A stretch of 64,000 nt of DNA, from NCBI RefSeq assembly GCF_000685865.1, contig NZ_JMKS01000003.1:1617001-1681000 (forward strand). The letters run 5' to 3'. Each line of letters opens with the position of its first letter. Position 1 is the first letter of the stretch. A program made the position numbers and the translations under genes. Below the pieces are notes generated by a model, which worked only from the letters and a program-made list of their open reading frames with translations, was not told where the DNA came from and did no database searches. Shown here piece after piece: positions 1 to 64,000 of the stretch. This stretch comes from Exiguobacterium antarcticum DSM 14480 (lineage in GTDB: Bacteria > Bacillota > Bacilli > Exiguobacteriales > Exiguobacteriaceae).

Positions 1-510
1 GGGAATCTAGGGTTCATCACAGCACTGATGCTTCGGAAATTATACCCGGAAGCGAAATTGTTTGTGTTCGGAAAAACACAATCCAAACTGGATTATTTCT
101 CATTTGCGGACGAGACATATCATATCGACCAAATTCCAGAAGGTGTTTCGTTTAACCATGGTTTTGAGTGTGTTGGTGGAATCGGCAGTCAATACGCCAT
201 CAATCAGATGATTGACTACATCATCCCGGAAGGAACGATGGCGTTACTCGGTGTTTCAGAAGAACCGGTCGCCATCAACACGCGGATGATTCTTGAAAAG
301 GGACTTCGTGTCTATGGATCAAGCCGAAGTACACCGGCTGACTTTGCACGGACGATGGAATTGTATCAACTGTATCCAGATATTCCAGCCTATCTCTCGA
401 ATCTTGTCTCAGGCGTATTCCAGATTCGCCAAATCGAAGATATTCATCAGGCATTTGAAAGTGATTTGACGAACCGTTTCGGGAAAACCGTCATGGAATG
501 GTGTATGTAA
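1..510 (+). CDS. tarJ: Ribitol-5-phosphate dehydrogenase TarJ, C-terminal part
   Basis: The frame is open from base 1, so the N-terminal half lies outside the window. The visible ~169 residues match the C-terminal half of TarJ, the zinc-dependent alcohol dehydrogenase-family enzyme that reduces ribulose 5-phosphate to ribitol 5-phosphate for CDP-ribitol and wall teichoic acid synthesis. Diagnostic segments are HGFECVGG, EGTMALLGVSEEPVAINTRM and LEKGLRVYGSSRS, followed by the WGKTVMEW-like end seen in staphylococcal TarJ. The next gene, 31 bp downstream on the same strand, is a teichoic acid polymerase-family protein, as expected for a tarIJ-L type cluster. Assignment is by recalled family resemblance; a related polyol dehydrogenase is the only real alternative. 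Confidence 0.85.
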   Translation, partial: GNLGFITALMLRKLYPEAKLFVFGKTQSKLDYFSFADETYHIDQIPEGVSFNHGFECVGGIGSQYAINQMIDYIIPEGTMALLGVSEEPVAINTRMILEKGLRVYGSSRSTPADFARTMELYQLYPDIPAYLSNLVSGVFQIRQIEDIHQAFESDLTNRFGKTVMEWCM

Positions 511-541
511 GCATGAGATCGGGAAGAGAAGGGATCACTTT

Positions 542-1750
542 ATGAAACAGAAATTACGGTTGATTCAACGACGAACGGTCCACTATCTGCTCGTGGTGAC
601 GTACTGGATGTCTAAACTTTTTCCGGTACAACCTAAAAAAGTCGTCTTCGCCACGTATCGTTCGGACAAACTCGTCGATAACTTCCGCGCCGTCTACGAT
701 GAACTGGAAAGTCGAGAACTTGGATTTCACTATGTGTTTTTATTGAAACGATTTCCGCAAAATCTGTTCGGTCAGGTGAAGTACGTTTTTCATATGATGC
801 GAGCAACGTATGAACTGGCGACGGCTCGTTACTTCATCATCGATGACTACTACTATCCTGTGTACGTCTCGTCACTGCGCAAAGGGACAGAAGTGGTTCA
901 GTTATGGCATGCGTGTGGGGCGTTCAAAAAGTTCGGGTACAGTGTCCTGGATAAGTCCTATTCGCCGGATGACGATTATTTAAAAATGGTCGATATTCAT
1001 CGCAACTACTCGAAAGTCTATGTTTCGGGAGAAGCATGTGTCGCACCGTTTGCAGAAGCGTTTGGGATGGATTCAAAACGGATTCACCCATTTGGTGTTC
1101 CCCGGACGGATCAGTTGTTGAATCAAGAGCGACAGGTTCAGATTGAGAACAAATTATATGCGAGTCATCCCGAGTGGCGTTCGAAAAAGTTGATTTTGCT
1201 GGCACCGACGTTTCGCGGGAATGGACAGACGACCGCCCATTACGATCAGGAGCTTGATTTTCAGCAATTTCGCGAACAGCTTGGACCGGATCATATTCTT
1301 CTGTTACGGATGCATCCGTTTGTCTTGAATCGTCCGGTCGTTCCGGCAGAATTTTCCGATCAAATCATTGACATGACGGATTATCCTGACATCAATGATT
1401 TAATGCAAATTTCGGATATTTTGGTGACGGATTATTCTTCCGTCATCTTCGAATTTGCCTTGCTCAAAAAACCCATCATCTTTTTGGTCAACGATTTGAA
1501 TTCGTATAAGGAAGAACGTGATTTTTACTTCCCGTACGAATCGTTTGTGCCGGGACCCATCGTGTCGTCATTCCATGACGTCATTACGTGGATCAAAGCG
1601 AATCAGTTTGAACCGGAGCAAATTGAACGTTTTGCCGCACGTTTCTTTACGTATCAGGATGGACAAGCGACGAAACGCATCGTCGACCATGTCTTGACGG
1701 GAGCACTCCCGGAGGCGCCTGCGCATCAAGAGAAGATGAAAACCGTCTAA
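542..1750 (+). CDS. CDP-glycerol/CDP-ribitol phosphotransferase family protein (TagB/TarB/TarL type)
   Basis: 402-residue protein of the CDP-glycerol:poly(glycerophosphate) glycerophosphotransferase family, peripheral membrane enzymes that transfer glycerol- or ribitol-phosphate during wall teichoic acid synthesis. Recognisable motifs are VVQLWHACGAFKKFG around residue 119 (acceptor-site His region), FGVPRTD, LAPTFRGNG, LLRMHPF (second catalytic His) and DILVTDYSSVIFEFALLKKP, the nucleotide-binding signature near residue 300. About 400 residues is the size of single-domain TagB/TarB or TarF enzymes, shorter than TagF/TarL polymerases with extra N-terminal domains, so primase versus polymerase cannot be decided here. 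It follows tarJ closely and is probably in the same operon; AAGGGA precedes the ATG. A strong terminator follows at 1776. Confidence 0.85.
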   Translation: MKQKLRLIQRRTVHYLLVVTYWMSKLFPVQPKKVVFATYRSDKLVDNFRAVYDELESRELGFHYVFLLKRFPQNLFGQVKYVFHMMRATYELATARYFIIDDYYYPVYVSSLRKGTEVVQLWHACGAFKKFGYSVLDKSYSPDDDYLKMVDIHRNYSKVYVSGEACVAPFAEAFGMDSKRIHPFGVPRTDQLLNQERQVQIENKLYASHPEWRSKKLILLAPTFRGNGQTTAHYDQELDFQQFREQLGPDHILLLRMHPFVLNRPVVPAEFSDQIIDMTDYPDINDLMQISDILVTDYSSVIFEFALLKKPIIFLVNDLNSYKEERDFYFPYESFVPGPIVSSFHDVITWIKANQFEPEQIERFAARFFTYQDGQATKRIVDHVLTGALPEAPAHQEKMKTV

Positions 1751-1775
1751 TTCAAAAAAACATCTATGCGTGATC

Positions 1776-1816
1776 AAACAGGTTCATTCCTTCATCCGGG
1801 GAATGAACCTGTTTTT
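1776..1816 (+). terminator. Intrinsic terminator of the tarJ/transferase operon
   Basis: Inverted repeat AACAGGTTCATTCC / GGAATGAACCTGTT with a short loop followed by a T-run, 26 bp after the transferase stop. Confidence 0.85.
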
Positions 1817-1830
1817 GATTCAAAGGAAAC

Positions 1831-1890
1831 AAAAAAAGCGTCCATCTTTTACGATTCCGTTTGGGGAGGGAATGGAAAGAGGGACGCTTT
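1831..1890 (-). terminator. Likely terminator of the nitroreductase gene
   Basis: Arms AAAGCGTCC (1835-1843) and GGACGCTTT (1882-1890) with a long loop. Read on the minus strand the stem ends in a run of seven T, downstream of the nitroreductase stop. Confidence 0.6.
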
Positions 1891-1950
1891 AGATGATTTA
1901 ATGGGGCTTGATTGGCGCGAGCAGGGGTAGCCCGCAGAATGCGCACCGGT

Positions 1951-2508
1951 TTAGAAGTGCGTTAACTTGTCACGTGCAGCCGTTCGTTTTTTGAGCGGGG
2001 GAATCAAGGCAGGCCATCCGAATTGAATGACTCCTGCAACACGTTCATTTTCTGAAGCACCGATCATTTCGGCATATTCATCCGTGAACCAATGTTTTCC
2101 GCTTTTCCAACAACACCCTAAACCAAGTTCAGTCGCTAGGAGTTGAACGTTTTGAATCATGGCAGCGGTCGCAAGTAAATCTTCCATCTGCTGATCTTCT
2201 GTTCCTTTTACTTCATACAAAACAGTCAAGTATACAGGAACATCAGCAAATTTTTGACGCATCGCTTGACGTTGTTCGTCTGTTTTTTGATCGAGTTGCC
2301 CCCGTTTAGCAAGCAACGTCATCAATTGGTCGACATACCGGACTTGTCCATCTGCATTGGCAAGGACAAATCGCCAAGGTTCACGCAATTTATGAGTCGG
2401 TGCATAAATAGCGGCTTCGAGAATTTCTTCAATCATCTCGTTTGGAATCGATTGATCTGTATAGGCACGGACTGACCGTCGTTCTAAAATCAGTTGTCGG
2501 GCGTTCAT
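1951..2508 (-). CDS. Nitroreductase family protein, Fur-box controlled
   Basis: About 185 residues; FMN-dependent nitroreductase-fold oxidoreductase. Family features are the N-terminal LILERRSVRAYTDQSIP (FMN phosphate-binding Arg/Ser), AAIYAPTHKLREPWRF and the C-terminal FGWPALIP. The physiological substrate cannot be read from sequence. I place the start at the ATG at 2508, nine bases after AGGAG; the upstream ATG at 2517 abuts the Shine-Dalgarno and is unlikely. A TTGACA/TATATT promoter with a nearly perfect 7-1-7 Fur operator between the boxes lies upstream at 2540-2569, so expression should rise under iron starvation. This is monocistronic, bracketed by terminators on both sides. A ferric-siderophore or flavin reductase role is a speculation from the Fur site only. 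Confidence 0.85.
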   Translation of the reverse strand: MNARQLILERRSVRAYTDQSIPNEMIEEILEAAIYAPTHKLREPWRFVLANADGQVRYVDQLMTLLAKRGQLDQKTDEQRQAMRQKFADVPVYLTVLYEVKGTEDQQMEDLLATAAMIQNVQLLATELGLGCCWKSGKHWFTDEYAEMIGASENERVAGVIQFGWPALIPPLKKRTAARDKLTHF

Positions 2509-2539
2509 GTTGATCATCTCCTGACGTAAGTACTCTTAG

Positions 2540-2569
2540 AATATAATTGATAACGATTATCATTGTCAA
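2540..2569 (-). promoter_or_regulatory. Sigma-A promoter with embedded Fur box for the nitroreductase
   Basis: On the minus strand TTGACA (2564-2569) and TATATT (2540-2545) are 18 bp apart. The spacer and -35 contain TGATAACGATTATCA (2548-2562 read on the plus strand), which differs from the TGATAATNATTATCA Fur 7-1-7 consensus at one position. A repressor here would occlude RNA polymerase. Confidence 0.85.
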
Positions 2570-2580
2570 TGGTTAATTAA

Positions 2581-2608
2581 AAAAACGCTGAATCGATTCA
2601 GCGTTTTT
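2581..2608 (-). terminator. Bidirectional terminator overlapping the membrane-protein stop codon
   Basis: AAAAACGCTGAATC / GATTCAGCGTTTTT perfect palindrome with A- and T-runs on both sides. It overlaps the last codons and stop (2598-2600) of the minus-strand gene. Confidence 0.85.
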
Positions 2609-3134
2609 CGGGTGAAGAAGCTATTTTTTTCTTGAGTTGGCGAATTCGGAACAAGGCAAACAAGTAGTGTGCAAAATAAAGGGTAAAGCCGAAGAAAACC
2701 GCCATCATCACGTTAATCTGTACGCCGGGTACGACCGTCAAATTCACATAAAGGAGCACACCCATCGAGAAGGTATAAAGTGCGGCTTCAAGTATCTGCG
2801 GCATCATCCGGCTTTTCTTCAGGAAGAATGAACGGACAATCGGTAAGATGACGAAGCTGACGAGACGATCGAGCAAACCAATCACAAGTATGCTGATGAT
2901 GATGGACAAAGGTCCTGCAAAGTATAATAAGTTCGGAAATAAAACGTAAGAAACGAGCAGTAACGGTCCAATCAACAGAAAGATGGACACGGAGGCTCGG
3001 AAAAAGATGAACAGACTGTTGATACTGATTAAAAAGGCACGTGTGACCTTTTGAGACCAGGATGAAGGGCGTCCGACTTGCCACGCAAAACAACAAGCAA
3101 AGATAAACGCATAAAACTGCAGAAAGGCAACCAT
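2598..3134 (-). CDS. Integral membrane protein of unknown function
   Basis: 178 residues from the ATG at 3134, chosen because AAAGGAG lies 7 bases upstream; a longer frame to 3239 has no ribosome binding site. The protein has about five hydrophobic segments: an N-terminal helix (LQFYAFIFACCFAW), two after residue 30 (SINSLFIFF, VSIFLLIGPLLLVSYVLF), one long one (LSIIISILVIGLLDRLV) and two near the C-terminus, ending in a basic cytoplasmic tail (RIRQLKKKIASSPEKR). I do not recognise the family. It stands alone between terminators, downstream of the truncated MFS gene, and nothing nearby suggests a role. Confidence 0.75.
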   Translation of the reverse strand: MVAFLQFYAFIFACCFAWQVGRPSSWSQKVTRAFLISINSLFIFFRASVSIFLLIGPLLLVSYVLFPNLLYFAGPLSIIISILVIGLLDRLVSFVILPIVRSFFLKKSRMMPQILEAALYTFSMGVLLYVNLTVVPGVQINVMMAVFFGFTLYFAHYLFALFRIRQLKKKIASSPEKR

Positions 3135-3215
3135 AAAGCATCTCCTTTTGGATATGAAACTCAATGAACCTAGTGTAGCGATTTTATGAAGGAAGTGCAA
3201 AGACGAACGATTAAA

Positions 3216-3247
3216 AACCCGTCGACGATGTGCCGTCAACGGGTTTA
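3216..3247 (-). terminator. Terminator downstream of the MFS remnant
   Basis: AAACCCGTCGAC / GTCAACGGGTTT inverted repeat just after the MFS stop; on the minus strand it is followed by T-rich sequence. Confidence 0.75.
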
Positions 3248-3254
3248 AAAGGTC

Positions 3255-3803
3255 TTAATCCAGATTGGGTTCTTTTTTGCCATGCAGGAAAAAGGATAGA
3301 AGCAAGGCAAGCGCCGATAAGACGGTCGCGACCCAAAAGGCATCCGTGATTCCGTTGATCGTCGCTTGTTTCGTCAATTGGGAAATCCAACTGAGCGAAG
3401 CGGCTTGTGAACTGCCTAAGTGTTGACCAAGATCGCCTAAGTGTTGCGAAAGTGTCGGATCAAGTGTCGTGAACTGATTGGCGTCATCCGCAAGGTGTGC
3501 TGTCGTTTGACGTGTCATGACCGTCACGAGAATGGCCGTTCCGATCGAACCAGCGACTTGACGCAACGTATTTTGCGTCGCATTTCCGTGGGGAATCATC
3601 TTCATCGTCAAGGCATTCATACCTGCCGTCATGATTGGCATCATGATGAAGGCCATTCCGAACGAACGAAGCATATAGATACCCATGATGGAAGTATAAG
3701 ACGTTTCCATATCGAGTGGGGTCAACTCCCATGTCCCATACGTCATCAGCGTCAGTCCAAAAATCGCGAGCGGTCGAATTCCGAATCGGTCAAACAGTCG
3801 ACC
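3255..3803 (-). pseudogene. Truncated DHA2-family MFS multidrug transporter (C-terminal third only)
   Basis: The minus-strand frame encodes only the last ~180 residues of an EmrB/QacA (DHA2, 14-TM) exporter. It opens in GRLFDRFGIRPLAIFGLTL, the conserved inter-helix motif that normally lies deep inside these ~480-residue proteins, and continues to NTLRQVAGSIGTAILV. Upstream of GRLFD the frame meets an in-frame TGA after a few unrelated residues, so the first two thirds of the gene, including its start and promoter, are gone. The adjacent plus-strand sequence from 3809 encodes the C-terminus of a TetR regulator, also lacking its N-terminus. The pair looks like the product of one deletion. A paralogous, apparently intact C-terminus lies at the other end of the window (63518-64000). 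Confidence 0.85.
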
Positions 3804-3808
3804 GGGAC

Positions 3809-3976
3809 TTATTGTTGAATTATGTCATTGGTGGACAACTTGGTTTATTGATATCGTGGCTCCGAAATGACCGGCCGTATTCTGCTTCGTATATGGCGGA
3901 TCAACTGAGTCGGATGATCGTCTTCGGCACGGTCGAAAGTATCGGTTTTCCGAATCAAGAAGAGGATGGTATTTAA
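3809..3976 (+). pseudogene. C-terminal remnant of a TetR/AcrR-family regulator
   Basis: The frame from 3809 reads LLNYVIGGQLGLLISWLRND, then RPYSASYMADQLSRMI and a short tail to TAA at 3974-3976. This resembles the C-terminal ligand-domain end of Bacillales TetR regulators (WWLxNxMPYSPEYMAEQ). The N-terminal helix-turn-helix domain is missing: upstream in this frame is antisense of the MFS remnant. No start or ribosome binding site belongs to it. It is therefore a dead fragment, inferred to be the former divergent repressor of the truncated exporter. The identification rests on a short segment and recalled family patterns. Confidence 0.7.
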
Positions 3977-4013
3977 AAACCGCCCGATTACCACGAAGGT
4001 AAGGGCGGTTTGC
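3975..4013 (-). terminator. Terminator of the diguanylate cyclase gene
   Basis: AAACCGCCC (3977-3985) pairs with GGGCGGTTT (4003-4011). The T-run is on the minus strand; it may also serve the plus-strand TetR remnant. Confidence 0.75.
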
Positions 4014-5105
4014 TTATGCTTGTTCGAGTTCCAGTTGTTTAGTGTAAACAGTACTTCGATTGCGACCTGTATCTTTTGAATGATACAACGCCTTATCGGC
4101 TTGTTGTAAGGCTTCGAGGGAAGTATGGGAACCACTCGAGTGAGCAATTCCTAGTGAAATCGTGATTTGCAGATCGGGAACCATTGTCGTCGGGAAAAGA
4201 TTTCGAGCGACGGTCGTCCGAGCCAGATCGGCGATTTTTTTGGCGTCGAGGGCAGGTTTACTGGGTAAGATGATTAAAAATTCTTCGCCGCCGTACCGTC
4301 CAACCAAGTCGTCCGGACGAGCTAGTGACGCGAGGGTCGTCCCGAGTTGGCGTAAGACGTCATCCCCGGCGTCATGACCATATGTATCGTTGACATGCTT
4401 AAAGAAATCAATATCAATCAGGATAAGAGAATAGCCATCTTCCGCTGAACCGACAAGAGACAGGGAGTCATCGAGCCGGCGACGGTTGGCAAGTCCGGTC
4501 AAAGCATCGGTCATGGCCAGCTTTTGCTGATACTGAATATTTTCAAAGTGTCGTCGTAGCTCCGCCAATAGATGATAGGTCACTAAACCGGCAATCAAGT
4601 TAAAGAAAATATAAGCGAGTGATATTTTGATGAAGGTCGACCAACTATTTGTTAAGAGATAGATCGCGGGTAAAGAATAGACGATTCCGATACCAACCAT
4701 CAATTCAAAATGCCAGAGTGTCATTCGGGCGTATCGTCTGACGATGGCAATCGTCATGATAAACAATCCGATGACGATGGATGAAAGAATCGCGGCATCG
4801 ATTTGTTCGACGGGCGTCAACGCAAAGCGTGTAACGACGATCATCAATCCTGTCACAAGTGCACTCGGCAATCCGCCGAACATCGTGGCGATGACGACAG
4901 GAACGATTCGTAAATCGACACGTGCCACATCGATTTGGATACTGTTGAACATCAAGAGCACGGCAATCAGTCCAGCAATCGCACCTAAGACGAGCCGGAT
5001 GTTCAGATTCGTGTTCGGGGTAACCCGTGGTCGATTCCGAAACGGTAGAAACAAAAGAGTGATCGTTGTAAACAGTAGACAAAAATTGATGATGAAATTA
5101 TTCAT
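4014..5105 (-). CDS. Membrane-bound GGDEF diguanylate cyclase with 5TM-type sensor
   Basis: About 363 residues. The N-terminal ~190 residues hold five to six membrane helices of the 5TM-5TMR_LYT type, including the conserved RIVPVVIATMFGGLPSALVTG segment. The C-terminal ~165 residues are a GGDEF domain: DALTGLANRR, LILIDIDFFKHVNDTYGHDAGD and the active-site GRYGGEEF, with LYHSKDTGRNRS at the end. An intact GGEEF motif and Mg-binding aspartates predict c-di-GMP synthesis from two GTP; no obvious RxxD inhibitory site directly before GGEEF was found. The start is uncertain: ATG 5105 lies 14 bases from GGGAGG, whereas an in-frame TTG at 5114 is 5 bases from it and may be the real start. Probably monocistronic. 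Confidence 0.88.
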   Translation of the reverse strand: MNNFIINFCLLFTTITLLFLPFRNRPRVTPNTNLNIRLVLGAIAGLIAVLLMFNSIQIDVARVDLRIVPVVIATMFGGLPSALVTGLMIVVTRFALTPVEQIDAAILSSIVIGLFIMTIAIVRRYARMTLWHFELMVGIGIVYSLPAIYLLTNSWSTFIKISLAYIFFNLIAGLVTYHLLAELRRHFENIQYQQKLAMTDALTGLANRRRLDDSLSLVGSAEDGYSLILIDIDFFKHVNDTYGHDAGDDVLRQLGTTLASLARPDDLVGRYGGEEFLIILPSKPALDAKKIADLARTTVARNLFPTTMVPDLQITISLGIAHSSGSHTSLEALQQADKALYHSKDTGRNRSTVYTKQLELEQA

Positions 5106-5223
5106 GATGGACAACAAATCCTCCCAGCTCCTTATACACACATTTCTAAGTAATATATTTCTAGTATACTCATTTTACTAACGGCAAGAAATGGAAAAAT
5201 GTTAAGTGAAACAAGGAAAGTCG

Positions 5224-5262
5224 ACAAAAAAGACAAAGTACACAGTCAAGTGAACTTTGTCC
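5224..5262 (-). terminator. Terminator of the MarR gene
   Basis: GACAAAGT..CAC / GTG..ACTTTGTC hairpin followed, on the minus strand, by a TTTTTT run. Confidence 0.75.
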
Positions 5263-5297
5263 TAAGAAAAAAGTATATTTTTTTGAATGGCTATTTT

Positions 5298-5747
5298 TTA
5301 TGAAGAAACAGCCTCTTCGTCCATCGTCAAGAGGATCTTATCAAACACATGGACCATCACATTTAGTTCTTCTTCCGTCAATGTACCGAAGCGTTCCTGC
5401 AGATACTTACGGCGGACGATTTCAAGTTCCCGAAAAGCGGCTTCGCCTTCGTCTGTCAATGCAAGGACAATCGATCTCCGGTCGTCAGTCGAACGCGTCC
5501 GCGTGACGAATCCTGCTTTGTAGAGACGATCAGTCAAAGCTGTTACCTGGCTTGTTGCAAGCTCAAACTGTTCTGCGAGTAAGGTCGGACGTTGAGGACC
5601 ATTTTCAGATAAACTGCGTAAGATGAAAAATTCACTTCGGGTCGCAGTCCCTTCGAAGAGGCGGTTTAGTTCCCGACGTAGTGTCCGGAGAATCACACGC
5701 ATTTGTTCCTCTAATCGATAGGTCAGTTGATCACGTTCTTGTGGCAT
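5298..5747 (-). CDS. MarR-family transcriptional regulator
   Basis: 149 residues with a MarR winged helix: TRSEFFILRSLSENGPQRPTLLAEQF (helices 2-3), recognition helix region LATSQVTALTDRLYKAGFVTR and the wing motif RSTDDRRSIVLALTDEG. These are dimeric repressors released by phenolics, oxidants or drugs; the ligand here is not predictable. AAAGGA precedes the ATG by ten bases. A perfect 6-2-6 palindrome TTTAGT-GT-ACTAAA lies 37 bp upstream (5784-5797) and is the likely autoregulatory operator. There is no co-transcribed transporter gene on the same strand; the next gene upstream is the lysine permease on the opposite strand. Confidence 0.9.
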   Translation of the reverse strand: MPQERDQLTYRLEEQMRVILRTLRRELNRLFEGTATRSEFFILRSLSENGPQRPTLLAEQFELATSQVTALTDRLYKAGFVTRTRSTDDRRSIVLALTDEGEAAFRELEIVRRKYLQERFGTLTEEELNVMVHVFDKILLTMDEEAVSS

Positions 5748-5783
5748 TCATGCAACATCCTTTCTTTCGGTTAACTTCTATAG

Positions 5784-5797
5784 TTTAGTGTACTAAA
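5784..5797. promoter_or_regulatory. Palindromic operator upstream of marR
   Basis: TTTAGTGTACTAAA, two 6-bp arms around GT, in the marR 5' region. A second inverted repeat AACTAA-5-TTAGTT lies at 5896-5912. Both resemble MarR-family operator half-sites; binding is inferred. Confidence 0.55.
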
Positions 5798-5842
5798 AAT
5801 ATCGGGATTTTACCATGAACAGCACTAAATTCAAAAAAGGAA

Positions 5843-5872
5843 TTGACAATTTAAAGACGATTTGTGTAACAT
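5843..5872 (+). promoter_or_regulatory. Candidate promoter of the lysine riboswitch-lysP transcript
   Basis: TTGACA (5843-5848), 18 bp spacer, TAACAT (5867-5872). It sits about 55 bp before the L-box core, as expected. Confidence 0.55.
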
Positions 5873-5920
5873 GACGAAGTAATAATGAAATTTATAACTA
5901 ACTTAATTAGTTCTCACTCA

Positions 5921-6112
5921 ACCAGTGGGATGGAGGTTGCAATTCTTAAGAGTACAATCACGGATGTCGTCAAGCGGCAGATGAGGTGACTGAAAAGGAA
6001 GAATTGCCGAAATCAATCATCGCTTTGAAGATGATCGATTGGGATTAGATCAAACAGGTCTAATACTGTCACAAGTCAGATGTGATTTGTGGGGAGCTAT
6101 CTTTCACGACGG
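5921..6112 (+). ncRNA. Lysine riboswitch (L-box) aptamer
   Basis: The sequence carries the L-box core in order: GGATGGAGGTTGC, TTAAGAGTA, GACTGAAAAGGAAGAATTGC CGAAATC, the P4 hairpin ending TCTAATACTGTCA and the closing TTTGTGGGGAGCTATCTT. These align one by one with the B. subtilis lysC leader. A mutually exclusive antiterminator (GAGGCGCA with TGCGTTCTC) and a terminator follow before lysP. Lysine binding should therefore terminate transcription and lower lysine uptake. Confidence 0.92.
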
Positions 6113-6141
6113 TAGAATGAGGCGCATCCGTTTATTATGTT

Positions 6142-6180
6142 GCGTTCTCATCTTCCTTCTGGAAGGTGAGGGCGCTTTTT
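6142..6180 (+). terminator. Riboswitch expression-platform terminator
   Basis: Stem of GCG, CTCA and CTTCC pairing with GGAAG, TGAG and CGC, then TTTTT. Its 5' arm also pairs with GAGGCGCA at 6119-6126 as an antiterminator. Confidence 0.85.
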
Positions 6181-6237
6181 GTATATTCGATTCAAAAAGT
6201 GTCCTCTCAAAAATTAAAAAAGAGAGAAGCGAATGAC

Positions 6238-7722
6238 ATGAACAATTTAAATCTACAACCTCAAAGAAAACTCGATTCAACCGAAGAAGGGTTAAAACGT
6301 GGACTTCAGGCCCGTCATATGTCGATGATTGCGATTGGTGGGGCCATCGGAACCGGGTTATTCATTGCCTCAGGTGCCTCAGTTGCTGCTGCCGGACCTG
6401 GTGGTGCCTTGTTATCTTATACAGTCGTCGGACTGATGGTTTACTTCCTGATGACGAGTCTGGGTGAGATGGCAGCGTACATGCCAGTCGCCGGCTCATT
6501 TTCGACGTACGGTGCGAAATTCGTCGATCCATCGTTTGGTTTTGCGTTAGGTTGGAACTACTGGTACAACTGGGCAGTCACGATTGCCGTCGAACTTGTT
6601 GCGGCACAAATCGTCATGACCTATTGGTTCCCGGACGTACCGGGTTTTTACTTCAGTGCCATCTTCTTATTGTTGATGATTGGTTTAAATTTCTTCTCCG
6701 TTAAAGGTTTCGGAGAAGCAGAATATTGGTTTGCGATGATCAAAGTCGTTACCGTCATCATTTTCTTGATTGTCGGTGTCGCAATGATTTTCGGTGTCTT
6801 CACATCGGAAGCACCGGTCGGATTCAAAAACTTTGCATTAGGCGACGCACCGTTCGTCGGCGGTATTCCGGCCGTCATCGGTATCATCCTAGTCGCCGGT
6901 TTCAGTTTCCAAGGAACCGAACTTGTCGGAATTGCGGCAGGGGAGTCGGAAGATCCGGAAAAAAACGTGCCGAAAGCTGTGAAACAAGTCTTTTGGCGGA
7001 TTCTTCTCTTTTATGTGTTCGCGATTTTCGTCATCGGGATGTTGATCCCGTACACAAGTCCGAACTTGGTGTCAAACGATATCACCGATGTAGCGGTCAG
7101 TCCGTTTACACTCGTCTTTGAAAAAGCCGGGCTTGCCTTCTCGGCAGCGTTAATGAACGCCGTCATCTTGACGTCTGTCTTATCAGCCGGGAACTCGGGG
7201 ATGTACGCGTCGACACGGATGTTGTATACGCTCGCTCGTCAAGGTGATGCACCGAAGATGTTTGCTAAAGTTTCAAAAAACGGTGTCCCACGTAATGCTT
7301 TGCTCGCAACCGGTGCCATCGGGGCACTCTGTTTCCTGACGTCGATGTTTGGTGGTCAAGTGTATCTCTGGTTGCTCAATGCTTCCGGGATGACCGGATT
7401 CATCGCATGGCTCGGTATCGCAATCAGTCATTACCGTTTCCGGAAAGGGTTCGTCGCGCAAGGTCATTCGTTAAGTGACTTGCCTTACGTCGCGCCGGCA
7501 TTCCCATTTGGACCATTGTTCGCCTTTGGACTGTGTTTCCTCGTCATCGTCGGTCAAAACTATGCCGCCTTCCTCGCGGATCAAATTGACTGGGTCGGAA
7601 TTGCCGCGACATATATCGGTATTCCGCTGTTCCTTGCTTTTTGGTTAGGTCATAAATTTAAAAACCGGACATCGGTCGTTCCCTATGCAGAAATGGAATT
7701 CCCGAAGCATCCACGTCCGTAA
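6238..7722 (+). CDS. lysP: Lysine-specific permease LysP
   Basis: 494 residues from the ATG at 6238 (GAGAGAAG upstream); a longer in-frame start at 6166 would overlap the terminator hairpin. APC-superfamily 12-TM symporter, very like E. coli LysP: RGLQARHMSMIAIGGAIGTG at TM1, GPGGALLSY, MTSLGEMAAYMPVAGSF, and GFALGWNYWYNWAVTIAVEL at TM3. The later FSFQGTELVGIAAGESEDPE and the SAGNSGMYASTRMLYTLA helices complete the family pattern. The lysine riboswitch in its leader independently supports lysine as substrate. It imports L-lysine with protons. Monocistronic with its own terminator at 7727. Confidence 0.95.
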   Translation: MNNLNLQPQRKLDSTEEGLKRGLQARHMSMIAIGGAIGTGLFIASGASVAAAGPGGALLSYTVVGLMVYFLMTSLGEMAAYMPVAGSFSTYGAKFVDPSFGFALGWNYWYNWAVTIAVELVAAQIVMTYWFPDVPGFYFSAIFLLLMIGLNFFSVKGFGEAEYWFAMIKVVTVIIFLIVGVAMIFGVFTSEAPVGFKNFALGDAPFVGGIPAVIGIILVAGFSFQGTELVGIAAGESEDPEKNVPKAVKQVFWRILLFYVFAIFVIGMLIPYTSPNLVSNDITDVAVSPFTLVFEKAGLAFSAALMNAVILTSVLSAGNSGMYASTRMLYTLARQGDAPKMFAKVSKNGVPRNALLATGAIGALCFLTSMFGGQVYLWLLNASGMTGFIAWLGIAISHYRFRKGFVAQGHSLSDLPYVAPAFPFGPLFAFGLCFLVIVGQNYAAFLADQIDWVGIAATYIGIPLFLAFWLGHKFKNRTSVVPYAEMEFPKHPRP

Positions 7723-7726
7723 GTTA

Positions 7727-7763
7727 AAAGTCGATCCCATGTGTGAACGGGATCGGCTTTTTT
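7727..7763 (+). terminator. lysP terminator
   Basis: AGTCGATCCC / GGGATCGGCT stem followed by TTTTTT. Confidence 0.85.
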
Positions 7764-7848
7764 GTCGTGTCGTTGCTAGAAAAATGTTGAAAAACACAAT
7801 CAAGCAGTAAAAAATCGATTAAGATAAAAGAAAACGGAGGCGACTACA

Positions 7849-8031
7849 GTGAATTATTGGTATCACTTTAAACGGGCATTCATTCCGATTGCGATTTTGC
7901 TTGTGACGTTAGCGATTTATCAGATGCTCTACCGGATGAACAATATCTGGTATTCGCTCGGCGGATTGATCTTAGTGTTCGCCGCGATTTATTTTGTCAT
8001 GCGGCGCTTAAAAGCAAATCCGGAAGATTGA
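7849..8031 (+). CDS. Small two-helix membrane protein
   Basis: 60 residues starting with GTG at 7849; GGAGG lies 8 bases upstream, a strong start signal. Two hydrophobic helices (FIPIAILLVTLAIYQML and IWYSLGGLILVFAAIYFVM) are joined by a short polar turn, with a basic/acidic tail RRLKANPED. Family not recognised. It lies between lysP and msrAB, with no terminator before msrAB 69 bp downstream, so the two may share a transcript. Function unknown. Confidence 0.7.
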   Translation: MNYWYHFKRAFIPIAILLVTLAIYQMLYRMNNIWYSLGGLILVFAAIYFVMRRLKANPED

Positions 8032-8100
8032 CTGAGCAAGATAGTAGGGACGTGGCACGGAACGCGTTAAAATAGGCATATACAGAGGAGGGGAAGCTAG

Positions 8101-9048
8101 ATGGCAAAAGCAATATTCGCAGGTGGCTGTTTTTGGTGCATGGTCAAGCCATTTCATAAATATGATGGTGTCGAACAAGTCATTTCCGGTTATACAGGTG
8201 GTCATACAGAAAACCCGACGTATAAAGAGGTCTGTTCAGAAACGACAGGACACTTAGAAGCCGTAGAAGTCACATATGATCCGTCCATCATCACGTATGA
8301 GGAATTACTCGAAATTTTTTGGCGACAAATTGATCCGACCGATGGCGGCGGACAGTTTAATGACCGGGGTCAATCGTATGAACCGGCTATCTTTTATGTC
8401 GACGAAGAACAAAAACAAGCAGCTGAACGTTCGAAAGCGGCGCTTGACGCATCCGGTCGGTTCTCGCGACCAGTAGCAGTCGATATCCGTCCGGCGAAAC
8501 CGTTCTGGCCGGCAGAAGACTACCATCAGGATTATTACAAAAAAAATCCGTTCCGCTATCAGATGTATAGTGTGGGATCAGGTCGAGCAAAATTCGTCAA
8601 AGAAGCATGGAAAAATCAAGATAAAGAGCAGGAACTGAAACAACGTCTGACGCCAATCCAGTATAAGGTGACACAAGAAAGTGGAACAGAACCAGCTTTC
8701 CGAAATGAATACTGGGATGAAGAACGATCAGGTCTTTATGTCGATATCGTCGACGGAACACCACTCTTTACGTCAAAAGATAAATTTAACTCGAATTGCG
8801 GATGGCCAAGTTTTGCAAAACCGATTTCTGAAGACAAAATGGAAGTCACTCTTGATACGACACACGGCATGACACGGACAGAAGTCCGTTCGGCTGACGC
8901 AGACAGTCATCTTGGTCATATTTTTGATGACGGTCCAAAAGAGTTGGGTGGCTTACGCTACTGCATCAACTCAGCAGCTCTGCGCTTTATTCCGTTAGAA
9001 GAGCTTGAGACGGCAGGATATGGGGAATATAGAAAACACTTCGAATGA
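8101..9048 (+). CDS. msrAB: Fused peptide methionine sulfoxide reductase MsrA-MsrB
   Basis: 315 residues with two catalytic domains that repair oxidised protein methionine of both stereochemistries. MsrA occupies residues 1-170: GGCFWCM with catalytic Cys10, then [17 protein letters not shown] and [16 protein letters not shown]. MsrB occupies roughly 185-310: [41 protein letters not shown] and [12 protein letters not shown] with catalytic Cys288. The second metal site is atypical: I do not see the CxxC pairs of zinc-binding MsrB. There is no signal peptide, so it acts in the cytoplasm. GGAGGGG lies 7 bases before ATG. A terminator follows directly. Confidence 0.96.
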
Positions 9049-9060
9049 GTAAGACAGGCA

Positions 9061-9095
9061 GACAGCAAAGCGGATTCGTTTTGCTGTCTTTTTTT
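9061..9095 (+). terminator. msrAB terminator
   Basis: GACAGCAAA / TTTGCTGTC stem followed by seven T. Confidence 0.88.
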
Positions 9096-9120
9096 ACAAT
9101 TCTTTTAAGGAGGCGTTTTT

Positions 9121-10410
9121 ATGTTCACACCGGTATATGAAGAAATACGACAATTGACGATCTCGAAAGTGTTGGATTTTTATGATCATGAAGTTCGCGG
9201 ACTCGATGAAGCAGCGCGGCAAATAAAATATCAAAAGATGAGTACGAGTCCGTTTCTTTTTTTCCGTGGCAGTTCGCATCTCTTTTATTATGACTTGACG
9301 CGGATTCCGTTAGGATTCGATACACCGAGTGAGACGCCGACCTGGATTCAAGGGGATCTTCACTTCGAAAATTTTGGTGTCCATGGAAATGCTAAAGGTG
9401 AAATCATCTATGATGTCAACGACTTTGATGAAGGATACCTTGGGTCTTATCTATATGATTTGATTCGGATGGCAGTATCGGTTCAATTGTTTGCGAAGGA
9501 AGTCGGGTATGATCCGGAGCCGGCCATTACCGCCTACGTCCAGCATTACTTAGATGACTTGCGGGAATACGCAAAAGGCAAAAATCCAAGCAAGGTCTGT
9601 TTTACGATCGACAACACAAAAGGACCGATTCGGAAACTGATTAAAAAGGCAGAGAAAAAGAAAGCAGAATTGCTTGGTGAACGGACGACCGTCGTTGAAG
9701 GGCAACGGAAATTTTCTGATTTACCAGACATGAAACGGATAGATGCCGAGACGTATGCAGCAATCGAAGCTGTCTGGCCGGACTACATTGCTTCGATTGA
9801 CCAAGAAGATCGGCAGGATGCCGCGTTTTATGATATCAAGGATATCGTCTATAAATTCGATAGCGGGACGGCATCGATTGGTCTTGAACGGTACTACATC
9901 CTCGTCGAAGGAGAGGGTGGTGAACACGAGGATTTGATTCTAGAAATGAAGCAGGCACAAACATCTGTTCCGTCACTCTTTTTACCGGTCTATCTGGAGG
10001 ACGTCGAAGCGGTTCATCAAGGACGTCGTGTCGTGACATCACAAAAAGCGATGCAGGCACATGAAGATCCGTATCTTGGTTACGTGACGATGAACGGAAA
10101 AGAGTATTACCTTCGGGAACGTTCTCCCTACAAAAAGAAATTAAAAGCAAAGCATATCAAAAGCCAGGAAGACCTCGAAAACGTCCTTTCGATTCAAGGT
10201 CAAATTACCGCCAAAATCCATGCCCGGGCGGATAAGGACGCAGGAATTGACATTGACATCTTGGACCATCATGCGGACATTGTCATCATCGAATCGATTG
10301 GCGTATCAGACGCTGAATTTACGCGTCAAATTCAACGGTGGTCTAGTGCTTATGCAGCTCGGACAACGTTGGATTTCCAAGTGTTTTTAAGTTGGTTAGC
10401 TAATCGATAA
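9121..10410 (+). CDS. DUF2252 family protein, kinase-like fold
   Basis: 429 residues of the DUF2252 family, whose members carry a degenerate protein-kinase/aminoglycoside-phosphotransferase fold. Visible signatures: MSTSPFLFFRGSSHLFYYDL near residue 40, the GDLHFENFG motif around 90 (equivalent to the catalytic HGDxxxxN loop) and YDVNDFDEGYLGSYLYDLIR around 105-120 (DxD metal-binding equivalent). The C-terminal half has YVTMNGKEYYLRERSPYKKK and a late IHARADKDAGIDIDI. These conserved acidic residues suggest ATP or metal binding but no substrate is established. AAGGAGG precedes ATG by 7 bases. Monocistronic, ended by a 20-bp perfect hairpin. Confidence 0.9.
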   Translation: MFTPVYEEIRQLTISKVLDFYDHEVRGLDEAARQIKYQKMSTSPFLFFRGSSHLFYYDLTRIPLGFDTPSETPTWIQGDLHFENFGVHGNAKGEIIYDVNDFDEGYLGSYLYDLIRMAVSVQLFAKEVGYDPEPAITAYVQHYLDDLREYAKGKNPSKVCFTIDNTKGPIRKLIKKAEKKKAELLGERTTVVEGQRKFSDLPDMKRIDAETYAAIEAVWPDYIASIDQEDRQDAAFYDIKDIVYKFDSGTASIGLERYYILVEGEGGEHEDLILEMKQAQTSVPSLFLPVYLEDVEAVHQGRRVVTSQKAMQAHEDPYLGYVTMNGKEYYLRERSPYKKKLKAKHIKSQEDLENVLSIQGQITAKIHARADKDAGIDIDILDHHADIVIIESIGVSDAEFTRQIQRWSSAYAARTTLDFQVFLSWLANR

Positions 10411-10442
10411 ACACTATTTTCGAAGACCTTTCTTTCATAAAG

Positions 10443-10484
10443 ATTCTTTCATGAGACCGGTGCACACCGGTCTCATGAAAGAAT
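10443..10484 (+). terminator. Strong perfect-hairpin terminator
   Basis: Perfect 20-bp arms around CA (ATTCTTTCATGAGACCGGTG and its complement) followed by a T-run. Confidence 0.9.
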
Positions 10485-10551
10485 TTTTTTGTACAAAGAA
10501 AAATCATGTAAGCGATCAGCATTTTTGAAATGGGTCTAATGACCTATATCA

Positions 10552-10566
10552 ATTTATCTGAAAAAT
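10552..10566. promoter_or_regulatory. Candidate CodY-type box upstream of the APC permease
   Basis: ATTTATCTGAAAAAT matches the AATTTTCWGAAAATT CodY consensus at 12 of 15 positions, about 75 bp before the permease start. An inverted repeat ATTACAA-8-TTGTAAT lies at 10588-10609. Both are inferences from pattern only. Confidence 0.35.
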
Positions 10567-10642
10567 TCGTAAATTTTGGATTAAGTAATTACAACATTTC
10601 GATTGTAATACGAACTACACACACAACAGGGGGAGTATCATC

Positions 10643-12076
10643 ATGAGTTTGACGCGGAAAAAAGATGTTTCCGCTATGATTGCTGCGAGTCAACAGAACA
10701 ACGGACTTGCTCGAAATCTTGGCGCAATGGATTTAACGTTTTTAGGAATCGGCGCCATCATTGGTACGGGGATTTTCGTCCTAACCGGAACAGGAGCATT
10801 AACAGCAGGACCTGGCCTTATTGTTTCTTTCATTTTATCTGCTATTGCTTGTGGGTTAGCGGCACTCGCGTATGCGGAATTCGCCTCGACGATTCCCGTG
10901 AGCGGATCTGTCTATACGTATACGTACGCGACGATGGGTGAGATCTTTGCCTGGATCATCGGTTGGAACTTGATACTCGAGTATGGACTTGCGTCCAGTG
11001 CCGTTGCGGCAGGGTGGTCCGGTTACTTTCAATCGTTACTCGGTGGATTCGGTATTCATCTTCCGACAGCCATATCAGCAGCTCCCGGTGCAGTAGAAGG
11101 GGCCAAAACGTTCTTCAACTTACCGGCCTTCCTGATTTTGCTTGCGATTACCGGTCTGTTATCGATGGGTATCAAAGAAACAAAACGAGTCAATAATATC
11201 ATGGTCATCATCAAACTTGCCGTCGTCGTCTTGTTCATCGTCGTTGGTGTCGGCTATGTCGAACCGACGAACTGGGCACCGTTCACACCGTTCGGATGGG
11301 GTGGGGTCTTCTCAGGGGCGGCCATCGTCTTCTTCGCCTACATTGGGTTTGATGCCGTCACATCAGCAGCAGAAGAAGTACGGGAACCACAGAAAAACTT
11401 GCCACGTGGCATCATCGGTTCACTTGCGGTCTGTACGATCCTTTACGTCATCGTAGCTGCGATCATGACGGGAATCGTCCCGTATCAAAAATTTGCGGGT
11501 GTCGATCATCCGGTCTCACTTGCTATCCAAATGGCAGGACAAAACTGGGTCGCCGGCTTCATCGATTTAGGCGCAATTCTTGGAATCACAACGGTTATCC
11601 TCGTCATGACATACGGAATGGTGCGTTTAGCATTCGCGATTTCGCGTGACGGGATGTTCCCGAAAGTTTTCTCGGAAGTCCACCCAAAGTACAAAACACC
11701 GTTCAAGGCAACCTGGATGATTGGTCTCGGTAGTGCGACAGTCGCTGGACTCGTCCCACTCGACGTCATCGCCAACCTCGTTAACATGGGGACACTTGCC
11801 GCGTTCGTCCTGATTTCAGTAGCAGTCTTGATCCTTCGTAAAACACAACCGGACCTACCGCGGGCTTTTAAATGTCCGGGTATGCCGTACGTACCGATTG
11901 CTGCCATCGCTTCATGTCTCTTCTTGATGTTTAACTTAAAACGCGAGACATGGATTGCATTCTTCATCTGGTTAGCGATTGGACTTGTCCTCTACTTTGC
12001 GTTTGCCCGAAAGAATTCAAAGTTGGCACCGGAAAATATGCCGGCTGCCGAGTTGGCAGCGTCAGATGACAAATAA
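10643..12076 (+). CDS. APC-family cationic amino acid transporter (CAT/YfnA type)
   Basis: 477 residues and about 12 membrane helices of the APC superfamily, CAT subfamily. TM1 carries the substrate-site unwinding motif GIGAIIGTGIFVLTG, followed by GPGLIVSFILSAIACGLAALAYAEFASTIP and SVYTYTYATMGEIFAWIIGWNLILEYG, which is diagnostic for CAT-type carriers such as YfnA/YhdG and GkApcT. Further on are FFAYIGFDAVTSAAEEVREP and RDGMFPKVFSEVHPKYKTP. It probably imports a neutral or branched-chain/aromatic amino acid by proton symport; the substrate cannot be set from sequence. GGGGGAG precedes ATG. The intergenic region has a CodY-like box and a 7-bp inverted repeat, so nutrient control is plausible. 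Confidence 0.92.
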   Translation: MSLTRKKDVSAMIAASQQNNGLARNLGAMDLTFLGIGAIIGTGIFVLTGTGALTAGPGLIVSFILSAIACGLAALAYAEFASTIPVSGSVYTYTYATMGEIFAWIIGWNLILEYGLASSAVAAGWSGYFQSLLGGFGIHLPTAISAAPGAVEGAKTFFNLPAFLILLAITGLLSMGIKETKRVNNIMVIIKLAVVVLFIVVGVGYVEPTNWAPFTPFGWGGVFSGAAIVFFAYIGFDAVTSAAEEVREPQKNLPRGIIGSLAVCTILYVIVAAIMTGIVPYQKFAGVDHPVSLAIQMAGQNWVAGFIDLGAILGITTVILVMTYGMVRLAFAISRDGMFPKVFSEVHPKYKTPFKATWMIGLGSATVAGLVPLDVIANLVNMGTLAAFVLISVAVLILRKTQPDLPRAFKCPGMPYVPIAAIASCLFLMFNLKRETWIAFFIWLAIGLVLYFAFARKNSKLAPENMPAAELAASDDK

Positions 12077-12108
12077 AAAATGCGATCCCGAGAGGGGTCG
12101 CATTTTTT
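12075..12108. terminator. Bidirectional terminator between the permease and glpD
   Basis: AAAAAATGCGA-CCC / GGG-TCGCATTTTTT, symmetric A- and T-runs, between convergent genes. Confidence 0.9.
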
Positions 12109-12129
12109 GCTTTCGTAATGAAACGGCAA

Positions 12130-13788
12130 TTAAGAAGGAAGAGCACTTTTAATGCGCACCGCATCAAACTCCCGTTGAATACTTTGATTCGCTTTTGCTT
12201 CTTCTTCTGCCGACCAGCCGAGTTCACTCCGCATTAAAGCTAGCACACCATCCGCATATTTTTCGGCATTCGGATAATCAAAGAAGACGGCGGACGCACG
12301 GCGGTTCAAGAAATCGCCCGGTTGCATGACGAGTTCGGCTTCTAATCCATATAGAAGTCCCCCGAACCAGTGCAACGGCAGCTGATAACGTTCCGCTTCG
12401 CTACCGCGCGAACGAATCAATTCGAAGACACGTTCGACATCCGTTCCGTAACGTTGGATCAACCAGGTTGTTTCCGTCGGAGACAACCCAAGTGCTTCGC
12501 CCTTCGGTTGTTGTTCTTTCATGTAACGGGCAAACCCTTTACTGCCATCCGGATGTCCGCCACCAAGTAAGATATCGTGTGTGCGTGATGCAAGATAAAT
12601 TCGATTCTCTTCCTCTTTGAATTGATCGGCGACCATATCGATGATCCGTTCCGCCATTTTCCGGTAGCCGGTCAACTTTCCACCGGCGATGGACATCAAG
12701 CCGGATTTTGAAACAAAAATCTCATCTTTTCGTGACAATTCGCTAGGGTCTTTTCCATCTTCGTGAATCAAAGGACGTAATCCGGACCACGTCGATTCAA
12801 CATGCTCGGCGTGGAGATCAACGTTAAACATCTGATTGGTCGCAGCGAGGATATAGTCGCGATCTTCTTCCGTTACACCCGGCTCGAGGATATCACCTTG
12901 GTAATTCGTATCCGTCGTCCCGACATACGTTTTCCCTTCGCGGGGAATCGCAAAAATCATCCGTCCGTCAGCCACATCAAAATAGACAGCTTGTTGGAGT
13001 GGGAAGTGTGCCTGATCGATGACAAGGTGAATACCTTTCGTCAAATGCAGTGATTTCCCGGATTTCGAGCCATCCTTTTCACGCAACTCATCGACCCATG
13101 GTCCGGTCGCATTGATGATTTTTTTGGCGCGAATCGTATACGTCTTGCCACTTAAGACATCTTGTACTTCGATACCAACGACCTTGCCGTTGTGATAGAC
13201 CAGGGATTCAGCTTTCGTATAGTTGACGGCACGTCCACCGTATCCGACAGCTGCTTTTAAGACTTCGACCGTCAAGCGTGCATCGTCCGTTTTATACTCG
13301 ACATAACGTCCGCCGCCCACAAGGTGTTCAGTCCGTAAAAGGGGTTCATACCGAAGTGTCTCTTCTTTAGATAACATCTTCCGTCGTTCGTGCCGTCTGA
13401 CGCCGGCCAGTTGATCATAGACCCGCAAGCCGACGGACGTGGAAAAGCTACCAAACGTACCACCTTCGACAAGCGGCAACATCATCCACTCCGGTGTCGT
13501 GACGTGTGGGGCGTTTTCATAAACGATGGCCCGTTCTTTCCCGACTTCCGCGACCAACTTGATTTCAAATTGTTTGAGGTAACGTAAGCCGCCGTGGACG
13601 AGTTTCGTCGAACGGCTTGACGTTCCTTCTGCGAAATCCTGCATCTCAATCAATCCGGTCCGCATCCCCCGGCTTTGCGCATCAAGTAAAATCCCCGCAC
13701 CTGTAATGCCGCCACCAATGACCAACACATCAAGCAGTTCTTGTCCCATCTCTTCGAGCCATGCTGTTCGTTCCGTACTTGAAAACAT
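12130..13788 (-). CDS. glpD: Aerobic glycerol-3-phosphate dehydrogenase GlpD
   Basis: 552 residues from the ATG at 13788, which has AGGGGG 9 bases upstream. FAD-dependent membrane-associated enzyme oxidising sn-glycerol 3-phosphate to dihydroxyacetone phosphate and passing electrons to menaquinone. The N-terminal Rossmann motif is DVLVIGGGITGAGILLDA; further family marks are GTSSRSTKLVHGGLRYL, INATGPWVDELRE, IFAIPREGKTYVGTTDT, STWSGLRPLI and SIAGGKLTGYRKMAERI. Length is typical for Firmicutes GlpD. No glpF or glpK is present nearby, and the leader is only 35 bp after the oxidoreductase gene, so the antiterminator leader known for B. subtilis glpD is absent here; it may be co-transcribed with the upstream gene. 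Confidence 0.95.
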   Translation of the reverse strand: MFSSTERTAWLEEMGQELLDVLVIGGGITGAGILLDAQSRGMRTGLIEMQDFAEGTSSRSTKLVHGGLRYLKQFEIKLVAEVGKERAIVYENAPHVTTPEWMMLPLVEGGTFGSFSTSVGLRVYDQLAGVRRHERRKMLSKEETLRYEPLLRTEHLVGGGRYVEYKTDDARLTVEVLKAAVGYGGRAVNYTKAESLVYHNGKVVGIEVQDVLSGKTYTIRAKKIINATGPWVDELREKDGSKSGKSLHLTKGIHLVIDQAHFPLQQAVYFDVADGRMIFAIPREGKTYVGTTDTNYQGDILEPGVTEEDRDYILAATNQMFNVDLHAEHVESTWSGLRPLIHEDGKDPSELSRKDEIFVSKSGLMSIAGGKLTGYRKMAERIIDMVADQFKEEENRIYLASRTHDILLGGGHPDGSKGFARYMKEQQPKGEALGLSPTETTWLIQRYGTDVERVFELIRSRGSEAERYQLPLHWFGGLLYGLEAELVMQPGDFLNRRASAVFFDYPNAEKYADGVLALMRSELGWSAEEEAKANQSIQREFDAVRIKSALPS

Positions 13789-13823
13789 GCATATTTCCCC
13801 CTGTTCATTTGAAATAGAGTAAT

Positions 13824-14792
13824 TTATTCTACTTCTATCCATTTACCCTCTTTTACGCTTTTTTGAGCACAATCGATAATTTTCATCACGAGGAGTGCTT
13901 GCTCCGTCGTGACGGCAAGTGGTGCCTCGTTTCGGAGTGCTGCTGCGAGATCAAGATAATAGTTTTTAAAGCCGGATTCAAGGAAAGGACGTTCTTCGAG
14001 GGGTTGCTCCGGTCTGCCCCACGTGTATGTTTCTTCTTTCGTATCGACGTGATCGACGAAATAACTGGCCTTCGTCCCATGGACAGCAAGTGACGGACCG
14101 GATGCAGGGACAAGCGATCCGATATGCAGAACGGCGCGTCGTGTTCCGAAAGCGAGAATCAGATGTGTATAGTCTTCGACCGGACCATCCGGACGCTGGA
14201 TCGTCTGATCACAAAAAACACGATCCGGTCGTTCGCCGAACAGTATCAAGGCCTGGTCGATCAGGTGAGAACCTAAGTCATAGAGGAGACCTGCACCCGG
14301 TACGTCTTGTTCCCGCCACCGTGCCCGGACGGTCGGGCGGTAGCGATCGTAATGCGCTTCGAATGTTTGGACGATGCCAAGTTCACCATCTTGAACGAGT
14401 TGTCGTAACGTCCGGAAGTCTTTTGTATAGCGGCGATTATGGTAAACTGTCAGTAATCGATTTTGCTGACGTGCGAGATCCGTCAGTTGTTCTGCTTCCG
14501 TCAAGGTGACGGTGAAGGGTTTTTCGACCAGGACATGACACCCGGCTAAAAGTGCCGTTTTCGCGAGGGGATAATGTTCTGCATTGGGTGTAGCGATGAC
14601 GACCAGGTCAATCGTTTCTGATGCTAATAATTGTTCGAGTGAAGGATAGACGGGAACATCCGGATAACGCGCAGCAACGGCTTCCGGGCGACTGGACTGG
14701 ACGGCAACGAGTTGATAATCAGGGTGTGTGATGTAGGGTGCATGTAAATGTTCTCCGGCAAGTCCAAAACCAACTAAAGCAGTACGAATCAT
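13824..14792 (-). CDS. Gfo/Idh/MocA-family NAD(P)-dependent oxidoreductase
   Basis: 322 residues from the ATG at 14792; AAAGGAAG lies 8 bases upstream. The N-terminal Rossmann domain opens with IRTALVGFGLAGEHLHAPYI, continues with VVIATPNAEHYPLAKTALLAG and carries HVLVEKPFTVTLTEAE, the EKP motif with the catalytic/cofactor lysine. The C-terminal half has GAGLLYDLGSHLIDQALILFG, typical of the family's GG..D.G.H.ID motif, where D and H bind substrate. Substrates range over sugars, inositol and sugar acids; this one is undetermined. Its stop is 35 bp before glpD with no terminator between, so a shared transcript is likely. Confidence 0.9.
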   Translation of the reverse strand: MIRTALVGFGLAGEHLHAPYITHPDYQLVAVQSSRPEAVAARYPDVPVYPSLEQLLASETIDLVVIATPNAEHYPLAKTALLAGCHVLVEKPFTVTLTEAEQLTDLARQQNRLLTVYHNRRYTKDFRTLRQLVQDGELGIVQTFEAHYDRYRPTVRARWREQDVPGAGLLYDLGSHLIDQALILFGERPDRVFCDQTIQRPDGPVEDYTHLILAFGTRRAVLHIGSLVPASGPSLAVHGTKASYFVDHVDTKEETYTWGRPEQPLEERPFLESGFKNYYLDLAAALRNEAPLAVTTEQALLVMKIIDCAQKSVKEGKWIEVE

Positions 14793-14847
14793 AAAGGACA
14801 CTTCCTTTTCAGTTAATACATTCAATCTATCATATGAGGTGAGCAAG

Positions 14848-15129
14848 ATGATTACAGAACAACAAGTCATTGAAAAAATGCGCCAGACGATGGCGAAAAT
14901 CGAACAGACAAGCGGCAACGTACAAGTCGAACACATCGCAGCGATGAAAGCCTATTGCGGATTATTGTTAGAGCAATCAAAGGAAGACATGACATCGTCT
15001 TCTGTCGTCCTGCCGTCAGTACCACAAACAACACAACCAAAAACACCAGATGTTGATCCGATGCTGGCGCGTTTCATGGGAGTAGGGCAGGAGAAAGACG
15101 AAAAAGGACCATCCTTGCTTGATTTTTGA
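14848..15129 (+). CDS. ywdI: YwdI-like small protein (DUF5327)
   Basis: 93 residues from the ATG at 14848; GAGGTGA lies 6-8 bases upstream and the in-frame GTG at 14839 overlaps that site. The sequence starts MITEQQVIEKMRQTMAKIEQ and ends PMLARFMGVGQE...SLLDF, resembling the small YwdI family of Bacillales, which has no known function. The N-terminal third is predicted helical; the middle is a low-complexity S/T/P linker. It is divergent from the oxidoreductase gene and followed 56 bp later by an SDR gene on the same strand. Confidence 0.65.
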   Translation: MITEQQVIEKMRQTMAKIEQTSGNVQVEHIAAMKAYCGLLLEQSKEDMTSSSVVLPSVPQTTQPKTPDVDPMLARFMGVGQEKDEKGPSLLDF

Positions 15130-15185
15130 GTAAAGCCCATCACTTTTGGGAATAGGATAAAAGGAAAAAATGAGGGGGAACGTAC

Positions 15186-15836
15186 ATGAAAACAATCATC
15201 ATCATCGGAGCAGGTCCAGGAAATGGAACGGAAATCAGTAAACGTTTCGGCCAAGAAGGATTTCAAGTCGTCTGTGCCGCACGGACGCAAGAAACGCTTG
15301 CAGCGGTCATTACAGAACTGAAGGAACAAGGAATCGAAGCCGTTGGTGTCGAGTGTGACGCGTCACGTCGTGCGGATCTTGAGTCGCTCGTCGAGTGGAC
15401 AAAAGAGCAGTACGGACAAATCGATGTTTTGGTCTACAATGCCTCGATTCTGCATCAGGCATCCGTTCTTGAGGTCTCAGCAGAACAGATTACGAAAGAG
15501 TTTGAGATCGATGTCCTTGGTGCGTTACATGCGGCACAGATCGTCGCACCGGATATGATAGCCCGTAAAGACGGCGCCATCCTGATCACGGGTGGCGGAG
15601 CTGCCTTACATCCCATCAAATCCTTGCCGGGTCTCTCGATCGGGAAAGCCGGTGTGCGCCAGTTGACACATATGTTGCACGATACGTTGAAAGACGACAA
15701 TGTATATGTCGGGACCGTTACGATTGCGGGGGAAGTCAAGCGCGGGACGGCGCTCGATCCGAAGAATGTCGCTGCAGCCTTCTATACGTTATATACCAAC
15801 CGGACGGAAGTTGAAAAAGTACTGACGGCAGAATGA
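15186..15836 (+). CDS. Short-chain dehydrogenase-fold protein lacking the catalytic Ser and Tyr
   Basis: 216 residues. The N-terminal Rossmann motif IIIIGAGPGNGTEISKRF is close to the SDR TGxxxGIG pattern, and VYNAS (residues 83-87) replaces NNAG. At the active site the classical YxxxK reads L150-S-I-G-K154, so the catalytic tyrosine is a leucine, and the catalytic serine region reads ITGGGAA. K154 is kept. The cofactor-binding half is intact, the catalytic half is not, so it may be a sensor, a non-redox enzyme or use different chemistry. GAGGGGGA precedes ATG. Its stop overlaps the next gene's start by 4 bases (ATGA), indicating translational coupling. Confidence 0.85.
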   Translation: MKTIIIIGAGPGNGTEISKRFGQEGFQVVCAARTQETLAAVITELKEQGIEAVGVECDASRRADLESLVEWTKEQYGQIDVLVYNASILHQASVLEVSAEQITKEFEIDVLGALHAAQIVAPDMIARKDGAILITGGGAALHPIKSLPGLSIGKAGVRQLTHMLHDTLKDDNVYVGTVTIAGEVKRGTALDPKNVAAAFYTLYTNRTEVEKVLTAE

Positions 15837-16186
15837 GACAGCTGACGGTCTATTTTGACGGATGGTGTCCACTGTGCCAAAAATCAAAATGGTTCCTGGA
15901 ACGATTGGACCGTTTTGACCAGTTGACGTTTATCGACGCCCGGCGTGTCCAAACGTTTGAGCAACCCCTGTTACTCGAACGGATGCATGTCGAGACCACA
16001 CAAGGTGTCCGTCATGCTGGAATTCACGGCATTCGTCTGCTGACGAAAACATTACTGGTATTGCGACCGGTTGATCCGTTTGTTTCGTTGTCGATTCGTC
16101 TCGGAATCGGAGCGGTGATCTATGACAAAGTCGCTAAAAATCGGGTGATTCCAGTCAGCTGCACGACGGATTGCCGAATCAATTAA
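15833..16186 (+). CDS. DCC-family thiol-disulfide oxidoreductase-like protein (DUF393)
   Basis: 117 residues. It starts RQLTVYFDGWCPLCQKSKWF, carrying the DxWCPLC motif that gives the DCC family its name (D9, C12, C15), the likely redox pair. A conserved second block, HAGIHGIRLLTKTLLVLRPV, matches the family's G..A...L....P pattern. Cytosolic, no signal peptide. It overlaps the SDR gene by 4 bases and ends before a terminator, so the two form an operon. Substrate unknown. Confidence 0.85.
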   Translation: MRQLTVYFDGWCPLCQKSKWFLERLDRFDQLTFIDARRVQTFEQPLLLERMHVETTQGVRHAGIHGIRLLTKTLLVLRPVDPFVSLSIRLGIGAVIYDKVAKNRVIPVSCTTDCRIN

Positions 16187-16197
16187 TCCAGATCCAG

Positions 16198-16230
16198 AAA
16201 GCGTCGACGTGTCTTATGTCGGCGCTTTTC
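16198..16230 (+). terminator. Terminator of the SDR-DCC operon
   Basis: AAAGCGTCGAC / GTCGGCGCTTT stem followed by a short T-run, just after the DCC stop. Confidence 0.7.
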
Positions 16231-16254
16231 GAACGTAAGGGGAGAGACATTAAC

Positions 16255-16995
16255 ATGAAACAATGGCTGAATAAAATCATACTCATGACCGGGTTCGTGT
16301 TCATGAGCGGGTGTGCCCTGGATTCAGAACCGACTGAGCTGCTCGGAATCCAGCAACCCGACGAAAATCAAGTGACAGAAGCAACAGTCGAACGTGTCAT
16401 CGACGGGGATACGGTTAAGGTTCGATTAAAAAATGGTCAGACGGAAGATGTGCGTTTTTTATTGATCGATACACCGGAAACCGTCAATCCCGAAAAACCG
16501 ATTCAACCGTTTGGACCAGAGGCGTCTCGTTATACGAAAAACGCCTTGCCTGCAGGCAGTGATGTCTTACTGGAGCGTGATCAGTCGAAGGCAGACCGGT
16601 ACGGGCGCTTGCTTGCGTATGTCTGGGCAGACGGCAAGATGATCAATCAGGAACTGCTCCGAAAAGGTCTGGCGCGTGTCGCTTATATCTATGAGCCGGA
16701 TACCCGATACGTCGAGATGTTCCAAGAGATTGAAGACGAAGCAAAAGGCAAGACGCTAGGGATTTGGCAGACAAAAGGATATGCGACGGATCGTGGATTT
16801 GATACCTCGGTCATGAAGGAAACACCCATGAAAGAATCAGCTGATTGTGAAAACATTAAAGGGAACATCAATCGGCAAGGGAAAAAAATCTATCATGTTG
16901 AAAGTGGTCGTTCGTATCAGGAAGTGAATCCGGAAGAAATGTTTTGTAATGAACAAGAGGCGAAAGAAGCCGGATTCGTCCGAGCAGACAATTGA
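16255..16995 (+). CDS. Thermonuclease-family (SNase) lipoprotein
   Basis: 246 residues from the ATG at 16255 (AAGGGGAGA upstream). The first 20 residues are a lipoprotein signal with lipobox FMSGC (Cys20). The SNase OB-fold covers about residues 40-170: VERVIDGDTVKVRLKNG, VRFLLIDTPETVNP (Arg and the Asp/Thr Ca-binding cluster), GPEASRYTKN and DRYGRLLAYVWADGKMINQ, with the catalytic Arg/Glu/Arg positions kept as in S. aureus nuclease. It should degrade DNA and RNA at the outer membrane face. A C-terminal ~50-residue extension resembles an excalibur-like calcium-binding segment (CENIKGNI...), seen in other secreted nucleases, but the DxDxDG core is not clear. Confidence 0.9.
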   Translation: MKQWLNKIILMTGFVFMSGCALDSEPTELLGIQQPDENQVTEATVERVIDGDTVKVRLKNGQTEDVRFLLIDTPETVNPEKPIQPFGPEASRYTKNALPAGSDVLLERDQSKADRYGRLLAYVWADGKMINQELLRKGLARVAYIYEPDTRYVEMFQEIEDEAKGKTLGIWQTKGYATDRGFDTSVMKETPMKESADCENIKGNINRQGKKIYHVESGRSYQEVNPEEMFCNEQEAKEAGFVRADN

Positions 16996-17000
16996 AAAAA

Positions 17001-17046
17001 CACGAAACAGGTACCTTCCGAAAAAATCGGAGGTACCTGTTTCGTG
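17001..17046 (-). terminator. Terminator of the CDF transporter gene
   Basis: Near-perfect hairpin CACGAAACAGGTACCT...AGGTACCTGTTTCGTG; the T-run is on the minus strand. It may also stop the nuclease transcript. Confidence 0.85.
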
Positions 17047-17065
17047 CGGGCAACATGTATTTCGA

Positions 17066-18037
17066 TTACGGTTGAGTCGGTGGTTGATAATGCTGAATCT
17101 TATCATCTTCATCAAACGAAATCGTGACATCCGTGATGCCTTTAAGAATCCGAATCTGCAATTCAAGACGATCCTTGATATCGTCGGCCTGAGCAATCGT
17201 CAGTCCAGGGTCGACTTCGACCTCGATTTCGACATGGAAGTGATCGCCTTCCTTGATGACTTCGAGCTTTTCGATGTCACGGACGTCAGGATCACGCATC
17301 AGGATTTCACCGATCTTCGCTGTCAACACTTCATCAATCTCACCAAGGGCACCGGCAGCGTTTTGAATGAAGACATTGTAGACGACATAAAACATCATTA
17401 AACCAATCAGAATCGAAGCGATTCCTTCCGCTTGATAAAAAGAAGTGTAGTGCGAAATCAATACGGCAATGATGGCAATGAGCCCGCCGAGTGTCGCGAC
17501 CAGGTCTTCCATGAAGACAAGTCGTGTCGCGGGTTTTGCTTGCGATAAGTTCGTAAAACTTTGACCGACGAGTGTCAGACCACGTGATTTTAAACCGGTC
17601 TCGTGGGCGATTTCAATCATCGCTTTATAAAAGACACCGACTTCAAGGACAACACCGATGCCAAGTGCGGTCAAGATGATCCAAAGACCACTTGTTTTGT
17701 CACCTGGTGCGTGCAGAATGTGTAAGATCCCTTCACGGATTGTTTCGTAGGCGAGAATCGCAACAACAAGAATCGCGGCGAGTAGGACAAGGTTAACAAG
17801 TCGTCCAAAGCCGTTCGGGAATCGTTTGGTGGGCGCTTTTTTACTTAATGCTGAACCGATGTAGACAAAATATTGATTGGCTGCGTCACCGATTGTATGC
17901 ATCATTTCCGCAAACATCGCAATGTTTCCGGTCAAGACATACGCAACGAATTTTATGATGGCGATAATGGTATTGACGATCGCAGCAGCAAGAGCGGATT
18001 TATTTCCGCGTTTTAACAAGGTCAAGAAATTCGACAT
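17066..18037 (-). CDS. Cation diffusion facilitator (CDF) transporter
   Basis: 323 residues, six membrane helices and a cytoplasmic C-terminal domain. TM2 has EMMHTIGDAANQYFVYIG with the HxxxD metal site and TM5 has FMEDLVATLGGLIAII, where the first ligand of the usual HxxxD/DxxxD pair is a glutamate region, so the metal selectivity is uncertain. The sequence resembles the ZnT9/SLC30A9-like branch (SALSKKAPTKRFPNGFGRLVNLVLLAAI) more than CzcD. The C-terminal domain has GDHFHVEIEVEVDPGLTIAQADDIKDRLE. It probably exports Zn2+, Mn2+ or another divalent ion by proton antiport. AGGGAGG precedes ATG. It lies 36 bp after gdh with only a weak hairpin between, so partial read-through is possible. Confidence 0.9.
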   Translation of the reverse strand: MSNFLTLLKRGNKSALAAAIVNTIIAIIKFVAYVLTGNIAMFAEMMHTIGDAANQYFVYIGSALSKKAPTKRFPNGFGRLVNLVLLAAILVVAILAYETIREGILHILHAPGDKTSGLWIILTALGIGVVLEVGVFYKAMIEIAHETGLKSRGLTLVGQSFTNLSQAKPATRLVFMEDLVATLGGLIAIIAVLISHYTSFYQAEGIASILIGLMMFYVVYNVFIQNAAGALGEIDEVLTAKIGEILMRDPDVRDIEKLEVIKEGDHFHVEIEVEVDPGLTIAQADDIKDRLELQIRILKGITDVTISFDEDDKIQHYQPPTQP

Positions 18038-18064
18038 GAGGGTTCCTCCCTTTAGAGAGCAGAA

Positions 18065-18874
<810 letters not shown>

Positions 18875-19729
18875 TTATTGTTTCGTAAATCCGATCATGA
18901 TCCCGCCAACGACAACCAAGATACAGCCAATGATGACGAACGTCATTTCTTTTTTTGTTTTTGTTTCTTTTAAGAGTAGGACGCCACCGATCGTCGAGAT
19001 GACGACACCGGTTTGTGACAATGAAAAACTGGTTGCGACACCAACTTTGGCTGTGGCGAATAGCAGGGCAATATTCCCGACGGCCCACATCAGACCGCCA
19101 ATCGTATTGCCGGCTGTTTTCTTCGTAAATAAATTGCCTTTACGCAACGACAGGAGAACCGCACTGATGACCATCCCGACTGCTTGCGGTAAGACCGCTT
19201 CCCAACCGTTGATGTTAAACCAACGGGCGATGACGACATAGCCAACATATCCGACGGTCGAAATCAAAAGCAGAAGTAAGCCTTTTCCGATATTTTCATC
19301 TTGTTTACTTTTGTCTTCTTTATAAGAAGTGAACGCTGCTCCGGCGACGATTAAGACAAGCGCACTGATTCCAAGTAGCAAAGCGGTCCGGTTCGACCAC
19401 TCACCAAAGGCGAGGACACCGAATAAAGAGGTTCCGACGAGTTGCATCCCCGTCGAGATCGGCATCGTTTTTGAGACACCCATTTGTTTAAAGGCCGCAA
19501 ACTGATTCATTTGACCAAGTGCCCAAAAGGCACCGGAGAAAAATCCGGCGACCCAAGCCGTCGTCGAAAGTTCAGGACTGACAAAAAAGAACGTAATGAC
19601 AGCAAACATCAAAGCTCCAAGTGTCGTTCCGATAATTTGTTGTTCCGTCGAACCACCGATTTTAGAGACGACTAACGGAAGTGTCCCCCACATCAAGGCC
19701 GGTACGAGCGCAATTAAGATATCAATCAC
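18875..19729 (-). CDS. glcU: Glucose uptake protein GlcU
   Basis: 284 residues and about ten membrane helices of the GRP (glucose/ribose porter) family in the drug/metabolite transporter superfamily. [19 protein letters not shown] at the start, [12 protein letters not shown] and the repeated [31 protein letters not shown] near the end match GlcU. I place the start at GTG 19729, six bases after GAGGTG, because the upstream GTG (19738) overlaps the ribosome binding site and the shorter form aligns with GlcU. It imports glucose in a PTS-independent way and feeds the adjacent glucose dehydrogenase. Confidence 0.93.
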
Positions 19730-19771
19730 GTGTTTCACCTCTTCTACTTTTCTTTCTATCTACTTGAAGAT

Positions 19772-19797
19772 GTACCCCGGGAACAGGCTTAAAAAAC
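19772..19797 (-). promoter_or_regulatory. Candidate sigma-B promoter of glcU-gdh
   Basis: On the minus strand GTTTTT (19792-19797), 14 bp, GGGTAC (19772-19777), against GTTTWW-N13-15-GGGWAW. One mismatch at the last -10 base. Confidence 0.5.
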
Positions 19798-19830
19798 ATG
19801 GAAGAACTTAAAAAAGTTATTCCAAAATAA

Positions 19831-19857
19831 AAAACGTTCTCCGCAGAGAACGTTTTT
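19831..19857 (-). terminator. Terminator of the ABC1 kinase gene
   Basis: AAAACGTTCTC-cgca-GAGAACGTTTTT hairpin directly after the kinase stop codon on the minus strand. Confidence 0.88.
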
Positions 19858-19863
19858 GAAGAC

Positions 19864-21492
19864 TCATTTAAAGGGTTCGTCCGCAATCCGGACAATTTGA
19901 CGACCGATTCGTCGTCCGTTCCATAAAGCGATGATGGCAATGGTAAGCGATGCACCCATCAAATCATAATGGGCCAGAAAATAGCCGGTATAGCTGACGG
20001 GGAGGCTGACGATTCCGACGAGAGAACTGGTCCACTGGCGAATCTTCAGAGACTCCATGTTGGCGATCCGAGAGAATTTCTGTTGCTCGAATAGACGCCA
20101 CCGGGTGGGTTCGCTAAGCGCATCGTTGACAAGACGTGGGAAGGCAAGGAGGCGTGCGCCATAAGAACCCGCGATCTGTAAGTAACGGTTTTGGTTTTTC
20201 CCTTCTTCATCCAGCCACCTTCGGACCATCGGTTTGGCAAGTTCCAGTAAATTAATTTTCGGTGATAAAATTTGCAGGATTCCAAGGATCGTCGAAGCGG
20301 CTCGACCGAAAAAGGCAAACTCAGCCGGCAATTGAATCGGTTCGTTTCGAACGAGTAATTCAATATCCGATAATACTTTTTCAATCAATTTCGTATCGAC
20401 GTTCTCCATGTCACTTTCAAGATAGAAGGTGACCGCTTTTTCAATTGCTTGACGAATGTTTTGTTTGTTGGCGTTTGGTAACAAAAACCGTAAATCTTCG
20501 AGTCCGTCAACGATCGCATCGTAATCGAGCGTGACGAACGACTGGAGTATGCGTTGAATGGCCCGCATATCATCAGCGGTCGTCGCCCCGATCATTCCGA
20601 AATCCAGCAGGACGATGCGTCCGTCACTTTGGACGAGGACGTTACCCGGGTGGGGGTCCGCGTGGAATTTTCCGCCGAACAACAGCTGTTCACCGGCATT
20701 TAAAAACAGATTACGGGCTAATTCGTCTCGATCAATATTATGTTTTTCTAAAAACTCGAGATCCGTGATCCGGGTACCTTCGATCCACTCCATGACAAGC
20801 ACACGGTTCGTACAATGCTCTTCAAAGTAATCCGGAATGTAGATGACAGGATTCGTTTCGTACATTTTTTTGAAATACAGTCCATTTTTCAATTCTGTCC
20901 GGTAGTTCAGCTCATCTCCGATGACGAAGACCATTTGACGGTACAGACTCTGTAAATCCGTTGATTTATTGAGGGACGTCCGGCGGAGCATCGCAATGAC
21001 GAGCCGCATCGCCCGGAAATCCGTTTTGATAATTTGTTCGATGTTCGGCCGTTGAACTTTAATCGCGACTTTGCGACCGTTTGATTTGAGGGTCGCACTG
21101 TAGACCTCGCCGATCGAAGCAGAGGCGACCGGACGCGGGGAGATATCATCGACGATATCTTCGATTGAAGTGCCCCAGTCTTCTTCAATGATTTTACGGG
21201 ATTCTCCAAGCTTGCTTGACGGGACTTTATCAACGAGTTCCGTCAGCTCCATCAAAACGGATGGAGGAAACAGATCGGCCCGAATCGAGAGAAACTGTCC
21301 GAGTTTAATGAGGAGTCCTTCGAGACGAAGGGCTTTTTTCTTATAATCACGCGCAATCGTAATCATGATGCGCTCAAATTCTTCATTATTCGTACCGGGT
21401 CGGTTCTTCCGGGTGAATCGATAAATCGTCCAAATGTAACGAGCGAACATCGTTACGATGATGAAAATCCGATAAAGCGCCCAACGTTTCAT
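19864..21492 (-). CDS. ABC1/AarF/UbiB family atypical kinase
   Basis: 542 residues of the UbiB/ABC1 atypical kinase family. Defining motifs are all present: the KxGQ signature (LEGLLIKLGQFLSIRADLFP), the Ala-rich nucleotide loop PVASASIGEVYSA, VAIKVQRP (catalytic lysine), KFHADPHPGNVLV (catalytic loop) and LLDFGMIG (metal Asp). An N-terminal hydrophobic helix and two C-terminal ones (SLVGIVSLPVSYTGYFLA, ASLTIAIIALW) suggest membrane attachment. In other bacteria these proteins support quinone or isoprenoid lipid metabolism; the organism would use menaquinone, so the client pathway is uncertain. AGGTGA precedes ATG. A weaker sigma-B-like GTTTGT-N13-AGGTAA lies at 21538-21562 upstream. Confidence 0.92.
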   Translation of the reverse strand: MKRWALYRIFIIVTMFARYIWTIYRFTRKNRPGTNNEEFERIMITIARDYKKKALRLEGLLIKLGQFLSIRADLFPPSVLMELTELVDKVPSSKLGESRKIIEEDWGTSIEDIVDDISPRPVASASIGEVYSATLKSNGRKVAIKVQRPNIEQIIKTDFRAMRLVIAMLRRTSLNKSTDLQSLYRQMVFVIGDELNYRTELKNGLYFKKMYETNPVIYIPDYFEEHCTNRVLVMEWIEGTRITDLEFLEKHNIDRDELARNLFLNAGEQLLFGGKFHADPHPGNVLVQSDGRIVLLDFGMIGATTADDMRAIQRILQSFVTLDYDAIVDGLEDLRFLLPNANKQNIRQAIEKAVTFYLESDMENVDTKLIEKVLSDIELLVRNEPIQLPAEFAFFGRAASTILGILQILSPKINLLELAKPMVRRWLDEEGKNQNRYLQIAGSYGARLLAFPRLVNDALSEPTRWRLFEQQKFSRIANMESLKIRQWTSSLVGIVSLPVSYTGYFLAHYDLMGASLTIAIIALWNGRRIGRQIVRIADEPFK

Positions 21493-21657
21493 ACGGTCAC
21501 CTAGCTTCCTGTACAGTTTGTTTCAGTATAGGTTACTTTACCTAAAAACGTCACTTACAAACGGTTGAATCGGTGACAGAAAAAATAAGCTTGCCGGAAT
21601 CGAAAAAGAGCGTATAGTAAGTATTGGAATTTCTATTGAGAAAGGTGAAATGTGCGT

Positions 21658-22269
21658 ATGTCCTGGGACTTGTTAAATATCATCGGCACGGTTGCGTTTG
21701 CGATGAGTGGTGCGATTGTCGCGATGGAAGAAAAATATGATTTGTTTGGCGTGTGGTTACTCGCGTTGATCACGGCATTTGGCGGCGGCGCCATCCGAAA
21801 CCTGCTGATTGGGGTCCCGGTCTCCGCGCTCTGGTCGCAAGGTGGTCTATTTTTGATTGCGATTTTAGTCGCCTTGCTGATTTTTGTCTTACCGCAATTA
21901 TTTTTACCGCACTGGACACGATGGGGTGTCCTCGCTGATGCGCTTGGCTTATCGGCATTTGCGATTCAAGGTGCTTTGATGGCTTCCGCCAAAGGATTGC
22001 CGTTATCCGCAACGATTTCCGCTGCTGTGTTGACGGGAGTCGGCGGTGGGGTGATCCGCGATCTGCTCGCCGGTCGCAAACCACTGGTCCTGCACAAAGA
22101 AATCTACGCGATGTGGGCCGTCATGGCAGCACTTGTCATCGACCGGTTTGAGCTGACCAATCCACTCCATTTGTTCACATTACTTGGTCTGATCACGATT
22201 TTACGTATGCTATCCTATTATTATGAATGGAATTTACCAGCACGACGTTTAGGGGGAGAAAAAGAATGA
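21658..22269 (+). CDS. TRIC-type channel family protein (YadS/UPF0126)
   Basis: 203 residues from the ATG at 21658 (AAAGGTG about 10 bases upstream; an in-frame GTG at 21652 is possible). Seven helices arranged as two repeats, each with the family glycine-rich kink: ALITAFGGGAIRNLLIG and AVLTGVGGGVIRDLLAG. The prokaryotic members are trimeric cation channels or, for some, glycine transporters. The next gene starts inside its stop codon (ATGA), so the two are translationally coupled. Confidence 0.92.
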   Translation: MSWDLLNIIGTVAFAMSGAIVAMEEKYDLFGVWLLALITAFGGGAIRNLLIGVPVSALWSQGGLFLIAILVALLIFVLPQLFLPHWTRWGVLADALGLSAFAIQGALMASAKGLPLSATISAAVLTGVGGGVIRDLLAGRKPLVLHKEIYAMWAVMAALVIDRFELTNPLHLFTLLGLITILRMLSYYYEWNLPARRLGGEKE

Positions 22270-22634
22270 AAATCTTAATCATGATTGGGGCACTGTCGAT
22301 GATGATGGCAGTGGCACTCGGGGCGTTTGGTGCCCATGCGTTAAAAGATATGTTGTCCGAGCGGATGCTCGCGAACTGGCAAACCGGCGTCCTCTATCAG
22401 ATGGTTCACTCGCTTGGCATCCTCGCACTTGGCGGGATGTTATTAAAAGTGTCGATTTCACAATTTTCACTGGCCGGCTGGTTGATGCTCGCCGGAATCG
22501 TCTTCTTCTCTGGCAGCCTGTACGTAATGGCGTTGACAGGAGTGACGAAGCTGGGAGCGATTACACCAATTGGTGGTGTCCTGTTCATCGCGGCTTGGAT
22601 TTTTGTCGCCATCGGGGCGTATAAAGGATTGTAA
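22266..22634 (+). CDS. ywdK: DUF423 small membrane protein (YwdK family)
   Basis: 122 residues and four membrane helices. The start MKILIMIGALSMMMAVALGAFGAHAL with GAFGAHALK is the DUF423 signature, followed by NWQTGVLYQMVHSLGILALG and ALTGVTKLGAITPIGGVLFI. Function is unknown. GGGGGAG lies upstream and the start overlaps the TRIC stop by 4 bases. Its stop codon (22632-22634) lies only two bases before the boundary of the IS200/IS605-like element, so any native terminator has been displaced. Confidence 0.9.
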   Translation: MKILIMIGALSMMMAVALGAFGAHALKDMLSERMLANWQTGVLYQMVHSLGILALGGMLLKVSISQFSLAGWLMLAGIVFFSGSLYVMALTGVTKLGAITPIGGVLFIAAWIFVAIGAYKGL

Positions 22635-22636
22635 CA

Positions 22637-23072
22637 TTGACACTCCCACGATTAAAACCGTGGGATTCTGAAGTGCTTGTGCGAGCGCAGTCCATTTCTG
22701 TTTGGCTCAAGCCTTCAGATGAGGGTGTGCCATCACCCCTCCTGAGACAGACCGTATAGGTTCTCAGGCTGATGGACTGTTACCATCCACCACAGGTCGT
22801 TGCAGGTGTGTCCACCTGGTGTTTTAGCGTCTTTTGCGTGACGACAGGCATCGTTTTACCGGTCACATGTTTTCGTGACCGAACCGTATACGATTTTCAA
22901 GGGGCGATGGACACAGGCGTTTTAGAGACTTGTACTTGTCTATGGGATAGATATACCCGAACGTCGGGATAGATATACCCGAACGTCGGATGTGAAAACA
23001 TCCGAACTCACTTTCATCCCATGCCTAAAGGCGGGCTATGCCCGATATGGGCTTTCCCGTTCGTAAAATCTG
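22637..23072 (-). mobile_element. Non-autonomous IS200/IS605-type element (possible orphan guide RNA)
   Basis: No protein-coding frame is supported in this ~430 bp. On the minus strand it has IS200/IS605-like ends: a left-end imperfect palindrome (GCCCGCCTTTAGGCATGGG region, 23020-23055) and a right-end hairpin CCCACG...CGTGGG (22645-22664) ending GGGAGTGTCAA at 22637. Between them are the motif TTCGGGTATAT-T-CCC, shared with the region upstream of tnpB at 54560-54600, and a densely self-complementary segment (AGTCCAT at 22695-22702 region with ATGGACT near 22772). By analogy with TnpB elements the right part could be an omega-RNA scaffold with the DUF423 3' end as guide. Outer boundaries are estimates. 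Confidence 0.65.
22944..22987. repeat. Two tandem 22-bp repeats inside the IS200/IS605-like element
   Basis: GGGATAGATATACCCGAACG + TC occurs twice head to tail (22944-22965 and 22966-22987) without mismatch. Each unit holds the palindrome GGGATAGATATACCC. Confidence 0.95.
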
Positions 23073-23144
23073 TAAGGATCTACTCGCTTCACGTGACTCG
23101 AACAGAGAAACGGATGAAGCGGATAGATCCTTTTCTGATAAACG

Positions 23145-23183
23145 CAAAAAAACCGGCAAACAGAACGTCGTCTGTTCACCGGT
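23145..23183 (-). terminator. Terminator of the 49-residue small gene
   Basis: ACCGG..AACAGA / TTCTGTT..CCGGT hairpin followed on the minus strand by seven T, downstream of the small gene stop at 23212. Confidence 0.85.
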
Positions 23184-23211
23184 ACGATATAGAGCGATGG
23201 AAGCAGATGCC

Positions 23212-23361
23212 TCAGCGCTTGGCAGGTTGTGTTTTATTTAGCTTCGATAATGCTTGCTCATAGCGATCCAGTACACGTTCCGCGACTGGCTTTAGCTCTT
23301 TTGAAAGCACAGCGAATTGCAATTCACGCGATCGTGTCGATCGGTTCATAGCATTCCCCAT
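23212..23361 (-). CDS. Small basic protein of unknown function (49 aa)
   Basis: A 49-codon frame starts at ATG 23361, 7 bases after GGAGG, and ends TGA at 23212-23214. The peptide begins MGNAMNRSTRSRELQFAVLS, continues KELKPVAERVLDRYEQAL and ends NKTQPAKR: basic at both ends with an amphipathic helical middle, no signal peptide or membrane segment. It has its own candidate sigma-B promoter 55 bp upstream (GTTTCA-N14-GGGAAT) and a strong intrinsic terminator, so it is a complete transcription unit. I do not recognise the family. A stress-induced small protein is inference from the promoter. Confidence 0.75.
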   Translation of the reverse strand: MGNAMNRSTRSRELQFAVLSKELKPVAERVLDRYEQALSKLNKTQPAKR

Positions 23362-23415
23362 GGTAATTCCTCCTTCAGGTACAAATCTGACAGTTTTTGT
23401 GGCCGCAAAGAGTAT

Positions 23416-23441
23416 ATTCCCGTAGGGTTTTCCTATGAAAC
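23416..23441 (-). promoter_or_regulatory. Candidate sigma-B promoter of the small gene
   Basis: On the minus strand GTTTCA (23436-23441), 14 bp, GGGAAT (23416-23421), one mismatch from GTTTWW-N13-15-GGGWAW. Confidence 0.5.
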
Positions 23442-23454
23442 GTGATTCAGCAGA

Positions 23455-24231
23455 TTAAAGTGCGAAATGTGCTTCGAGCTCGTCCGACTCGAGACGGTTA
23501 CCAATGAAGAACTCACCGAATTCACCATATTTTGCACTGACTTCGTCAAACCGCATTTCATAGACGATTTTCTTGAACTGGAGAATATCGTTAGCGAAGA
23601 GGGTGACGCCCCATTCCCAATCGTCAAATCCAGTCGATCCGCCGATGATTTGTTGAATCTTGCCGGCATAACTCCGACCGATCATCCCGTGACGGTACAT
23701 CAGCTCTTTGCGTTTCTCCATCGAGAGTGTGTACCAGTTGTCACCGTCGCGGCGTGACTTGCTCATTGGATAGAAACAGATGTGCTTCGATTTTGGCAGG
23801 ATTGGATAGAGACGGTCGCGGACATACGGATTTTCGTAAGGGTTACCTTCTCCTGAACCACGGTATGTCCCAAGTTCGACAACGGACACATACGAGTAGG
23901 TTGGGATGAGGTAATCGTAGAGATCAAGCTTCTGCATTTTGACTTCGACGGCTTGAATGTCTTCCATCGTCGGACGAAGGACCATCAAGACGAGGTCGGC
24001 TTTTTGACCGATGATCGTATAGAGGGCATGGCTTCCTTCTTTTTGTTCTTCGACCTGTGCGAGTTCACTCAAGAAAGCTTGGAATTCATGAACCATCTTT
24101 GTCCGGACCGTAGCTTCGACTTGCTTGAGACGGCTCCAGTCAATCCGGCGAAAATCATGGAATGTATACCAGCCGTCGAGTGTTTCGGCGGCTTGTTGCG
24201 TAACGGTTGGTTCTGATGATTGATGTTGCAT
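23455..24231 (-). CDS. hemQ: Coproheme decarboxylase HemQ (ChdC)
   Basis: 258 residues of the chlorite dismutase-like family, coproporphyrin-dependent haem branch of Firmicutes. HemQ oxidatively decarboxylates coproheme III to haem b. Visible are the N-terminal DGWYTFHDFRRIDW, KADLVLMVLRPTMEDIQ, SYVSVVELGTYRG, then FYPMSKSRRDGDNWY with the catalytic tyrosine (Tyr154 here) and MYRHGMIGRSYAGKI with the proximal haem ligand His181. Clade length is typical (~250). AGGAGG lies 8 bases before ATG. It is divergent from pta, the arrangement found in several Bacillales. No terminator was recognised before the small gene's promoter. Confidence 0.95.
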   Translation of the reverse strand: MQHQSSEPTVTQQAAETLDGWYTFHDFRRIDWSRLKQVEATVRTKMVHEFQAFLSELAQVEEQKEGSHALYTIIGQKADLVLMVLRPTMEDIQAVEVKMQKLDLYDYLIPTYSYVSVVELGTYRGSGEGNPYENPYVRDRLYPILPKSKHICFYPMSKSRRDGDNWYTLSMEKRKELMYRHGMIGRSYAGKIQQIIGGSTGFDDWEWGVTLFANDILQFKKIVYEMRFDEVSAKYGEFGEFFIGNRLESDELEAHFAL

Positions 24232-24335
24232 AAGAAAACCTCCTGAATCTGGAATGGTAAACGGGTTGATCCATGTTCAATCTTACCATATCTTTTCAAA
24301 TTGCCCGTAAGAAAACGGTTCATTTCAAAAGCGGA

Positions 24336-24400
24336 CCGGACATATATCCCGAAGGAACAGGGTATGCTCTTAAAGGGTGTGAGATTTTCAGAATGTCCGG
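24336..24400. other. 65-nt region closed by 8-bp inverted repeat in the hemQ-pta intergenic region
   Basis: CCGGACAT (24336-24343) and ATGTCCGG (24393-24400) could close a stem-loop with about 49 bases inside. No gene or known RNA was recognised. The 24232-24574 gap otherwise holds only the pta promoter. Confidence 0.4.
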
Positions 24401-24484
24401 AACTGTACTATATGAAAAAAATACTGTAATAGTATTCGAAAAGCCAGTCGTAAGAATGAAAAAAACACTTTTTTGCAAATTGTT

Positions 24485-24512
24485 TTAACAACGAAACAGA
24501 ACTGTGTATAAT
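24485..24512 (+). promoter_or_regulatory. pta promoter
   Basis: TTAACA (24485-24490), 16 bp, TATAAT (24507-24512), 62 bp before the pta start. No clear cre site was found here, unlike B. subtilis pta. Confidence 0.65.
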
Positions 24513-24574
24513 GAACAATGGAATGCAACAACAACAGAAACCGACACTTATTCGCCATAAAAGGAGCTAATATC

Positions 24575-25561
24575 ATGCAATTATTCGAAATGCTTGAGAC
24601 AAAAGTCAAAGCCCATCAACCAACGATCGTTTTCCCGGAAGGAATCGATGCTCGTGTTCTTGGGGCAGCTGTTCGTCTGAAAAAAGATGGTCTTGTCACG
24701 CCAATCGTCATCGGACCACGCGTTAAAATCGAAGAGACGGCAACGGCGAATCAGATCGACGTGACGGATCTTGAAACGATTGATCCGGCTTCATACGACG
24801 GAATCGAAGAATTAGTCGCGTCGTTCGTCGAACGTCGTAAAGGAAAAGCAACAGAAGAACAAGCGCGTGAAGTCATCCTCAAAGACGTCAACACGTTCGG
24901 CACGATGCTCGTCCACACCGGCAAAGCAGAAGGTCTTGTCTCGGGTGCGATGCACGCGACTAGTGACACGGTTCGTCCGGCACTTCAAATCATCAAAATG
25001 CAAGAAGGCTATAAAAAGACATCAGGTGTCTTCATCATGGTCCGTGACGATGAGCAGTATGTGTTTGCTGACTGTGCAATCAACATCGCACCAGACGCAA
25101 ACGATTTAGCAGAAAACGCGATTGCTTCTGCAAAAACGGCAAAAACGTTTGGTATCGATCCGAAAGTTGCGTTGCTCAGCTTCTCGACAAAAGGTTCAGC
25201 GAAATCACCGGAAACAGAACGTGTCGTCGAAGCAACACGTCTTGCAAAAGAACGGGCACCAGAACTCGCAATCGATGGAGAATTACAATTTGACGCAGCA
25301 TTCGTTCCAAGTGTCGCGAAATCAAAAGCACCGGAGTCAGATGTTGCCGGTCATGCGAACGTCTTCATCTTCCCAAGCCTTGAGTCTGGAAACATCGGCT
25401 ACAAAATTGCACAACGTCTTGGTGGTTTTGAAGCAATCGGACCGATTCTTCAAGGACTCAACAAACCGGTCAACGATCTGTCACGTGGCTGTAACGAAGA
25501 AGACGTCTACAAATTGGCGATCATCACGGCAGCGCAAGCTGTTGAAGAACGCCAAGCGTAA
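24575..25561 (+). CDS. pta: Phosphate acetyltransferase
   Basis: 328 residues from the ATG at 24575 (AAAGGAG upstream; the longer frame to 24518 overlaps the promoter). Pta converts acetyl-CoA and phosphate to acetyl phosphate in overflow metabolism. Recognisable blocks are PTIVFPEGIDARVLGAAVRL, GLVSGAMHATSDTVRPALQIIK, FADCAINIAPDANDLAENAI, LLSFSTKGSAKSPETERV, LQFDAAFVPSVAKSKAPES and NVFIFPSLESGNIGYKIAQRLGG, all conserved in short-form bacterial Pta. Length equals that of Bacillus Pta. Monocistronic; ackA is not in the window. Confidence 0.97.
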   Translation: MQLFEMLETKVKAHQPTIVFPEGIDARVLGAAVRLKKDGLVTPIVIGPRVKIEETATANQIDVTDLETIDPASYDGIEELVASFVERRKGKATEEQAREVILKDVNTFGTMLVHTGKAEGLVSGAMHATSDTVRPALQIIKMQEGYKKTSGVFIMVRDDEQYVFADCAINIAPDANDLAENAIASAKTAKTFGIDPKVALLSFSTKGSAKSPETERVVEATRLAKERAPELAIDGELQFDAAFVPSVAKSKAPESDVAGHANVFIFPSLESGNIGYKIAQRLGGFEAIGPILQGLNKPVNDLSRGCNEEDVYKLAIITAAQAVEERQA

Positions 25562-25643
25562 TCCATTTTCGAAAAAGACTTTACTTTTTCAGCGAACTCC
25601 GTAAAATGGAACACATCACGCATCAACGAATAAACGTATAGCA

Positions 25644-25716
25644 ACGCTCGTATAATAGTGGGGATTGGCCCACGAGTCTCTACCGGATCGCCGTAACGAT
25701 CCGACTACGGGTGGTG
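25644..25716 (+). ncRNA. Purine riboswitch, guanine/hypoxanthine class
   Basis: P1 CTCGTA / TACGGG closes a three-way junction with TATAATAGTGGGGATTGGCC, GAGTCTCTACC, a P3 hairpin and CCGACTAC. The specificity position is C (GACTA rather than GATTA), which pairs with guanine. It precedes xpt-pbuX exactly as in B. subtilis. Confidence 0.95.
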
Positions 25717-25717
25717 A

Positions 25718-27690
<1,973 letters not shown>

Positions 27691-27712
27691 GGTTTGTAAC
27701 TTCTCAGAGGGG

Positions 27713-27756
27713 AGCAGTCCGCTATACTATTTTGTATAGATGGTTGCTCCTTTCAT
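27713..27756 (+). terminator. Probable xpt-pbuX terminator
   Basis: GGAGCA..CTATAC / GTATAG..TGCTCC stem followed by TTTC; a long hairpin with a weak T-run. Confidence 0.6.
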
Positions 27757-27813
27757 ATTTCGTTACATAAATCAGAATATTTCGAGTATGTGTTCTTGAA
27801 CAAAAATATCACT

Positions 27814-27851
27814 TGAAAACGTTTACAAAACGGACACAATTTCATTATACT
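27814..27851 (+). promoter_or_regulatory. cre site overlapping the promoter of the amino acid permease
   Basis: TGAAAACGTTTACA (27814-27827) matches the CcpA cre consensus TGWAARCGYTWNCW at every position. The -35 TTTACA (27822-27827) lies within it and TATACT (27846-27851) follows 18 bp later, so CcpA should repress on preferred sugars. Confidence 0.85.
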
Positions 27852-27913
27852 GACAACGTAGCGGTTAGGGGAACTGCTAGGAAACAAACAGAGACGGGAA
27901 GGACGTCGTACAG

Positions 27914-29290
27914 ATGAAACAACAGACAGAACTGAATCGGGGATTAGAAGAACGTCACATTACATTGATGTCGCTGGGGGCGGCAATCGGTGTCGGACTG
28001 TTCTTAGGATCGGCAAAAGCGATTCAATTAGCTGGACCAGGAATACTGATCGGATACTTAATCGGTGGTCTTATTATCTTTATCATCATGCGTGCACTTG
28101 GGGAGCTCGCAGTCCGTGAACCGGTATCAGGCAGTTTTGCCGAATATGCCCGGAAATATGTCAGTCCGCTAGCCGGGTTCCTGACAGGATGGAATTATTG
28201 GTTACTCTGGATTTTCACATGTATGGCCGAAATTACGGCCGTCGGGATCTACATGCAAGAATGGTTCCCGAACTCACCAACGTGGATGTGGGCACTCGGT
28301 GCGCTCATTCTGATGACGAGCATCAACTTCATTGCCGTTAAGTTTTATGGGGAATTTGAATTTTGGTTTGCGTTGATTAAAATTGTCGCCATCGTCGCGA
28401 TGATCATCCTCGGAACACTGACGATCGTCATTGGTTTCGGGAACGGTGGTACACCGGTCGGGATTTCAAATCTTTGGTCGCACGGCGGTTTCTTACCAAA
28501 CGGATTTGGTGGGGTCTTACTTGCGATGCAAATGGTCATGTTTGCCTTCTTAGGGATTGAAGTGATTGGGGTCACAGCAGGGGAAGCAAAAAATCCGAAG
28601 AAAACGATTCGCAAGGCCGTCAACAACGTTTTTTGGCGAATCCTGGTTTTCTATATCGGCGCATTGTTCGTCATTCTGTCGATTTATCCGTGGGATCAAG
28701 TCGGACAGAATAACAGCAGTCCGTTTGTATTATTGTTTGAATCATTAGGTATTCCGGCAGCGGCTGGAATCATCAACTTCGTCGTCTTGACGGCAGCCTT
28801 GTCGTCATGTAACTCAGGGATCTTCTCGACGGCACGAATGATGATGAACTTGTCGCAAAATCAGGAAGCACCGAAACGATTTGCGAAGATTTCAAAAAAT
28901 GGTGTACCGGCACTGGCAACGATTCTTTCCGGAGTTGCCTTGTTGGTTGGCGTCGCCTTGAACTACTTCTTACCGGATGATGTCTTTGCGATTGTCACGA
29001 GTATTGCGACGTTCGGTGCGGTCTGGACATGGGCGATGATCTTGATTGCCCAGATGCGGGCACGGAAAGTCCATGGAACAGCTGAATTCGCGGTTCCGTT
29101 TTTCCCGATTGCGAACTATGTCGCGTTAGTCGCTCTCGCAGGTGTCATCGTCTTGATGGCGTTTGATGCGGGGACGCGGATTGCACTTGTCGTTGGACCA
29201 CTTTGGTACGTGATTTTGATTGCCGTCTATTATGCACGGGGTATGCATAAAGAAAAACGCCAATCGTTTGACCAAGCATCAGGGGAATAA
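27914..29290 (+). CDS. Amino acid permease, AAT family (ProY/AnsP/HutM-like)
   Basis: 458 residues, 12 helices, APC superfamily, amino-acid transporter (AAT) branch. RGLEERHITLMSLGAAIGVG leads TM1, followed by IIMRALGELAVREPVSGSFAEYA, GFLTGWNYWLLWIFTCMAEITA, VMFAFLGIEVIGVTAGEAKNP and SSCNSGIFSTARMMMNLS. Proline, histidine or asparagine permeases (ProY, HutM, AnsP) are the nearest recalled relatives; the substrate is not fixed by sequence. A perfect cre site over its promoter indicates carbon catabolite repression, which fits an amino acid used as a carbon or nitrogen source. AAGGA lies upstream of ATG; terminator at 29290. Confidence 0.92.
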   Translation: MKQQTELNRGLEERHITLMSLGAAIGVGLFLGSAKAIQLAGPGILIGYLIGGLIIFIIMRALGELAVREPVSGSFAEYARKYVSPLAGFLTGWNYWLLWIFTCMAEITAVGIYMQEWFPNSPTWMWALGALILMTSINFIAVKFYGEFEFWFALIKIVAIVAMIILGTLTIVIGFGNGGTPVGISNLWSHGGFLPNGFGGVLLAMQMVMFAFLGIEVIGVTAGEAKNPKKTIRKAVNNVFWRILVFYIGALFVILSIYPWDQVGQNNSSPFVLLFESLGIPAAAGIINFVVLTAALSSCNSGIFSTARMMMNLSQNQEAPKRFAKISKNGVPALATILSGVALLVGVALNYFLPDDVFAIVTSIATFGAVWTWAMILIAQMRARKVHGTAEFAVPFFPIANYVALVALAGVIVLMAFDAGTRIALVVGPLWYVILIAVYYARGMHKEKRQSFDQASGE

Positions 29291-29319
29291 AAAGAGATCA
29301 GCTTCGGCTGGTCTCTTTT
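29290..29319 (+). terminator. Permease terminator
   Basis: AAAGAGA-CAGC-ttcg-GCTG-TCTCTTT with a UUCG tetraloop. Confidence 0.88.
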
Positions 29320-29380
29320 GTTCTGTTTTGCTACCGGTTTTGCTACACTGAACACAGATGAAATTAGAGGAGGAACCATC

Positions 29381-29680
29381 ATGAAGACGATCCATGTCGA
29401 TGAATTACAAGAAAAGCTTGAAGCAGGCGAAGCGTTACACGTCGTCGATGTCCGGGAACAAGACGAGTATGACGCTGGTCATATTCCAAACGTCCGTTTT
29501 CTCCCGATGTCTGAAATCGGTGAACGTTATACGGAACTGCAAGAAGGAGAGAAATATTACCTGATTTGTAAAGCCGGTGGACGAAGTGAGAACGTCGGAC
29601 GGTTCTTGGAACAGTACGGATATGACGTCGTCAACGTTGAAGGCGGCATGATGAATTGGAAGGGCGATCAAGAAGCCTGA
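29381..29680 (+). CDS. Single-domain rhodanese-like protein
   Basis: 99 residues from the ATG at 29381 (GAGGAGG 8 bases upstream; the longer frame to 29318 overlaps the preceding terminator). A stand-alone rhodanese homology domain: LHVVDVREQDEYDAGHIPNV near residue 20, then YYLICKAGGRSENVGRFLEQ with the persulfide cysteine in the CKAGGR loop, and YDVVNVEGGMMNW at the end. It probably carries sulfane sulfur in the cytosol. Own terminator, no partner gene. Confidence 0.92.
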   Translation: MKTIHVDELQEKLEAGEALHVVDVREQDEYDAGHIPNVRFLPMSEIGERYTELQEGEKYYLICKAGGRSENVGRFLEQYGYDVVNVEGGMMNWKGDQEA

Positions 29681-29692
29681 GTTAAATCAGCT

Positions 29693-29737
29693 AAAAGAAG
29701 AAGGTTCCTTGTAAAAAGGAATTTTCTTCTTTTTTTA
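29693..29737 (+). terminator. Rhodanese gene terminator
   Basis: AAAAGAAGAA..TTCCTT / AAGGAA..TTCTTCTTTT with a long T-run. Confidence 0.85.
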
Positions 29738-29744
29738 TTTGCTG

Positions 29745-29771
29745 TGAAAAAATACACATTCTAGCCGATAA
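29745..29771 (+). promoter_or_regulatory. Sigma-D-type promoter of the chemoreceptor gene
   Basis: TGAA (29745-29748), 15 bp, GCCGATAA (29764-29771), against TAAA-N15-GCCGATAT of flagellar sigma factor promoters; 47 bp before the ATG. Confidence 0.65.
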
Positions 29772-29817
29772 AAAGAATAGAACAACGAGTCATCGTACTC
29801 GAGAATGGGAGTTAGAT

Positions 29818-31797
29818 ATGAAAGAAAAGAAAAAGCGTACATTGAGCATCAAACAAAAACTGATTTTGACCTCTATGCTCTTATTATTGATTCCGTCTTT
29901 ACTGATTGGCTTTGTTTCTTATAGCCAAGCGAAACAAAAAATCACGAATGAAATCTTACAGTCGGCCCATTCCGGTGTCGACCGGATGAATGATGAGGTC
30001 ATGAATATCGTGGATCCGATGCGACGGGATGTCGCGTTTTTTGCGGACCGGATTGACGGGACACTGTATCAAGCAGGCAAACAAAACCTCGACTTAAAAG
30101 AAAAAATGACCGAATACTTAGATACACATCCCCAGGCCGCCAATATTTATTATGCGACGACGACTGGAGAGATGACGATCTATCCGGAGCAGTCGATGCC
30201 GGAGGATTATGACCCGCGGGACCGTCCGTGGTATCAAGCAGCAGAAGAGGCGAAAGGAAAAGTCGTCATCACGGATCCATATGTCGATGCGGCATCTGGA
30301 AAGATGATGATCACCCTCTCACAAACCGGTGGCAATGGACGAGGCGTCATCGCAATTGACGTCGATGTCGACCGGATCGCAGAAATCGCAAAAAAAATCA
30401 AAATTGGTAAAGAAGGTTACGTGACGATTTTGGACTCTGGTAAAAAATTCGTCAGTCACCCGACGCTAAAACCCGGTGAAAAAGCCTCAGGGGACTGGGT
30501 GGATTCAATTTACGCCGGCAAAGAGGGGCAATTTTCCTACCTGTTTGAAAATGAAGACAAACAAATGGACTTCATGACAAACAATCTGACGGGTTGGAAA
30601 GTCGCCGGCACGCTGTACGACTATGAAATCACGGAGGAAACATCGAGTATCCTTTGGACGACACTTGGCGTCATCGCCGTGACGTTCGTCTTTGCAGCTA
30701 TTCTTTTATTCTTCATCTTACGTTCGATCCTCAGTCCGCTGAACCGTTTAACGAAAAGTGCGGAACGGATTCAAGAAGGCGATTTGACGGAACAGGTCGT
30801 CGTCGAATCCAACGATGAAATCGGGCAAGTGGCGGAAAGCTTTAACGTCATGATCGTATCGCTCCGTTCGATCATTACGAATCTTGACCAATCGATCGGA
30901 CAGGTCGCGGCTTCGTCAGAGGAATTGATGGCGAATGCGGCACAAACGACGGCAGCATCCGAACAAATCGCTGGTTCGATCCAAGAGATGGCAGCAGGTG
31001 CTGGTCAATCGAAACGTCAGCTCGACGGAAATGCGGTTTCTTTGCAGGCCATTACATCGGGTGTCATGCGGATTGCGGAAAGTTCGACGAATGTCTCCGA
31101 ATTATCGCGTGCGACAGCAGCGGAAGCGGAAGACGGAACGGCAGCAGTCGTTAAAAACGTCGAGCAGATGAAGGCAATTGATACGTCGGTCGAAAACTTC
31201 GGGGAAGTCATCCAATCCCTTGCCCACCGTTCCAATGAGATCGGAAAGATTGTCGACGTCATCAACGGCATCGCGACGCAAACCAATCTGCTTGCTCTGA
31301 ATGCGGCAATCGAGGCGGCGCGTGCCGGTGAGAACGGAAAAGGATTTGCGGTCGTCGCAAGTGAAGTCCGTAAACTCGCCGAACAATCACAGGAATCGAC
31401 GAAACAGATTTCGCATTTGATCCAAAACATCAAACAAGAAACAGAACGGTCCGTCTTCTTGATGAAAGAAGTATCACATCATACAAAAGCAGGACTCGAA
31501 ACGACGGAAGATTCTGCCGTCCGTTTCAAACAAATCATGTTACGGACACAAGAGATGACACCACGGATCGAAGACGTCACGGCGACAGTCGAAGAAATTG
31601 CCGCCAACGTTCAGGAAGTGTCGGCATCGGCAACTGAAATCGCCCATATCGCAGATGAGAATTCTGCGGCATCGGAACGTGTGGCCGCAACGACTGAAGA
31701 ACAACTCGGCTCGATGGAAGATATTTCACAATCGGCTAAAACGTTGTCGGACATGGCGGAAGAATTACAAGTCCTCGTTTCACGATTTAAAGTATAA
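29818..31797 (+). CDS. Methyl-accepting chemotaxis protein with dCache sensor
   Basis: 659 residues. TM1 at about 15-35 ([19 protein letters not shown]), extracytoplasmic dCache domain to about 275, TM2 ([19 protein letters not shown]), HAMP ([21 protein letters not shown]) and the methyl-accepting signalling domain with the hairpin tip [32 protein letters not shown]. The sensor has [15 protein letters not shown] and [13 protein letters not shown], close to the amino-acid-binding dCache motif (Y..R.W Y..D), so an amino acid ligand is likely. A sigma-D-type GCCGATAA promoter precedes it. It should control CheA in a polar chemosensory array. Confidence 0.95.
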
Positions 31798-31803
31798 TCC
31801 TTC

Positions 31804-31837
31804 AAGCGACCGTCACCTCGAGTGTCGGTCGTTTCTT
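31804..31837 (+). terminator. Chemoreceptor terminator
   Basis: AAGCGACCG-CAC / GTG-CGGTCGTTT hairpin with T-rich tail. Confidence 0.8.
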
Positions 31838-31951
31838 ATTCGGAAAAAGACGTTGTCATAGACCGGATTTCTGCTAAATGTTGCTTGAATAGAACAAGAA
31901 ACGGGAAAATACTTCTATGGCCTGGCAACTTGAAATCGGGAGGTGTCCACG

Positions 31952-33145
31952 ATGGCACGGCTGACAAAATTAATGGAATGGCAACAAGCTGGTCTAATTG
32001 ATGCAGAGACGATTGAGCGGATTAAAGACTACGAAACACATCGCCAAAAAAAGCAACGTGTCCCACTTTTATTGATAATCGGACTGACGTTCGTCGGTCT
32101 GGCGCTACTCAGTTTTTTGGCGGCGAACTGGCAGGTGATTCCTGCACTCATTAAAATCGGGTTGGTCTTAGTCATCATGGTCAGCTGTTATGTGTTTGCC
32201 GATTTGTCAGAGCGTCGAGCGATTTGGAATCCCGTCACCTTTCGCATTCTTGGACTGGTCGCATTCGCAGGAGCCCTCATTGTAACGGTTCAGAGTTTTC
32301 ATATGTCGATGCAGGGGTCCTTCATCGGATGGGCAGTTTTTGTCGCGGCGCTCGCCCATTTTTTTACGTGGCGTCATACGGCCTATGCCGTCTTCGCCTT
32401 TATTGCAAGTTTGAACATTTTAACGGCAGGGGGTGGATTTGGGAGTGAACAAGCGACGTTTCTCGACTGGACGTCAATCGTCTTCCTTGTACTCGTCTCA
32501 CTCGCCTGGTTTTACTTTAGCCAATCGTTACCCTCACTTGTCTTCAGTTGGCTAGTTCTTTATTTTTCAGGTCTGGAATTGTTTGTACTCGTCTCGTATG
32601 ACGGTGTACTCTGGCCGATCTGGACCTTGTTCATCCTTGTCCCACTGTTACTTGTCGTCAAACACGATGTCCATCGTCAGTTTTTATATCACCTGTATTT
32701 AGTTGTTGCAGCCATCAACTCGCTAGTGTATCTGACGGTCCGCGCCGAAACGACGAACGCATCGATTCCTTGGGGCGAAGCGATCGCCCTTGCCGTCTTT
32801 GGTGTCGCGATCGGCTATTTGATCTATCAAAAATTCCGTCCGTTGCTCTGGCTGTTACCACTGGGTCTGTTCGGTTTGTTGTGGTTTGACGAACAAGCGA
32901 TTTTGATTGCAGCCCTCGTCGAAATCATTGCGTTTGTCTATTTGATCGAACAGGAACGCAGAGGTCATCGTTTGACGATTGCCTTTGTCTACTTCATTGC
33001 TGTCCAACTGACGATCTACTTCATCTATGCTTGGGATCGTCTCGACATGTCTCTCTTCTTCTTGGTCGGTGCACTGTTGGTCTTCTTCGTTGCCGGTGTC
33101 TTGTGGTGGGTGCGAAAACGTCGTGAGGGAGGAGTTCCGTCATGA
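31952..33145 (+). CDS. DUF2157 multi-spanning membrane protein
   Basis: 397 residues from the ATG at 31952, 8 bases after GGGAGG; an in-frame GTG at 31943 overlaps the site. The N-terminal MARLTKLMEWQQAGLIDAETIERI-KDYE and the following LLLIIGLTFVGLALLSFLAANWQVIP match DUF2157, whose conserved N-terminal helix precedes about twelve membrane helices. Function unknown. The stop overlaps the next start by 4 bases; DUF2157 and GDYXXLXY proteins are recurrent neighbours, suggesting a complex. Confidence 0.9.
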   Translation: MARLTKLMEWQQAGLIDAETIERIKDYETHRQKKQRVPLLLIIGLTFVGLALLSFLAANWQVIPALIKIGLVLVIMVSCYVFADLSERRAIWNPVTFRILGLVAFAGALIVTVQSFHMSMQGSFIGWAVFVAALAHFFTWRHTAYAVFAFIASLNILTAGGGFGSEQATFLDWTSIVFLVLVSLAWFYFSQSLPSLVFSWLVLYFSGLELFVLVSYDGVLWPIWTLFILVPLLLVVKHDVHRQFLYHLYLVVAAINSLVYLTVRAETTNASIPWGEAIALAVFGVAIGYLIYQKFRPLLWLLPLGLFGLLWFDEQAILIAALVEIIAFVYLIEQERRGHRLTIAFVYFIAVQLTIYFIYAWDRLDMSLFFLVGALLVFFVAGVLWWVRKRREGGVPS

Positions 33146-33585
33146 AACGGTATCTGTTTCCGGTATTACAAATCATCGTTGTCTTAGGGGTGATCCTCAG
33201 TTTTTATTCGATTTCCTGGTTTGGTGACAGCTATCGTTTTCGGGCGGAACCCTTTGATCCGTTTAATCCCGTCTACGGTGAGTATGTCATGTTGCAATAC
33301 CCTGACTTGAAGCCCGAGGACTCGATTAAAAAAGGATTGGTCTATGTCACATTTACGACCGATGCGGATGGTTATGCAAAGATTGACCGGATTTCGAATG
33401 AACGCTTTTTTGGTTCTGTTGCGGGGGATTATTATGATCAATACGTGACGATTCCACAATTGACACAATATTACGTGGAACAAGGCACGGGTAAAGGCTA
33501 TGAGGATGCTAAAAAACTAGAGGTCAAAGCGGATGTCTCGCCTTGGGGAACCGTTCGGGCGACTGATTTAACGGTGCGAAAATGA
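33142..33585 (+). CDS. GDYXXLXY-domain protein
   Basis: 147 residues. One N-terminal membrane helix (LFPVLQIIVVLGVILSFYSI) is followed by an extracellular domain with PVYGEYVMLQYPDL, a variant of the G-D-Y-x-x-L-x-Y signature (E replaces D), and a GLVYVTFTTDADGYAKIDRI segment. This family of surface-exposed proteins occurs next to DUF2157/DUF4401 membrane proteins and has no established function. It is translationally coupled to the DUF2157 gene (ATGA overlap). A 24-bp perfect-arm terminator follows. Confidence 0.85.
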   Translation: MKRYLFPVLQIIVVLGVILSFYSISWFGDSYRFRAEPFDPFNPVYGEYVMLQYPDLKPEDSIKKGLVYVTFTTDADGYAKIDRISNERFFGSVAGDYYDQYVTIPQLTQYYVEQGTGKGYEDAKKLEVKADVSPWGTVRATDLTVRK

Positions 33586-33606
33586 CTTGAGTTGAATTGA
33601 ATCAAA

Positions 33607-33657
33607 AAAACCGCACAGACCAATCACTTCGAAGAAGTGATTGGTCTGTGCGGTTTT
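33607..33657. terminator. Bidirectional terminator between the GDYXXLXY gene and folE2
   Basis: Perfect 24-bp arms around GAA with A/T-runs at both ends (AAAACCGCACAGACCAATCA... ), between convergent genes. Confidence 0.92.
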
Positions 33658-33720
33658 GATATCATGCTGATTTTTTAAGTGTAAAAGCTGACGTTTGAGT
33701 CAGCATTGTGATCTTGATTC

Positions 33721-34626
33721 TTATTGTGCGTCTTTATCAAACGTGATTCGGGCAATCGCATCATGTTGGTGAATCGTTTCTTCGTTGCGGCATTCGACGA
33801 AGAACGACGCGATTGGATCCATTTCGTAAAGGTCGGCAGCGATCAAGCGCACCATATCTTCGACGAAACGTGGGTTTTCATACGCCATTTCAGTGACACG
33901 TTTTTCATCCGGACGTTTGAGGACAGGGTGAAGTGGAGCAGATGCATTCGATTCTGCTGCGTCGAGGAGTTCCTGTTTCCAGTTAAACTCTTCAGCTTCG
34001 TCCCGTAACGATGCTTCCATCGTGACGTAACCCCGTTGGTTGTGGGCGCTGTACTCACTGATTTCTTTTGAGCATGGGCAGAGTGTCGTGACGTTGATCG
34101 TCAGACCAACCGATAAAGTCGCTTCGTCCGTTTCCGTATTGACGCTGACGGTTTGCCAGACTTCGGCATTCATCAAACCGCTGAGCCCCGTGGCTGGTGC
34201 TTTCCGCGAAAAGAACCATGGGTACCGGATTGTGAGTTGACCTTCTGCTTGTTCCATCCGCTCAGCGAGATCGCGGGCGAATTGAATGAGTGATTCATTT
34301 GTGACGACCCAACCTTCGTGATGGTACTGGTCAAGTTGCTCCGTCAAACGACTCATGTTGATTCCTTTACGGTCTTGCACAAGCGACGTCGAGAGTTCAA
34401 ATGTTGCAATCGTTGCTTGTGTCGTCTCACCATCTTGAATGACGACCGGATGTTTGACGTTCGAGATTCCGACTGCATCCAGTGCAAACAGGAAATTTTT
34501 TGGTGTATTCTGAAGATCAATCATTTTCTCTTTTTCAGTCGGCTTTGTTCCTTTAATAGGAGGAACTGAACCAAACAACTTGTGACGCTCTTCTTTGGTT
34601 GGCAATGTAATCGGGTAGGTAGACAT
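33721..34626 (-). CDS. folE2: GTP cyclohydrolase IB (FolE2)
   Basis: 301 residues. FolE2 is the zinc-independent (often Mn/Fe-using) GTP cyclohydrolase that forms 7,8-dihydroneopterin triphosphate for folate and queuosine precursors. Evidence: VGISNVKHPVVIQD near residue 52, GINMSRLTEQL, FFSRKAPATGLSGLMN, VTTLCPCSKEISEYSAHNQRG with the conserved catalytic cysteine, and FFVECRNEETIHQHDAIARI near the end with the metal-site Glu/His. AAAGGGG lies 9 bases before ATG. The leader of about 200 nt after the candidate promoter at 34838-34867 looks structured. No Zur-type box was recognised. Confidence 0.96.
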   Translation of the reverse strand: MSTYPITLPTKEERHKLFGSVPPIKGTKPTEKEKMIDLQNTPKNFLFALDAVGISNVKHPVVIQDGETTQATIATFELSTSLVQDRKGINMSRLTEQLDQYHHEGWVVTNESLIQFARDLAERMEQAEGQLTIRYPWFFSRKAPATGLSGLMNAEVWQTVSVNTETDEATLSVGLTINVTTLCPCSKEISEYSAHNQRGYVTMEASLRDEAEEFNWKQELLDAAESNASAPLHPVLKRPDEKRVTEMAYENPRFVEDMVRLIAADLYEMDPIASFFVECRNEETIHQHDAIARITFDKDAQ

Positions 34627-34694
34627 TCAAATCGGCCCCTTTGTCCTTTTGTAGTAGTGCAAGTAGTATTAACATGACAGGAATGCTAGAGACG

Positions 34695-34826
34695 AGCAAG
34701 TCTGGTGATTCCGGGAATGTGTTTTCGCGACGTATCGTTGATATGAATTTTATCACGAACGCCTCTAAAAACGAAACCCGCAAGGCTCGGAAGAAACAGT
34801 TTGCTGATTTAGAGGCATAACTTGCT
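34695..34826 (-). ncRNA. Candidate structured 5' leader of folE2
   Basis: Arms ACTTGCT (34820-34826, plus strand) and AGCAAGT (34695-34701) could close a 130-nt domain that contains a second stem GCCTCTAAA (34761-34769) / TTTAGAGGC (34808-34816) and a hairpin TGATA-7-TATCA (34739-34755 region). The minus-strand promoter at 34838-34867 would start transcription just before it. No known riboswitch class was recognised (not THF, not preQ1-I). No gene is supported in 34627-34932. Confidence 0.4.
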
Positions 34827-34837
34827 TGCAATCGGGT

Positions 34838-34867
34838 ATATTATCGTATAGTATGTGTTCATGTGAA
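34838..34867 (-). promoter_or_regulatory. Candidate folE2 promoter
   Basis: On the minus strand TTCACA (34862-34867), 18 bp, TAATAT (34838-34843). The same stretch includes plus-strand TATAGT (34847-34852) that may serve the divergent terC gene. Confidence 0.5.
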
Positions 34868-34932
34868 CGTGTAAAGATGTGTCTTGTGAATTCTTGATGT
34901 AACTTATATTGTAATAGGAAGGAATGAAGTAG

Positions 34933-35790
34933 ATGGATTGGCAGTTAGTACTTCAATATGCCTGGGTCGTCCTCGTTTTAATCGCATTAGAAGGACTCCT
35001 TTCGGCAGATAACGCGCTTGTTTTAGCGGTGATGGTAAAACATTTACCTGGCGAGCAACAGAAAAAAGCTTTATTTTATGGATTGGCAGGAGCATTTGTT
35101 CTTCGATTTGCGGCATTATTCGCGATCTCATTCCTCGTCGACATTTGGCAGATCCAAGCACTTGGGGCAGCCTACTTGCTGATCATGGGACTACGGCATA
35201 TCTATAAAACCGTCAAGGCCCGGCGAATTGGTGAGAATCATGGAGCTGAAAATGAGCGCGACGCAGAACCAAAATCAGAAGAACCGGTTTCAAAAGCAGA
35301 GTTTTGGAAAACAGTCGCAAAAATTGAATTCGCTGACCTCGCGTTTGCGGTCGATTCGATTTTGGCAGCTGTCGCCTTGGCTGTTGCGCTTCCAAACTGG
35401 GGAACTGGTGAAGTCGGTGGCTTGAACACAGGTCACTTCGTCGTCATCTTAACCGGTGGATTGACGGGTGTCGTCTTGATGCGTTTTGCAGCACGTGTCT
35501 TCGTACGGTTACTCGCGGAACGTCCGGGTCTTGAAACAGCCGCTTTCGCAATCGTTGCGTGGGTCGGTGTCAAACTCGCTGTTCTTGCACTTGAACACCC
35601 GAACTACCATGCATCGATTGAAGGAACGATTTTTGAAGTGATGAAGCTTCCGGAAGGATTTGCCCACAGTACACCATGGCAGATTTTCTTCTGGACAGTC
35701 ATGGTCAGTCTCGCACTGTGGGGTTGGTTCTCTTCTCCGAAAACAAAATCAAATCCAGATGCACAAAAGAAAGTCGAAAAACATCTGTAA
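34933..35790 (+). CDS. TerC-family integral membrane protein (first paralogue)
   Basis: 285 residues, about seven helices. TerC signatures are LIALEGLLSADNALVLAVMVKHLP in TM1-2 with the acidic metal-site residues (Glu, Asp), and IEFADLAFAVDSILAAVALAVALP in the second repeat. A charged cytoplasmic loop (about residues 95-125) separates the halves. Bacillus TerC relatives (MeeF/MeeY, YceF/YkoY) export Mn2+ or metallate secreted proteins. No yybP-ykoY manganese riboswitch was seen upstream. AGGAAGGA precedes ATG. A second paralogue follows at 35943 with its own promoter. Confidence 0.93.
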   Translation: MDWQLVLQYAWVVLVLIALEGLLSADNALVLAVMVKHLPGEQQKKALFYGLAGAFVLRFAALFAISFLVDIWQIQALGAAYLLIMGLRHIYKTVKARRIGENHGAENERDAEPKSEEPVSKAEFWKTVAKIEFADLAFAVDSILAAVALAVALPNWGTGEVGGLNTGHFVVILTGGLTGVVLMRFAARVFVRLLAERPGLETAAFAIVAWVGVKLAVLALEHPNYHASIEGTIFEVMKLPEGFAHSTPWQIFFWTVMVSLALWGWFSSPKTKSNPDAQKKVEKHL

Positions 35791-35796
35791 GATCTT

Positions 35797-35827
35797 TGGG
35801 CTCTCCTTCACGGAGAGTCTTTTTTTG
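35797..35827 (+). terminator. Terminator between the terC paralogues
   Basis: GGCTCTCC-ttcac-GGAGAGTC followed by a T-run. Confidence 0.85.
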
Positions 35828-35894
35828 TCTAATAATCCGAAAGACCGGGTAAAAAGATGAATCAGCTCCAAGTCTTCAGTCTTTTTCTTTTAGG

Positions 35895-35910
35895 TAAGTC
35901 GACTTATAAT
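35895..35910 (+). promoter_or_regulatory. Palindrome at the -10 of the second terC gene
   Basis: TAAGTCGACTTA (35895-35906) is a perfect 12-bp palindrome overlapping TATAAT (35905-35910). Its position suits a repressor site; it does not match the MntR consensus I know. Confidence 0.5.
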
Positions 35911-35942
35911 AAACTTACTGAACAAAAAGGAGATTCGTTTTT

Positions 35943-36698
35943 ATGGATATTGGATTAATTACGCAGTATGCGACGGTTGGACTTGTCTTAATCATCTTAC
36001 AAGGATTACTGTCGGCAGATAACGCCATGGTCATGGCGGTTCTCGTTCGTCCGCTACCGGATGAGCAACGAAAAAAAGCTTTATTTTATGGATTGATCGG
36101 GGCTCTCGTCTTACGTTTCATCGCGATTTTCTTTGCCTCGTATTTAGCAACGATTTGGGAATTGCAGGCACTTGGTGCGGTGTACCTCTTCTACGTCGCG
36201 TTCAAAGGAATCGTCGAGGCACGTTCCAACAAACATCAAGTTCCGGACGCGCTGTCGTCTGGAAAAGCCTCACCGAATTTTTGGTGGACCGTCGTCAAAG
36301 TCGAGTTTTCCGACTTGGCATTTGCTGTTGACTCGACGCTTGCGGCAGTTGCGATGGCAACGACGTTACCGATGATCGGTGGTACGATCGGTGGTCTGAA
36401 CACGGGACAATTCTGGGTCGTCTTCTTTAGCGGCATCATCGGCCTTGTCATCATGCGTTACTTTGCGAGTTGGTTTGTCGTCTTGCTACAGAAACGACCG
36501 GGAATCGAAGAAGCTGCCTTTTGGCTCGTTGCTTGGGTCGGTGTCAAGCTCGTCGTCATGACACTCGCGCACCCATCCATTCACGTCTTGCCACACGAAT
36601 TTCCGGAAAGCACATTATGGCAATCCATCTTCTGGGTTGTGCTCGTCTTGATTTTGGTGTTAGGTTGGTTTAGAAGCGGTACAAAAACAGAAAAATAA
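35943..36698 (+). CDS. TerC-family integral membrane protein (second paralogue)
   Basis: 251 residues, seven helices. The same TerC metal-site motifs occur: LIILQGLLSADNAMVMAVLVRPLP (here Gln replaces the first Glu of the upstream paralogue) and VEFSDLAFAVDSTLAAVAMATTLP. The central loop is shorter. It is clearly a tandem duplicate of 34933-35790 (both have DEQRKKALFYGL-like and TIGGLNTGQF/GGLNTGHF segments). The Glu-to-Gln change in the first motif could alter metal choice. AAAGGAG precedes ATG; separate promoter and terminator indicate independent regulation. Confidence 0.92.
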   Translation: MDIGLITQYATVGLVLIILQGLLSADNAMVMAVLVRPLPDEQRKKALFYGLIGALVLRFIAIFFASYLATIWELQALGAVYLFYVAFKGIVEARSNKHQVPDALSSGKASPNFWWTVVKVEFSDLAFAVDSTLAAVAMATTLPMIGGTIGGLNTGQFWVVFFSGIIGLVIMRYFASWFVVLLQKRPGIEEAAFWLVAWVGVKLVVMTLAHPSIHVLPHEFPESTLWQSIFWVVLVLILVLGWFRSGTKTEK

Positions 36699-36706
36699 CA
36701 ATTAGG

Positions 36707-36743
36707 AAAACGGACAGGGTCATCATTCCTCTGTCCGTTTTTT
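36707..36743 (+). terminator. Terminator of the second terC gene
   Basis: AAAACGGACAG / CTGTCCGTTTT hairpin followed by TTT. Confidence 0.85.
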
Positions 36744-36759
36744 ATGAGGAGTGAGGACG

Positions 36760-37893
36760 ATGCAAAACGGTAATTTTATTCGAATGCTGACACGGATGCA
36801 GAATGTACCACGTTGGGATGAGTACGCACCCCGTTTTCCGGATAATGCGGCGAGCCATAGTTTTCGGGTCGCCTTATTTAGTTTAATGGCGAGTTATCTC
36901 GAACAAGAAGCAACAGGCGTCAAATACGATCGTCTGTCGCTGCTCGGGAAAGCGTTGTTTCATGACATGAACGAAGTCATCACGGGACCGATTAAACACC
37001 GAACAAAAAAAGAACCGACGCTTCACGCCCATATCCAAGCGATGGAACAACAAGCGAGTGAGAAACTCGTCGCCTTGCTATCCAAATCGTTACAACCCGA
37101 TTTTACGAGCTATTTAGTGTTTGCTGAAGATGAATCCCGAGAAGGACGGATGGTCGAAGCAATCGATACGTTTGATGCGATGTTGTTTGCAAAACGAGAA
37201 GCAGAAATGACGGGATCCGCCTTTTTTACGGCCAAAACGACGGAACTGAAAATCGTTTTATTGGATCATCCGTTGTCCGCGATTCGGACATTGACCGAGT
37301 CCGTCTTTGCAGGAGACACGATGTCCCGCTTCATTGATAATATCTTAATGATGGACACGATTCGCCGTTGGAAAGGGCGCTTCAACACGATTGATGACAA
37401 CGATGCGACACATGCGTTTCGTGCGGCGTCACTTGGTTTATTTAATGGTCTGATCGAAGCCAAAAAATATGGCGTGCCGATCGATACGGCGGAAGTTGTC
37501 TCACGGCTCCTTTGTCATGACTTGGTCGAAGGGACGACGGGAGACGTCCTTGGTCCCGTCAAACATGCGACACCGGTCACAGCGGCGGCTTTTGAAGCCT
37601 ATGAGCGGACAGAAGGGGAAGCCTTGATTGATTTGTTGCCTCTGTCCATGCGACAAGAATTCCATCGTTTTGTCGTCGAAGCGAAGGATGAGACGTACGA
37701 AGGACAAATGGTCGATGTCGTCGATAAGCTTGATGCGTTGATCAAGATGAACATGGAACGAAAACTGAACGGAGTCGAATATGAGACGGGGTACCGGGCA
37801 CAATTAAAGAAAGTCCAGACGGTCTACGAAAATCCATCGGTCGTCTTTTTCCTGGCCTATGTCTTACATGACTTGGATTACGTAACGTCTTAA
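36760..37893 (+). CDS. Tandem-duplicated YfbR-like HD-domain phosphohydrolase
   Basis: 377 residues from the ATG at 36760 (GAGGAG upstream; in-frame GTG at 36751). Two YfbR-type HD domains lie in tandem. Domain 1 (about 1-185): NAASHSFRVALFSLMA, GKALFHDMNEVITGPIKHRTK, EAIDTFDAMLFA. Domain 2 (about 190-377): NDATHAFRAASLGLFNGL, SRLLCHDLVEGTTGDVLGPVKHAT, DVVDKLDALIKMN. Each keeps the H...HD...D metal-binding set. E. coli YfbR is a single-domain dimeric 5'-deoxynucleotidase, so this protein looks like an internally fused dimer. Substrate inferred, not proved. It is followed 14 bp later by a Bcr/CflA exporter, likely co-transcribed. Confidence 0.88.
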   Translation: MQNGNFIRMLTRMQNVPRWDEYAPRFPDNAASHSFRVALFSLMASYLEQEATGVKYDRLSLLGKALFHDMNEVITGPIKHRTKKEPTLHAHIQAMEQQASEKLVALLSKSLQPDFTSYLVFAEDESREGRMVEAIDTFDAMLFAKREAEMTGSAFFTAKTTELKIVLLDHPLSAIRTLTESVFAGDTMSRFIDNILMMDTIRRWKGRFNTIDDNDATHAFRAASLGLFNGLIEAKKYGVPIDTAEVVSRLLCHDLVEGTTGDVLGPVKHATPVTAAAFEAYERTEGEALIDLLPLSMRQEFHRFVVEAKDETYEGQMVDVVDKLDALIKMNMERKLNGVEYETGYRAQLKKVQTVYENPSVVFFLAYVLHDLDYVTS

Positions 37894-37907
37894 AAAGGAG
37901 GAACATC

Positions 37908-39107
37908 ATGACGAATACCTCGCCGATTCAAACGAAACGACTGACGTTCATCCTGATTTTAGGATCACTGGCAGCGCTTGGACCACTCTCGATCGATATG
38001 TATTTACCGGCATTTCCCGATATGTCACGTTCCTTTGGTGCGAGTGCATCGTCGATCCAACTGAGTTTGACGGCCTGTATGCTCGGAATGGCCCTCGGAC
38101 AAATCATCGTTGGACCGCTCAGTGATGTCCGCGGGCGAAAACGTCCATTATTGCTCGCATTATTCGCTTACCTGCTCGCATCACTCGCCTGTGCGTTTGC
38201 GCCGACGATTGAGGTGTTGATTGCCCTGCGGTTCGTTCAAGGGGCGGCTGGAGCGTCCGGTATCGTCATCTCACGAGCGATTGTCCGTGATTTGTTTGAA
38301 GGTCCGGAATTGACGAAGTTTTTTGCGGCCTTATCACTGGTCAACGGAACGGCACCCATTCTCGCCCCGATCATCGGGGGACAGATTTTGCGGTTTGGCG
38401 ACTGGCGGGTTGTGTTTTATCTCCTTGCGATCTTAAGTACGCTGATGCTGATCGCGGTGGCCTTCCGTTTACCGGAAACACTCCCGGTTCATCACCGCGT
38501 CGAGGGGAATTTAAAAACAACGTTCCAAACATTCGGGCGGTTGTTATCGGACCGGACGTTCCTCGGATATGCCTTCGCTCAAGCCTTTGCGATGGGTGCG
38601 ATGTTCGCGTATATTTCCGGCTCGCCGTTCGTCTTACAAAATATTTATGGGGCGACTCCGCAACAATTCAGTTTTTTGTTTGGTCTGAATGGGATTGGGA
38701 TCATCATCGCGGCACAAACTGCGGGACGACTTGCCGGTCGTGTCGACAGTGAAAAGATGATGCGCATTGCCTTGATCGTCGTGGCGTTAGCCGGCATTTG
38801 TCTATTTCTTGCGTTGACCTTATCGAGTTCACTTGTTCTCGTCATGATTCCGTTGTTCTTCGTTGTCTCGAGTGTCGGGATGATTTCGACACTTGGTTTT
38901 ACCTTGGCGATGCAGAATTACGGTTCGACGGCAGGAAGTGCTTCGGCGTTACTCGGTCTATTGCCGATGCTCGTCGGGTCACTTGTCTCACCACTCGTCG
39001 GAGTGATGGGCGAAGACTCGGCGTTACCGATGGGGTTGATCATCATGACACTCGATTGCCTGGCCTTGCTCGTGTACACGTTGCTGATTGTTCGAAAAAA
39101 AGGATAA
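37908..39107 (+). CDS. Bcr/CflA-family MFS drug exporter
   Basis: 399 residues, 12 helices, DHA1 Bcr/CflA subfamily. TM1 ends in GPLSIDMYLPAFPDM, the diagnostic Bcr/CflA signature; loop 2-3 has GPLSDVRGRKRPLLLAL (motif A), TM4 has RFVQGAAGASGIVISRAIVRD, and motif C-like APIIGGQIL follows. Substrates in the family include bicyclomycin, sulfonamides and cysteine; not decidable here. AAAAGGAGG precedes ATG. It probably shares the promoter of the HD-domain gene 14 bp upstream. Confidence 0.93.
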   Translation: MTNTSPIQTKRLTFILILGSLAALGPLSIDMYLPAFPDMSRSFGASASSIQLSLTACMLGMALGQIIVGPLSDVRGRKRPLLLALFAYLLASLACAFAPTIEVLIALRFVQGAAGASGIVISRAIVRDLFEGPELTKFFAALSLVNGTAPILAPIIGGQILRFGDWRVVFYLLAILSTLMLIAVAFRLPETLPVHHRVEGNLKTTFQTFGRLLSDRTFLGYAFAQAFAMGAMFAYISGSPFVLQNIYGATPQQFSFLFGLNGIGIIIAAQTAGRLAGRVDSEKMMRIALIVVALAGICLFLALTLSSSLVLVMIPLFFVVSSVGMISTLGFTLAMQNYGSTAGSASALLGLLPMLVGSLVSPLVGVMGEDSALPMGLIIMTLDCLALLVYTLLIVRKKG

Positions 39108-39123
39108 GAAGATAATGACAATG

Positions 39124-39154
39124 AAGCCGATTCCTTTTTGAATCGGCTTTTTTG
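39124..39154 (+). terminator. Bcr/CflA gene terminator
   Basis: AAGCCGATTC / GAATCGGCTT followed by T-run. Confidence 0.88.
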
Positions 39155-39206
39155 TTGCGGATACATTCAGATTCCAGAAAAAAGTAAAAAAGGATTCAAT
39201 GGATTT

Positions 39207-39233
39207 TGAAACTATTTCCAAAAAGAGACCGTA
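39207..39233 (+). promoter_or_regulatory. Sigma-W-type promoter of the flotillin operon
   Basis: TGAAAC (39207-39212), 17 bp, CGTA (39230-39233), matching TGAAAC-N16/17-CGTA of the envelope-stress ECF factor sigma-W. In B. subtilis the yuaF-floT operon is also sigma-W dependent. Confidence 0.8.
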
Positions 39234-39272
39234 AATAAAAGTGAGCTCAGCACGCAGGAAAGGAGCAGTCGG

Positions 39273-39524
39273 ATGAAAAAACGATCTCTTTCGGATACAC
39301 GGCCGGTATCTGAACCAAAGAATCAAGGAACACTTGAAAGTATGTTGGCGCGGCATTACGCGGCACAAAAAAAGTATGCCCGCAGATGTCAGGAGGCAGG
39401 CAGTCCACGTGAAAAAGAATTAGCCGAATTGTTATATGAAGAAAATCGACACGCCTATCTTCAAGCTTACTGCCAACTGTACGGATCGAATCCGTTTATC
39501 GAGGTGACAGAACATGGACGTTAG
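39273..39524 (+). CDS. Unknown small protein, first gene of the flotillin operon
   Basis: 83 residues; AAAGGAG lies upstream of ATG 39273. Highly charged, predicted helical: TLESMLARHYAAQKKYARRC, then EKELAELLYEENRHAYLQAY and a short tail. No signal peptide, membrane helix or known motif. It is the promoter-proximal gene after a sigma-W-type promoter and overlaps the next gene (NfeD-like) by 11 bases, so it is translated together with the membrane-microdomain proteins. Family not recognised; a cytosolic partner of the flotillin machinery is inference from position. Confidence 0.7.
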   Translation: MKKRSLSDTRPVSEPKNQGTLESMLARHYAAQKKYARRCQEAGSPREKELAELLYEENRHAYLQAYCQLYGSNPFIEVTEHGR

Positions 39525-40035
39525 TACTCTTTATCTCTATGCGCTTGCCGCCGCTGGCTGTGGCGTTTTACTGTCTGTCGTTTTTTCCGATTTGATTCCG
39601 AGCATCGATCAAATCTTTCATCCGACGTTAATCTTGTCCTTTGTCATTTTGACATCCGCTTTTGGATTTGGACTGGAACATCTGACGTCACTTGGTTCGC
39701 TCGTTATTTTGCTGATCAGTGCCGGTATCAGTCTTATTTTGACGTCTTTACTGCATTTATTCATTTTTGTACCGCTCGCCAAAGCAGAGCAATCGATCAG
39801 TTTTTCGGAACAGACCCTCGAAGGACGCAGTGCCATCGTCATCATCCCAATTCCGGAGGCAGGCTACGGTGAAATTCTCATCGACGATGTTTCGGGGCGG
39901 ATTTCCAAATCAGCCGTTCTTTTTGAAGGTCCTGCTTTAGAACAGGGAACGAAAGTCATCATCATTGAAATCAAACAAGGCGTGGCCCATGTCATGACCT
40001 ATCCTACTCAATGGAAAGAGGAGATGTTTTTATGA
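39514..40035 (+). CDS. NfeD-like membrane protein (YuaF type)
   Basis: 173 residues: two to three N-terminal helices (LYALAAAGCGVLLSVVFSDL, PTLILSFVILTSAFGFGL, SLVILLISAGISLILTSLLHLFIF) and a C-terminal OB-fold-like cytosolic domain (LEGRSAIVIIPIPEAGYGEI...). This matches YuaF, the NfeD-family partner that co-occurs with flotillin. It overlaps both neighbours (11 bases upstream, 4 downstream), indicating tight translational coupling. It likely helps assemble or process FloT membrane platforms. Confidence 0.85.
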   Translation: MDVSTLYLYALAAAGCGVLLSVVFSDLIPSIDQIFHPTLILSFVILTSAFGFGLEHLTSLGSLVILLISAGISLILTSLLHLFIFVPLAKAEQSISFSEQTLEGRSAIVIIPIPEAGYGEILIDDVSGRISKSAVLFEGPALEQGTKVIIIEIKQGVAHVMTYPTQWKEEMFL

Positions 40036-41555
40036 ATCCGATCATTATCGTGGCCATCATTGCCGGCGCTCTGATCTTAGCGCTGATTGCCTTATTCGTG
40101 ACCAAATACCGGACAGTCGGACCGGAGGAAGCATTGATCGTGTCCGGAAGTTATCTCGGGAATAGTCCGACCGTCAACACCGATGAGTCGGGGAACCGGG
40201 TCAAAATCATTCGTGGTGGCGGGGCATTCATCTTACCCGTCTTTCAACAGGCTTCCCCGATCAGTTTACTGTCAAGTAAGTTAGAAGTGACGACACCGGA
40301 AGTCTACACGGAACAAGGGGTTCCGGTCATGGCGGACGGAACAGCGATCATTAAAATCGGCAGCTCGATTTCGGAAATCGCGACAGCTGCCGAACAATTT
40401 CTCGGTAAATCAAAGGAAGACCGGGAAGGCGAGGCCCGTGAAGTCCTCGAAGGTCACTTACGGTCGATTCTCGGTTCGATGACGGTCGAAGAGATTTACA
40501 AGAATCGGGATAAATTCTCACAAGAAGTGCAACGTGTTGCGTCTCAGGATTTAGCGAAGATGGGACTGATCATCGTATCGTTTACGATCAAAGATGTCCG
40601 CGATAAGAACGGTTACTTGGAGTCACTCGGAAAACCGCGAATCGCTCAAGTCCGCCGCGATGCCGACATCGCGACGGCCGATGCGGAAAAAGAGACGCGG
40701 ATCAAACGGGCGGAAGCATCAAAAGACGCAAAGAAAGCCGAACTCGAACGGGCGACGGAAATTGCGGAAGCGGAAAAAGAAAATCAGCTGAAGATGGCCG
40801 ATTACCGCCGCGAGCAAGACATCGCGAAGGCGAAAGCCGATCAAGCATATGATCTTGAAAATGCACGGGTTCAGCAGGAAGTCACGGAACAACAGATGCA
40901 GATCAAAATCATCGAACGCGAAAAACAAATCGAACTCGAAGAACGTGAGATTCTGCGTCGCGAGAAACAATACGATGCGGAAGTCAAAAAACGGGCGGAC
41001 GCCGATCGCTACTCGATTGAACAGGCGGCTCAAGCCGACCGGGCAAAACAGTATGCGGAAGCGGACGCGACGAAATACCGGATCGAGGCATCTGCGAAAG
41101 CCGACGCCGAACGGATTCGTCTCGATGGTCTCGCCAAAGCGGAAGCCGAGCGGGCACAAGGGGAGACAGAAGCGGATATCATCCGCCTGAAGGGTCTCGC
41201 GGAAGCCGAAGCAAAAGAAAAAATCGCCCAAGCCTTCGAACAGTTTGGACAAGCAGCGATTCTCGACATGGTCATCCGGATGATGCCGGAATATGCGAAA
41301 CAAGTCGCAGCACCACTTGGCAATATCGACAAGATCACGGTCGTCGATACGGGAAGCGGCGAAGGCGGTGGAGCGAACCGGGTGACCGGCTACGCAACCG
41401 ACTTGATGGCTTCTCTGCAGGAGACGCTTAAAGCATCATCCGGAATCGATGTCAAAGACTTGATTGAGAATTTCTCGGGCAAAGGAACGGCGAAACCGTT
41501 GACGGTCAACTTGAATCAAGGGGAACCGGTCGCGTCGGGAACGAAGTCTGAATGA
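40032..41555 (+). CDS. floT: Flotillin FloT
   Basis: 507 residues from the ATG at 40032 (GAGGAG 8 bases upstream, overlapping the yuaF-like stop). An N-terminal membrane anchor (IIIVAIIAGALILALIALFV) precedes a PHB/SPFH domain (about 30-190: KYRTVGPEEALIVSG, GGAFILPVFQQASPISLLS) and a long coiled-coil region (190-400) with the flotillin EA-rich repeats (AEASKDAKKAELERATEIAE, ADAERIRLDGLAKAEAERAQ). The C-terminal QAAILDMVIRMMPEYAKQVA is conserved. It scaffolds functional membrane microdomains. Operon under a sigma-W-type promoter. Confidence 0.96.
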   Translation: MNPIIIVAIIAGALILALIALFVTKYRTVGPEEALIVSGSYLGNSPTVNTDESGNRVKIIRGGGAFILPVFQQASPISLLSSKLEVTTPEVYTEQGVPVMADGTAIIKIGSSISEIATAAEQFLGKSKEDREGEAREVLEGHLRSILGSMTVEEIYKNRDKFSQEVQRVASQDLAKMGLIIVSFTIKDVRDKNGYLESLGKPRIAQVRRDADIATADAEKETRIKRAEASKDAKKAELERATEIAEAEKENQLKMADYRREQDIAKAKADQAYDLENARVQQEVTEQQMQIKIIEREKQIELEEREILRREKQYDAEVKKRADADRYSIEQAAQADRAKQYAEADATKYRIEASAKADAERIRLDGLAKAEAERAQGETEADIIRLKGLAEAEAKEKIAQAFEQFGQAAILDMVIRMMPEYAKQVAAPLGNIDKITVVDTGSGEGGGANRVTGYATDLMASLQETLKASSGIDVKDLIENFSGKGTAKPLTVNLNQGEPVASGTKSE

Positions 41556-41743
41556 AACCGAACGTTGTCTTGATGATACTGCTCCTGCTTGTCGCAGTGC
41601 ATCTCGTCGTCCCGATTTCGCCACTCATTCTCGTGGCGATTGGCGCGGGCTTTGGGCTGTATAAAGGCTATACATCACAGGGCGGGTTCAACTCAATCTT
41701 TAAAGTACGACAAAAGCAGACGCTTGATGGACGGATGCACTGA
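41552..41743 (+). CDS. Small hydrophobic protein, last gene of the flotillin operon
   Basis: 63 residues starting at ATG 41552, overlapping the floT stop by 4 bases. The first 35 residues form one or two helices (NVVLMILLLLVAVHLVVP and SPLILVAIGAGFGLYKGY), followed by a short polar basic tail. No family recognised. Its coupling to floT suggests a small membrane-platform component; the equivalent position in B. subtilis holds an unrelated acetyltransferase gene. A strong terminator follows. Confidence 0.7.
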   Translation: MKPNVVLMILLLLVAVHLVVPISPLILVAIGAGFGLYKGYTSQGGFNSIFKVRQKQTLDGRMH

Positions 41744-41796
41744 CGTTTGAATGGTATCACCGAAACGGTTCTCTTAGAAAATGGACGCAACCACGT

Positions 41797-41853
41797 AAAA
41801 ACCCGAAGGATTGGCATCTTCTGTCTAAGAATGACGCCAATCCTTCGGGTTTT
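41797..41853 (+). terminator. Flotillin operon terminator
   Basis: 18-bp arms AAAACCCGAAGGATTGGC / GCCAATCCTTCGGGTTTT with a 21-nt loop. Confidence 0.88.
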
Positions 41854-41892
41854 GATAGGATTTCATTCAAGTGATTGCACACATATTGACAT

Positions 41893-41917
41893 GTTTATGA
41901 CACCTGTCTAGGGGTAA
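41893..41917 (+). promoter_or_regulatory. Candidate sigma-B promoter of the heliorhodopsin gene
   Basis: GTTTAT (41893-41898), 13 bp, GGGTAA (41912-41917): full agreement with GTTTWW-N13-15-GGGWAW, 57 bp before ATG. Confidence 0.7.
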
Positions 41918-41973
41918 ATCAAAAGTACATCAAATGCGTTAAGGGTAAGAAGAGGATCTTAAGGAGGAACACT

Positions 41974-42753
41974 ATGGCTGAAACTACACGTTCGATTGCG
42001 TCGGGAGTGACACCTCAACGTTTGAAAAACCTTCGTCTTTGGAATATTGGGCTTGCAATCCTCCATCTGGGACAAGCTGCGTCGATCCTTTTTCTAACGA
42101 CAGACTTCGCAATACCTGTCATCAGTTCTTACATCGACGGACCGCCCGGAGCGGGAGCACTGGTATCTGAGTCGCTTTTTGATGTACGAATTGGTTGGGT
42201 AGTAGCTCTCTTTCTAACTCTAGCCGGACTTGATCATTTAATAACAGCGACTTTTGGGCGAAACATGTATGAACGTGACCTCATGCATGGAATGAATCGA
42301 TTCCGTTGGGTCGAATATTCGTTTAGTGCCACTGTGATGGTTGTTATCATTGCTTTGTATTGGGGGATTGTCACAATTAATGCGTTGATCATCATCGCCG
42401 GTGCGAATGTAGCTATGATTCTTTTTGGATATTTGCAAGAACGAATGAATCCTCCTGGAAGAAAGACCACAACCATGCTGCCGTTCTGGTTTGGTTCGCT
42501 TGTCGGGATCACACCATGGATTGCGATGGGCATCAACATCCCGCTTTACTCGGATGCGCCACAGTATATCTTTGTCATCCTTGGTGTTCAAGGCGTCTTG
42601 TTCTTTTGTTTTGGTCTGAACCAGTGGCTTCAATATCGTGAGATCGGTCGATGGACCGATTATGCGTTCGGTGAGAAAACATATCTTGTGCTGAGCTTAG
42701 CCGCAAAGTCTTTATTGGCTTGGCAGATTTTTGCCGCGTCGCTTATTTCATGA
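41974..42753 (+). CDS. Heliorhodopsin
   Basis: 259 residues, seven helices. It carries the heliorhodopsin (not type-1 pump) signatures: TM1 AILHLGQAASILFL with His31, TM2-3 LAGLDHLITATFG with His88, TM3 RFRWVEYSFSATVMVVIIAL with counterion Glu114, and TM7 TYLVLSLAAKSLLAWQIFA with retinal Schiff-base Lys245 and Ser241. These align with 48C12 (H23, H80, E107, S237, K241). The intra-membrane His cluster and absence of a DTD/NDQ pump triad in TM3 argue for a light sensor or regulator rather than a proton pump. Topology should be N-in. AAGGAGG lies upstream of ATG. No retinal synthase gene is in the window. Monocistronic, with a sigma-B-type promoter. Confidence 0.96.
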   Translation: MAETTRSIASGVTPQRLKNLRLWNIGLAILHLGQAASILFLTTDFAIPVISSYIDGPPGAGALVSESLFDVRIGWVVALFLTLAGLDHLITATFGRNMYERDLMHGMNRFRWVEYSFSATVMVVIIALYWGIVTINALIIIAGANVAMILFGYLQERMNPPGRKTTTMLPFWFGSLVGITPWIAMGINIPLYSDAPQYIFVILGVQGVLFFCFGLNQWLQYREIGRWTDYAFGEKTYLVLSLAAKSLLAWQIFAASLIS

Positions 42754-42834
42754 TTTGTATCAAGACAAATGAAACGCCTTTAACAAAATAAGAGCTGAAT
42801 TAAAAACGCCTGGGACCAAATGTCCTTTGACGAT

Positions 42835-42883
42835 AAAAAACGAACGTTCCCTTCGTCATGTGACAAGGGAACGTTCGTTTTTT
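42835..42883. terminator. Bidirectional terminator between heliorhodopsin and degV
   Basis: 19-bp arms AAAAAACGAACGTTCCCTT / AAGGGAACGTTCGTTTTTT between convergent genes. Confidence 0.92.
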
Positions 42884-43724
42884 ATAAGTCATACCCGATG
42901 ACGAGTAATCCCGGTCCGGTATGTGAACCGATGGCTGCTCCGGCAATCGTGATCAGGACTTCACTTGGGGAAAAGTGTTCTTCGATTAAATGTTTCAACT
43001 GTTCTGCCCGTTCGATCGAGTCGCCGTGACCGATGATGATCCGGTGTCCGTCGATTGACGGGCGTGCTTCTTCCATCCACTCGACGATACGATTCATGAC
43101 TTTTTTCTGACCACGGATTTTTTCTTTTGGAATCAGCTTACCGTCCTCGACTGTCAACAGCGGAAGGATTGATAACAAACCACCGATGAAGGCACTCGCT
43201 CGCGAGACACGTCCGCCACGCATCAAGTATTCAAGCGATTCGACGGTAAAGAGATGACGGACGGTATTGATCTTTTGTTCGGCATACGTTTTTGTTTCTT
43301 CGAACGTGTGGGTCTCTGCAAATACAGCGACGTCTAACACGAACAGACCTTGACCGGTCGAAGCCGTTTTCGTATCGATGATTGCATACGGAACATCCGG
43401 ATACGTTTCGGCAAGCTCTTCCGCAAGCATCGTCGCCGTTTGATACGTACCGGACAACTCACTTGAAAAAGCAAGGTAGATAAACGGTTCCCCGTGTTTG
43501 AAGTGCGCCGTAAACACCTCGACCATCCGCGATACTTCGACCTGAAACGTCTTCGGGGCCGCACCTTCCCGCATTTTAGCGTAGAGTTCGAGCGGCGAAA
43601 TCGATTCGCCGTCAAAATACGTATCTTCTCCGATCAACACGCCAAACGGCATGACAGTGAAGCCAGCGGCGTCGAGTAATTCCTTTGGTGCGTCCGCACC
43701 GCTATCTGTAATAAAACGTACCAT
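42882..43724 (-). CDS. DegV-family fatty-acid-binding protein
   Basis: 280 residues from the ATG at 43724 (AAAGGAG about 10 bases upstream; a TTG 21 bases earlier overlaps the site). DegV/FakB fold: MVRFITDSGADAPKELLDA at the start, VMPFGVLIGEDTYFDG, TFQVEVSRMVEVFTAHF (usual TSQPS motif is TFQVE here), YLAFSSELSGTYQTATM, IIDTKTASTGQGLFV, LEYLMRGGRVSR and IGSHTGPGLLVIGY at the end. FakB proteins present a fatty acid to FakA kinase; fakA is not nearby, so whether this is a FakB is open. It is transcribed with lipL (17 bp gap). Confidence 0.92.
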   Translation of the reverse strand: MVRFITDSGADAPKELLDAAGFTVMPFGVLIGEDTYFDGESISPLELYAKMREGAAPKTFQVEVSRMVEVFTAHFKHGEPFIYLAFSSELSGTYQTATMLAEELAETYPDVPYAIIDTKTASTGQGLFVLDVAVFAETHTFEETKTYAEQKINTVRHLFTVESLEYLMRGGRVSRASAFIGGLLSILPLLTVEDGKLIPKEKIRGQKKVMNRIVEWMEEARPSIDGHRIIIGHGDSIERAEQLKHLIEEHFSPSEVLITIAGAAIGSHTGPGLLVIGYDL

Positions 43725-43741
43725 GTTCGTTCTCTCCTTTA

Positions 43742-44563
43742 TCAACCTAGGACTTTTTCATTTCGATCTAACATCCGACCCAGGTTTACACCGAAGCGTT
43801 CATTCTCGACTTCGCTTAAGACGGACGGTGTTAATGTCGCATCAAGTGCCATTAAGGACCGATAGACACGTAACAAGCAGGCTTCGACTGTTAACGGGCG
43901 CTGCAGTAATTCTTCAAGGGACGCCATCGTCTCCGGCACAACGGTCGGATACACGAATTTTGTTGCTTCTCCTTGTAAGGCGGCGGCATAAAAATCACGG
44001 ACGAGTCGTGCGCGTTCGCTGCCACTTCCATTGACACAGAGATAAATTTGCACGGCGACACCTCCGCGGACACGTCGTTGTGAAATCCCGGCAAATTTTT
44101 TCCCGGCAATCGATAAGTCATACGATCCGGGACAATAGGAACCCACCACTTCTCCGGCAACGATTGCATCCGTCTCTTCTATAAACATATGGCGGACAAG
44201 TGCAAGCATCGCTTCGTAGCCACTGTCGATGTCAATTCCACCACGTTCCGGAAGAACAAGTGAGATGTTCAGGACACCGGCATCAAGCACGACGGCAAGA
44301 CCACCGGAGTTACGGATGACCGGTTGGAAGCCATGGGCGTATAAGACGTCGATTCCGTCATTGAGGTGAGGGAGACGCGCGTCTTGAATCCCGAGGACAA
44401 CCGTTTCATGGTGAACCCAAGAGCGGATCGCCGCACCTTCTGTTGCGACGGAGGCGCATAATGTATCGTCCATCGCAAACGATTGTGTCGCATGAAAGGC
44501 GCTTCCGAGTGACGTTTGATCAAAAATACGATAATGTTCTTGTTTTAAGAGTTCGATTCCCAT
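43742..44563 (-). CDS. lipL: Octanoyl-[GcvH]:protein N-octanoyltransferase LipL
   Basis: 273 residues of the biotin/lipoate protein ligase fold. LipL moves octanoyl from GcvH to lipoyl-dependent E2 subunits in the Bacillus lipoylation route. Evidence: [39 protein letters not shown] and [28 protein letters not shown], which has the catalytic cysteine (about residue 150) used by LipL/LipM, and no ATP-binding ligase C-domain. In B. subtilis ywfL (lipL) lies near ywfO; here a ywfO homologue is divergent next door, which supports LipL over LipM. AAGGA precedes ATG. Confidence 0.9.
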
Positions 44564-44711
44564 AGACTCGTTCCTTTTTTTCTAGATTTGCGACATCATT
44601 ATAGCATAAGGCGATGTAAACTTTCTGTAAGAAGCAAGTGAAGGGACAGGAACAGACCATTTAAAACCGAAATATAAACGAGAGAGAACGAATGACCAAA
44701 GGAGAGAAAAC

Positions 44712-46019
44712 ATGTATCAGTCACTGGGACAACTAAAAGAAACAAAAGTATTCAAGGATCCCGTTCATCGCTATATCTATGTCAGCGATCAATTGATCTG
44801 GCAGTTGATCGGAACAAAGGAATTTCAACGGTTGCGCCGGATCAAACAACTGGGAACATCATTTTTAACGTTCCATGGAGCCGAGCATACACGTTTCCAT
44901 CATTCGTTAGGGGTGTATGAGATTACCCGTCAGCTGATTGATGTCTTTAACGGGCGGGCGGACTGGGATGATCAGTATCGTGAACTGACGCTCGTCGCGG
45001 CACTTCTTCACGATGTCGGACATGGTCCGTTTTCGCATGCATTTGAAAATGTCTTTGGTGTTGACCATGAAGAATGGACGGAACGGATTATCCTTGGGGA
45101 TACGGAAATCAAACAGGTCCTTGATCAAGTCGGGGAAGGATTTGCGGAAGAAGTCGCTTCGATCATCAACAAAACCCATCCCAATCAATTACTCGTGACG
45201 ATGATCAGTTCCCAACTCGATGTTGACCGGATGGATTATCTGTTGCGGGACGCGCACTTCGCCGGCGTCAGTTACGGAAAGTTTGATCTCGAGCGGATGC
45301 TTCGTGTTCTAAGACCGGCACCGAATCAGATGGTCGTCAAACAGTCGGGGATGCATTCGATTGAAGACTACATCATGCGGCGGTATCAGATGTACTGGCA
45401 AGTCTATCTCCATCCCGTCACGCGATCGAGTGATTATTTACTGAAAGCGATCCTTGAGCGGGCGAAAGAACTGTATATGAGTGAGTATCCTTTCATGATT
45501 GATCCGATTCATTTAAGTCCACTCTTTACACAACAGATGTCCTTAAAAAACTATTTGGCGCTCGATGAGACGATTGTTTACTTCTATTTCCAGCAGTGGG
45601 CGGAAGAGAAGGACGTGGTACTGAGTGACCTGGCCCGTCGCTTCGTCGACCGGAAACTGTTTAAATATGTCGATTATCCGGCAGAAAAACGGACGCGTGT
45701 TCATGAAAAACTGTGTTCATTATTTGAAAAGATTGGACTCGATCCCACCTATTACCTGCTCGAAGACAAGCTCAGCCGCCTGCCGTATGACTTGTATGGG
45801 GAGAATGGTGAAATCAGCAAACAACCGATCATGCTCCAGATGAAAAATGGACAAATGAAAGAAATTTCACAAGTCTCGCCACTCGTTCAAGCGATTGCCA
45901 ATTCACGTCAAACGGATGAAAAGTTATTTTACCCGCAAGAAATATTGCATGATTTGCGCGAATTCGCGAATGAAAAGATGCAAATCGATCAGCTGTTGCT
46001 CGGAGAAGATCCGTCGTGA
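44712..46019 (+). CDS. ywfO: HD-domain phosphohydrolase YwfO family (SAMHD1-like)
   Basis: 435 residues. An N-terminal HD domain has FQRLRRIKQLGTSFLTFHGA, HTRFHHSLGVYEITRQLIDV, LVAALLHDVGHGPFSHAFE and SSQLDVDRMDYLLRDAHFAG, giving the H...HD...D metal set and the SAMHD1/dGTPase-like R and Q residues. The C-terminal region is longer and specific to YwfO. YwfO-type enzymes hydrolyse dNTPs or nucleotide phosphates; exact substrate here unproved. AAAGGAGAG precedes ATG. GTGA overlap with the next kinase gene shows coupling. Confidence 0.93.
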   Translation: MYQSLGQLKETKVFKDPVHRYIYVSDQLIWQLIGTKEFQRLRRIKQLGTSFLTFHGAEHTRFHHSLGVYEITRQLIDVFNGRADWDDQYRELTLVAALLHDVGHGPFSHAFENVFGVDHEEWTERIILGDTEIKQVLDQVGEGFAEEVASIINKTHPNQLLVTMISSQLDVDRMDYLLRDAHFAGVSYGKFDLERMLRVLRPAPNQMVVKQSGMHSIEDYIMRRYQMYWQVYLHPVTRSSDYLLKAILERAKELYMSEYPFMIDPIHLSPLFTQQMSLKNYLALDETIVYFYFQQWAEEKDVVLSDLARRFVDRKLFKYVDYPAEKRTRVHEKLCSLFEKIGLDPTYYLLEDKLSRLPYDLYGENGEISKQPIMLQMKNGQMKEISQVSPLVQAIANSRQTDEKLFYPQEILHDLREFANEKMQIDQLLLGEDPS

Positions 46020-46867
46020 AGGACGTCATCGAACGGATCTTAAAACGGGTCGGGTTAGAAACGGAAACGGTAGCACCCTTAAAGGGATCAACGTCCTCGT
46101 CGGTGTTTCGGGCAGGGGGAAGTGTCTTTCGGATTCATACGAATACTAGATGGCTCAAGCAGGAACCAGACCTCGTCGCGCACGAGGTTTTTGCGTTACA
46201 GGCAACAGGAGCGCTTGGCCCGGATGTCGAGAATTATCAACTGACGTGGGAGGATGGTCTCCCACCATGGATTCAAATGACCTATCTGCCGGGTACAGTA
46301 CGACTTGAACCGTTAGATGCAGAGTATCTCAGAGGACTAGCCAAGACGTTGATTGCGGTTCATCAATTACCGATTCCGAAGACACACTACCGGTATGCAC
46401 CGTATACGACCGAGCGAACGGTCCCTTCTTGGGCAGTTCGAAAAGACGTATGGCAACGAGCCGTATCGGAACAACCGGCAGAGAGTCAGCAAATCCGGTT
46501 CATCCACCGCGACTTTCATCCGGTTAATGTGTTATACGATTCGGTCGAACAGTATAACGTAGTGGACTGGATCAATGCCTGTGTCGGACCGATTGAAGCG
46601 GACGTCGCGCATTGTCGATTAAATTTAGCTTTACTTGAATCGATTGAAATTGCCGATCAATTTTTAGCTGAATATATCAAGTTAAGTGGATTTTCGTATG
46701 ATCGAAAATGGGATTTGACAGCTGTTTTTGACATTGGACCGGAACACCTCGATGTTTATCCCGGTTGGAAAGCATATGGGAAGGCGAACATCAGTCAGGC
46801 CAATGTTCGGGAACGGATGGAAAACATTGTATTGAAAGTTTATGAAAATAACGAAAGCGGTTACTAA
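46016..46867 (+). CDS. Aminoglycoside phosphotransferase-family kinase
   Basis: 283 residues starting with GTG 46016, overlapping the ywfO stop by 4 bases. APH fold: SSSVFRAGGSVFRIHTNTRW (N-lobe, catalytic Lys replaced by Arg/His in FRIHT), RFIHRDFHPVNVLYD with the catalytic HxDxxxxN loop, and NVVDWINACVGPIEADVAHCR with the DxD-like metal site (D165/ D-W). It resembles small-molecule kinases (choline, methylthioribose or antibiotic kinases); no resistance phenotype can be inferred. Co-transcribed with ywfO. Confidence 0.88.
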   Translation: MKDVIERILKRVGLETETVAPLKGSTSSSVFRAGGSVFRIHTNTRWLKQEPDLVAHEVFALQATGALGPDVENYQLTWEDGLPPWIQMTYLPGTVRLEPLDAEYLRGLAKTLIAVHQLPIPKTHYRYAPYTTERTVPSWAVRKDVWQRAVSEQPAESQQIRFIHRDFHPVNVLYDSVEQYNVVDWINACVGPIEADVAHCRLNLALLESIEIADQFLAEYIKLSGFSYDRKWDLTAVFDIGPEHLDVYPGWKAYGKANISQANVRERMENIVLKVYENNESGY

Positions 46868-46991
46868 ATGAACTTTACCCCTTGCAGTTCTTCCGAATGT
46901 TGATTATTCTAGTACTTGGGGAAGAGATTGAACGTCAGACCTCGTACTTATGTACAACTAATAAAATAAACTATGGATTGAGGGATAGTTC

Positions 46992-48170
46992 GTGAAATAT
47001 TTAATCGCAATACTGGGACTTGTCATCGTGTTTGGTTTGGCATTCCTTGTCAGTAGCAACCGTAAAGGCATCAAATTGAAACCGCTTGCGGTCATGCTAG
47101 TGCTTCAGTTAGTCCTCGGATTCATTTTACTCAACACATCGTTTGGTTATATCGTCATCCGTGGAGTTGCAAAAGTCTTTGATAAACTATTGGGATATGC
47201 AGCAATCGGAATCAACTTTGTATTTGGTGGATTGGCAAATGAAGGGGCACAGCCATTCTTCATTAACGTCCTGTTACCAATCGTCTTCATCTCAGCTTTG
47301 ATCGGAATTTTACAGTTCACGAAAATCCTTCCGCTTTTGATGCGTGGAATCGGATTTGGATTATCGAAGATCAATGGTATGGGACAACTTGAGTCTTACA
47401 ATGCCGTCGCTTCAGCTGCGATCGGTCAGTCGGAAGTATTCATCACCGTCAAAAAACAAATCGGGAAATTACCGCCAAATCGTCTCTACACATTATGTGC
47501 GTCGGCGATGTCGACGGTTTCGATGTCAATCGTCGGGGCCTACATGACGATGGTCGAACCGAAATATGTCGTCACAGCAATCGTCTTGAACTTGTTTGGT
47601 GGATTCATGATCGTCTCGATCATCAACCCATACACGGTCGATCCAAAAGAGGACATTTTGGAAATCGTTGAAGAAAAACAAACGTTCTTCGAAATGCTTG
47701 GCGAATACATCATGGATGGATTCAAAGTTGCGATCATCGTCGGGGCGATGTTGATCGGATACAACGCCTTGATCGGCATGGTCAACGATATCTTCTTGAT
47801 GGTACTCGGCATCTCGTTCCAGGATATTCTTGGTTACATCTTTGCACCAGTCGCCTTCATCATGGGGATTCCATGGGCGGAAGCGGTCAGTGCCGGTAGT
47901 GTCATGGCAACAAAATTGATCACAAACGAATTCGTCGCGATGCTCAGCTTGCCTGAGTACGCAAAAGAATTCTCAGCTCGTACACTTGGAATCGTATCCG
48001 TCTTCTTGATTTCATTCGCCAACTTCTCGTCTATCGGGATCATCGCGGGTGCTGTCAAAGGGCTGGACGATCGTCAAGGCAGTGTCGCAGCGAGTTTTGG
48101 TCTGAAGTTACTTTACGGCGCAACACTTGTTAGTGTCTTGACGGCGATCGTCGTCAGCGTCTTAATCTAA
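46992..48170 (+). CDS. nupC: Concentrative nucleoside transporter (NupC type)
   Basis: 392 residues starting with GTG 46992 (GAGGGA 6 bases upstream). CNT family: LQLVLGFILLNTSFGYIVIRG, GINFVFGGLANEGAQPFFINVLLP with the GxxxN nucleoside-site region, ESYNAVASAAIGQSEVFITVKK with the family QSE motif, ASAMSTVSMSIVGAYMTMVEP, ITNEFVAMLSLPEYAKEFSA with the NEF motif and SFANFSSIGI. It imports nucleosides with H+ or Na+. Monocistronic; the leader 46868-46991 has no recognised regulatory RNA. Confidence 0.95.
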   Translation: MKYLIAILGLVIVFGLAFLVSSNRKGIKLKPLAVMLVLQLVLGFILLNTSFGYIVIRGVAKVFDKLLGYAAIGINFVFGGLANEGAQPFFINVLLPIVFISALIGILQFTKILPLLMRGIGFGLSKINGMGQLESYNAVASAAIGQSEVFITVKKQIGKLPPNRLYTLCASAMSTVSMSIVGAYMTMVEPKYVVTAIVLNLFGGFMIVSIINPYTVDPKEDILEIVEEKQTFFEMLGEYIMDGFKVAIIVGAMLIGYNALIGMVNDIFLMVLGISFQDILGYIFAPVAFIMGIPWAEAVSAGSVMATKLITNEFVAMLSLPEYAKEFSARTLGIVSVFLISFANFSSIGIIAGAVKGLDDRQGSVAASFGLKLLYGATLVSVLTAIVVSVLI

Positions 48171-48204
48171 TCAAAAACAGCAGTGACCGATCAGTCACTC
48201 CTAG

Positions 48205-48245
48205 AAAAAGAAGGACTCGATTTTTTAAATCGGGTCCTTCTTTTT
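48205..48245. terminator. Bidirectional terminator after nupC
   Basis: AAAAAGAAGGAC-CGATT / AATCG-GTCCTTCTTTTT between convergent genes; a second small hairpin AGTGAC/GTCACT lies at 48182-48199. Confidence 0.88.
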
Positions 48246-48265
48246 CGTATTCGAGATGGTGGCAT

Positions 48266-48895
48266 TTAACCGCGCGAAGCAATCCCGACCCGTTCACGGG
48301 AAAATAGCTTTTCATCATACGCCGCATAGGCGAAGCGGGCGACGTTGATGCGCGGGATTGGACCTGTGTCATGGGTAAAACGGTTGGATTCGATCAAGAC
48401 ATCGTCAATCGCAGCTTCGTCGACCAATTGAGTCGGACAAATGACGGTGTAATCAACATCCGCATCCTTTAAGGTCAGGTACGCTTTTAGGTGATCTTCT
48501 GCCGCGATGGTTGAACGACGACGGGATTCGTTTGATTGAAAACGATATTTCCCGGGTTCTTCCGAAGCATCAAGAATTCCGGCCGTCGAAACGAAAACAA
48601 TCCGATCGATGTGCTGTTCTTTCATTTTAATGATGAGATGTGGAACCGCGACCGATAAGATTTGTTTTTGGTCCGTGCCTAGACAGCTGAAGACCACTGA
48701 CGTTCCGTGAACAACGCGTTCTAGATCATCGGCATTCGTCGCATCACCGTGAATGATTGTCAGATGAGGATGTTCAGGTAAGGCATGGTGCTCAGACCGG
48801 ACAAGTGCCTGAACCTCATGTCCTTCTTGTAACAATAAATCGAGCAATGGTCGACCTGTTCGTCCCGTCGCACCGAGTAAACTTACTGTTGCCAT
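48266..48895 (-). CDS. NAD(P)H-binding Rossmann protein (NmrA/atypical SDR)
   Basis: 209 residues. The N-terminal cofactor motif TVSLLGATGRTGRPLLDLLLQ (GxxGxxG) is followed by HGDATNADDLERVVHGTSVVFSCLG, IDRIVFVSTAGIL and DVDYTVICPTQLVDE, the pattern of atypical SDRs such as NAD(P)H-binding or YwnB-like proteins. The classical Tyr-Lys pair is absent. Likely a redox sensor or reductase; substrate unknown. AAAGGA precedes ATG. Confidence 0.85.
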   Translation of the reverse strand: MATVSLLGATGRTGRPLLDLLLQEGHEVQALVRSEHHALPEHPHLTIIHGDATNADDLERVVHGTSVVFSCLGTDQKQILSVAVPHLIIKMKEQHIDRIVFVSTAGILDASEEPGKYRFQSNESRRRSTIAAEDHLKAYLTLKDADVDYTVICPTQLVDEAAIDDVLIESNRFTHDTGPIPRINVARFAYAAYDEKLFSRERVGIASRG

Positions 48896-48935
48896 TTAGA
48901 TTCATCCTTTCGTGAGTGGACTGTATAGAGAAGAG

Positions 48936-48960
48936 GAACGACAAGTGAAGATCGTTCCTC
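48936..48960. terminator. Weak hairpin after the tautomerase gene
   Basis: GAGGAACGA / TCGTTCCTC, loop of 7-9 bases, little T-run; possible terminator. Confidence 0.4.
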
Positions 48961-48971
48961 CCGAATTGTAC

Positions 48972-49157
48972 TTATTTATCGGCAAACATCACGCCGGCTT
49001 GACCGTAATCGGTTTTTTCCATCTCTTCGATGAAGACGGTGACATTTTCTTTTGGAGCATCCACGGACTCGGAAACGGCCGCTGTGACTTTTTCGATCAA
49101 CGCCCGTTTTTGTTCGACGGTGCGTCCTGCTAACATCTTGACTGTAACGTAAGGCAT
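48972..49157 (-). CDS. 4-oxalocrotonate tautomerase-family enzyme
   Basis: 61 residues, the usual subunit size. The mature protein starts with Pro (MPYVTVKMLAGRTVEQKRAL), the catalytic amino-terminal proline of the superfamily, and continues LIEKVTAAVSESVDAPKENV with TVFIEEMEKTDYGQAG; the Arg residues used by 4-OT occur around positions 12 and 18. Family members are homohexamers that tautomerise keto/enol acids; the natural substrate is unknown as no aromatic degradation genes are near. AAGGAGG precedes ATG by 9 bases. Confidence 0.93.
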   Translation of the reverse strand: MPYVTVKMLAGRTVEQKRALIEKVTAAVSESVDAPKENVTVFIEEMEKTDYGQAGVMFADK

Positions 49158-49235
49158 CTGATTTCCCTCCTTCTAGCATAAGTTCAACACGCCATCAGTA
49201 TACCGTACGTCACCTGGGTTCCGTCAAACAGTGAC

Positions 49236-49259
49236 ATTTAAATGTCTAAAGACGGGTAT
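49236..49259 (+). promoter_or_regulatory. Candidate sigma-B promoter of the 175-residue unknown gene
   Basis: ATTTAA (49236-49241), 12 bp, GGGTAT (49254-49259); perfect -10, one -35 mismatch, spacer one base short of the usual range; 68 bp before ATG. Confidence 0.45.
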
Positions 49260-49326
49260 AGTACAGGAATAGACTGCATCAAGCGAGAACTACTTAATTA
49301 AGAAAACATAAAAATGAGGTGAACGC

Positions 49327-49854
49327 ATGGAGATGGAACCGGTAATCCGTAAGAAAATCCATACCCTATTGATTTTTGACCGCGCTTTACCAGAAGATCA
49401 AACATATCCGTTGTCGGGTGCAAAAGGTCTTGAAGTGGCGGAAGTACTGTTTGATCAAAATATTCCGTTTGGACGTCTCGTCACGGACAAAGAACTGGCA
49501 TTGCTTGTCGGAAATGAAGAAGCAAAACGGTACGGGATGTTGACGTTATTGCGGGATGAAGACCGTTTCAAGCCGATTTTTCAAAATCGGAAACCAACAC
49601 CTGACATCGAAGAAGAAATTTCAGAACGGATCCGCGAGCTTGCCAATCAATTACGGGCGATTCGCTCGAGATGCTCATCGCTTGAGCGGATTGTCTTATT
49701 TGGTCGTGCTGCCCAAACGTTGTATGACCAAGCGTTACGACAGTTAGAAGAGTTCAATCCACCGGCTCATGAGGAGCTGACGTCCCTTGAGTGCCTTCGC
49801 TTGCCGACGATCCGTCGGGTCACACGGGAACAGCTCGAGCCATTAAGACGCTAA
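49327..49854 (+). CDS. Unknown protein, candidate stress gene
   Basis: 175 residues; GAGGTGAACGC precedes the ATG. The protein is soluble, charged and probably alpha/beta N-terminally (IHTLLIFDRALPEDQTYPLS, VLFDQNIPFGRLVTDKELAL) with a long helical C-terminal half (EEEISERIRELANQLRAIRS, RAAQTLYDQALRQLEEF). No signal peptide, membrane segment or known motif. A sigma-B-like promoter (ATTTAA-N12-GGGTAT) lies 68 bp upstream. It precedes ywhD by 69 bp without a terminator. Family not recognised. Confidence 0.7.
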   Translation: MEMEPVIRKKIHTLLIFDRALPEDQTYPLSGAKGLEVAEVLFDQNIPFGRLVTDKELALLVGNEEAKRYGMLTLLRDEDRFKPIFQNRKPTPDIEEEISERIRELANQLRAIRSRCSSLERIVLFGRAAQTLYDQALRQLEEFNPPAHEELTSLECLRLPTIRRVTREQLEPLRR

Positions 49855-49923
49855 GGAAGACTTGCGTCGACTGTTGGATGCGGTATGATAGAGGCAACAG
49901 TGGTAAAAGGGGACGAGTAAACG

Positions 49924-50418
49924 ATGGAAAAGAAAATTAATTTTAATATCATTTCAGATAACTCAACAGATGGTCATGGTGGATTTGGTGTCGGGACACT
50001 CAGTCTGAACAGCATGTCGCCGGTCATCATCTCACCGGAAGATGGCGAAGCCTATATCGATATGGGGGCGATGCATGCGAAAGCCGCCATCGAAAAGCGG
50101 ATCAAGTTCACGACGGATCAAGCAGACACACCAAACGGGAAACCGTACTGGATTGTCTGGGTGACGGTGGGACGAAAGCCAGAAGGATTTTATTACGGTG
50201 GCGTCGCGGCGTGTGACTTGCTAGTCGACGTTGAAGCACGACGCGGCTTTAAGATTTTAGCCGATCACGTCAACAAGATGGACAAATCGTTAAAAGGACG
50301 GATTGTCGTCAGTCATATGGACGATACGTCTAAACGATTGTTACGTGAATTCTTACAAACACATAAACCCGAGATGTGGGCCAATGCGGAACCTGAATTG
50401 CATGAAGCGCTCGCTTAA
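49924..50418 (+). CDS. ywhD: YwhD family protein
   Basis: 164 residues. The sequence matches the YwhD family of Bacillales: NFNIISDNSTDGHGGFGVGT at the start, LNSMSPVIISPEDGEAYIDM, KPYWIVWVTVGRKPEGFYYGGV and a helical C-terminus DHVNKMDKSLKGRIVVSHMD. Function unknown. In B. subtilis ywhD lies near the speE-speB genes, which are 5 kb downstream here, so the neighbourhood is partly conserved. AAAGGGGA precedes ATG. Terminator follows. Confidence 0.9.
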   Translation: MEKKINFNIISDNSTDGHGGFGVGTLSLNSMSPVIISPEDGEAYIDMGAMHAKAAIEKRIKFTTDQADTPNGKPYWIVWVTVGRKPEGFYYGGVAACDLLVDVEARRGFKILADHVNKMDKSLKGRIVVSHMDDTSKRLLREFLQTHKPEMWANAEPELHEALA

Positions 50419-50421
50419 AAT

Positions 50422-50456
50422 AAAAGTGCCAACTCTGTTAAAGGGTTGGCACTTTT
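50422..50456. terminator. Terminator between ywhD and the phosphoesterase
   Basis: AAAAGTGCCAAC / GTTGGCACTTTT between convergent genes. Confidence 0.9.
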
Positions 50457-50466
50457 GTTTTATCGA

Positions 50467-51309
50467 TTATGTGCGTAGCGTCACGACAATTAATTCGGGG
50501 CGATTGAAAATCCGAAACGGGAACAGGCTGTTACCGAGACCCCGGCTGATGATCAGTTTGGTCTGCTCCATCGTATGTTCACCGGCCGTCAGCTCAGGGA
50601 AAAAGCCTTGACCTGGCGCGTACATCCCATCTGTGAACGGCAGACGGATTTGTCCGCCATGGGCATGACCCGATAACACGAGATCCATGTTTCGTTCCAC
50701 ATACAGCGGCAAGTATTCCGGGCGATGGGCCATCAGGAGTTGAAAGGCATCTGTATCGACCGTTGATTGGGCCTGATCGAGACTTTGGCGGATGCCGTCC
50801 GGTTCTTGTAACCCGTCACTCCATCGAGTCGTCGTCGGATCATCAATCCCAAGTAACTCGATGAACTGACTGCCTTTTTCAAGTGGGACAGACGTATTTC
50901 GAAGAACTGTGACACCAAGCTGCTCGAGTTTCGGCAAAATCGTCAAGTTACGCCGGACTTCATGATTACCGGTTACGAAATAGACAGGATAGTCGGCCGT
51001 TAATTTTTTCATCAATAAAAGGGCCTCTGCTTCACCATTACGGCGAGAGTCAATCAAGTCGCCGGTCATCAAAATGACGTCCGGTTGAAGTGTATCGACT
51101 TTTTTGAGAAGATACTTTTGTTTGCGGCCAAAGGATTTTCCATGCAGGTCGGCAATTTGTAAAATTTTATAGTGATTAAACTCAGCAGGTAATCGATCGG
51201 ACTGGACGGTCACGGCCGTCGTTTCGATCTGATTGTTTTCACGATAAAGAAACCAGCTACTGAGAGCAAGGATTCCGATTGAAAGATACCAACGTTTTTT
51301 AACGCGCAA
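50467..51309 (-). CDS. Calcineurin-like metallophosphoesterase (YkuE/YaeI-like)
   Basis: 280 residues from a TTG at 51309, about 5 bases after GAGGTGGG; the ATG at 51339 sits directly behind the opuD terminator and has no good site. An N-terminal signal anchor (RWYLSIGILALSSWFLY) precedes the phosphoesterase domain: LQIADLHGKSFG (DxH), DVILMTGDLIDSRR (GDxxD), VYFVTGNHEVRR (GNHE), LLMAHRPEYLP and LVLSGHAHGGQIRLPF (GHxH). The dinuclear-metal set is complete. It probably acts outside the membrane; YaeI-type enzymes use phosphodiesters of lipids or wall components. Confidence 0.9.
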   Translation of the reverse strand: MRVKKRWYLSIGILALSSWFLYRENNQIETTAVTVQSDRLPAEFNHYKILQIADLHGKSFGRKQKYLLKKVDTLQPDVILMTGDLIDSRRNGEAEALLLMKKLTADYPVYFVTGNHEVRRNLTILPKLEQLGVTVLRNTSVPLEKGSQFIELLGIDDPTTTRWSDGLQEPDGIRQSLDQAQSTVDTDAFQLLMAHRPEYLPLYVERNMDLVLSGHAHGGQIRLPFTDGMYAPGQGFFPELTAGEHTMEQTKLIISRGLGNSLFPFRIFNRPELIVVTLRT

Positions 51310-51346
51310 AAATCCCACCTCTTTTCTTTTGTTCAGCATACCAAAA

Positions 51347-51382
51347 AGATCCTGCCTTCCGCATGAGGGAAGACAGGATCTT
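51347..51382 (-). terminator. opuD terminator
   Basis: AGATCCTG-CTTCC / GGGAAG-CAGGATCTT, followed by TTTTT on the minus strand. Confidence 0.85.
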
Positions 51383-51388
51383 AGCAGC

Positions 51389-52945
51389 TTAGGCTTCTTT
51401 TTTCAAATCATCGGCTACTTTAGAGGCGTCCGGTTCATTGGAAAGATCCATGAACAAGGCAATCACCATCATGGCAACGACGAAGATGAATGGGAAGGCG
51501 GCAAGGACGGCAGCGGCTTGTAAGGCACTGAGCCCCCCTGCATAAAGCAGAACTGCTGCAATCGAAGACTGGATGATGCCCCATGTCAACTTGATCCGCA
51601 GACTCGGCATCAGGCTCCCGCCTGAAGATAACATTCCGAGAACATACGTCGCCGAGTCGGCCGATGTGATGAAGAAGGTCGTAATCAAGAAGACGGCGAT
51701 GATGCTGAGGAAGGTACCGAGACCACCGAATGTCTCAAACAATGCGAACATCCCCGTTTCGACTCCTTTATCGTTCACAGTTGAAATGAGATCAACGTTG
51801 TTGAACAATTCGTTCCAGATCGCCGATCCACCAAAAACAGAGAACCACAATAATCCGAAGACCGTTGGCACTAACATGATGCCAAGGACGAATTCGCGAA
51901 TCGTCCGCCCTTTTGAGACACGGGCGATGAACGTTCCGACGAATGGCGACCAAGAAATCCACCAGGCCCAGTAGAAAATCGTCCAGTCATTAATCCATTG
52001 GCGTTCCCCCGGATTAAATGCCGATGCCCGGAAACTCATGACAGGTAGGTTTTGCAAGTAGGCCCCTGTCGTCTGGACAAAGAGATCCATGATGAAGCTG
52101 AATGGTCCGAGGAACAAGACACTAATCATCAAGAGTGCTGCGAGAACGAGATTCGCATTACTGAGACGGACGATTCCTTTATCAAGACCGGAAGCAGCAC
52201 TCATCATATAGAGGACGGATACGACTAAGATGATGATCAATTGGGTGATGAAGGAGTTCGGGATGCTTCCGACTAGGAAGTGAAGCCCACCGGAAATTTG
52301 TTGGGCACCGAGACCAAGTGACGTCGCAACACCAAATGCGGTCGCGACGATCGCAAGGACTTCAACCGTTCCTTTACCGACGGTTTCATACTTCGGTTTC
52401 ATTAGCGAAGCAACGGTATCACCGATTGTTGCCGGACGCCCTTTACGGAACGTCGAGTAGGCAATGGCAAGGGCGACGATCGCATAGAGTGCCCATGGAT
52501 GCAGACCCCAGTGGAAAAAGGAATAACGCATAGCGAGTGGAGCAGATTCTGTTAGATCGTTTGTCGCGACCGGTGGTGTATGGAAGTGAGTCAGTGGTTC
52601 TGAGACACCCCAGAAGACTAAACCGATTCCCATACCGGCACTGAATAACATTGCGAACCAAGAAATCAGACCGTACTCTGGGCGATCCGTGTCTTTACCG
52701 AGTCGGATTGAACCAAAACGGGAAAAAATTAAGAAGATGGCAATTAATAAAAAAGCACTCATACCAAAAAGATAGAGCCAGCCGAAGCCGTTCGAAACAA
52801 AGTTTTGAGCAATTCCGGTAACATTACCGAGATTTGCGGCACCAATGAGTGATTCAGGCAAGATTCCCCATATGGTAAAGAGTAAGCAGAAAATGACAGA
52901 GATGATAAAGACGTTCGTGACTTTACTTTTTCGTTTATTTTCCAT
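51389..52945 (-). CDS. opuD: Glycine betaine transporter, BCCT family (OpuD)
   Basis: 518 residues from the ATG at 52945 (AAAGGTG 9 bases upstream; the longer frame to 53080 overlaps the promoter). BCCT family, 12 helices: MLFSAGMGIGLVFWGVSEPLTHF with the GMGIG Na/substrate helix, SFFHWGLHPWALYAIVAL, FYWAWWISWSPFVGTFIARVSKGRTIREF with the Trp substrate box, and SADSATYVLGML. Length and residues fit OpuD, which imports glycine betaine with Na+ under osmotic stress. A sigma-B-type promoter 80 bp upstream (GTTTTG-N14-GGGTAA) matches B. subtilis opuD, which is also sigma-B dependent. Confidence 0.94.
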   Translation of the reverse strand: MENKRKSKVTNVFIISVIFCLLFTIWGILPESLIGAANLGNVTGIAQNFVSNGFGWLYLFGMSAFLLIAIFLIFSRFGSIRLGKDTDRPEYGLISWFAMLFSAGMGIGLVFWGVSEPLTHFHTPPVATNDLTESAPLAMRYSFFHWGLHPWALYAIVALAIAYSTFRKGRPATIGDTVASLMKPKYETVGKGTVEVLAIVATAFGVATSLGLGAQQISGGLHFLVGSIPNSFITQLIIILVVSVLYMMSAASGLDKGIVRLSNANLVLAALLMISVLFLGPFSFIMDLFVQTTGAYLQNLPVMSFRASAFNPGERQWINDWTIFYWAWWISWSPFVGTFIARVSKGRTIREFVLGIMLVPTVFGLLWFSVFGGSAIWNELFNNVDLISTVNDKGVETGMFALFETFGGLGTFLSIIAVFLITTFFITSADSATYVLGMLSSGGSLMPSLRIKLTWGIIQSSIAAVLLYAGGLSALQAAAVLAAFPFIFVVAMMVIALFMDLSNEPDASKVADDLKKEA

Positions 52946-53023
52946 TGTGATCAACACCTTTTTTCGAATTTTACATGTGAGTTTTGTAGCTCGTTTAGAC
53001 AACGACTTTAATATTACCCGCGT

Positions 53024-53049
53024 TATTTGAAACCAAAACCTTATCACGC
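53024..53049 (-). promoter_or_regulatory. Candidate sigma-B promoter of opuD
   Basis: On the minus strand GTTTTG (53044-53049), 14 bp, GGGTAA (53024-53029); one -35 mismatch from GTTTWW-N13-15-GGGWAW. The remaining sequence to 53300 holds nothing recognised. Confidence 0.65.
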
Positions 53050-53379
53050 AAGTTCTAACCGTAACAAACATTGGTGACAACTGGCAAATGCAAATGGGTA
53101 ATGACAGAAAGTAGAAACAGTGGGAATCGTAATGGTCGATAGGGAAAAAAGTCTTGTGGCAAGCGTGTTCGACGACGGTGTAAGAGTGAGGAAAATTAGT
53201 TGGATTATTTATTATTTCCCGGTTCTGCTTTTTTGTAACGTATATCGACGGAGCAAAAAAACAGACGAGGTAAAATTGATTTGATATTGTAACAAGTAGT
53301 CATCTTGAACTACCTCCACCTACGCTTCACTTAGAGGTGAAGGATTCCTGAGTTATCCGACCTAACGGTCGAAACCTGA

Positions 53380-54554
53380 TCAGGCTAACCCCGTTGTCCC
53401 GACGGTTGAAGAAGCTAAGATACGTTCGGCTTCTTGTTTAAGATTCAGTCCTGCGTTCACATCCCGGTCGTGATGGATCCCGCAACTCGGGCATGTCCAT
53501 TCACGCAAGCTGAGATGTTTCACATCCTTGTGTTGATGTCCGCAACTCGAGCACAATTGGCTCGAAGCGAAGGTCTTGCCGACCTTCACGACGGTCTTCC
53601 CGTACCAGTCCGCCTTGTACTCCAACATGCGGAAGAACTCCGACCAGCTGACGTCAGAGATGGCCTTACTCAACTTGCGGTTCTTCTGCATGTTCTTCAC
53701 CTGTAAGGTCTCGATCCCGATGACGTCGTGGTTTTTGACGATCTCGGTCGATACCTTGTGCAGGAAGTCAGTGCGCTTGTTGGCGATCTTCTCGTGGATA
53801 CGGGCAACCTTCCGCTTTTGCTTCTGATAGTTCTTAGACTCGGAAAGCCTCACTTTCTTGTTCAAAGCGATGTGTTGACGGCGGGAGAGCTTGCGCTGTT
53901 CGCGCACCAGTTTCTTCTCAAGCGAACGGAAGTAACGGTCGTTCTTGTATACCGTGCCGTCCGACAGGATGGCAAAGTTCTTGAGTCCGACGTCGACGCC
54001 GACAGATAAACCGGTCTTCGGCAGTTCGTTGATCTCCTGCTCGACGAGCAGGGAGACGAAATATTTGCCTGAAGCGTTACGTCGGATCGTGGCGTTCAAG
54101 ATACGGCCTGTGACCTGTCTCGAGTGGGCGAAACGAATCCATTTCAGCTTCGGAAGTTTGAGCTTGTTGCATCCAATCGAGACTTCAGGAAGCTGGTTTT
54201 GCCTTGGACGTTGGTCTTGTACGACTGGACGGGATGGCGCTTGGACTTGAAACGAGGGCGTTCGTTCTGCTTCTTGAAGAAGCGGTCAAACGCATCAGCA
54301 AGATGTTTGACGCTGATCTGAACAGATGTGCTATCGACTTCCTTCAACCAGTCGAACTCCTGCTTCAACAAAGGAATTTCTTTGGAACAAGAACCGTAGG
54401 ACAGTCCTTTTCCAGTGGTCTTGTACGTTTCATCCCACTTCGCCAAGAAGTGGTTGAAGATGAAGCGCGAACACCCGATCGTCTTCGCGATCAGGATTTC
54501 CTGCTCTTTGGTGGGGTAGATTCTGAATTTGTAGGCCTTGTGCTTCAACACCAT
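53380..54554 (-). pseudogene. tnpB: tnpB, RNA-guided nuclease/transposon protein, interrupted by a frameshift
   Basis: Two overlapping-phase minus-strand frames together give a TnpB of about 390 residues. 5' part (54554-54144): [47 protein letters not shown]. 3' part (to 53380): [29 protein letters not shown] (RuvC Asp), [14 protein letters not shown] (Glu), CSSCGH...CPSCG zinc finger and [10 protein letters not shown] (last Asp). The phase change lies at about 54181-54191, where TTCCTGAAGTC would give continuous TFPEVS-like reading if one C were added. Catalytic residues are intact in both parts, so the inactivation is recent or a sequencing error. Confidence 0.88.
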
Positions 54555-54607
54555 TTTTCACCTCCTTCAAAGGGAATATACCCGAAAGGCAGGCTGGCGA
54601 TCCATCT

Positions 54608-54634
54608 CCCACTTTCACTTCGTTTAGAAGTGGG
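54608..54634. repeat. Left-end hairpin of the tnpB element
   Basis: CCCACTT-13-AAGTGGG subterminal hairpin typical of IS200/IS605 ends. Confidence 0.7.
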
Positions 54635-54676
54635 CGTATTCTCGCCTAATTTTGATAAAATCAGGAGGAATGCAAC

Positions 54677-55351
54677 ATGAATCATGACCAAACAAAACAA
54701 CAGATAATCGACGCTTTTCAGTTCCGACATGCGACCAAGTCATTTGATCCTGCCCAAAAGATAACTGCAGAAGATTTTTCGTTTATCTTGGAGACGGCAC
54801 GCCTTTCCCCAAGCTCATTTGGCTACGAGCCGTGGAATTTACTTGTCATTCAAAATGAAGCGATCCGAAATGAAATCCAAAACGTCACCTGGGGCGCACA
54901 AGGACAGTTACCGACCGCGAGCCATTATGTCGTTTTTCTGGCTCGGACAGGACGACAGATGCAACCAGACGGGGCGCACGTGACGCATATGATGGACGTG
55001 CTTGGTTTGTCAGATGAAGCAAAAGCGGGTCGTACGAAGCGATACGGATTGTTCTTGAAAGAAGATTTTAAAATCGGAGATCATGAGAAGGCGATGGAAG
55101 ACTGGTCGGCGAAACAAGCGTATATCGCGCTTGGCAACATGATGTCCGCAGCAGCCCAAATCGGTATTGATTCTTGTCCAATCGAAGGATTTGACCAACA
55201 GGCGGTTGAACAACTTTTGGCACGACACGATTTGCTCGATCGGTCTGTTTTCACGGTCCCGGTCATGGTCGCGTTCGGTTACCGGGCAGACGAACCAAAA
55301 CGTGCGAAACAACGTCGTTGTCTGGACGAAATCGTCACGTTCGTCGACTAA
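54677..55351 (+). CDS. NAD(P)H-dependent nitroreductase (NfsB/YfkO-like)
   Basis: 224 residues; AGGAGG 8 bases before ATG. Nitroreductase fold, longer NfsB-type branch: FRHATKSFDPAQKITAEDFS, LETARLSPSSFGYEPWNLLVIQ (FMN/substrate site), SAKQAYIALGNMMSAAAQIG and CPIEGFD. The family reduces quinones, flavins and nitroaromatics with FMN. Its upstream region now contains the tnpB element's left end (hairpin at 54608-54634), only ~40 bp before the start, so its native promoter may have been displaced or altered. Confidence 0.92.
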   Translation: MNHDQTKQQIIDAFQFRHATKSFDPAQKITAEDFSFILETARLSPSSFGYEPWNLLVIQNEAIRNEIQNVTWGAQGQLPTASHYVVFLARTGRQMQPDGAHVTHMMDVLGLSDEAKAGRTKRYGLFLKEDFKIGDHEKAMEDWSAKQAYIALGNMMSAAAQIGIDSCPIEGFDQQAVEQLLARHDLLDRSVFTVPVMVAFGYRADEPKRAKQRRCLDEIVTFVD

Positions 55352-55494
55352 AAAAACAGGTATGATTTTTCGAATTATATAGAAGTTTCTTTCAAAGTTC
55401 GGTATACTCGCATTTGTATGATTAAGAAGCGCCGTAAACGCCACTCGCATACGAACAACTTTTGTCTTGATGAAAGAAAGGGGTTCTATCGCAA

Positions 55495-56334
55495 ATGGAA
55501 CAAAAATTAAAGTTATGGTTCACGGAACACCAAACGGAAGATTACGGTATCACATTCCGTGTCAACCACGTTTATGAGAGCGAACAAACGGAGTTTCAAC
55601 GTCTGGAAATGGTTGAAACGGACGAGTTCGGTACGATGTTGTTACTTGACGGAATGGTCATGACAACAGATCGCGATGAGTTTGTGTATCACGAAATGGT
55701 CGCACACGTTCCACTCTTTACACACCCGAACCCAAAATCGGTTCTCGTCGTGGGTGGAGGAGACGGTGGCGTCATCCGTGAAGTCTTAAAACACCCATCA
55801 GTCGAAAAGGCAGTTCTTGTCGAAATCGACGGAAAAGTCATCGAGTACTCGAAAAAATATCTACCAAACATCGCAGGCGGTCTTGATGACGCACGTGTTG
55901 AAGTCATCGTGGGAGACGGATTCATGCATATCGCAGAAGCTGTCAATGAATATGATGTCATCATGGTTGATTCAACAGAACCGGTTGGTCCAGCCGTCAA
56001 CCTGTTTACAAAAGGATTCTATTCCGGCATCTCAAAAGCCTTAAAAGAAGATGGCATCTTCGTCGCACAATCCGACAATCCATGGTTCACACCGGACTTG
56101 ATTCGTGATGTGCAACGTGACGTCAAAGAAATCTTCCCGATCACAAAACTCTACATCGCCAACGTTCCGACTTACCCGAGCGGTCTATGGACATTTACGA
56201 TTGGATCGAAAAAACATGATCCACTCGCTGTCGCACCAGAGCGTTTCCACGAGATCGAAACGAAATACTATACACCGGAACTTCATACAGCAGCATTCGC
56301 GCTACCGAAGTTCGTCAAGGATTTAACGATTTAA
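55495..56334 (+). CDS. speE: Polyamine aminopropyltransferase (spermidine synthase)
   Basis: 279 residues. SpeE transfers aminopropyl from decarboxylated SAM to putrescine. Evidence: [48 protein letters not shown] (GGGDG dcSAM loop), [38 protein letters not shown] (DSxxPxG catalytic region) and [15 protein letters not shown]. Size typical of Bacillus SpeE. AAAGGGG lies upstream. speB follows 60 bp later, the Bacillus arrangement. Confidence 0.97.
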
Positions 56335-56342
56335 TTGCACGT

Positions 56343-56377
56343 CAGGAGTGTTCCGTTTTTAGGGGCACTCCTTTCTA
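56343..56377 (+). terminator. Hairpin between speE and speB
   Basis: AGGAGTG...CACTCCT with TTTCT tail; may attenuate rather than end transcription. Confidence 0.45.
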
Positions 56378-56394
56378 TGACTGGAGGAATAATA

Positions 56395-57267
56395 ATGCGT
56401 TTTGATGAAGCTTATTCAGGTAAAGTATTTATCGCGAGCCAACCGACTCACGAAGATGCAAAATCTGTACTATATGGTATGCCGATGGACTGGACGGTCA
56501 GCTTCCGTCCCGGTTCACGATTTGGTCCGGCTCGGATCCGTGAAGTCTCACTCGGTCTTGAAGAATACAGTCCGTATCTTGACGGCGATATTGCCGATGC
56601 GAAACTGTTTGACGCAGGCGACATCCCGCTTCCGTTCGGAAATGCGCAAAAGTCACTCGATATGATCGAAGAGTATGTCGATTCGTTGTTGACGGCAGGG
56701 AAGTTCCCGCTTGGCATGGGTGGCGAACACCTCGTCACGTGGCCGGTCGTCAAGGCGTTTGATAAACATTATGATGACTTTGTCGTCCTGCACTTTGATG
56801 CGCATACGGATTTACGTGATTCCTATGAAGGCGAACCGTTGTCGCACTCGACGCCGCTTAAGAAAATCGCGAACTTGATTGGACCGGAAAACTGCTATTC
56901 GTTCGGCATTCGTTCAGGAATGAAAGAAGAGTTCGACTGGGCGAAGACGTCAGGATACAATCTATTTAAGTACGAAATCGTTGAACCGTTAAAAGCGGTC
57001 TTACCGAAACTGGCTGGTAAAAAAGTCTACGTGACGATCGATATCGATGTCCTTGATCCGTCAGCTGCACCGGGAACCGGTACGCAGGAAATTGGCGGCG
57101 TGACGACAAAAGAACTACTCGAAGTCGTCCATATGATTGCCCGTGCGGATGTCGACGTCATCGGAGCCGATCTCGTTGAGGTCTGTCCGGCGTATGACCA
57201 GTCTGACATGACAGCGATTGCCGCAGCAAAAGTGTTACGTGAGATGATGATTGGATTCGTCAAATAA
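56395..57267 (+). CDS. speB: Agmatinase
   Basis: 290 residues from the ATG at 56395 (GGAGG upstream; the longer frame starts in the intercistronic hairpin). Ureohydrolase with the dinuclear Mn site: GGEHLVTWPVV, HFDAHTDLRDSYEG (DAHxD), GIRSGM and VTIDIDVLDPSAAPGTGT (DxDxxDP). It forms putrescine and urea from agmatine, which feeds SpeE. Length and motifs match SpeB rather than arginase or guanidinobutyrase, though the latter cannot be excluded. In operon with speE. Confidence 0.95.
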   Translation: MRFDEAYSGKVFIASQPTHEDAKSVLYGMPMDWTVSFRPGSRFGPARIREVSLGLEEYSPYLDGDIADAKLFDAGDIPLPFGNAQKSLDMIEEYVDSLLTAGKFPLGMGGEHLVTWPVVKAFDKHYDDFVVLHFDAHTDLRDSYEGEPLSHSTPLKKIANLIGPENCYSFGIRSGMKEEFDWAKTSGYNLFKYEIVEPLKAVLPKLAGKKVYVTIDIDVLDPSAAPGTGTQEIGGVTTKELLEVVHMIARADVDVIGADLVEVCPAYDQSDMTAIAAAKVLREMMIGFVK

Positions 57268-57281
57268 TATAATCAAGCCAG

Positions 57282-57315
57282 GATCAGTTTTCTATTTGGA
57301 AACTGGTCTTTTTTT
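57282..57315 (+). terminator. speEB terminator
   Basis: GATCAGTTT / AAACTGGTC hairpin followed by a T-run. Confidence 0.8.
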
Positions 57316-57379
57316 GTAGATGATATCTCAACTTTCGTTAGCACATTAGAGCGTTTACACAAATGGATTTTTCCTTTAA

Positions 57380-57404
57380 GTTTAAGATGTCACCACAAGG
57401 GAAA
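57380..57404 (+). promoter_or_regulatory. Candidate sigma-B promoter of the DUF4397-sortase operon
   Basis: GTTTAA (57380-57385), 13 bp, GGGAAA (57399-57404): full match to GTTTWW-N13-15-GGGWAW, 71 bp before the ATG. A cre-like TTAGAGCGTTTACA with two mismatches lies at 57346-57359. Confidence 0.65.
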
Positions 57405-57474
57405 GGTTCTTAATGTAAAGTAAATTGTTGGTTTGAGAGCGAAATACATCATGACATGAGAGGTGGAAAAAAAG

Positions 57475-58269
57475 ATGAAGAAATTCTTATCTTTCGTTAC
57501 AGCTGCTCTGCTATTCGCACTATTTGTGCTCCCAGTAGGCGCGGCGGACGACGCAATGGTTCGTGTGATTCACGCTTCACCTGATGCTCCAGCAGTGGAC
57601 ATCGCCGTCGATGGCAAAAAAGCAGTCTCAGGAGCAGAATTTAAAGATGTCACAGATTATCTGACTCTCCCAGCCGGAGAACATAAAGTAGAAGTCTTCG
57701 CAGCCGGTACAACAAAAGATCCTGTACTTTCTCAAACACTCAACATCGAAGCTGGAAAATTCTATTCTGTAGCCGCAATCGGTAAATTGGCAGACATCAA
57801 ACTGGCTGTCATGGAAGATAACGGCAAAGGCGAAGATGGAAAATCAATGATCCGTGTCGCTCACTTTGCACCGGATGCACCAGCCGTTGATGTCGCACCA
57901 AAAGGTGGAGATCCACTCTTTAGCGACCTCGAGTTCTCGAAAGTCTCTGACTACGGTACACTCGATGCCGGTACGTACGATCTTGAAGTACGACCAGCCG
58001 GTGCAACGGATGTCGTCAAAGCACTTGATGGAATTAAACTCGATAGTGGCAAAAACTATACAGCACTCGCAATTGGTCTACTTGAAGGCGAACCAGCCTT
58101 TGACGTGCTCTTGATTCCAGATGGCGGTGAAATGGCAGCCATGCCAGACACAGGTCTTGGTGGAACAACTGAAAATTCTTCGATGGCAACAACTTGGGCG
58201 CTCGTAGCACTTGCCGGAGCAGCACTTGTTGGGACAGCCTATGTCGTCCGTCGTAAAGAAAACGCGTAA
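57475..58269 (+). CDS. DUF4397 cell-surface protein with sortase-type C-terminal signal
   Basis: 264 residues from the ATG at 57475, 8 bases after AGAGGTGG. An N-terminal signal peptide (KKFLSFVTAALLFALFVLPVGAA) precedes two DUF4397 repeats, MVRVIHASPDAPAVDIAVDG and MIRVAHFAPDAPAVDVAPKG, each about 90 residues. The C-terminus is a sorting signal: AAMPDTGLGG (xPxTG form with Met first), a hydrophobic helix (TTWALVALAGAALVGTAYVV) and RRKENA. The next gene is a sortase overlapping by 29 bases, so this is its probable substrate, exposed on the wall. DUF4397 has no assigned function. A sigma-B-type promoter lies upstream. Confidence 0.9.
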   Translation: MKKFLSFVTAALLFALFVLPVGAADDAMVRVIHASPDAPAVDIAVDGKKAVSGAEFKDVTDYLTLPAGEHKVEVFAAGTTKDPVLSQTLNIEAGKFYSVAAIGKLADIKLAVMEDNGKGEDGKSMIRVAHFAPDAPAVDVAPKGGDPLFSDLEFSKVSDYGTLDAGTYDLEVRPAGATDVVKALDGIKLDSGKNYTALAIGLLEGEPAFDVLLIPDGGEMAAMPDTGLGGTTENSSMATTWALVALAGAALVGTAYVVRRKENA

Positions 58270-58855
58270 TCTCCTTGTATTCATTACGGTGATGCTCGCG
58301 GGGTGTGGAGGAGCAGAGAAACCTGCTCCATCTGTACCACGTTCCGAGGCACCAGCACCACCTGTCGTCGAGGCACCGCCGCCAAAGTTAAAGTCGGAAC
58401 CGAAACAGGTGGAAGCATTCGTGCCCGCCCGCTTAAGTATTCCAACCATCGATGTTGAAGCCAATGTAGAGGTCGTAGGGAAGGATACGAAAGGGCGGAT
58501 GGATGTCCCGAAACAGACTGATCAAGTCGGTTGGTATCAGTACGGCGCAAAAGCCAATCAGACCGGAAATGTCATTTTGGCTGGACATCTCGATGACACC
58601 GACGGTCCAGCTGTATTTTATGACTTAACAAAGGTGAAACGAGGACAAAAAATTGAATTGATTTCAAAAACAGGGGAACAGGTTTCATACGTGGTGACAA
58701 ACGTCAAGTCGTATCCCGTGGATCAAGCACCCGTCGGATCGATTTTTGGTGCGACGCTTGCACAACGTTTAACGTTAATTACGTGTATCGGTACGTTCAC
58801 ACAATCAAAAGGATACGATGAACGATTGGTCGTGACGGCTGAACAGGAAAAATAA
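58241..58855 (+). CDS. Class F sortase with lipoprotein signal
   Basis: 204 residues from the ATG at 58241, which lies inside the DUF4397 gene (29-base overlap). The N-terminus is basic then hydrophobic (RNLLVFITVMLAGC) with lipobox LAGC (Cys22), followed by a 35-residue Pro/Ala/Glu linker (APSVPRSEAPAPPVVEAPPP). The sortase domain has ARLSIPTIDVEANVEVVG, GNVILAGHLDDTDGPAVFYD (catalytic His), QRLTLITCIGTF (catalytic Cys) and YDERLVVTAE (Arg). The class assignment is by recalled pattern. Sortases are usually held by a TM helix, so lipid anchoring would be unusual. It should cleave MPDTG-type signals. Confidence 0.88.
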   Translation: MSSVVKKTRNLLVFITVMLAGCGGAEKPAPSVPRSEAPAPPVVEAPPPKLKSEPKQVEAFVPARLSIPTIDVEANVEVVGKDTKGRMDVPKQTDQVGWYQYGAKANQTGNVILAGHLDDTDGPAVFYDLTKVKRGQKIELISKTGEQVSYVVTNVKSYPVDQAPVGSIFGATLAQRLTLITCIGTFTQSKGYDERLVVTAEQEK

Positions 58856-58857
58856 AA

Positions 58858-58890
58858 AAATGGACCGATCCACTGCGGATCGGTCCATTT
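58858..58890. terminator. Bidirectional terminator after the sortase
   Basis: AAATGGACCGATCC / GGATCGGTCCATTT between convergent genes. Confidence 0.9.
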
Positions 58891-58913
58891 GCTGTTTACG
58901 ATGTAGAGAGACG

Positions 58914-60221
58914 TTAAGCGTTTAGTTCAGAAGCTGCGACGAGGTCTGTCGTCAAGGCAGAGAGTCCTTGTGTCGTTTGACTGATGCCCTGAATCGTTTG
59001 GACGATTTGGCTCAGATCATTTTTATTGCGACCGAACATATCCAAGTAGTTTTCCATCTCTTGTTTAACGGTATGGATGCCGCTTTTCACTTGTTGTAAT
59101 TCATTTCGAGATGCTGAGTTGGAACGGGTGATATCTTCCATCTGGGAGACGAGTTCGTTAATATTACCGTTATTTTTTTGAATCAAGGTATTGATGCTGC
59201 TGCTGAGTAATTTAGCGTTTTCTGCTAAGTTACGGACTTCGATCGCAACGACGGAGAAGCCTTTACCATGTTCACCTGCACGAGCGGCCTCGATGGAAGC
59301 ATTCAAAGCAAGCAGGTTGGTCTGGTTGGCAATGTCTTCGATTCCTTGTGTCATCTTGACGATTTCGTCAGACGTTGTTTTCAACTGTTGGATGCTTGTT
59401 AACGACGTACTGACTTGTTCTGTCGCTTGGACAAATTGTTGCTCCATTTTATCCATCTGCGTTTCGTTTTCTGATGTCAAGCCGACGAGATTACGACTTG
59501 TTTTTTCGGTTTGATTCGTCTCAGACAAGATTTGTGTGGCTCGGCGACTTGTTTCTAAGATCGCACCTTCCGTCTGTTCAACTGTACTTGCGACTTCCTG
59601 GCTGACCCGGACGACGTCCTGTAACAAACGGCTCCGTGAGTCATTGGCGGCACTGACTTCATGTAAACGAGCATCGACATATTGACTCGTCACGATTTGG
59701 GCATCGAGATTCATCGCATGATTCAATGCTAAAATCGCATTCGCCAATTGGGCCGGTTCGTGTTGGAAATGTTCGACGATTTTCGGGATCAGTAATGTAT
59801 TAAAAGCAGCGTAAGAAGCGATGAACCACGTGACAGGGACGAACGTCCGGTTGTGGGTTTTCCCCATCCGTGTCCGCATCGCGAGGAACTTGTCATCCAT
59901 GTTTCCAGTCAATAAACTTCCGAAATAGTCAGCAAACACTTTTTTCAGACGTTCCCGTGTCGAAGAATTTTGAGCGATTTGGACCATTTCCGGATGAAGG
60001 AGTAAATGATCGAGTACTTGCTCGAGTACTTCGTCTAACACACTGTTGACGACAGGTGCCATCGCCTTTAAGGTTTGTAAATGTTCTTCCGTGTAGCCCA
60101 TGTATTCCAGGCGTCCTGTTAAGCTTGGATCACTTGTTTTCGTAATCAGTCGTTTGTCTGGAAATCCGATGGTCGCCTGATAGGTCGACGTCGATGATTT
60201 AGTTTTAAATGGATTGCGCAC
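58914..60221 (-). CDS. hemAT: Globin-coupled chemoreceptor (HemAT-like)
   Basis: 435 residues, soluble. The N-terminal protoglobin domain (about 1-185) has [30 protein letters not shown] with the proximal haem His region (GKTHNR) and [11 protein letters not shown]. The C-terminal MCP domain has the tip [20 protein letters not shown] and [20 protein letters not shown]. There is no membrane helix. It resembles B. subtilis HemAT, an oxygen sensor for aerotaxis. The expected ligand is O2. A sigma-D-type -10 GCCGATAA lies upstream (60270-60277). Confidence 0.94.
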
Positions 60222-60269
60222 GATATGCCCCCGATTTTCTTGGAATTAAGATTTTTAGTGTCTTGTTAG

Positions 60270-60277
60270 TTATCGGC
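60270..60277 (-). promoter_or_regulatory. Sigma-D-type -10 of the globin chemoreceptor gene
   Basis: GCCGATAA on the minus strand, 49 bp before the ATG. The -35 is poor. The other chemoreceptor in the window (29818) has the same -10. Confidence 0.5.
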
Positions 60278-60346
60278 TGTTTCTAGAAATCTAATAATCA
60301 TTTTCTGAAAAATTTGCTCCTACTTAACAAAATATTGACCTGAAAT

Positions 60347-60375
60347 GAAAAAACTCATGGTCTGTGACCATGAGT
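60347..60375 (-). terminator. Terminator of the 74-residue gene
   Basis: ACTCATGG-tctgtga-CCATGAGT, followed by TTTTTT on the minus strand. Confidence 0.85.
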
Positions 60376-60427
60376 GGAATCTCCACTTCGAAAGCGAAGG
60401 GTACACGTTATATATGTTATCCATCAT

Positions 60428-60652
60428 TTAGACAAATTGATCTTTTTGAAACGCTTTTTGGGCATCAACGATCGACCGCATCCGGCTTACGCAGTCTTGA
60501 ACGAATTGGATGTCGATCGACGTAAAGCGAGTGACAGGTCCTTTGGCTGACTCAGCGCTAAATGTGAAGGTTCCGAGATTCCAAAGTTCGATTTTAAATC
60601 GTTTTCCTTTGTTGTCATCGAAGTATTCTACGAATTCGATTTTCGGTACCAT
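60428..60652 (-). CDS. Small protein of unknown function
   Basis: 74 residues; AAGGAGG lies 7 bases upstream of ATG 60652. Starts MVPKIEFVEYFDDNKGKRFK, with FTFSAESAKGPVTRFTSIDI and a helical C-terminus CVSRMRSIVDAQKAFQ. Soluble, acidic-basic mixed, no motif recognised. It stands alone between two terminators (copZ's and its own), with good codon use and a strong ribosome binding site, so it is a real gene. No function inferred. Confidence 0.7.
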   Translation of the reverse strand: MVPKIEFVEYFDDNKGKRFKIELWNLGTFTFSAESAKGPVTRFTSIDIQFVQDCVSRMRSIVDAQKAFQKDQFV

Positions 60653-60693
60653 ACGAACCCCTCCTTGTTAAACCATTCCCGATTTACTCAAAA

Positions 60694-60731
60694 TAAAAAA
60701 GCCAAATTGCGCTTTTCGCACAGTTTGGCTC
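60694..60731 (-). terminator. copA-copZ operon terminator
   Basis: AGCCAAA-GCG / CGC-TTTGGCT followed by TTTTTT on the minus strand. Confidence 0.85.
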
Positions 60732-60738
60732 AAAATAT

Positions 60739-60945
60739 TTAAGCAGTCGGTACATCATAACCAATTTCTTCGATCGCTTCGACAAGACGTTCTGTCGCGA
60801 CATCGTCGTGTGTGACCGTAACCTGATTGTCCGGAAGTGATACCGTTGCATTCGTGACGCCATCGAGTTCGTTTAACGCCGATTCGACGCTCGCTTTACA
60901 GTGGTTACACGTCATCCCGATGACGTTTAGAGTTGTTTCTTTCAT
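60739..60945 (-). CDS. copZ: Copper chaperone CopZ
   Basis: 68 residues from the ATG at 60945, 9 bases after GGAGG; the nearer ATG six bases upstream is too close to it. One heavy-metal-associated domain with MTCNHCKASVESALNELDGV, the Cu(I)-binding MTCxxC motif near residue 12, and YDVPTA end. CopZ delivers Cu(I) to CopA and CsoR. It starts 2 bases after the copA stop, so the genes are translated together. Confidence 0.96.
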   Translation of the reverse strand: MKETTLNVIGMTCNHCKASVESALNELDGVTNATVSLPDNQVTVTHDDVATERLVEAIEEIGYDVPTA

Positions 60946-60947
60946 GA

Positions 60948-63074
60948 TCATTTTCCTCCTTTGGATAATGGAATACGTTTTAAGCGTAACGCATTTGTGA
61001 CGACAGATACAGAGCTGAAGGCCATCGCGGCACCTGCGACCCATGGGGCAAGGAGTCCGAGGAAAGCAATCGGAATTCCAATCGTATTGTAGCCGAGTGC
61101 AAAAAACAGATTTTGACGAATGTTTTTCATCGTCTGCTCGCTTAAGCGGATGGCTGTTGCGACTTGTTGCAGATCATGTCCAAGCAGGGTGACATCTGCC
61201 GCTTCAAGTGCGACATCTGTCCCGCTGCCAAGCGCAATCCCAACATCTGCTGTCGCAAGGGCTGGTGCGTCATTGATGCCATCGCCGACCATCGCCACCC
61301 GTTGACCCGTTGCTTGTAGGGCTTTGATTTTGTCTGCTTTTTCAATCGGTAACACATCGGCAAAGACCTGTGTCTGCGGAATACCAAGTTCATGTGCGAG
61401 CTCCAAGGCGACTTCTTGTCGGTCGCCCGTCAACAGATAGACCGCTTTAGTTTGCTGAAGCTCTTGAATGACGTGTTTCGTTGTTGGTTTGAGTTCATCC
61501 CGAATCGCATAACCGGCTTCGATCTGTCCGTCGACCGCAACATAGACGAACGTCGCACCAGTGGAAGTCCAGTCGGGGAGAATCAGCTCATGCTCACGCA
61601 TCATCCGTGCTGAACCGACCATCACGTGATGTCCTAAAATCGTTCCGCGGACACCACGTCCGGCATCGACGGTGAAGTCTTCAATATCAAAGACGACATC
61701 TCGTTCTTCCGTGACTGCATGGGCAAGGGGATGTTCTGATTTTTTTTCAATGGCTGCCGCAAAATCGAGTGCTTGTTCCTGTCCGAACGTTTGCACGACG
61801 ACAGGTCGGCCAATCGTCAACGTACCAGTCTTATCAAAGACGACGGCATCGACATGTTGTAACGATTCCAGCTGGGCACCACCTTTGAACAGTACGCCGT
61901 GTTCTGCTCCTTTACCCGTTCCGACCATGATCGAGGTCGGGGTGGCAAGTCCAAGGGCACACGGACAGGCGATGACGAGCACGGCAATCGCCGGCCGGAT
62001 GGCTTCGGCAAACGAGCCGGTCGTCCACCACCAAACAGCAAGTGTCACGATGGCGATGGCGACGACGATTGGAACGAAGATACCAGAAATTCGGTCTGCT
62101 TGTCTCTGAATCGGTGCCTTTTCCGTTTGCGCCTGTTCGACGACCCGGATGATGTTCGCAAGCATCGTCTCTTGACCGACTTTGGTCGCTGCAATCAGGA
62201 GATGACCATTCGTATTTAACGTCCCTCCGATGACAGCGTCATGAACAGTTTTATGAGCAGGAAGCGGTTCACCGGTCAACATCGATTCATCGAGATAGGC
62301 GTCTCCAGAGACGATCACGCCATCAACCGGAATTTTTTGTCCGGGTTTAACGACGAGTTGCATCCCGACTTGGACATGCTCCATCGAGACTTTCCGTTCG
62401 ATGCCGTCTTCAAGTACGACAGCATCGGTCGCCTGTAAGGAAAGAAGACTTTTGATGGCGCCGGTCGTTTGTTGTTTGGCCCGATCTTCTAACACTTTTC
62501 CCAAAAGGACAAGCGTAATCAGGACGGCACTTGTCTCAAAATAGAGATTTGGCATGAGCGGATGGATCAGCATTTCTGCAATCGAGTAGAAATAAGCCGC
62601 GGAAGTTCCGAGTACGACCAAAACATCCATGTTGGCGCTGCCGCTGCGGAGACTCTTATAGGCACCGCTGTAGAAGGGGGCACCGATGATGAACTGGACA
62701 GGTGTCGCAAGTGCAAATTGAAGCCACGGATTCATCAGGAACGGCAGATGAAGCGGACTGTTCGGAATATGCGACACCATGCTGAGTAACAAGGGTAACG
62801 ACAGTAACGCAGCGATGAAAAACCGATAGAGCATCCGACGATTTTGAACCTGTTCGTGGGGCGTCGTCTTGAGTGTCGCACCGTAACCGACTTTTTTGAT
62901 TTTATCAAGGATCACCTGTTCTTCCATCTCGTCCGGTACCGCAATCCGTGCCGTCTCAAGAGGTAAGTTGACGGTCGCTTCGACACCGTCCATCCGGTTC
63001 AAGACTTTTTCGATCCGTGCGGAACAGGCAGCACAGGTCATGCCTTCGATATTCAGTTCAATCGTTTTCGACAT
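60948..63074 (-). CDS. copA: Copper-exporting P-type ATPase CopA
   Basis: 708 residues. One N-terminal HMA domain ([20 protein letters not shown], residues 11-30; B. subtilis CopA has two), eight predicted helices, the transmembrane CPC site [12 protein letters not shown] (Cys370 and Cys372), phosphorylation motif DKTGTLT (Asp414), GRGVRG and [12 protein letters not shown] (nucleotide-binding HP motif) and [20 protein letters not shown]. These identify a Cu(I)-exporting P1B-1 ATPase. AAGGAGG precedes ATG. Operon csoR-copA-copZ under the CsoR site at 63435. Confidence 0.97.
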
Positions 63075-63086
63075 CAGATTCCCTCC

Positions 63087-63383
63087 TTACTTTTTAAGAC
63101 GAGCGATGACAGCCATCAGTTCGTCGACGTAAACATCGGTCTCTTGTTGCCCGGTTGCCGCGTCATGGAGACACATCTTGACATGACGTTCGATGATTTG
63201 CAGTTCGACCTGGCGTAAAGCCGCTTGAATCGAGGCGGTTTGGGTCAAGATATCGATACAATAGCGATCGTCCGCCACCATATTGGCAATACCACGGACT
63301 TGTCCTTCGATCCGCTTCAAGCGTTTCGTCAAAGCATCCTGCTCTTCAGAGGAGCGGGGGACAAGGGGATGATCATGGTTCAT
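63087..63383 (-). CDS. csoR: Copper-sensing repressor CsoR
   Basis: 98 residues from the ATG at 63383 (GAGG 8 bases upstream; an in-frame GTG at 63392 overlaps it). CsoR/RcnR fold: LTKRLKRIEGQVRGIANMV with the DNA-contact residues, DRYCIDILTQTASIQAAL with Cys42, and IIERHVKMCLHDA with His67 and Cys71. This Cys-His-Cys set binds Cu(I) and releases DNA. First gene of the csoR-copA-copZ operon; copA starts 12 bp later. Confidence 0.96.
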   Translation of the reverse strand: MNHDHPLVPRSSEEQDALTKRLKRIEGQVRGIANMVADDRYCIDILTQTASIQAALRQVELQIIERHVKMCLHDAATGQQETDVYVDELMAVIARLKK

Positions 63384-63434
63384 GGGGGACACCTCTTTCT
63401 TCTGTAGTAGTTGTTATGTGGAGTATATCATATA

Positions 63435-63449
63435 GGTATAGGGGGTACC
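63435..63449 (-). promoter_or_regulatory. Candidate CsoR operator
   Basis: GGTATAGGGGGTACC (minus-strand GGTACCCCCTATACC), a GC-centred pseudo-palindrome like the TACCC..GGGTA CsoR sites, 52 bp before csoR. Confidence 0.6.
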
Positions 63450-63468
63450 AGTATATTGTTTATACCTG

Positions 63469-63499
63469 AAAAACCGCTTCATCCAAAAGGACGAAGCGG
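63469..63499 (-). terminator. Terminator of the DHA2 exporter gene
   Basis: CCGCTTCATCC / GGACGAAGCGG with TTTTT on the minus strand. Confidence 0.88.
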
Positions 63500-63517
63500 A
63501 TCGGATAGACAATCTGC

Positions 63518-64000
63518 TTATTGGTTCGAGACTTGTGGTTTGATGATTTGTTCGTTGAGCGAACGGTTGCTGATGATGTCTTCCGCTTGCGTTGCTCGTT
63601 TGATGAAGAAGGAGAGAAGAAACGCAAGACCGGCGATGAACGTCGAGATGAAGAAAGCGTAGTTGATGCCGTCAAGTGTTGCCTGCATCACGATTTGTTG
63701 TTTCATCGCTGCAGCGGCTTCAGCCGTTGGTTGACTTGTCATATTTTTCGCTGCTTCTTGTGCGAGTTCCGTTCCACGTGTTTTCGCATGAGTCGACATG
63801 ATCGTCACGAGTAGAGCCGTTCCGATTGCACCCGATACTTGTTGCAACGTATTGTTCATCGCAGTACCGTGCGGATAATAACGTGTTGGCAACTGGTTTA
63901 AGCCGTTCGTCGAAACAGGCATCATGACCATCGACATCCCGAACATCCGGAGTGAATAAAGAATGATCAAATGGGTGTAGGTCGTATCCATTTCGAGCTG
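63518..64000 (-). CDS. DHA2-family MFS exporter, C-terminal part (runs off the window)
   Basis: The minus-strand frame is open to the last base, so the N-terminal part lies outside; the ATG at 63991 is internal. The visible 160 residues hold the end of an EmrB/QacA-type 14-TM exporter: QLEMDTTYTHLIILYSLRMF, MPVSTNGLNQLPTRYYPHGT, ANNTLQQVSGAIGTALLVTIM and a final helix FISTFIAGLAFLLSFFI, followed by a charged tail. It is a paralogue of the truncated MFS gene at 3255-3803. Substrate unknown. Confidence 0.9.
   Translation of the reverse strand, partial: QLEMDTTYTHLIILYSLRMFGMSMVMMPVSTNGLNQLPTRYYPHGTAMNNTLQQVSGAIGTALLVTIMSTHAKTRGTELAQEAAKNMTSQPTAEAAAAMKQQIVMQATLDGINYAFFISTFIAGLAFLLSFFIKRATQAEDIISNRSLNEQIIKPQVSNQ

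Follow-up and report, generated by a model that had tools for sequence, protein, structure and literature searches.

A heliorhodopsin gene with a putative SigB-type promoter in one Exiguobacterium lineage

Introduction

Heliorhodopsins (HeRs) are light-absorbing membrane proteins of unsettled role, and many come from uncultured organisms. An intact copy in a genus with laboratory cultures (PMC8706201), accompanied by a type-1 rhodopsin and a promoter hypothesis, allows a direct test of when such a protein is produced and of how a cell fares without it. On the structural side, the system to which we compare is 48C12 (PDB ID: 6su3, 6su4, and 6uh3), for which a polar relay is described that comprises N16, H23, Q26, S76, H80, Y92, R104, S111, E149, E230, S237, and W246, with Ser76 serving as a hydrogen-bond donor to the counterion (PMC9726877). 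On the functional side, TfHeR from Trichococcus flocculiformis is reported to be regulatory, its gene being described as lying in one operon with that of a class II photolyase and as encoding the sole opsin of its genome, and the residues given for its photolyase contacts are E97, R162, and K227 (PMC9769723). Regulatory action has been reported for other HeRs as well (PMC9769723, PMC11109279, and PMC9529153), and genes for TerC are named among the frequent neighbors in HeR operons (PMC11109279).

Here, we describe a heliorhodopsin gene (heR) of Exiguobacterium antarcticum DSM 14480, which is located in a 64,000-nucleotide stretch of DNA (the window) that spans positions 1,617,001–1,681,000 of contig C3 in a genome of 3.22 Mb and 7 contigs. 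The heliorhodopsin family is already known and heR adds one member to it; the interesting and testable part would be its control by SigB. The reading that we favor, with modest confidence, is that of a stand-alone heR gained by one Exiguobacterium lineage and now forming its own transcription unit, with a SigB-type promoter as its probable start.

Organization of the heR locus

The initial annotation had called a complete heliorhodopsin gene, and in fact there is an uninterrupted ATG frame of 259 codons with a good ribosome-binding site. The features of the locus, by window position, are these:

40011..41555, + strand: flotillin gene (Band_7 + Flot), upstream of heR
41552..41743, + strand: 63-residue ORF, apparent remnant of the final flotillin-operon gene (136 residues in genomes G011 and G013)
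41798..41853, no strand: terminator-like inverted repeat downstream of the flotillin operon and ahead of the heR promoter (21-nt arms, 95%, 14 nt apart, TTTT end)
41893..41898, + strand: putative SigB-type −35 box GTTTAT, part of the motif at the heR promoter
41912..41917, + strand: putative SigB-type −10 box GGGTAA (spacer 13; end 56 nt 5′ of the heR ATG)
41961..41967, + strand: Shine-Dalgarno sequence AAGGAGG, 6 nt 5′ of the heR ATG
41974..42753, + strand: heR, heliorhodopsin coding sequence (ATG start, 259 residues, zero internal stops)
42833..42885, no strand: terminator-like inverted repeat in the interval between heR and the convergent degV (21-nt arms, 100%, 11 nt apart, T run)
42882..43745, − strand: DegV-family gene, right flank, convergent to heR

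Upstream, the neighbors of heR are a gene with a sub-threshold match to NfeD, the flotillin gene, and the 63-residue ORF, and downstream lies the convergent degV. Because an inverted repeat with 21-nt arms is found on either side, heR is most likely monocistronic, as judged from the sequence. Both of these repeats are absent from the output of the terminator scan, the loop limit of which is 8. Separately, a gene for a TerC-family membrane protein occurs at 35943–36698 of the window, 5.3 kb upstream of heR, with several genes and a terminator-like repeat in between.

With heR directly downstream of the flotillin operon, and with flotillin genes reported as a conserved context of type-1 flotillin-associated rhodopsins (FArhodopsins; PMC10308929), the protein could be viewed as a functional partner of a flotillin microdomain and a counterpart of those rhodopsins. 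We hold this to be very unlikely, as heR has a putative promoter of its own as well as the terminator-like repeats, and as no homolog of this flotillin is found in any of the six other heR loci searched (5.8–12.8 kb).

Sequence and structural comparison with 48C12

In a profile search, the heR protein exceeded the cut-offs of two heliorhodopsin models, these being PF18761 (Heliorhodopsin; 293.3 bits with a cut-off of 26.7) and the NCBIfam HeR model NF038020 (248.5 bits with a cut-off of 100). The single other Pfam match fell far under its cut-off, and PF01036 (Bac_rhodopsin) was absent among the Pfam matches up to E = 1. Moreover, at E ≤ 0.001, all six phmmer matches in the PDB were heliorhodopsins, and all ten Foldseek matches to the predicted model were HeR chains. 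Profile, sequence, and fold are therefore in agreement with the initial annotation, which had placed the protein among the heliorhodopsins and not the type-1 pumps; this assignment is supported by both sequence and model, and the gene call itself lies far beyond chance.

The predicted structure, built with six aligned relatives and modest in quality (mean pLDDT 65.9), shows seven long helices, one short helix, and a strand pair (47–55/62–71) that comes after the first helix. The distribution of charges (K + R, 7 inside versus 1 outside; D + E, 4 versus 5), for which the sides were assigned by hand and the loops were taken from this same pLDDT 65.9 model, would fit the inverted topology of heliorhodopsins, with the N terminus in the cytoplasm.

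We checked 17 positions of 48C12, among them N101 and N138, which were our own choice. The heR protein and 48C12 share the same fold, a Glu counterion, the SxxxK of TM7, and both histidines, with 109 of 242 aligned residues being identical and with identity at 16 of the 17 checked positions, most of which are named in PMC9726877. Here, the residues singled out in the initial annotation are all present: Glu114 (the counterion of TM3, in RWVEY) aligns with E107, Lys245 (the retinal lysine of TM7, in SLAAKSLLAWQ) with K241, and His31 and His88 with H23 and H80, while Ser241 corresponds to S237. The polar relay is likewise kept at 11 of its 12 positions, and the one exception in both sets is Ser76, which is replaced by Ala84, a residue common to all six aligned sequences. 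A further difference is seen beside His88, where Asp87 is invariant among the six aligned sequences and 48C12 has Phe79. As the published calculation of the Ser76 effect in 48C12 gives −9 nm (PMC9726877), a small red shift from the Ser76-to-Ala84 replacement can be guessed.

Retinal supply and a second rhodopsin

The absence of a retinal synthase from the window, as observed in the initial annotation, can be extended to the genome for the two families searched. No match was found there to RPE65 (PF03055, E up to 0.001), which is over its cut-off in two of 14 control genomes, or to Blh/BCD (PF15461, E up to 1), which is seen in two of the controls only below cut-off, so that this second search has no clear positive control. 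The heR opsin is predicted to bind retinal.

The single PF01036 match in the genome belongs to a separate gene, on contig C6 at 28875–29561 (L009 1456–2220, minus strand), that encodes an ESR-like type-1 rhodopsin. Over 252 residues, seven differences were counted by eye between this protein and PDB 4hyj, the E. sibiricum rhodopsin ESR. A single genome from the Bacilli thus encodes two rhodopsin types, with no known retinal synthase detected in it, and since both lack such an enzyme, an outside retinal supply or some other enzyme would serve the two of them.

Seven helices and a retinal lysine would also suit an ion pump or channel, and some viral HeRs are said to transport protons. For heR, we find such an activity highly improbable in view of its HeR family and fold, and with the ESR-like type-1 rhodopsin being available in the genome for that task; TfHeR, moreover, is reported to show no pumping (PMC9769723).

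Distribution and origin

Among 19 genomes of the genus, one per species, heR was found in one, a count that is compatible with loss in the others or with variation within species. At the matching site between flotillin and degV, heR is absent in all eight relatives read there, out of the 18 other genus genomes, and the spacing of the flotillin and degV matches is 530–749 nt in these eight versus 1326 nt here. Relatives without heR at the matching site would serve as natural controls. On either side of the site, the flanking DNA of G011 and G013 is 85–87% identical to that found here. Where heR sits, these two genomes have the latter half of the final flotillin-operon gene, which has 136 residues there versus 63 here. 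As for this third gene of the operon, open frames of 136–150 residues are present in eight relatives, and the 136-residue version has no Pfam match.

The nearest relatives of heR that we found come from another order and another phylum, and include the HeR of Trichococcus patagoniensis DSM 18806 (Lactobacillales; L003), at 86% identity, and that of Arthrobacter sp. AL12 (L004), at 76% identity, the latter adjoining a gene for a TetR-type regulator. Three actinobacterial MAGs give proteins with 62–63% identity. When 10.2 kb of the window was compared with the T. patagoniensis locus, the alignment was limited to the coding region; the DNA upstream is unalignable, its 300 nt before the gene lack a SigB-like motif, and transposase-like ORFs, recognized by eye only, occur near the HeR gene. 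Between the two genes, 223 of 259 residues are equal, and the four-fold sites agree at 41 of 116, with 24% expected from composition. The protein thus appears to have been held nearly constant while its silent sites were almost randomized, which argues for a function under selection and for an old split, and against heR being a recent copy of the sampled Trichococcus gene.

The GC3 of heR is 44.4%, versus 57.0% for flotillin and 54.6% for degV. No direct repeats of at least 14 nt were found in 41540–42900, and so a transposon-type footprint was not seen there. We infer that heR was gained via horizontal transfer. As for its carrier, a phage or virus was considered and rejected, as 50,697 phage records gave no match and the seven pattern stretches in viral contigs include no relative. 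A plasmid was rejected as well: among 72,556 records from plasmids, two match, each with less than 40% identity, so that neither is the source of heR. Within the class, five of 398 genomes match heR at E ≤ 0.001, and of these only the genome described here is over the cut-off; three of the four sub-threshold matches contain internal stop codons. The 398 genomes are drawn from a larger group, in which other heR-bearing Bacilli may exist, Trichococcus being one. In a set of 151 relatives, the two that match are the genome itself and G055, one of the sub-threshold class genomes.

A heliorhodopsin gene is also present at 5592–6368 of a 10.5-kb Lactococcus petauri plasmid (L056, NZ_CP141705.1), its product being 37% identical to the heR protein. 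This plasmid is typed as mobilizable and carries an IS6 transposase, a recombinase, and a relaxase, and it is possible that it acts as a transfer vehicle for heliorhodopsins among the Bacilli.

The putative SigB-type promoter

The motif GTTTAT-N13-GGGTAA is found 5′ of heR just where the initial annotation had placed it, with the two boxes at the positions given above. A pattern that was shaped after the site was seen, GTTTAW-N13-GGGTAW, matches the window once and gave no match in any of 100 shuffles. When the 230 nt that precede heR were shuffled 5000 times, with base composition alone preserved, 272 of the shuffles reached at most two mismatches to the SigB consensus GTTTAA/GGGTAT. Unlike the gene call, the promoter call is thus not far beyond chance. 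In the whole genome, the strict pattern has three matches versus three for a reversed control pattern, and the relaxed pattern has five matches in the window versus the 2.8 expected from a first-order simulation. As the controls give similar counts, we dropped the motif by itself as proof of SigB control. All three strict matches in the genome, that of heR included, lie upstream of a correctly oriented ORF, though for L028 the start codon was our own choice within a longer ORF. The other two (L027 3148–3122, minus strand; L028 3271–3296) are each located 5′ of a small ORF.

The sigB gene is present in all 19 genomes of the genus; in the genome described here, its product scores 408.3 bits with the SigB model TIGR02941 (cut-off 315), and rsbV- and rsbW-type genes adjoin it. 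Upstream of rsbV, a single GTTT-N16/17-GGGAAW site occurs in each of the 19, which are related genomes and not 19 independent cases, and here the two ends of the site line up and do not vary, unlike the bases that separate them. The rsbV boxes have GGGAAW, a spacer of 14 or 15 (for a six-base −35), and a position farther upstream, whereas heR has GGGTA and a spacer of 13.

The counts given above, along with a perfect TTGACA at 41886–41891, just 5′ of the SigB-type site, are also in keeping with heR being driven by some other promoter, whether a SigA promoter whose −10 is poor or transcription that reads through from the flotillin genes, in which case the SigB-like boxes would be there by chance. 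However, the promoter scan found no −10 partner for this TTGACA and no sigma-70 promoter upstream of heR, and a terminator-like repeat separates the flotillin operon from the gene. There is also the similar box before rsbV throughout the genus sample, even though its spacer and the fourth base of its −10 differ. We consider such a promoter a doubtful alternative, but one to be taken seriously. The sigma-B-type promoter proposed in the initial annotation thus stands in part: the rsbV boxes of the genus and the scan without a sigma-70 promoter speak for it, and the control-like motif counts and the differences in detail between the boxes speak against it. Judging by these comparisons, a SigB-type promoter for heR is plausible but not proven, and we rate SigB control of the gene as somewhat probable.

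None of the six other heR genes read has a SigB-like motif in its upstream 300 nt, so the one found here would be either an innovation of this lineage or the gift of a donor outside the sample. As far as the open-access literature was searched, a link between SigB and heliorhodopsin is new: none of the papers listed on SigB and the general stress response mentions heliorhodopsin, the words "heliorhodopsin" and "Exiguobacterium" gave no title match (either word in one abstract only), and "sigma", "Exiguobacter", and "Trichococcus" are absent from the main text of PMC8612252.

A possible role for heR

By sequence and analogy, the best-supported account of heR would be that of a stress-expressed, light-switched regulator. 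Following its acquisition through horizontal transfer, the gene would be turned on by SigB when the cell is under stress, and the opsin made would bind retinal taken up externally, a source that we propose given that the searches detected none of the known enzymes of retinal synthesis. In the light, the proton of the Schiff base would pass to Glu114 and to the histidine pair His88/His31, and a slow change of shape at the cytoplasmic face may then alter the activity of a partner protein, presumably encoded outside the heR transcript, with no ions being moved. A SigB promoter fits this regulatory proposal and does not test it, and the light or oxidative stress circuit suggested in the initial annotation is a setting to which heR might, by inference only, belong.

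A more specific role would be that of assisting DNA photorepair, as reported for TfHeR and the class II CPD photolyase, the activity of which TfHeR raised about threefold (PMC9769723). The closest relative of heR found is a Trichococcus HeR, and there are two photolyase-family genes (PF00875) in the genome, yet neither protein reaches the class II cut-off, one being a DASH protein over its cut-off and the other best matching the class I model, below its cut-off. In addition, both genes lie about 1.3 Mb from heR on the same contig, neither of the 4.5-kb stretches around them contains the relaxed SigB-like motif, and no photolyase was recognized by reading among the listed ORFs of the 12.8-kb T. 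patagoniensis locus. We therefore judge photorepair to be unlikely for heR. As the photolyase-family proteins found are DASH and class-I-like, the class II photolyase model of TfHeR does not transfer simply. The heR protein and TfHeR are both HeRs from members of the Bacilli, but the neighbors of heR are the flotillin operon and degV, an ESR-like rhodopsin is encoded elsewhere in the genome, and a class II photolyase was not found.

For the stress-expressed regulator that we prefer, the partner switch of SigB itself might be considered as a target. Light input to SigB is reported to run through YtvA in B. subtilis and Lmo0799 in Listeria, and red light is also reported to activate SigB in both without an identified receptor (PMC3019169). 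That the heliorhodopsin is a SigB-made element for visible-light input or feedback, acting on RsbV/RsbW, strikes us as quite improbable; if true, this red-light activation would have an example of the non-flavin type of receptor that it lacks. At the rsbV locus, none of rsbR, rsbS, rsbT, and rsbU is found between rsbV and the gene next to it, as rsbV directly follows a PemK/MazF-type toxin gene (L025 3207–4078; G000:C3 about 1,159,200–1,160,080).
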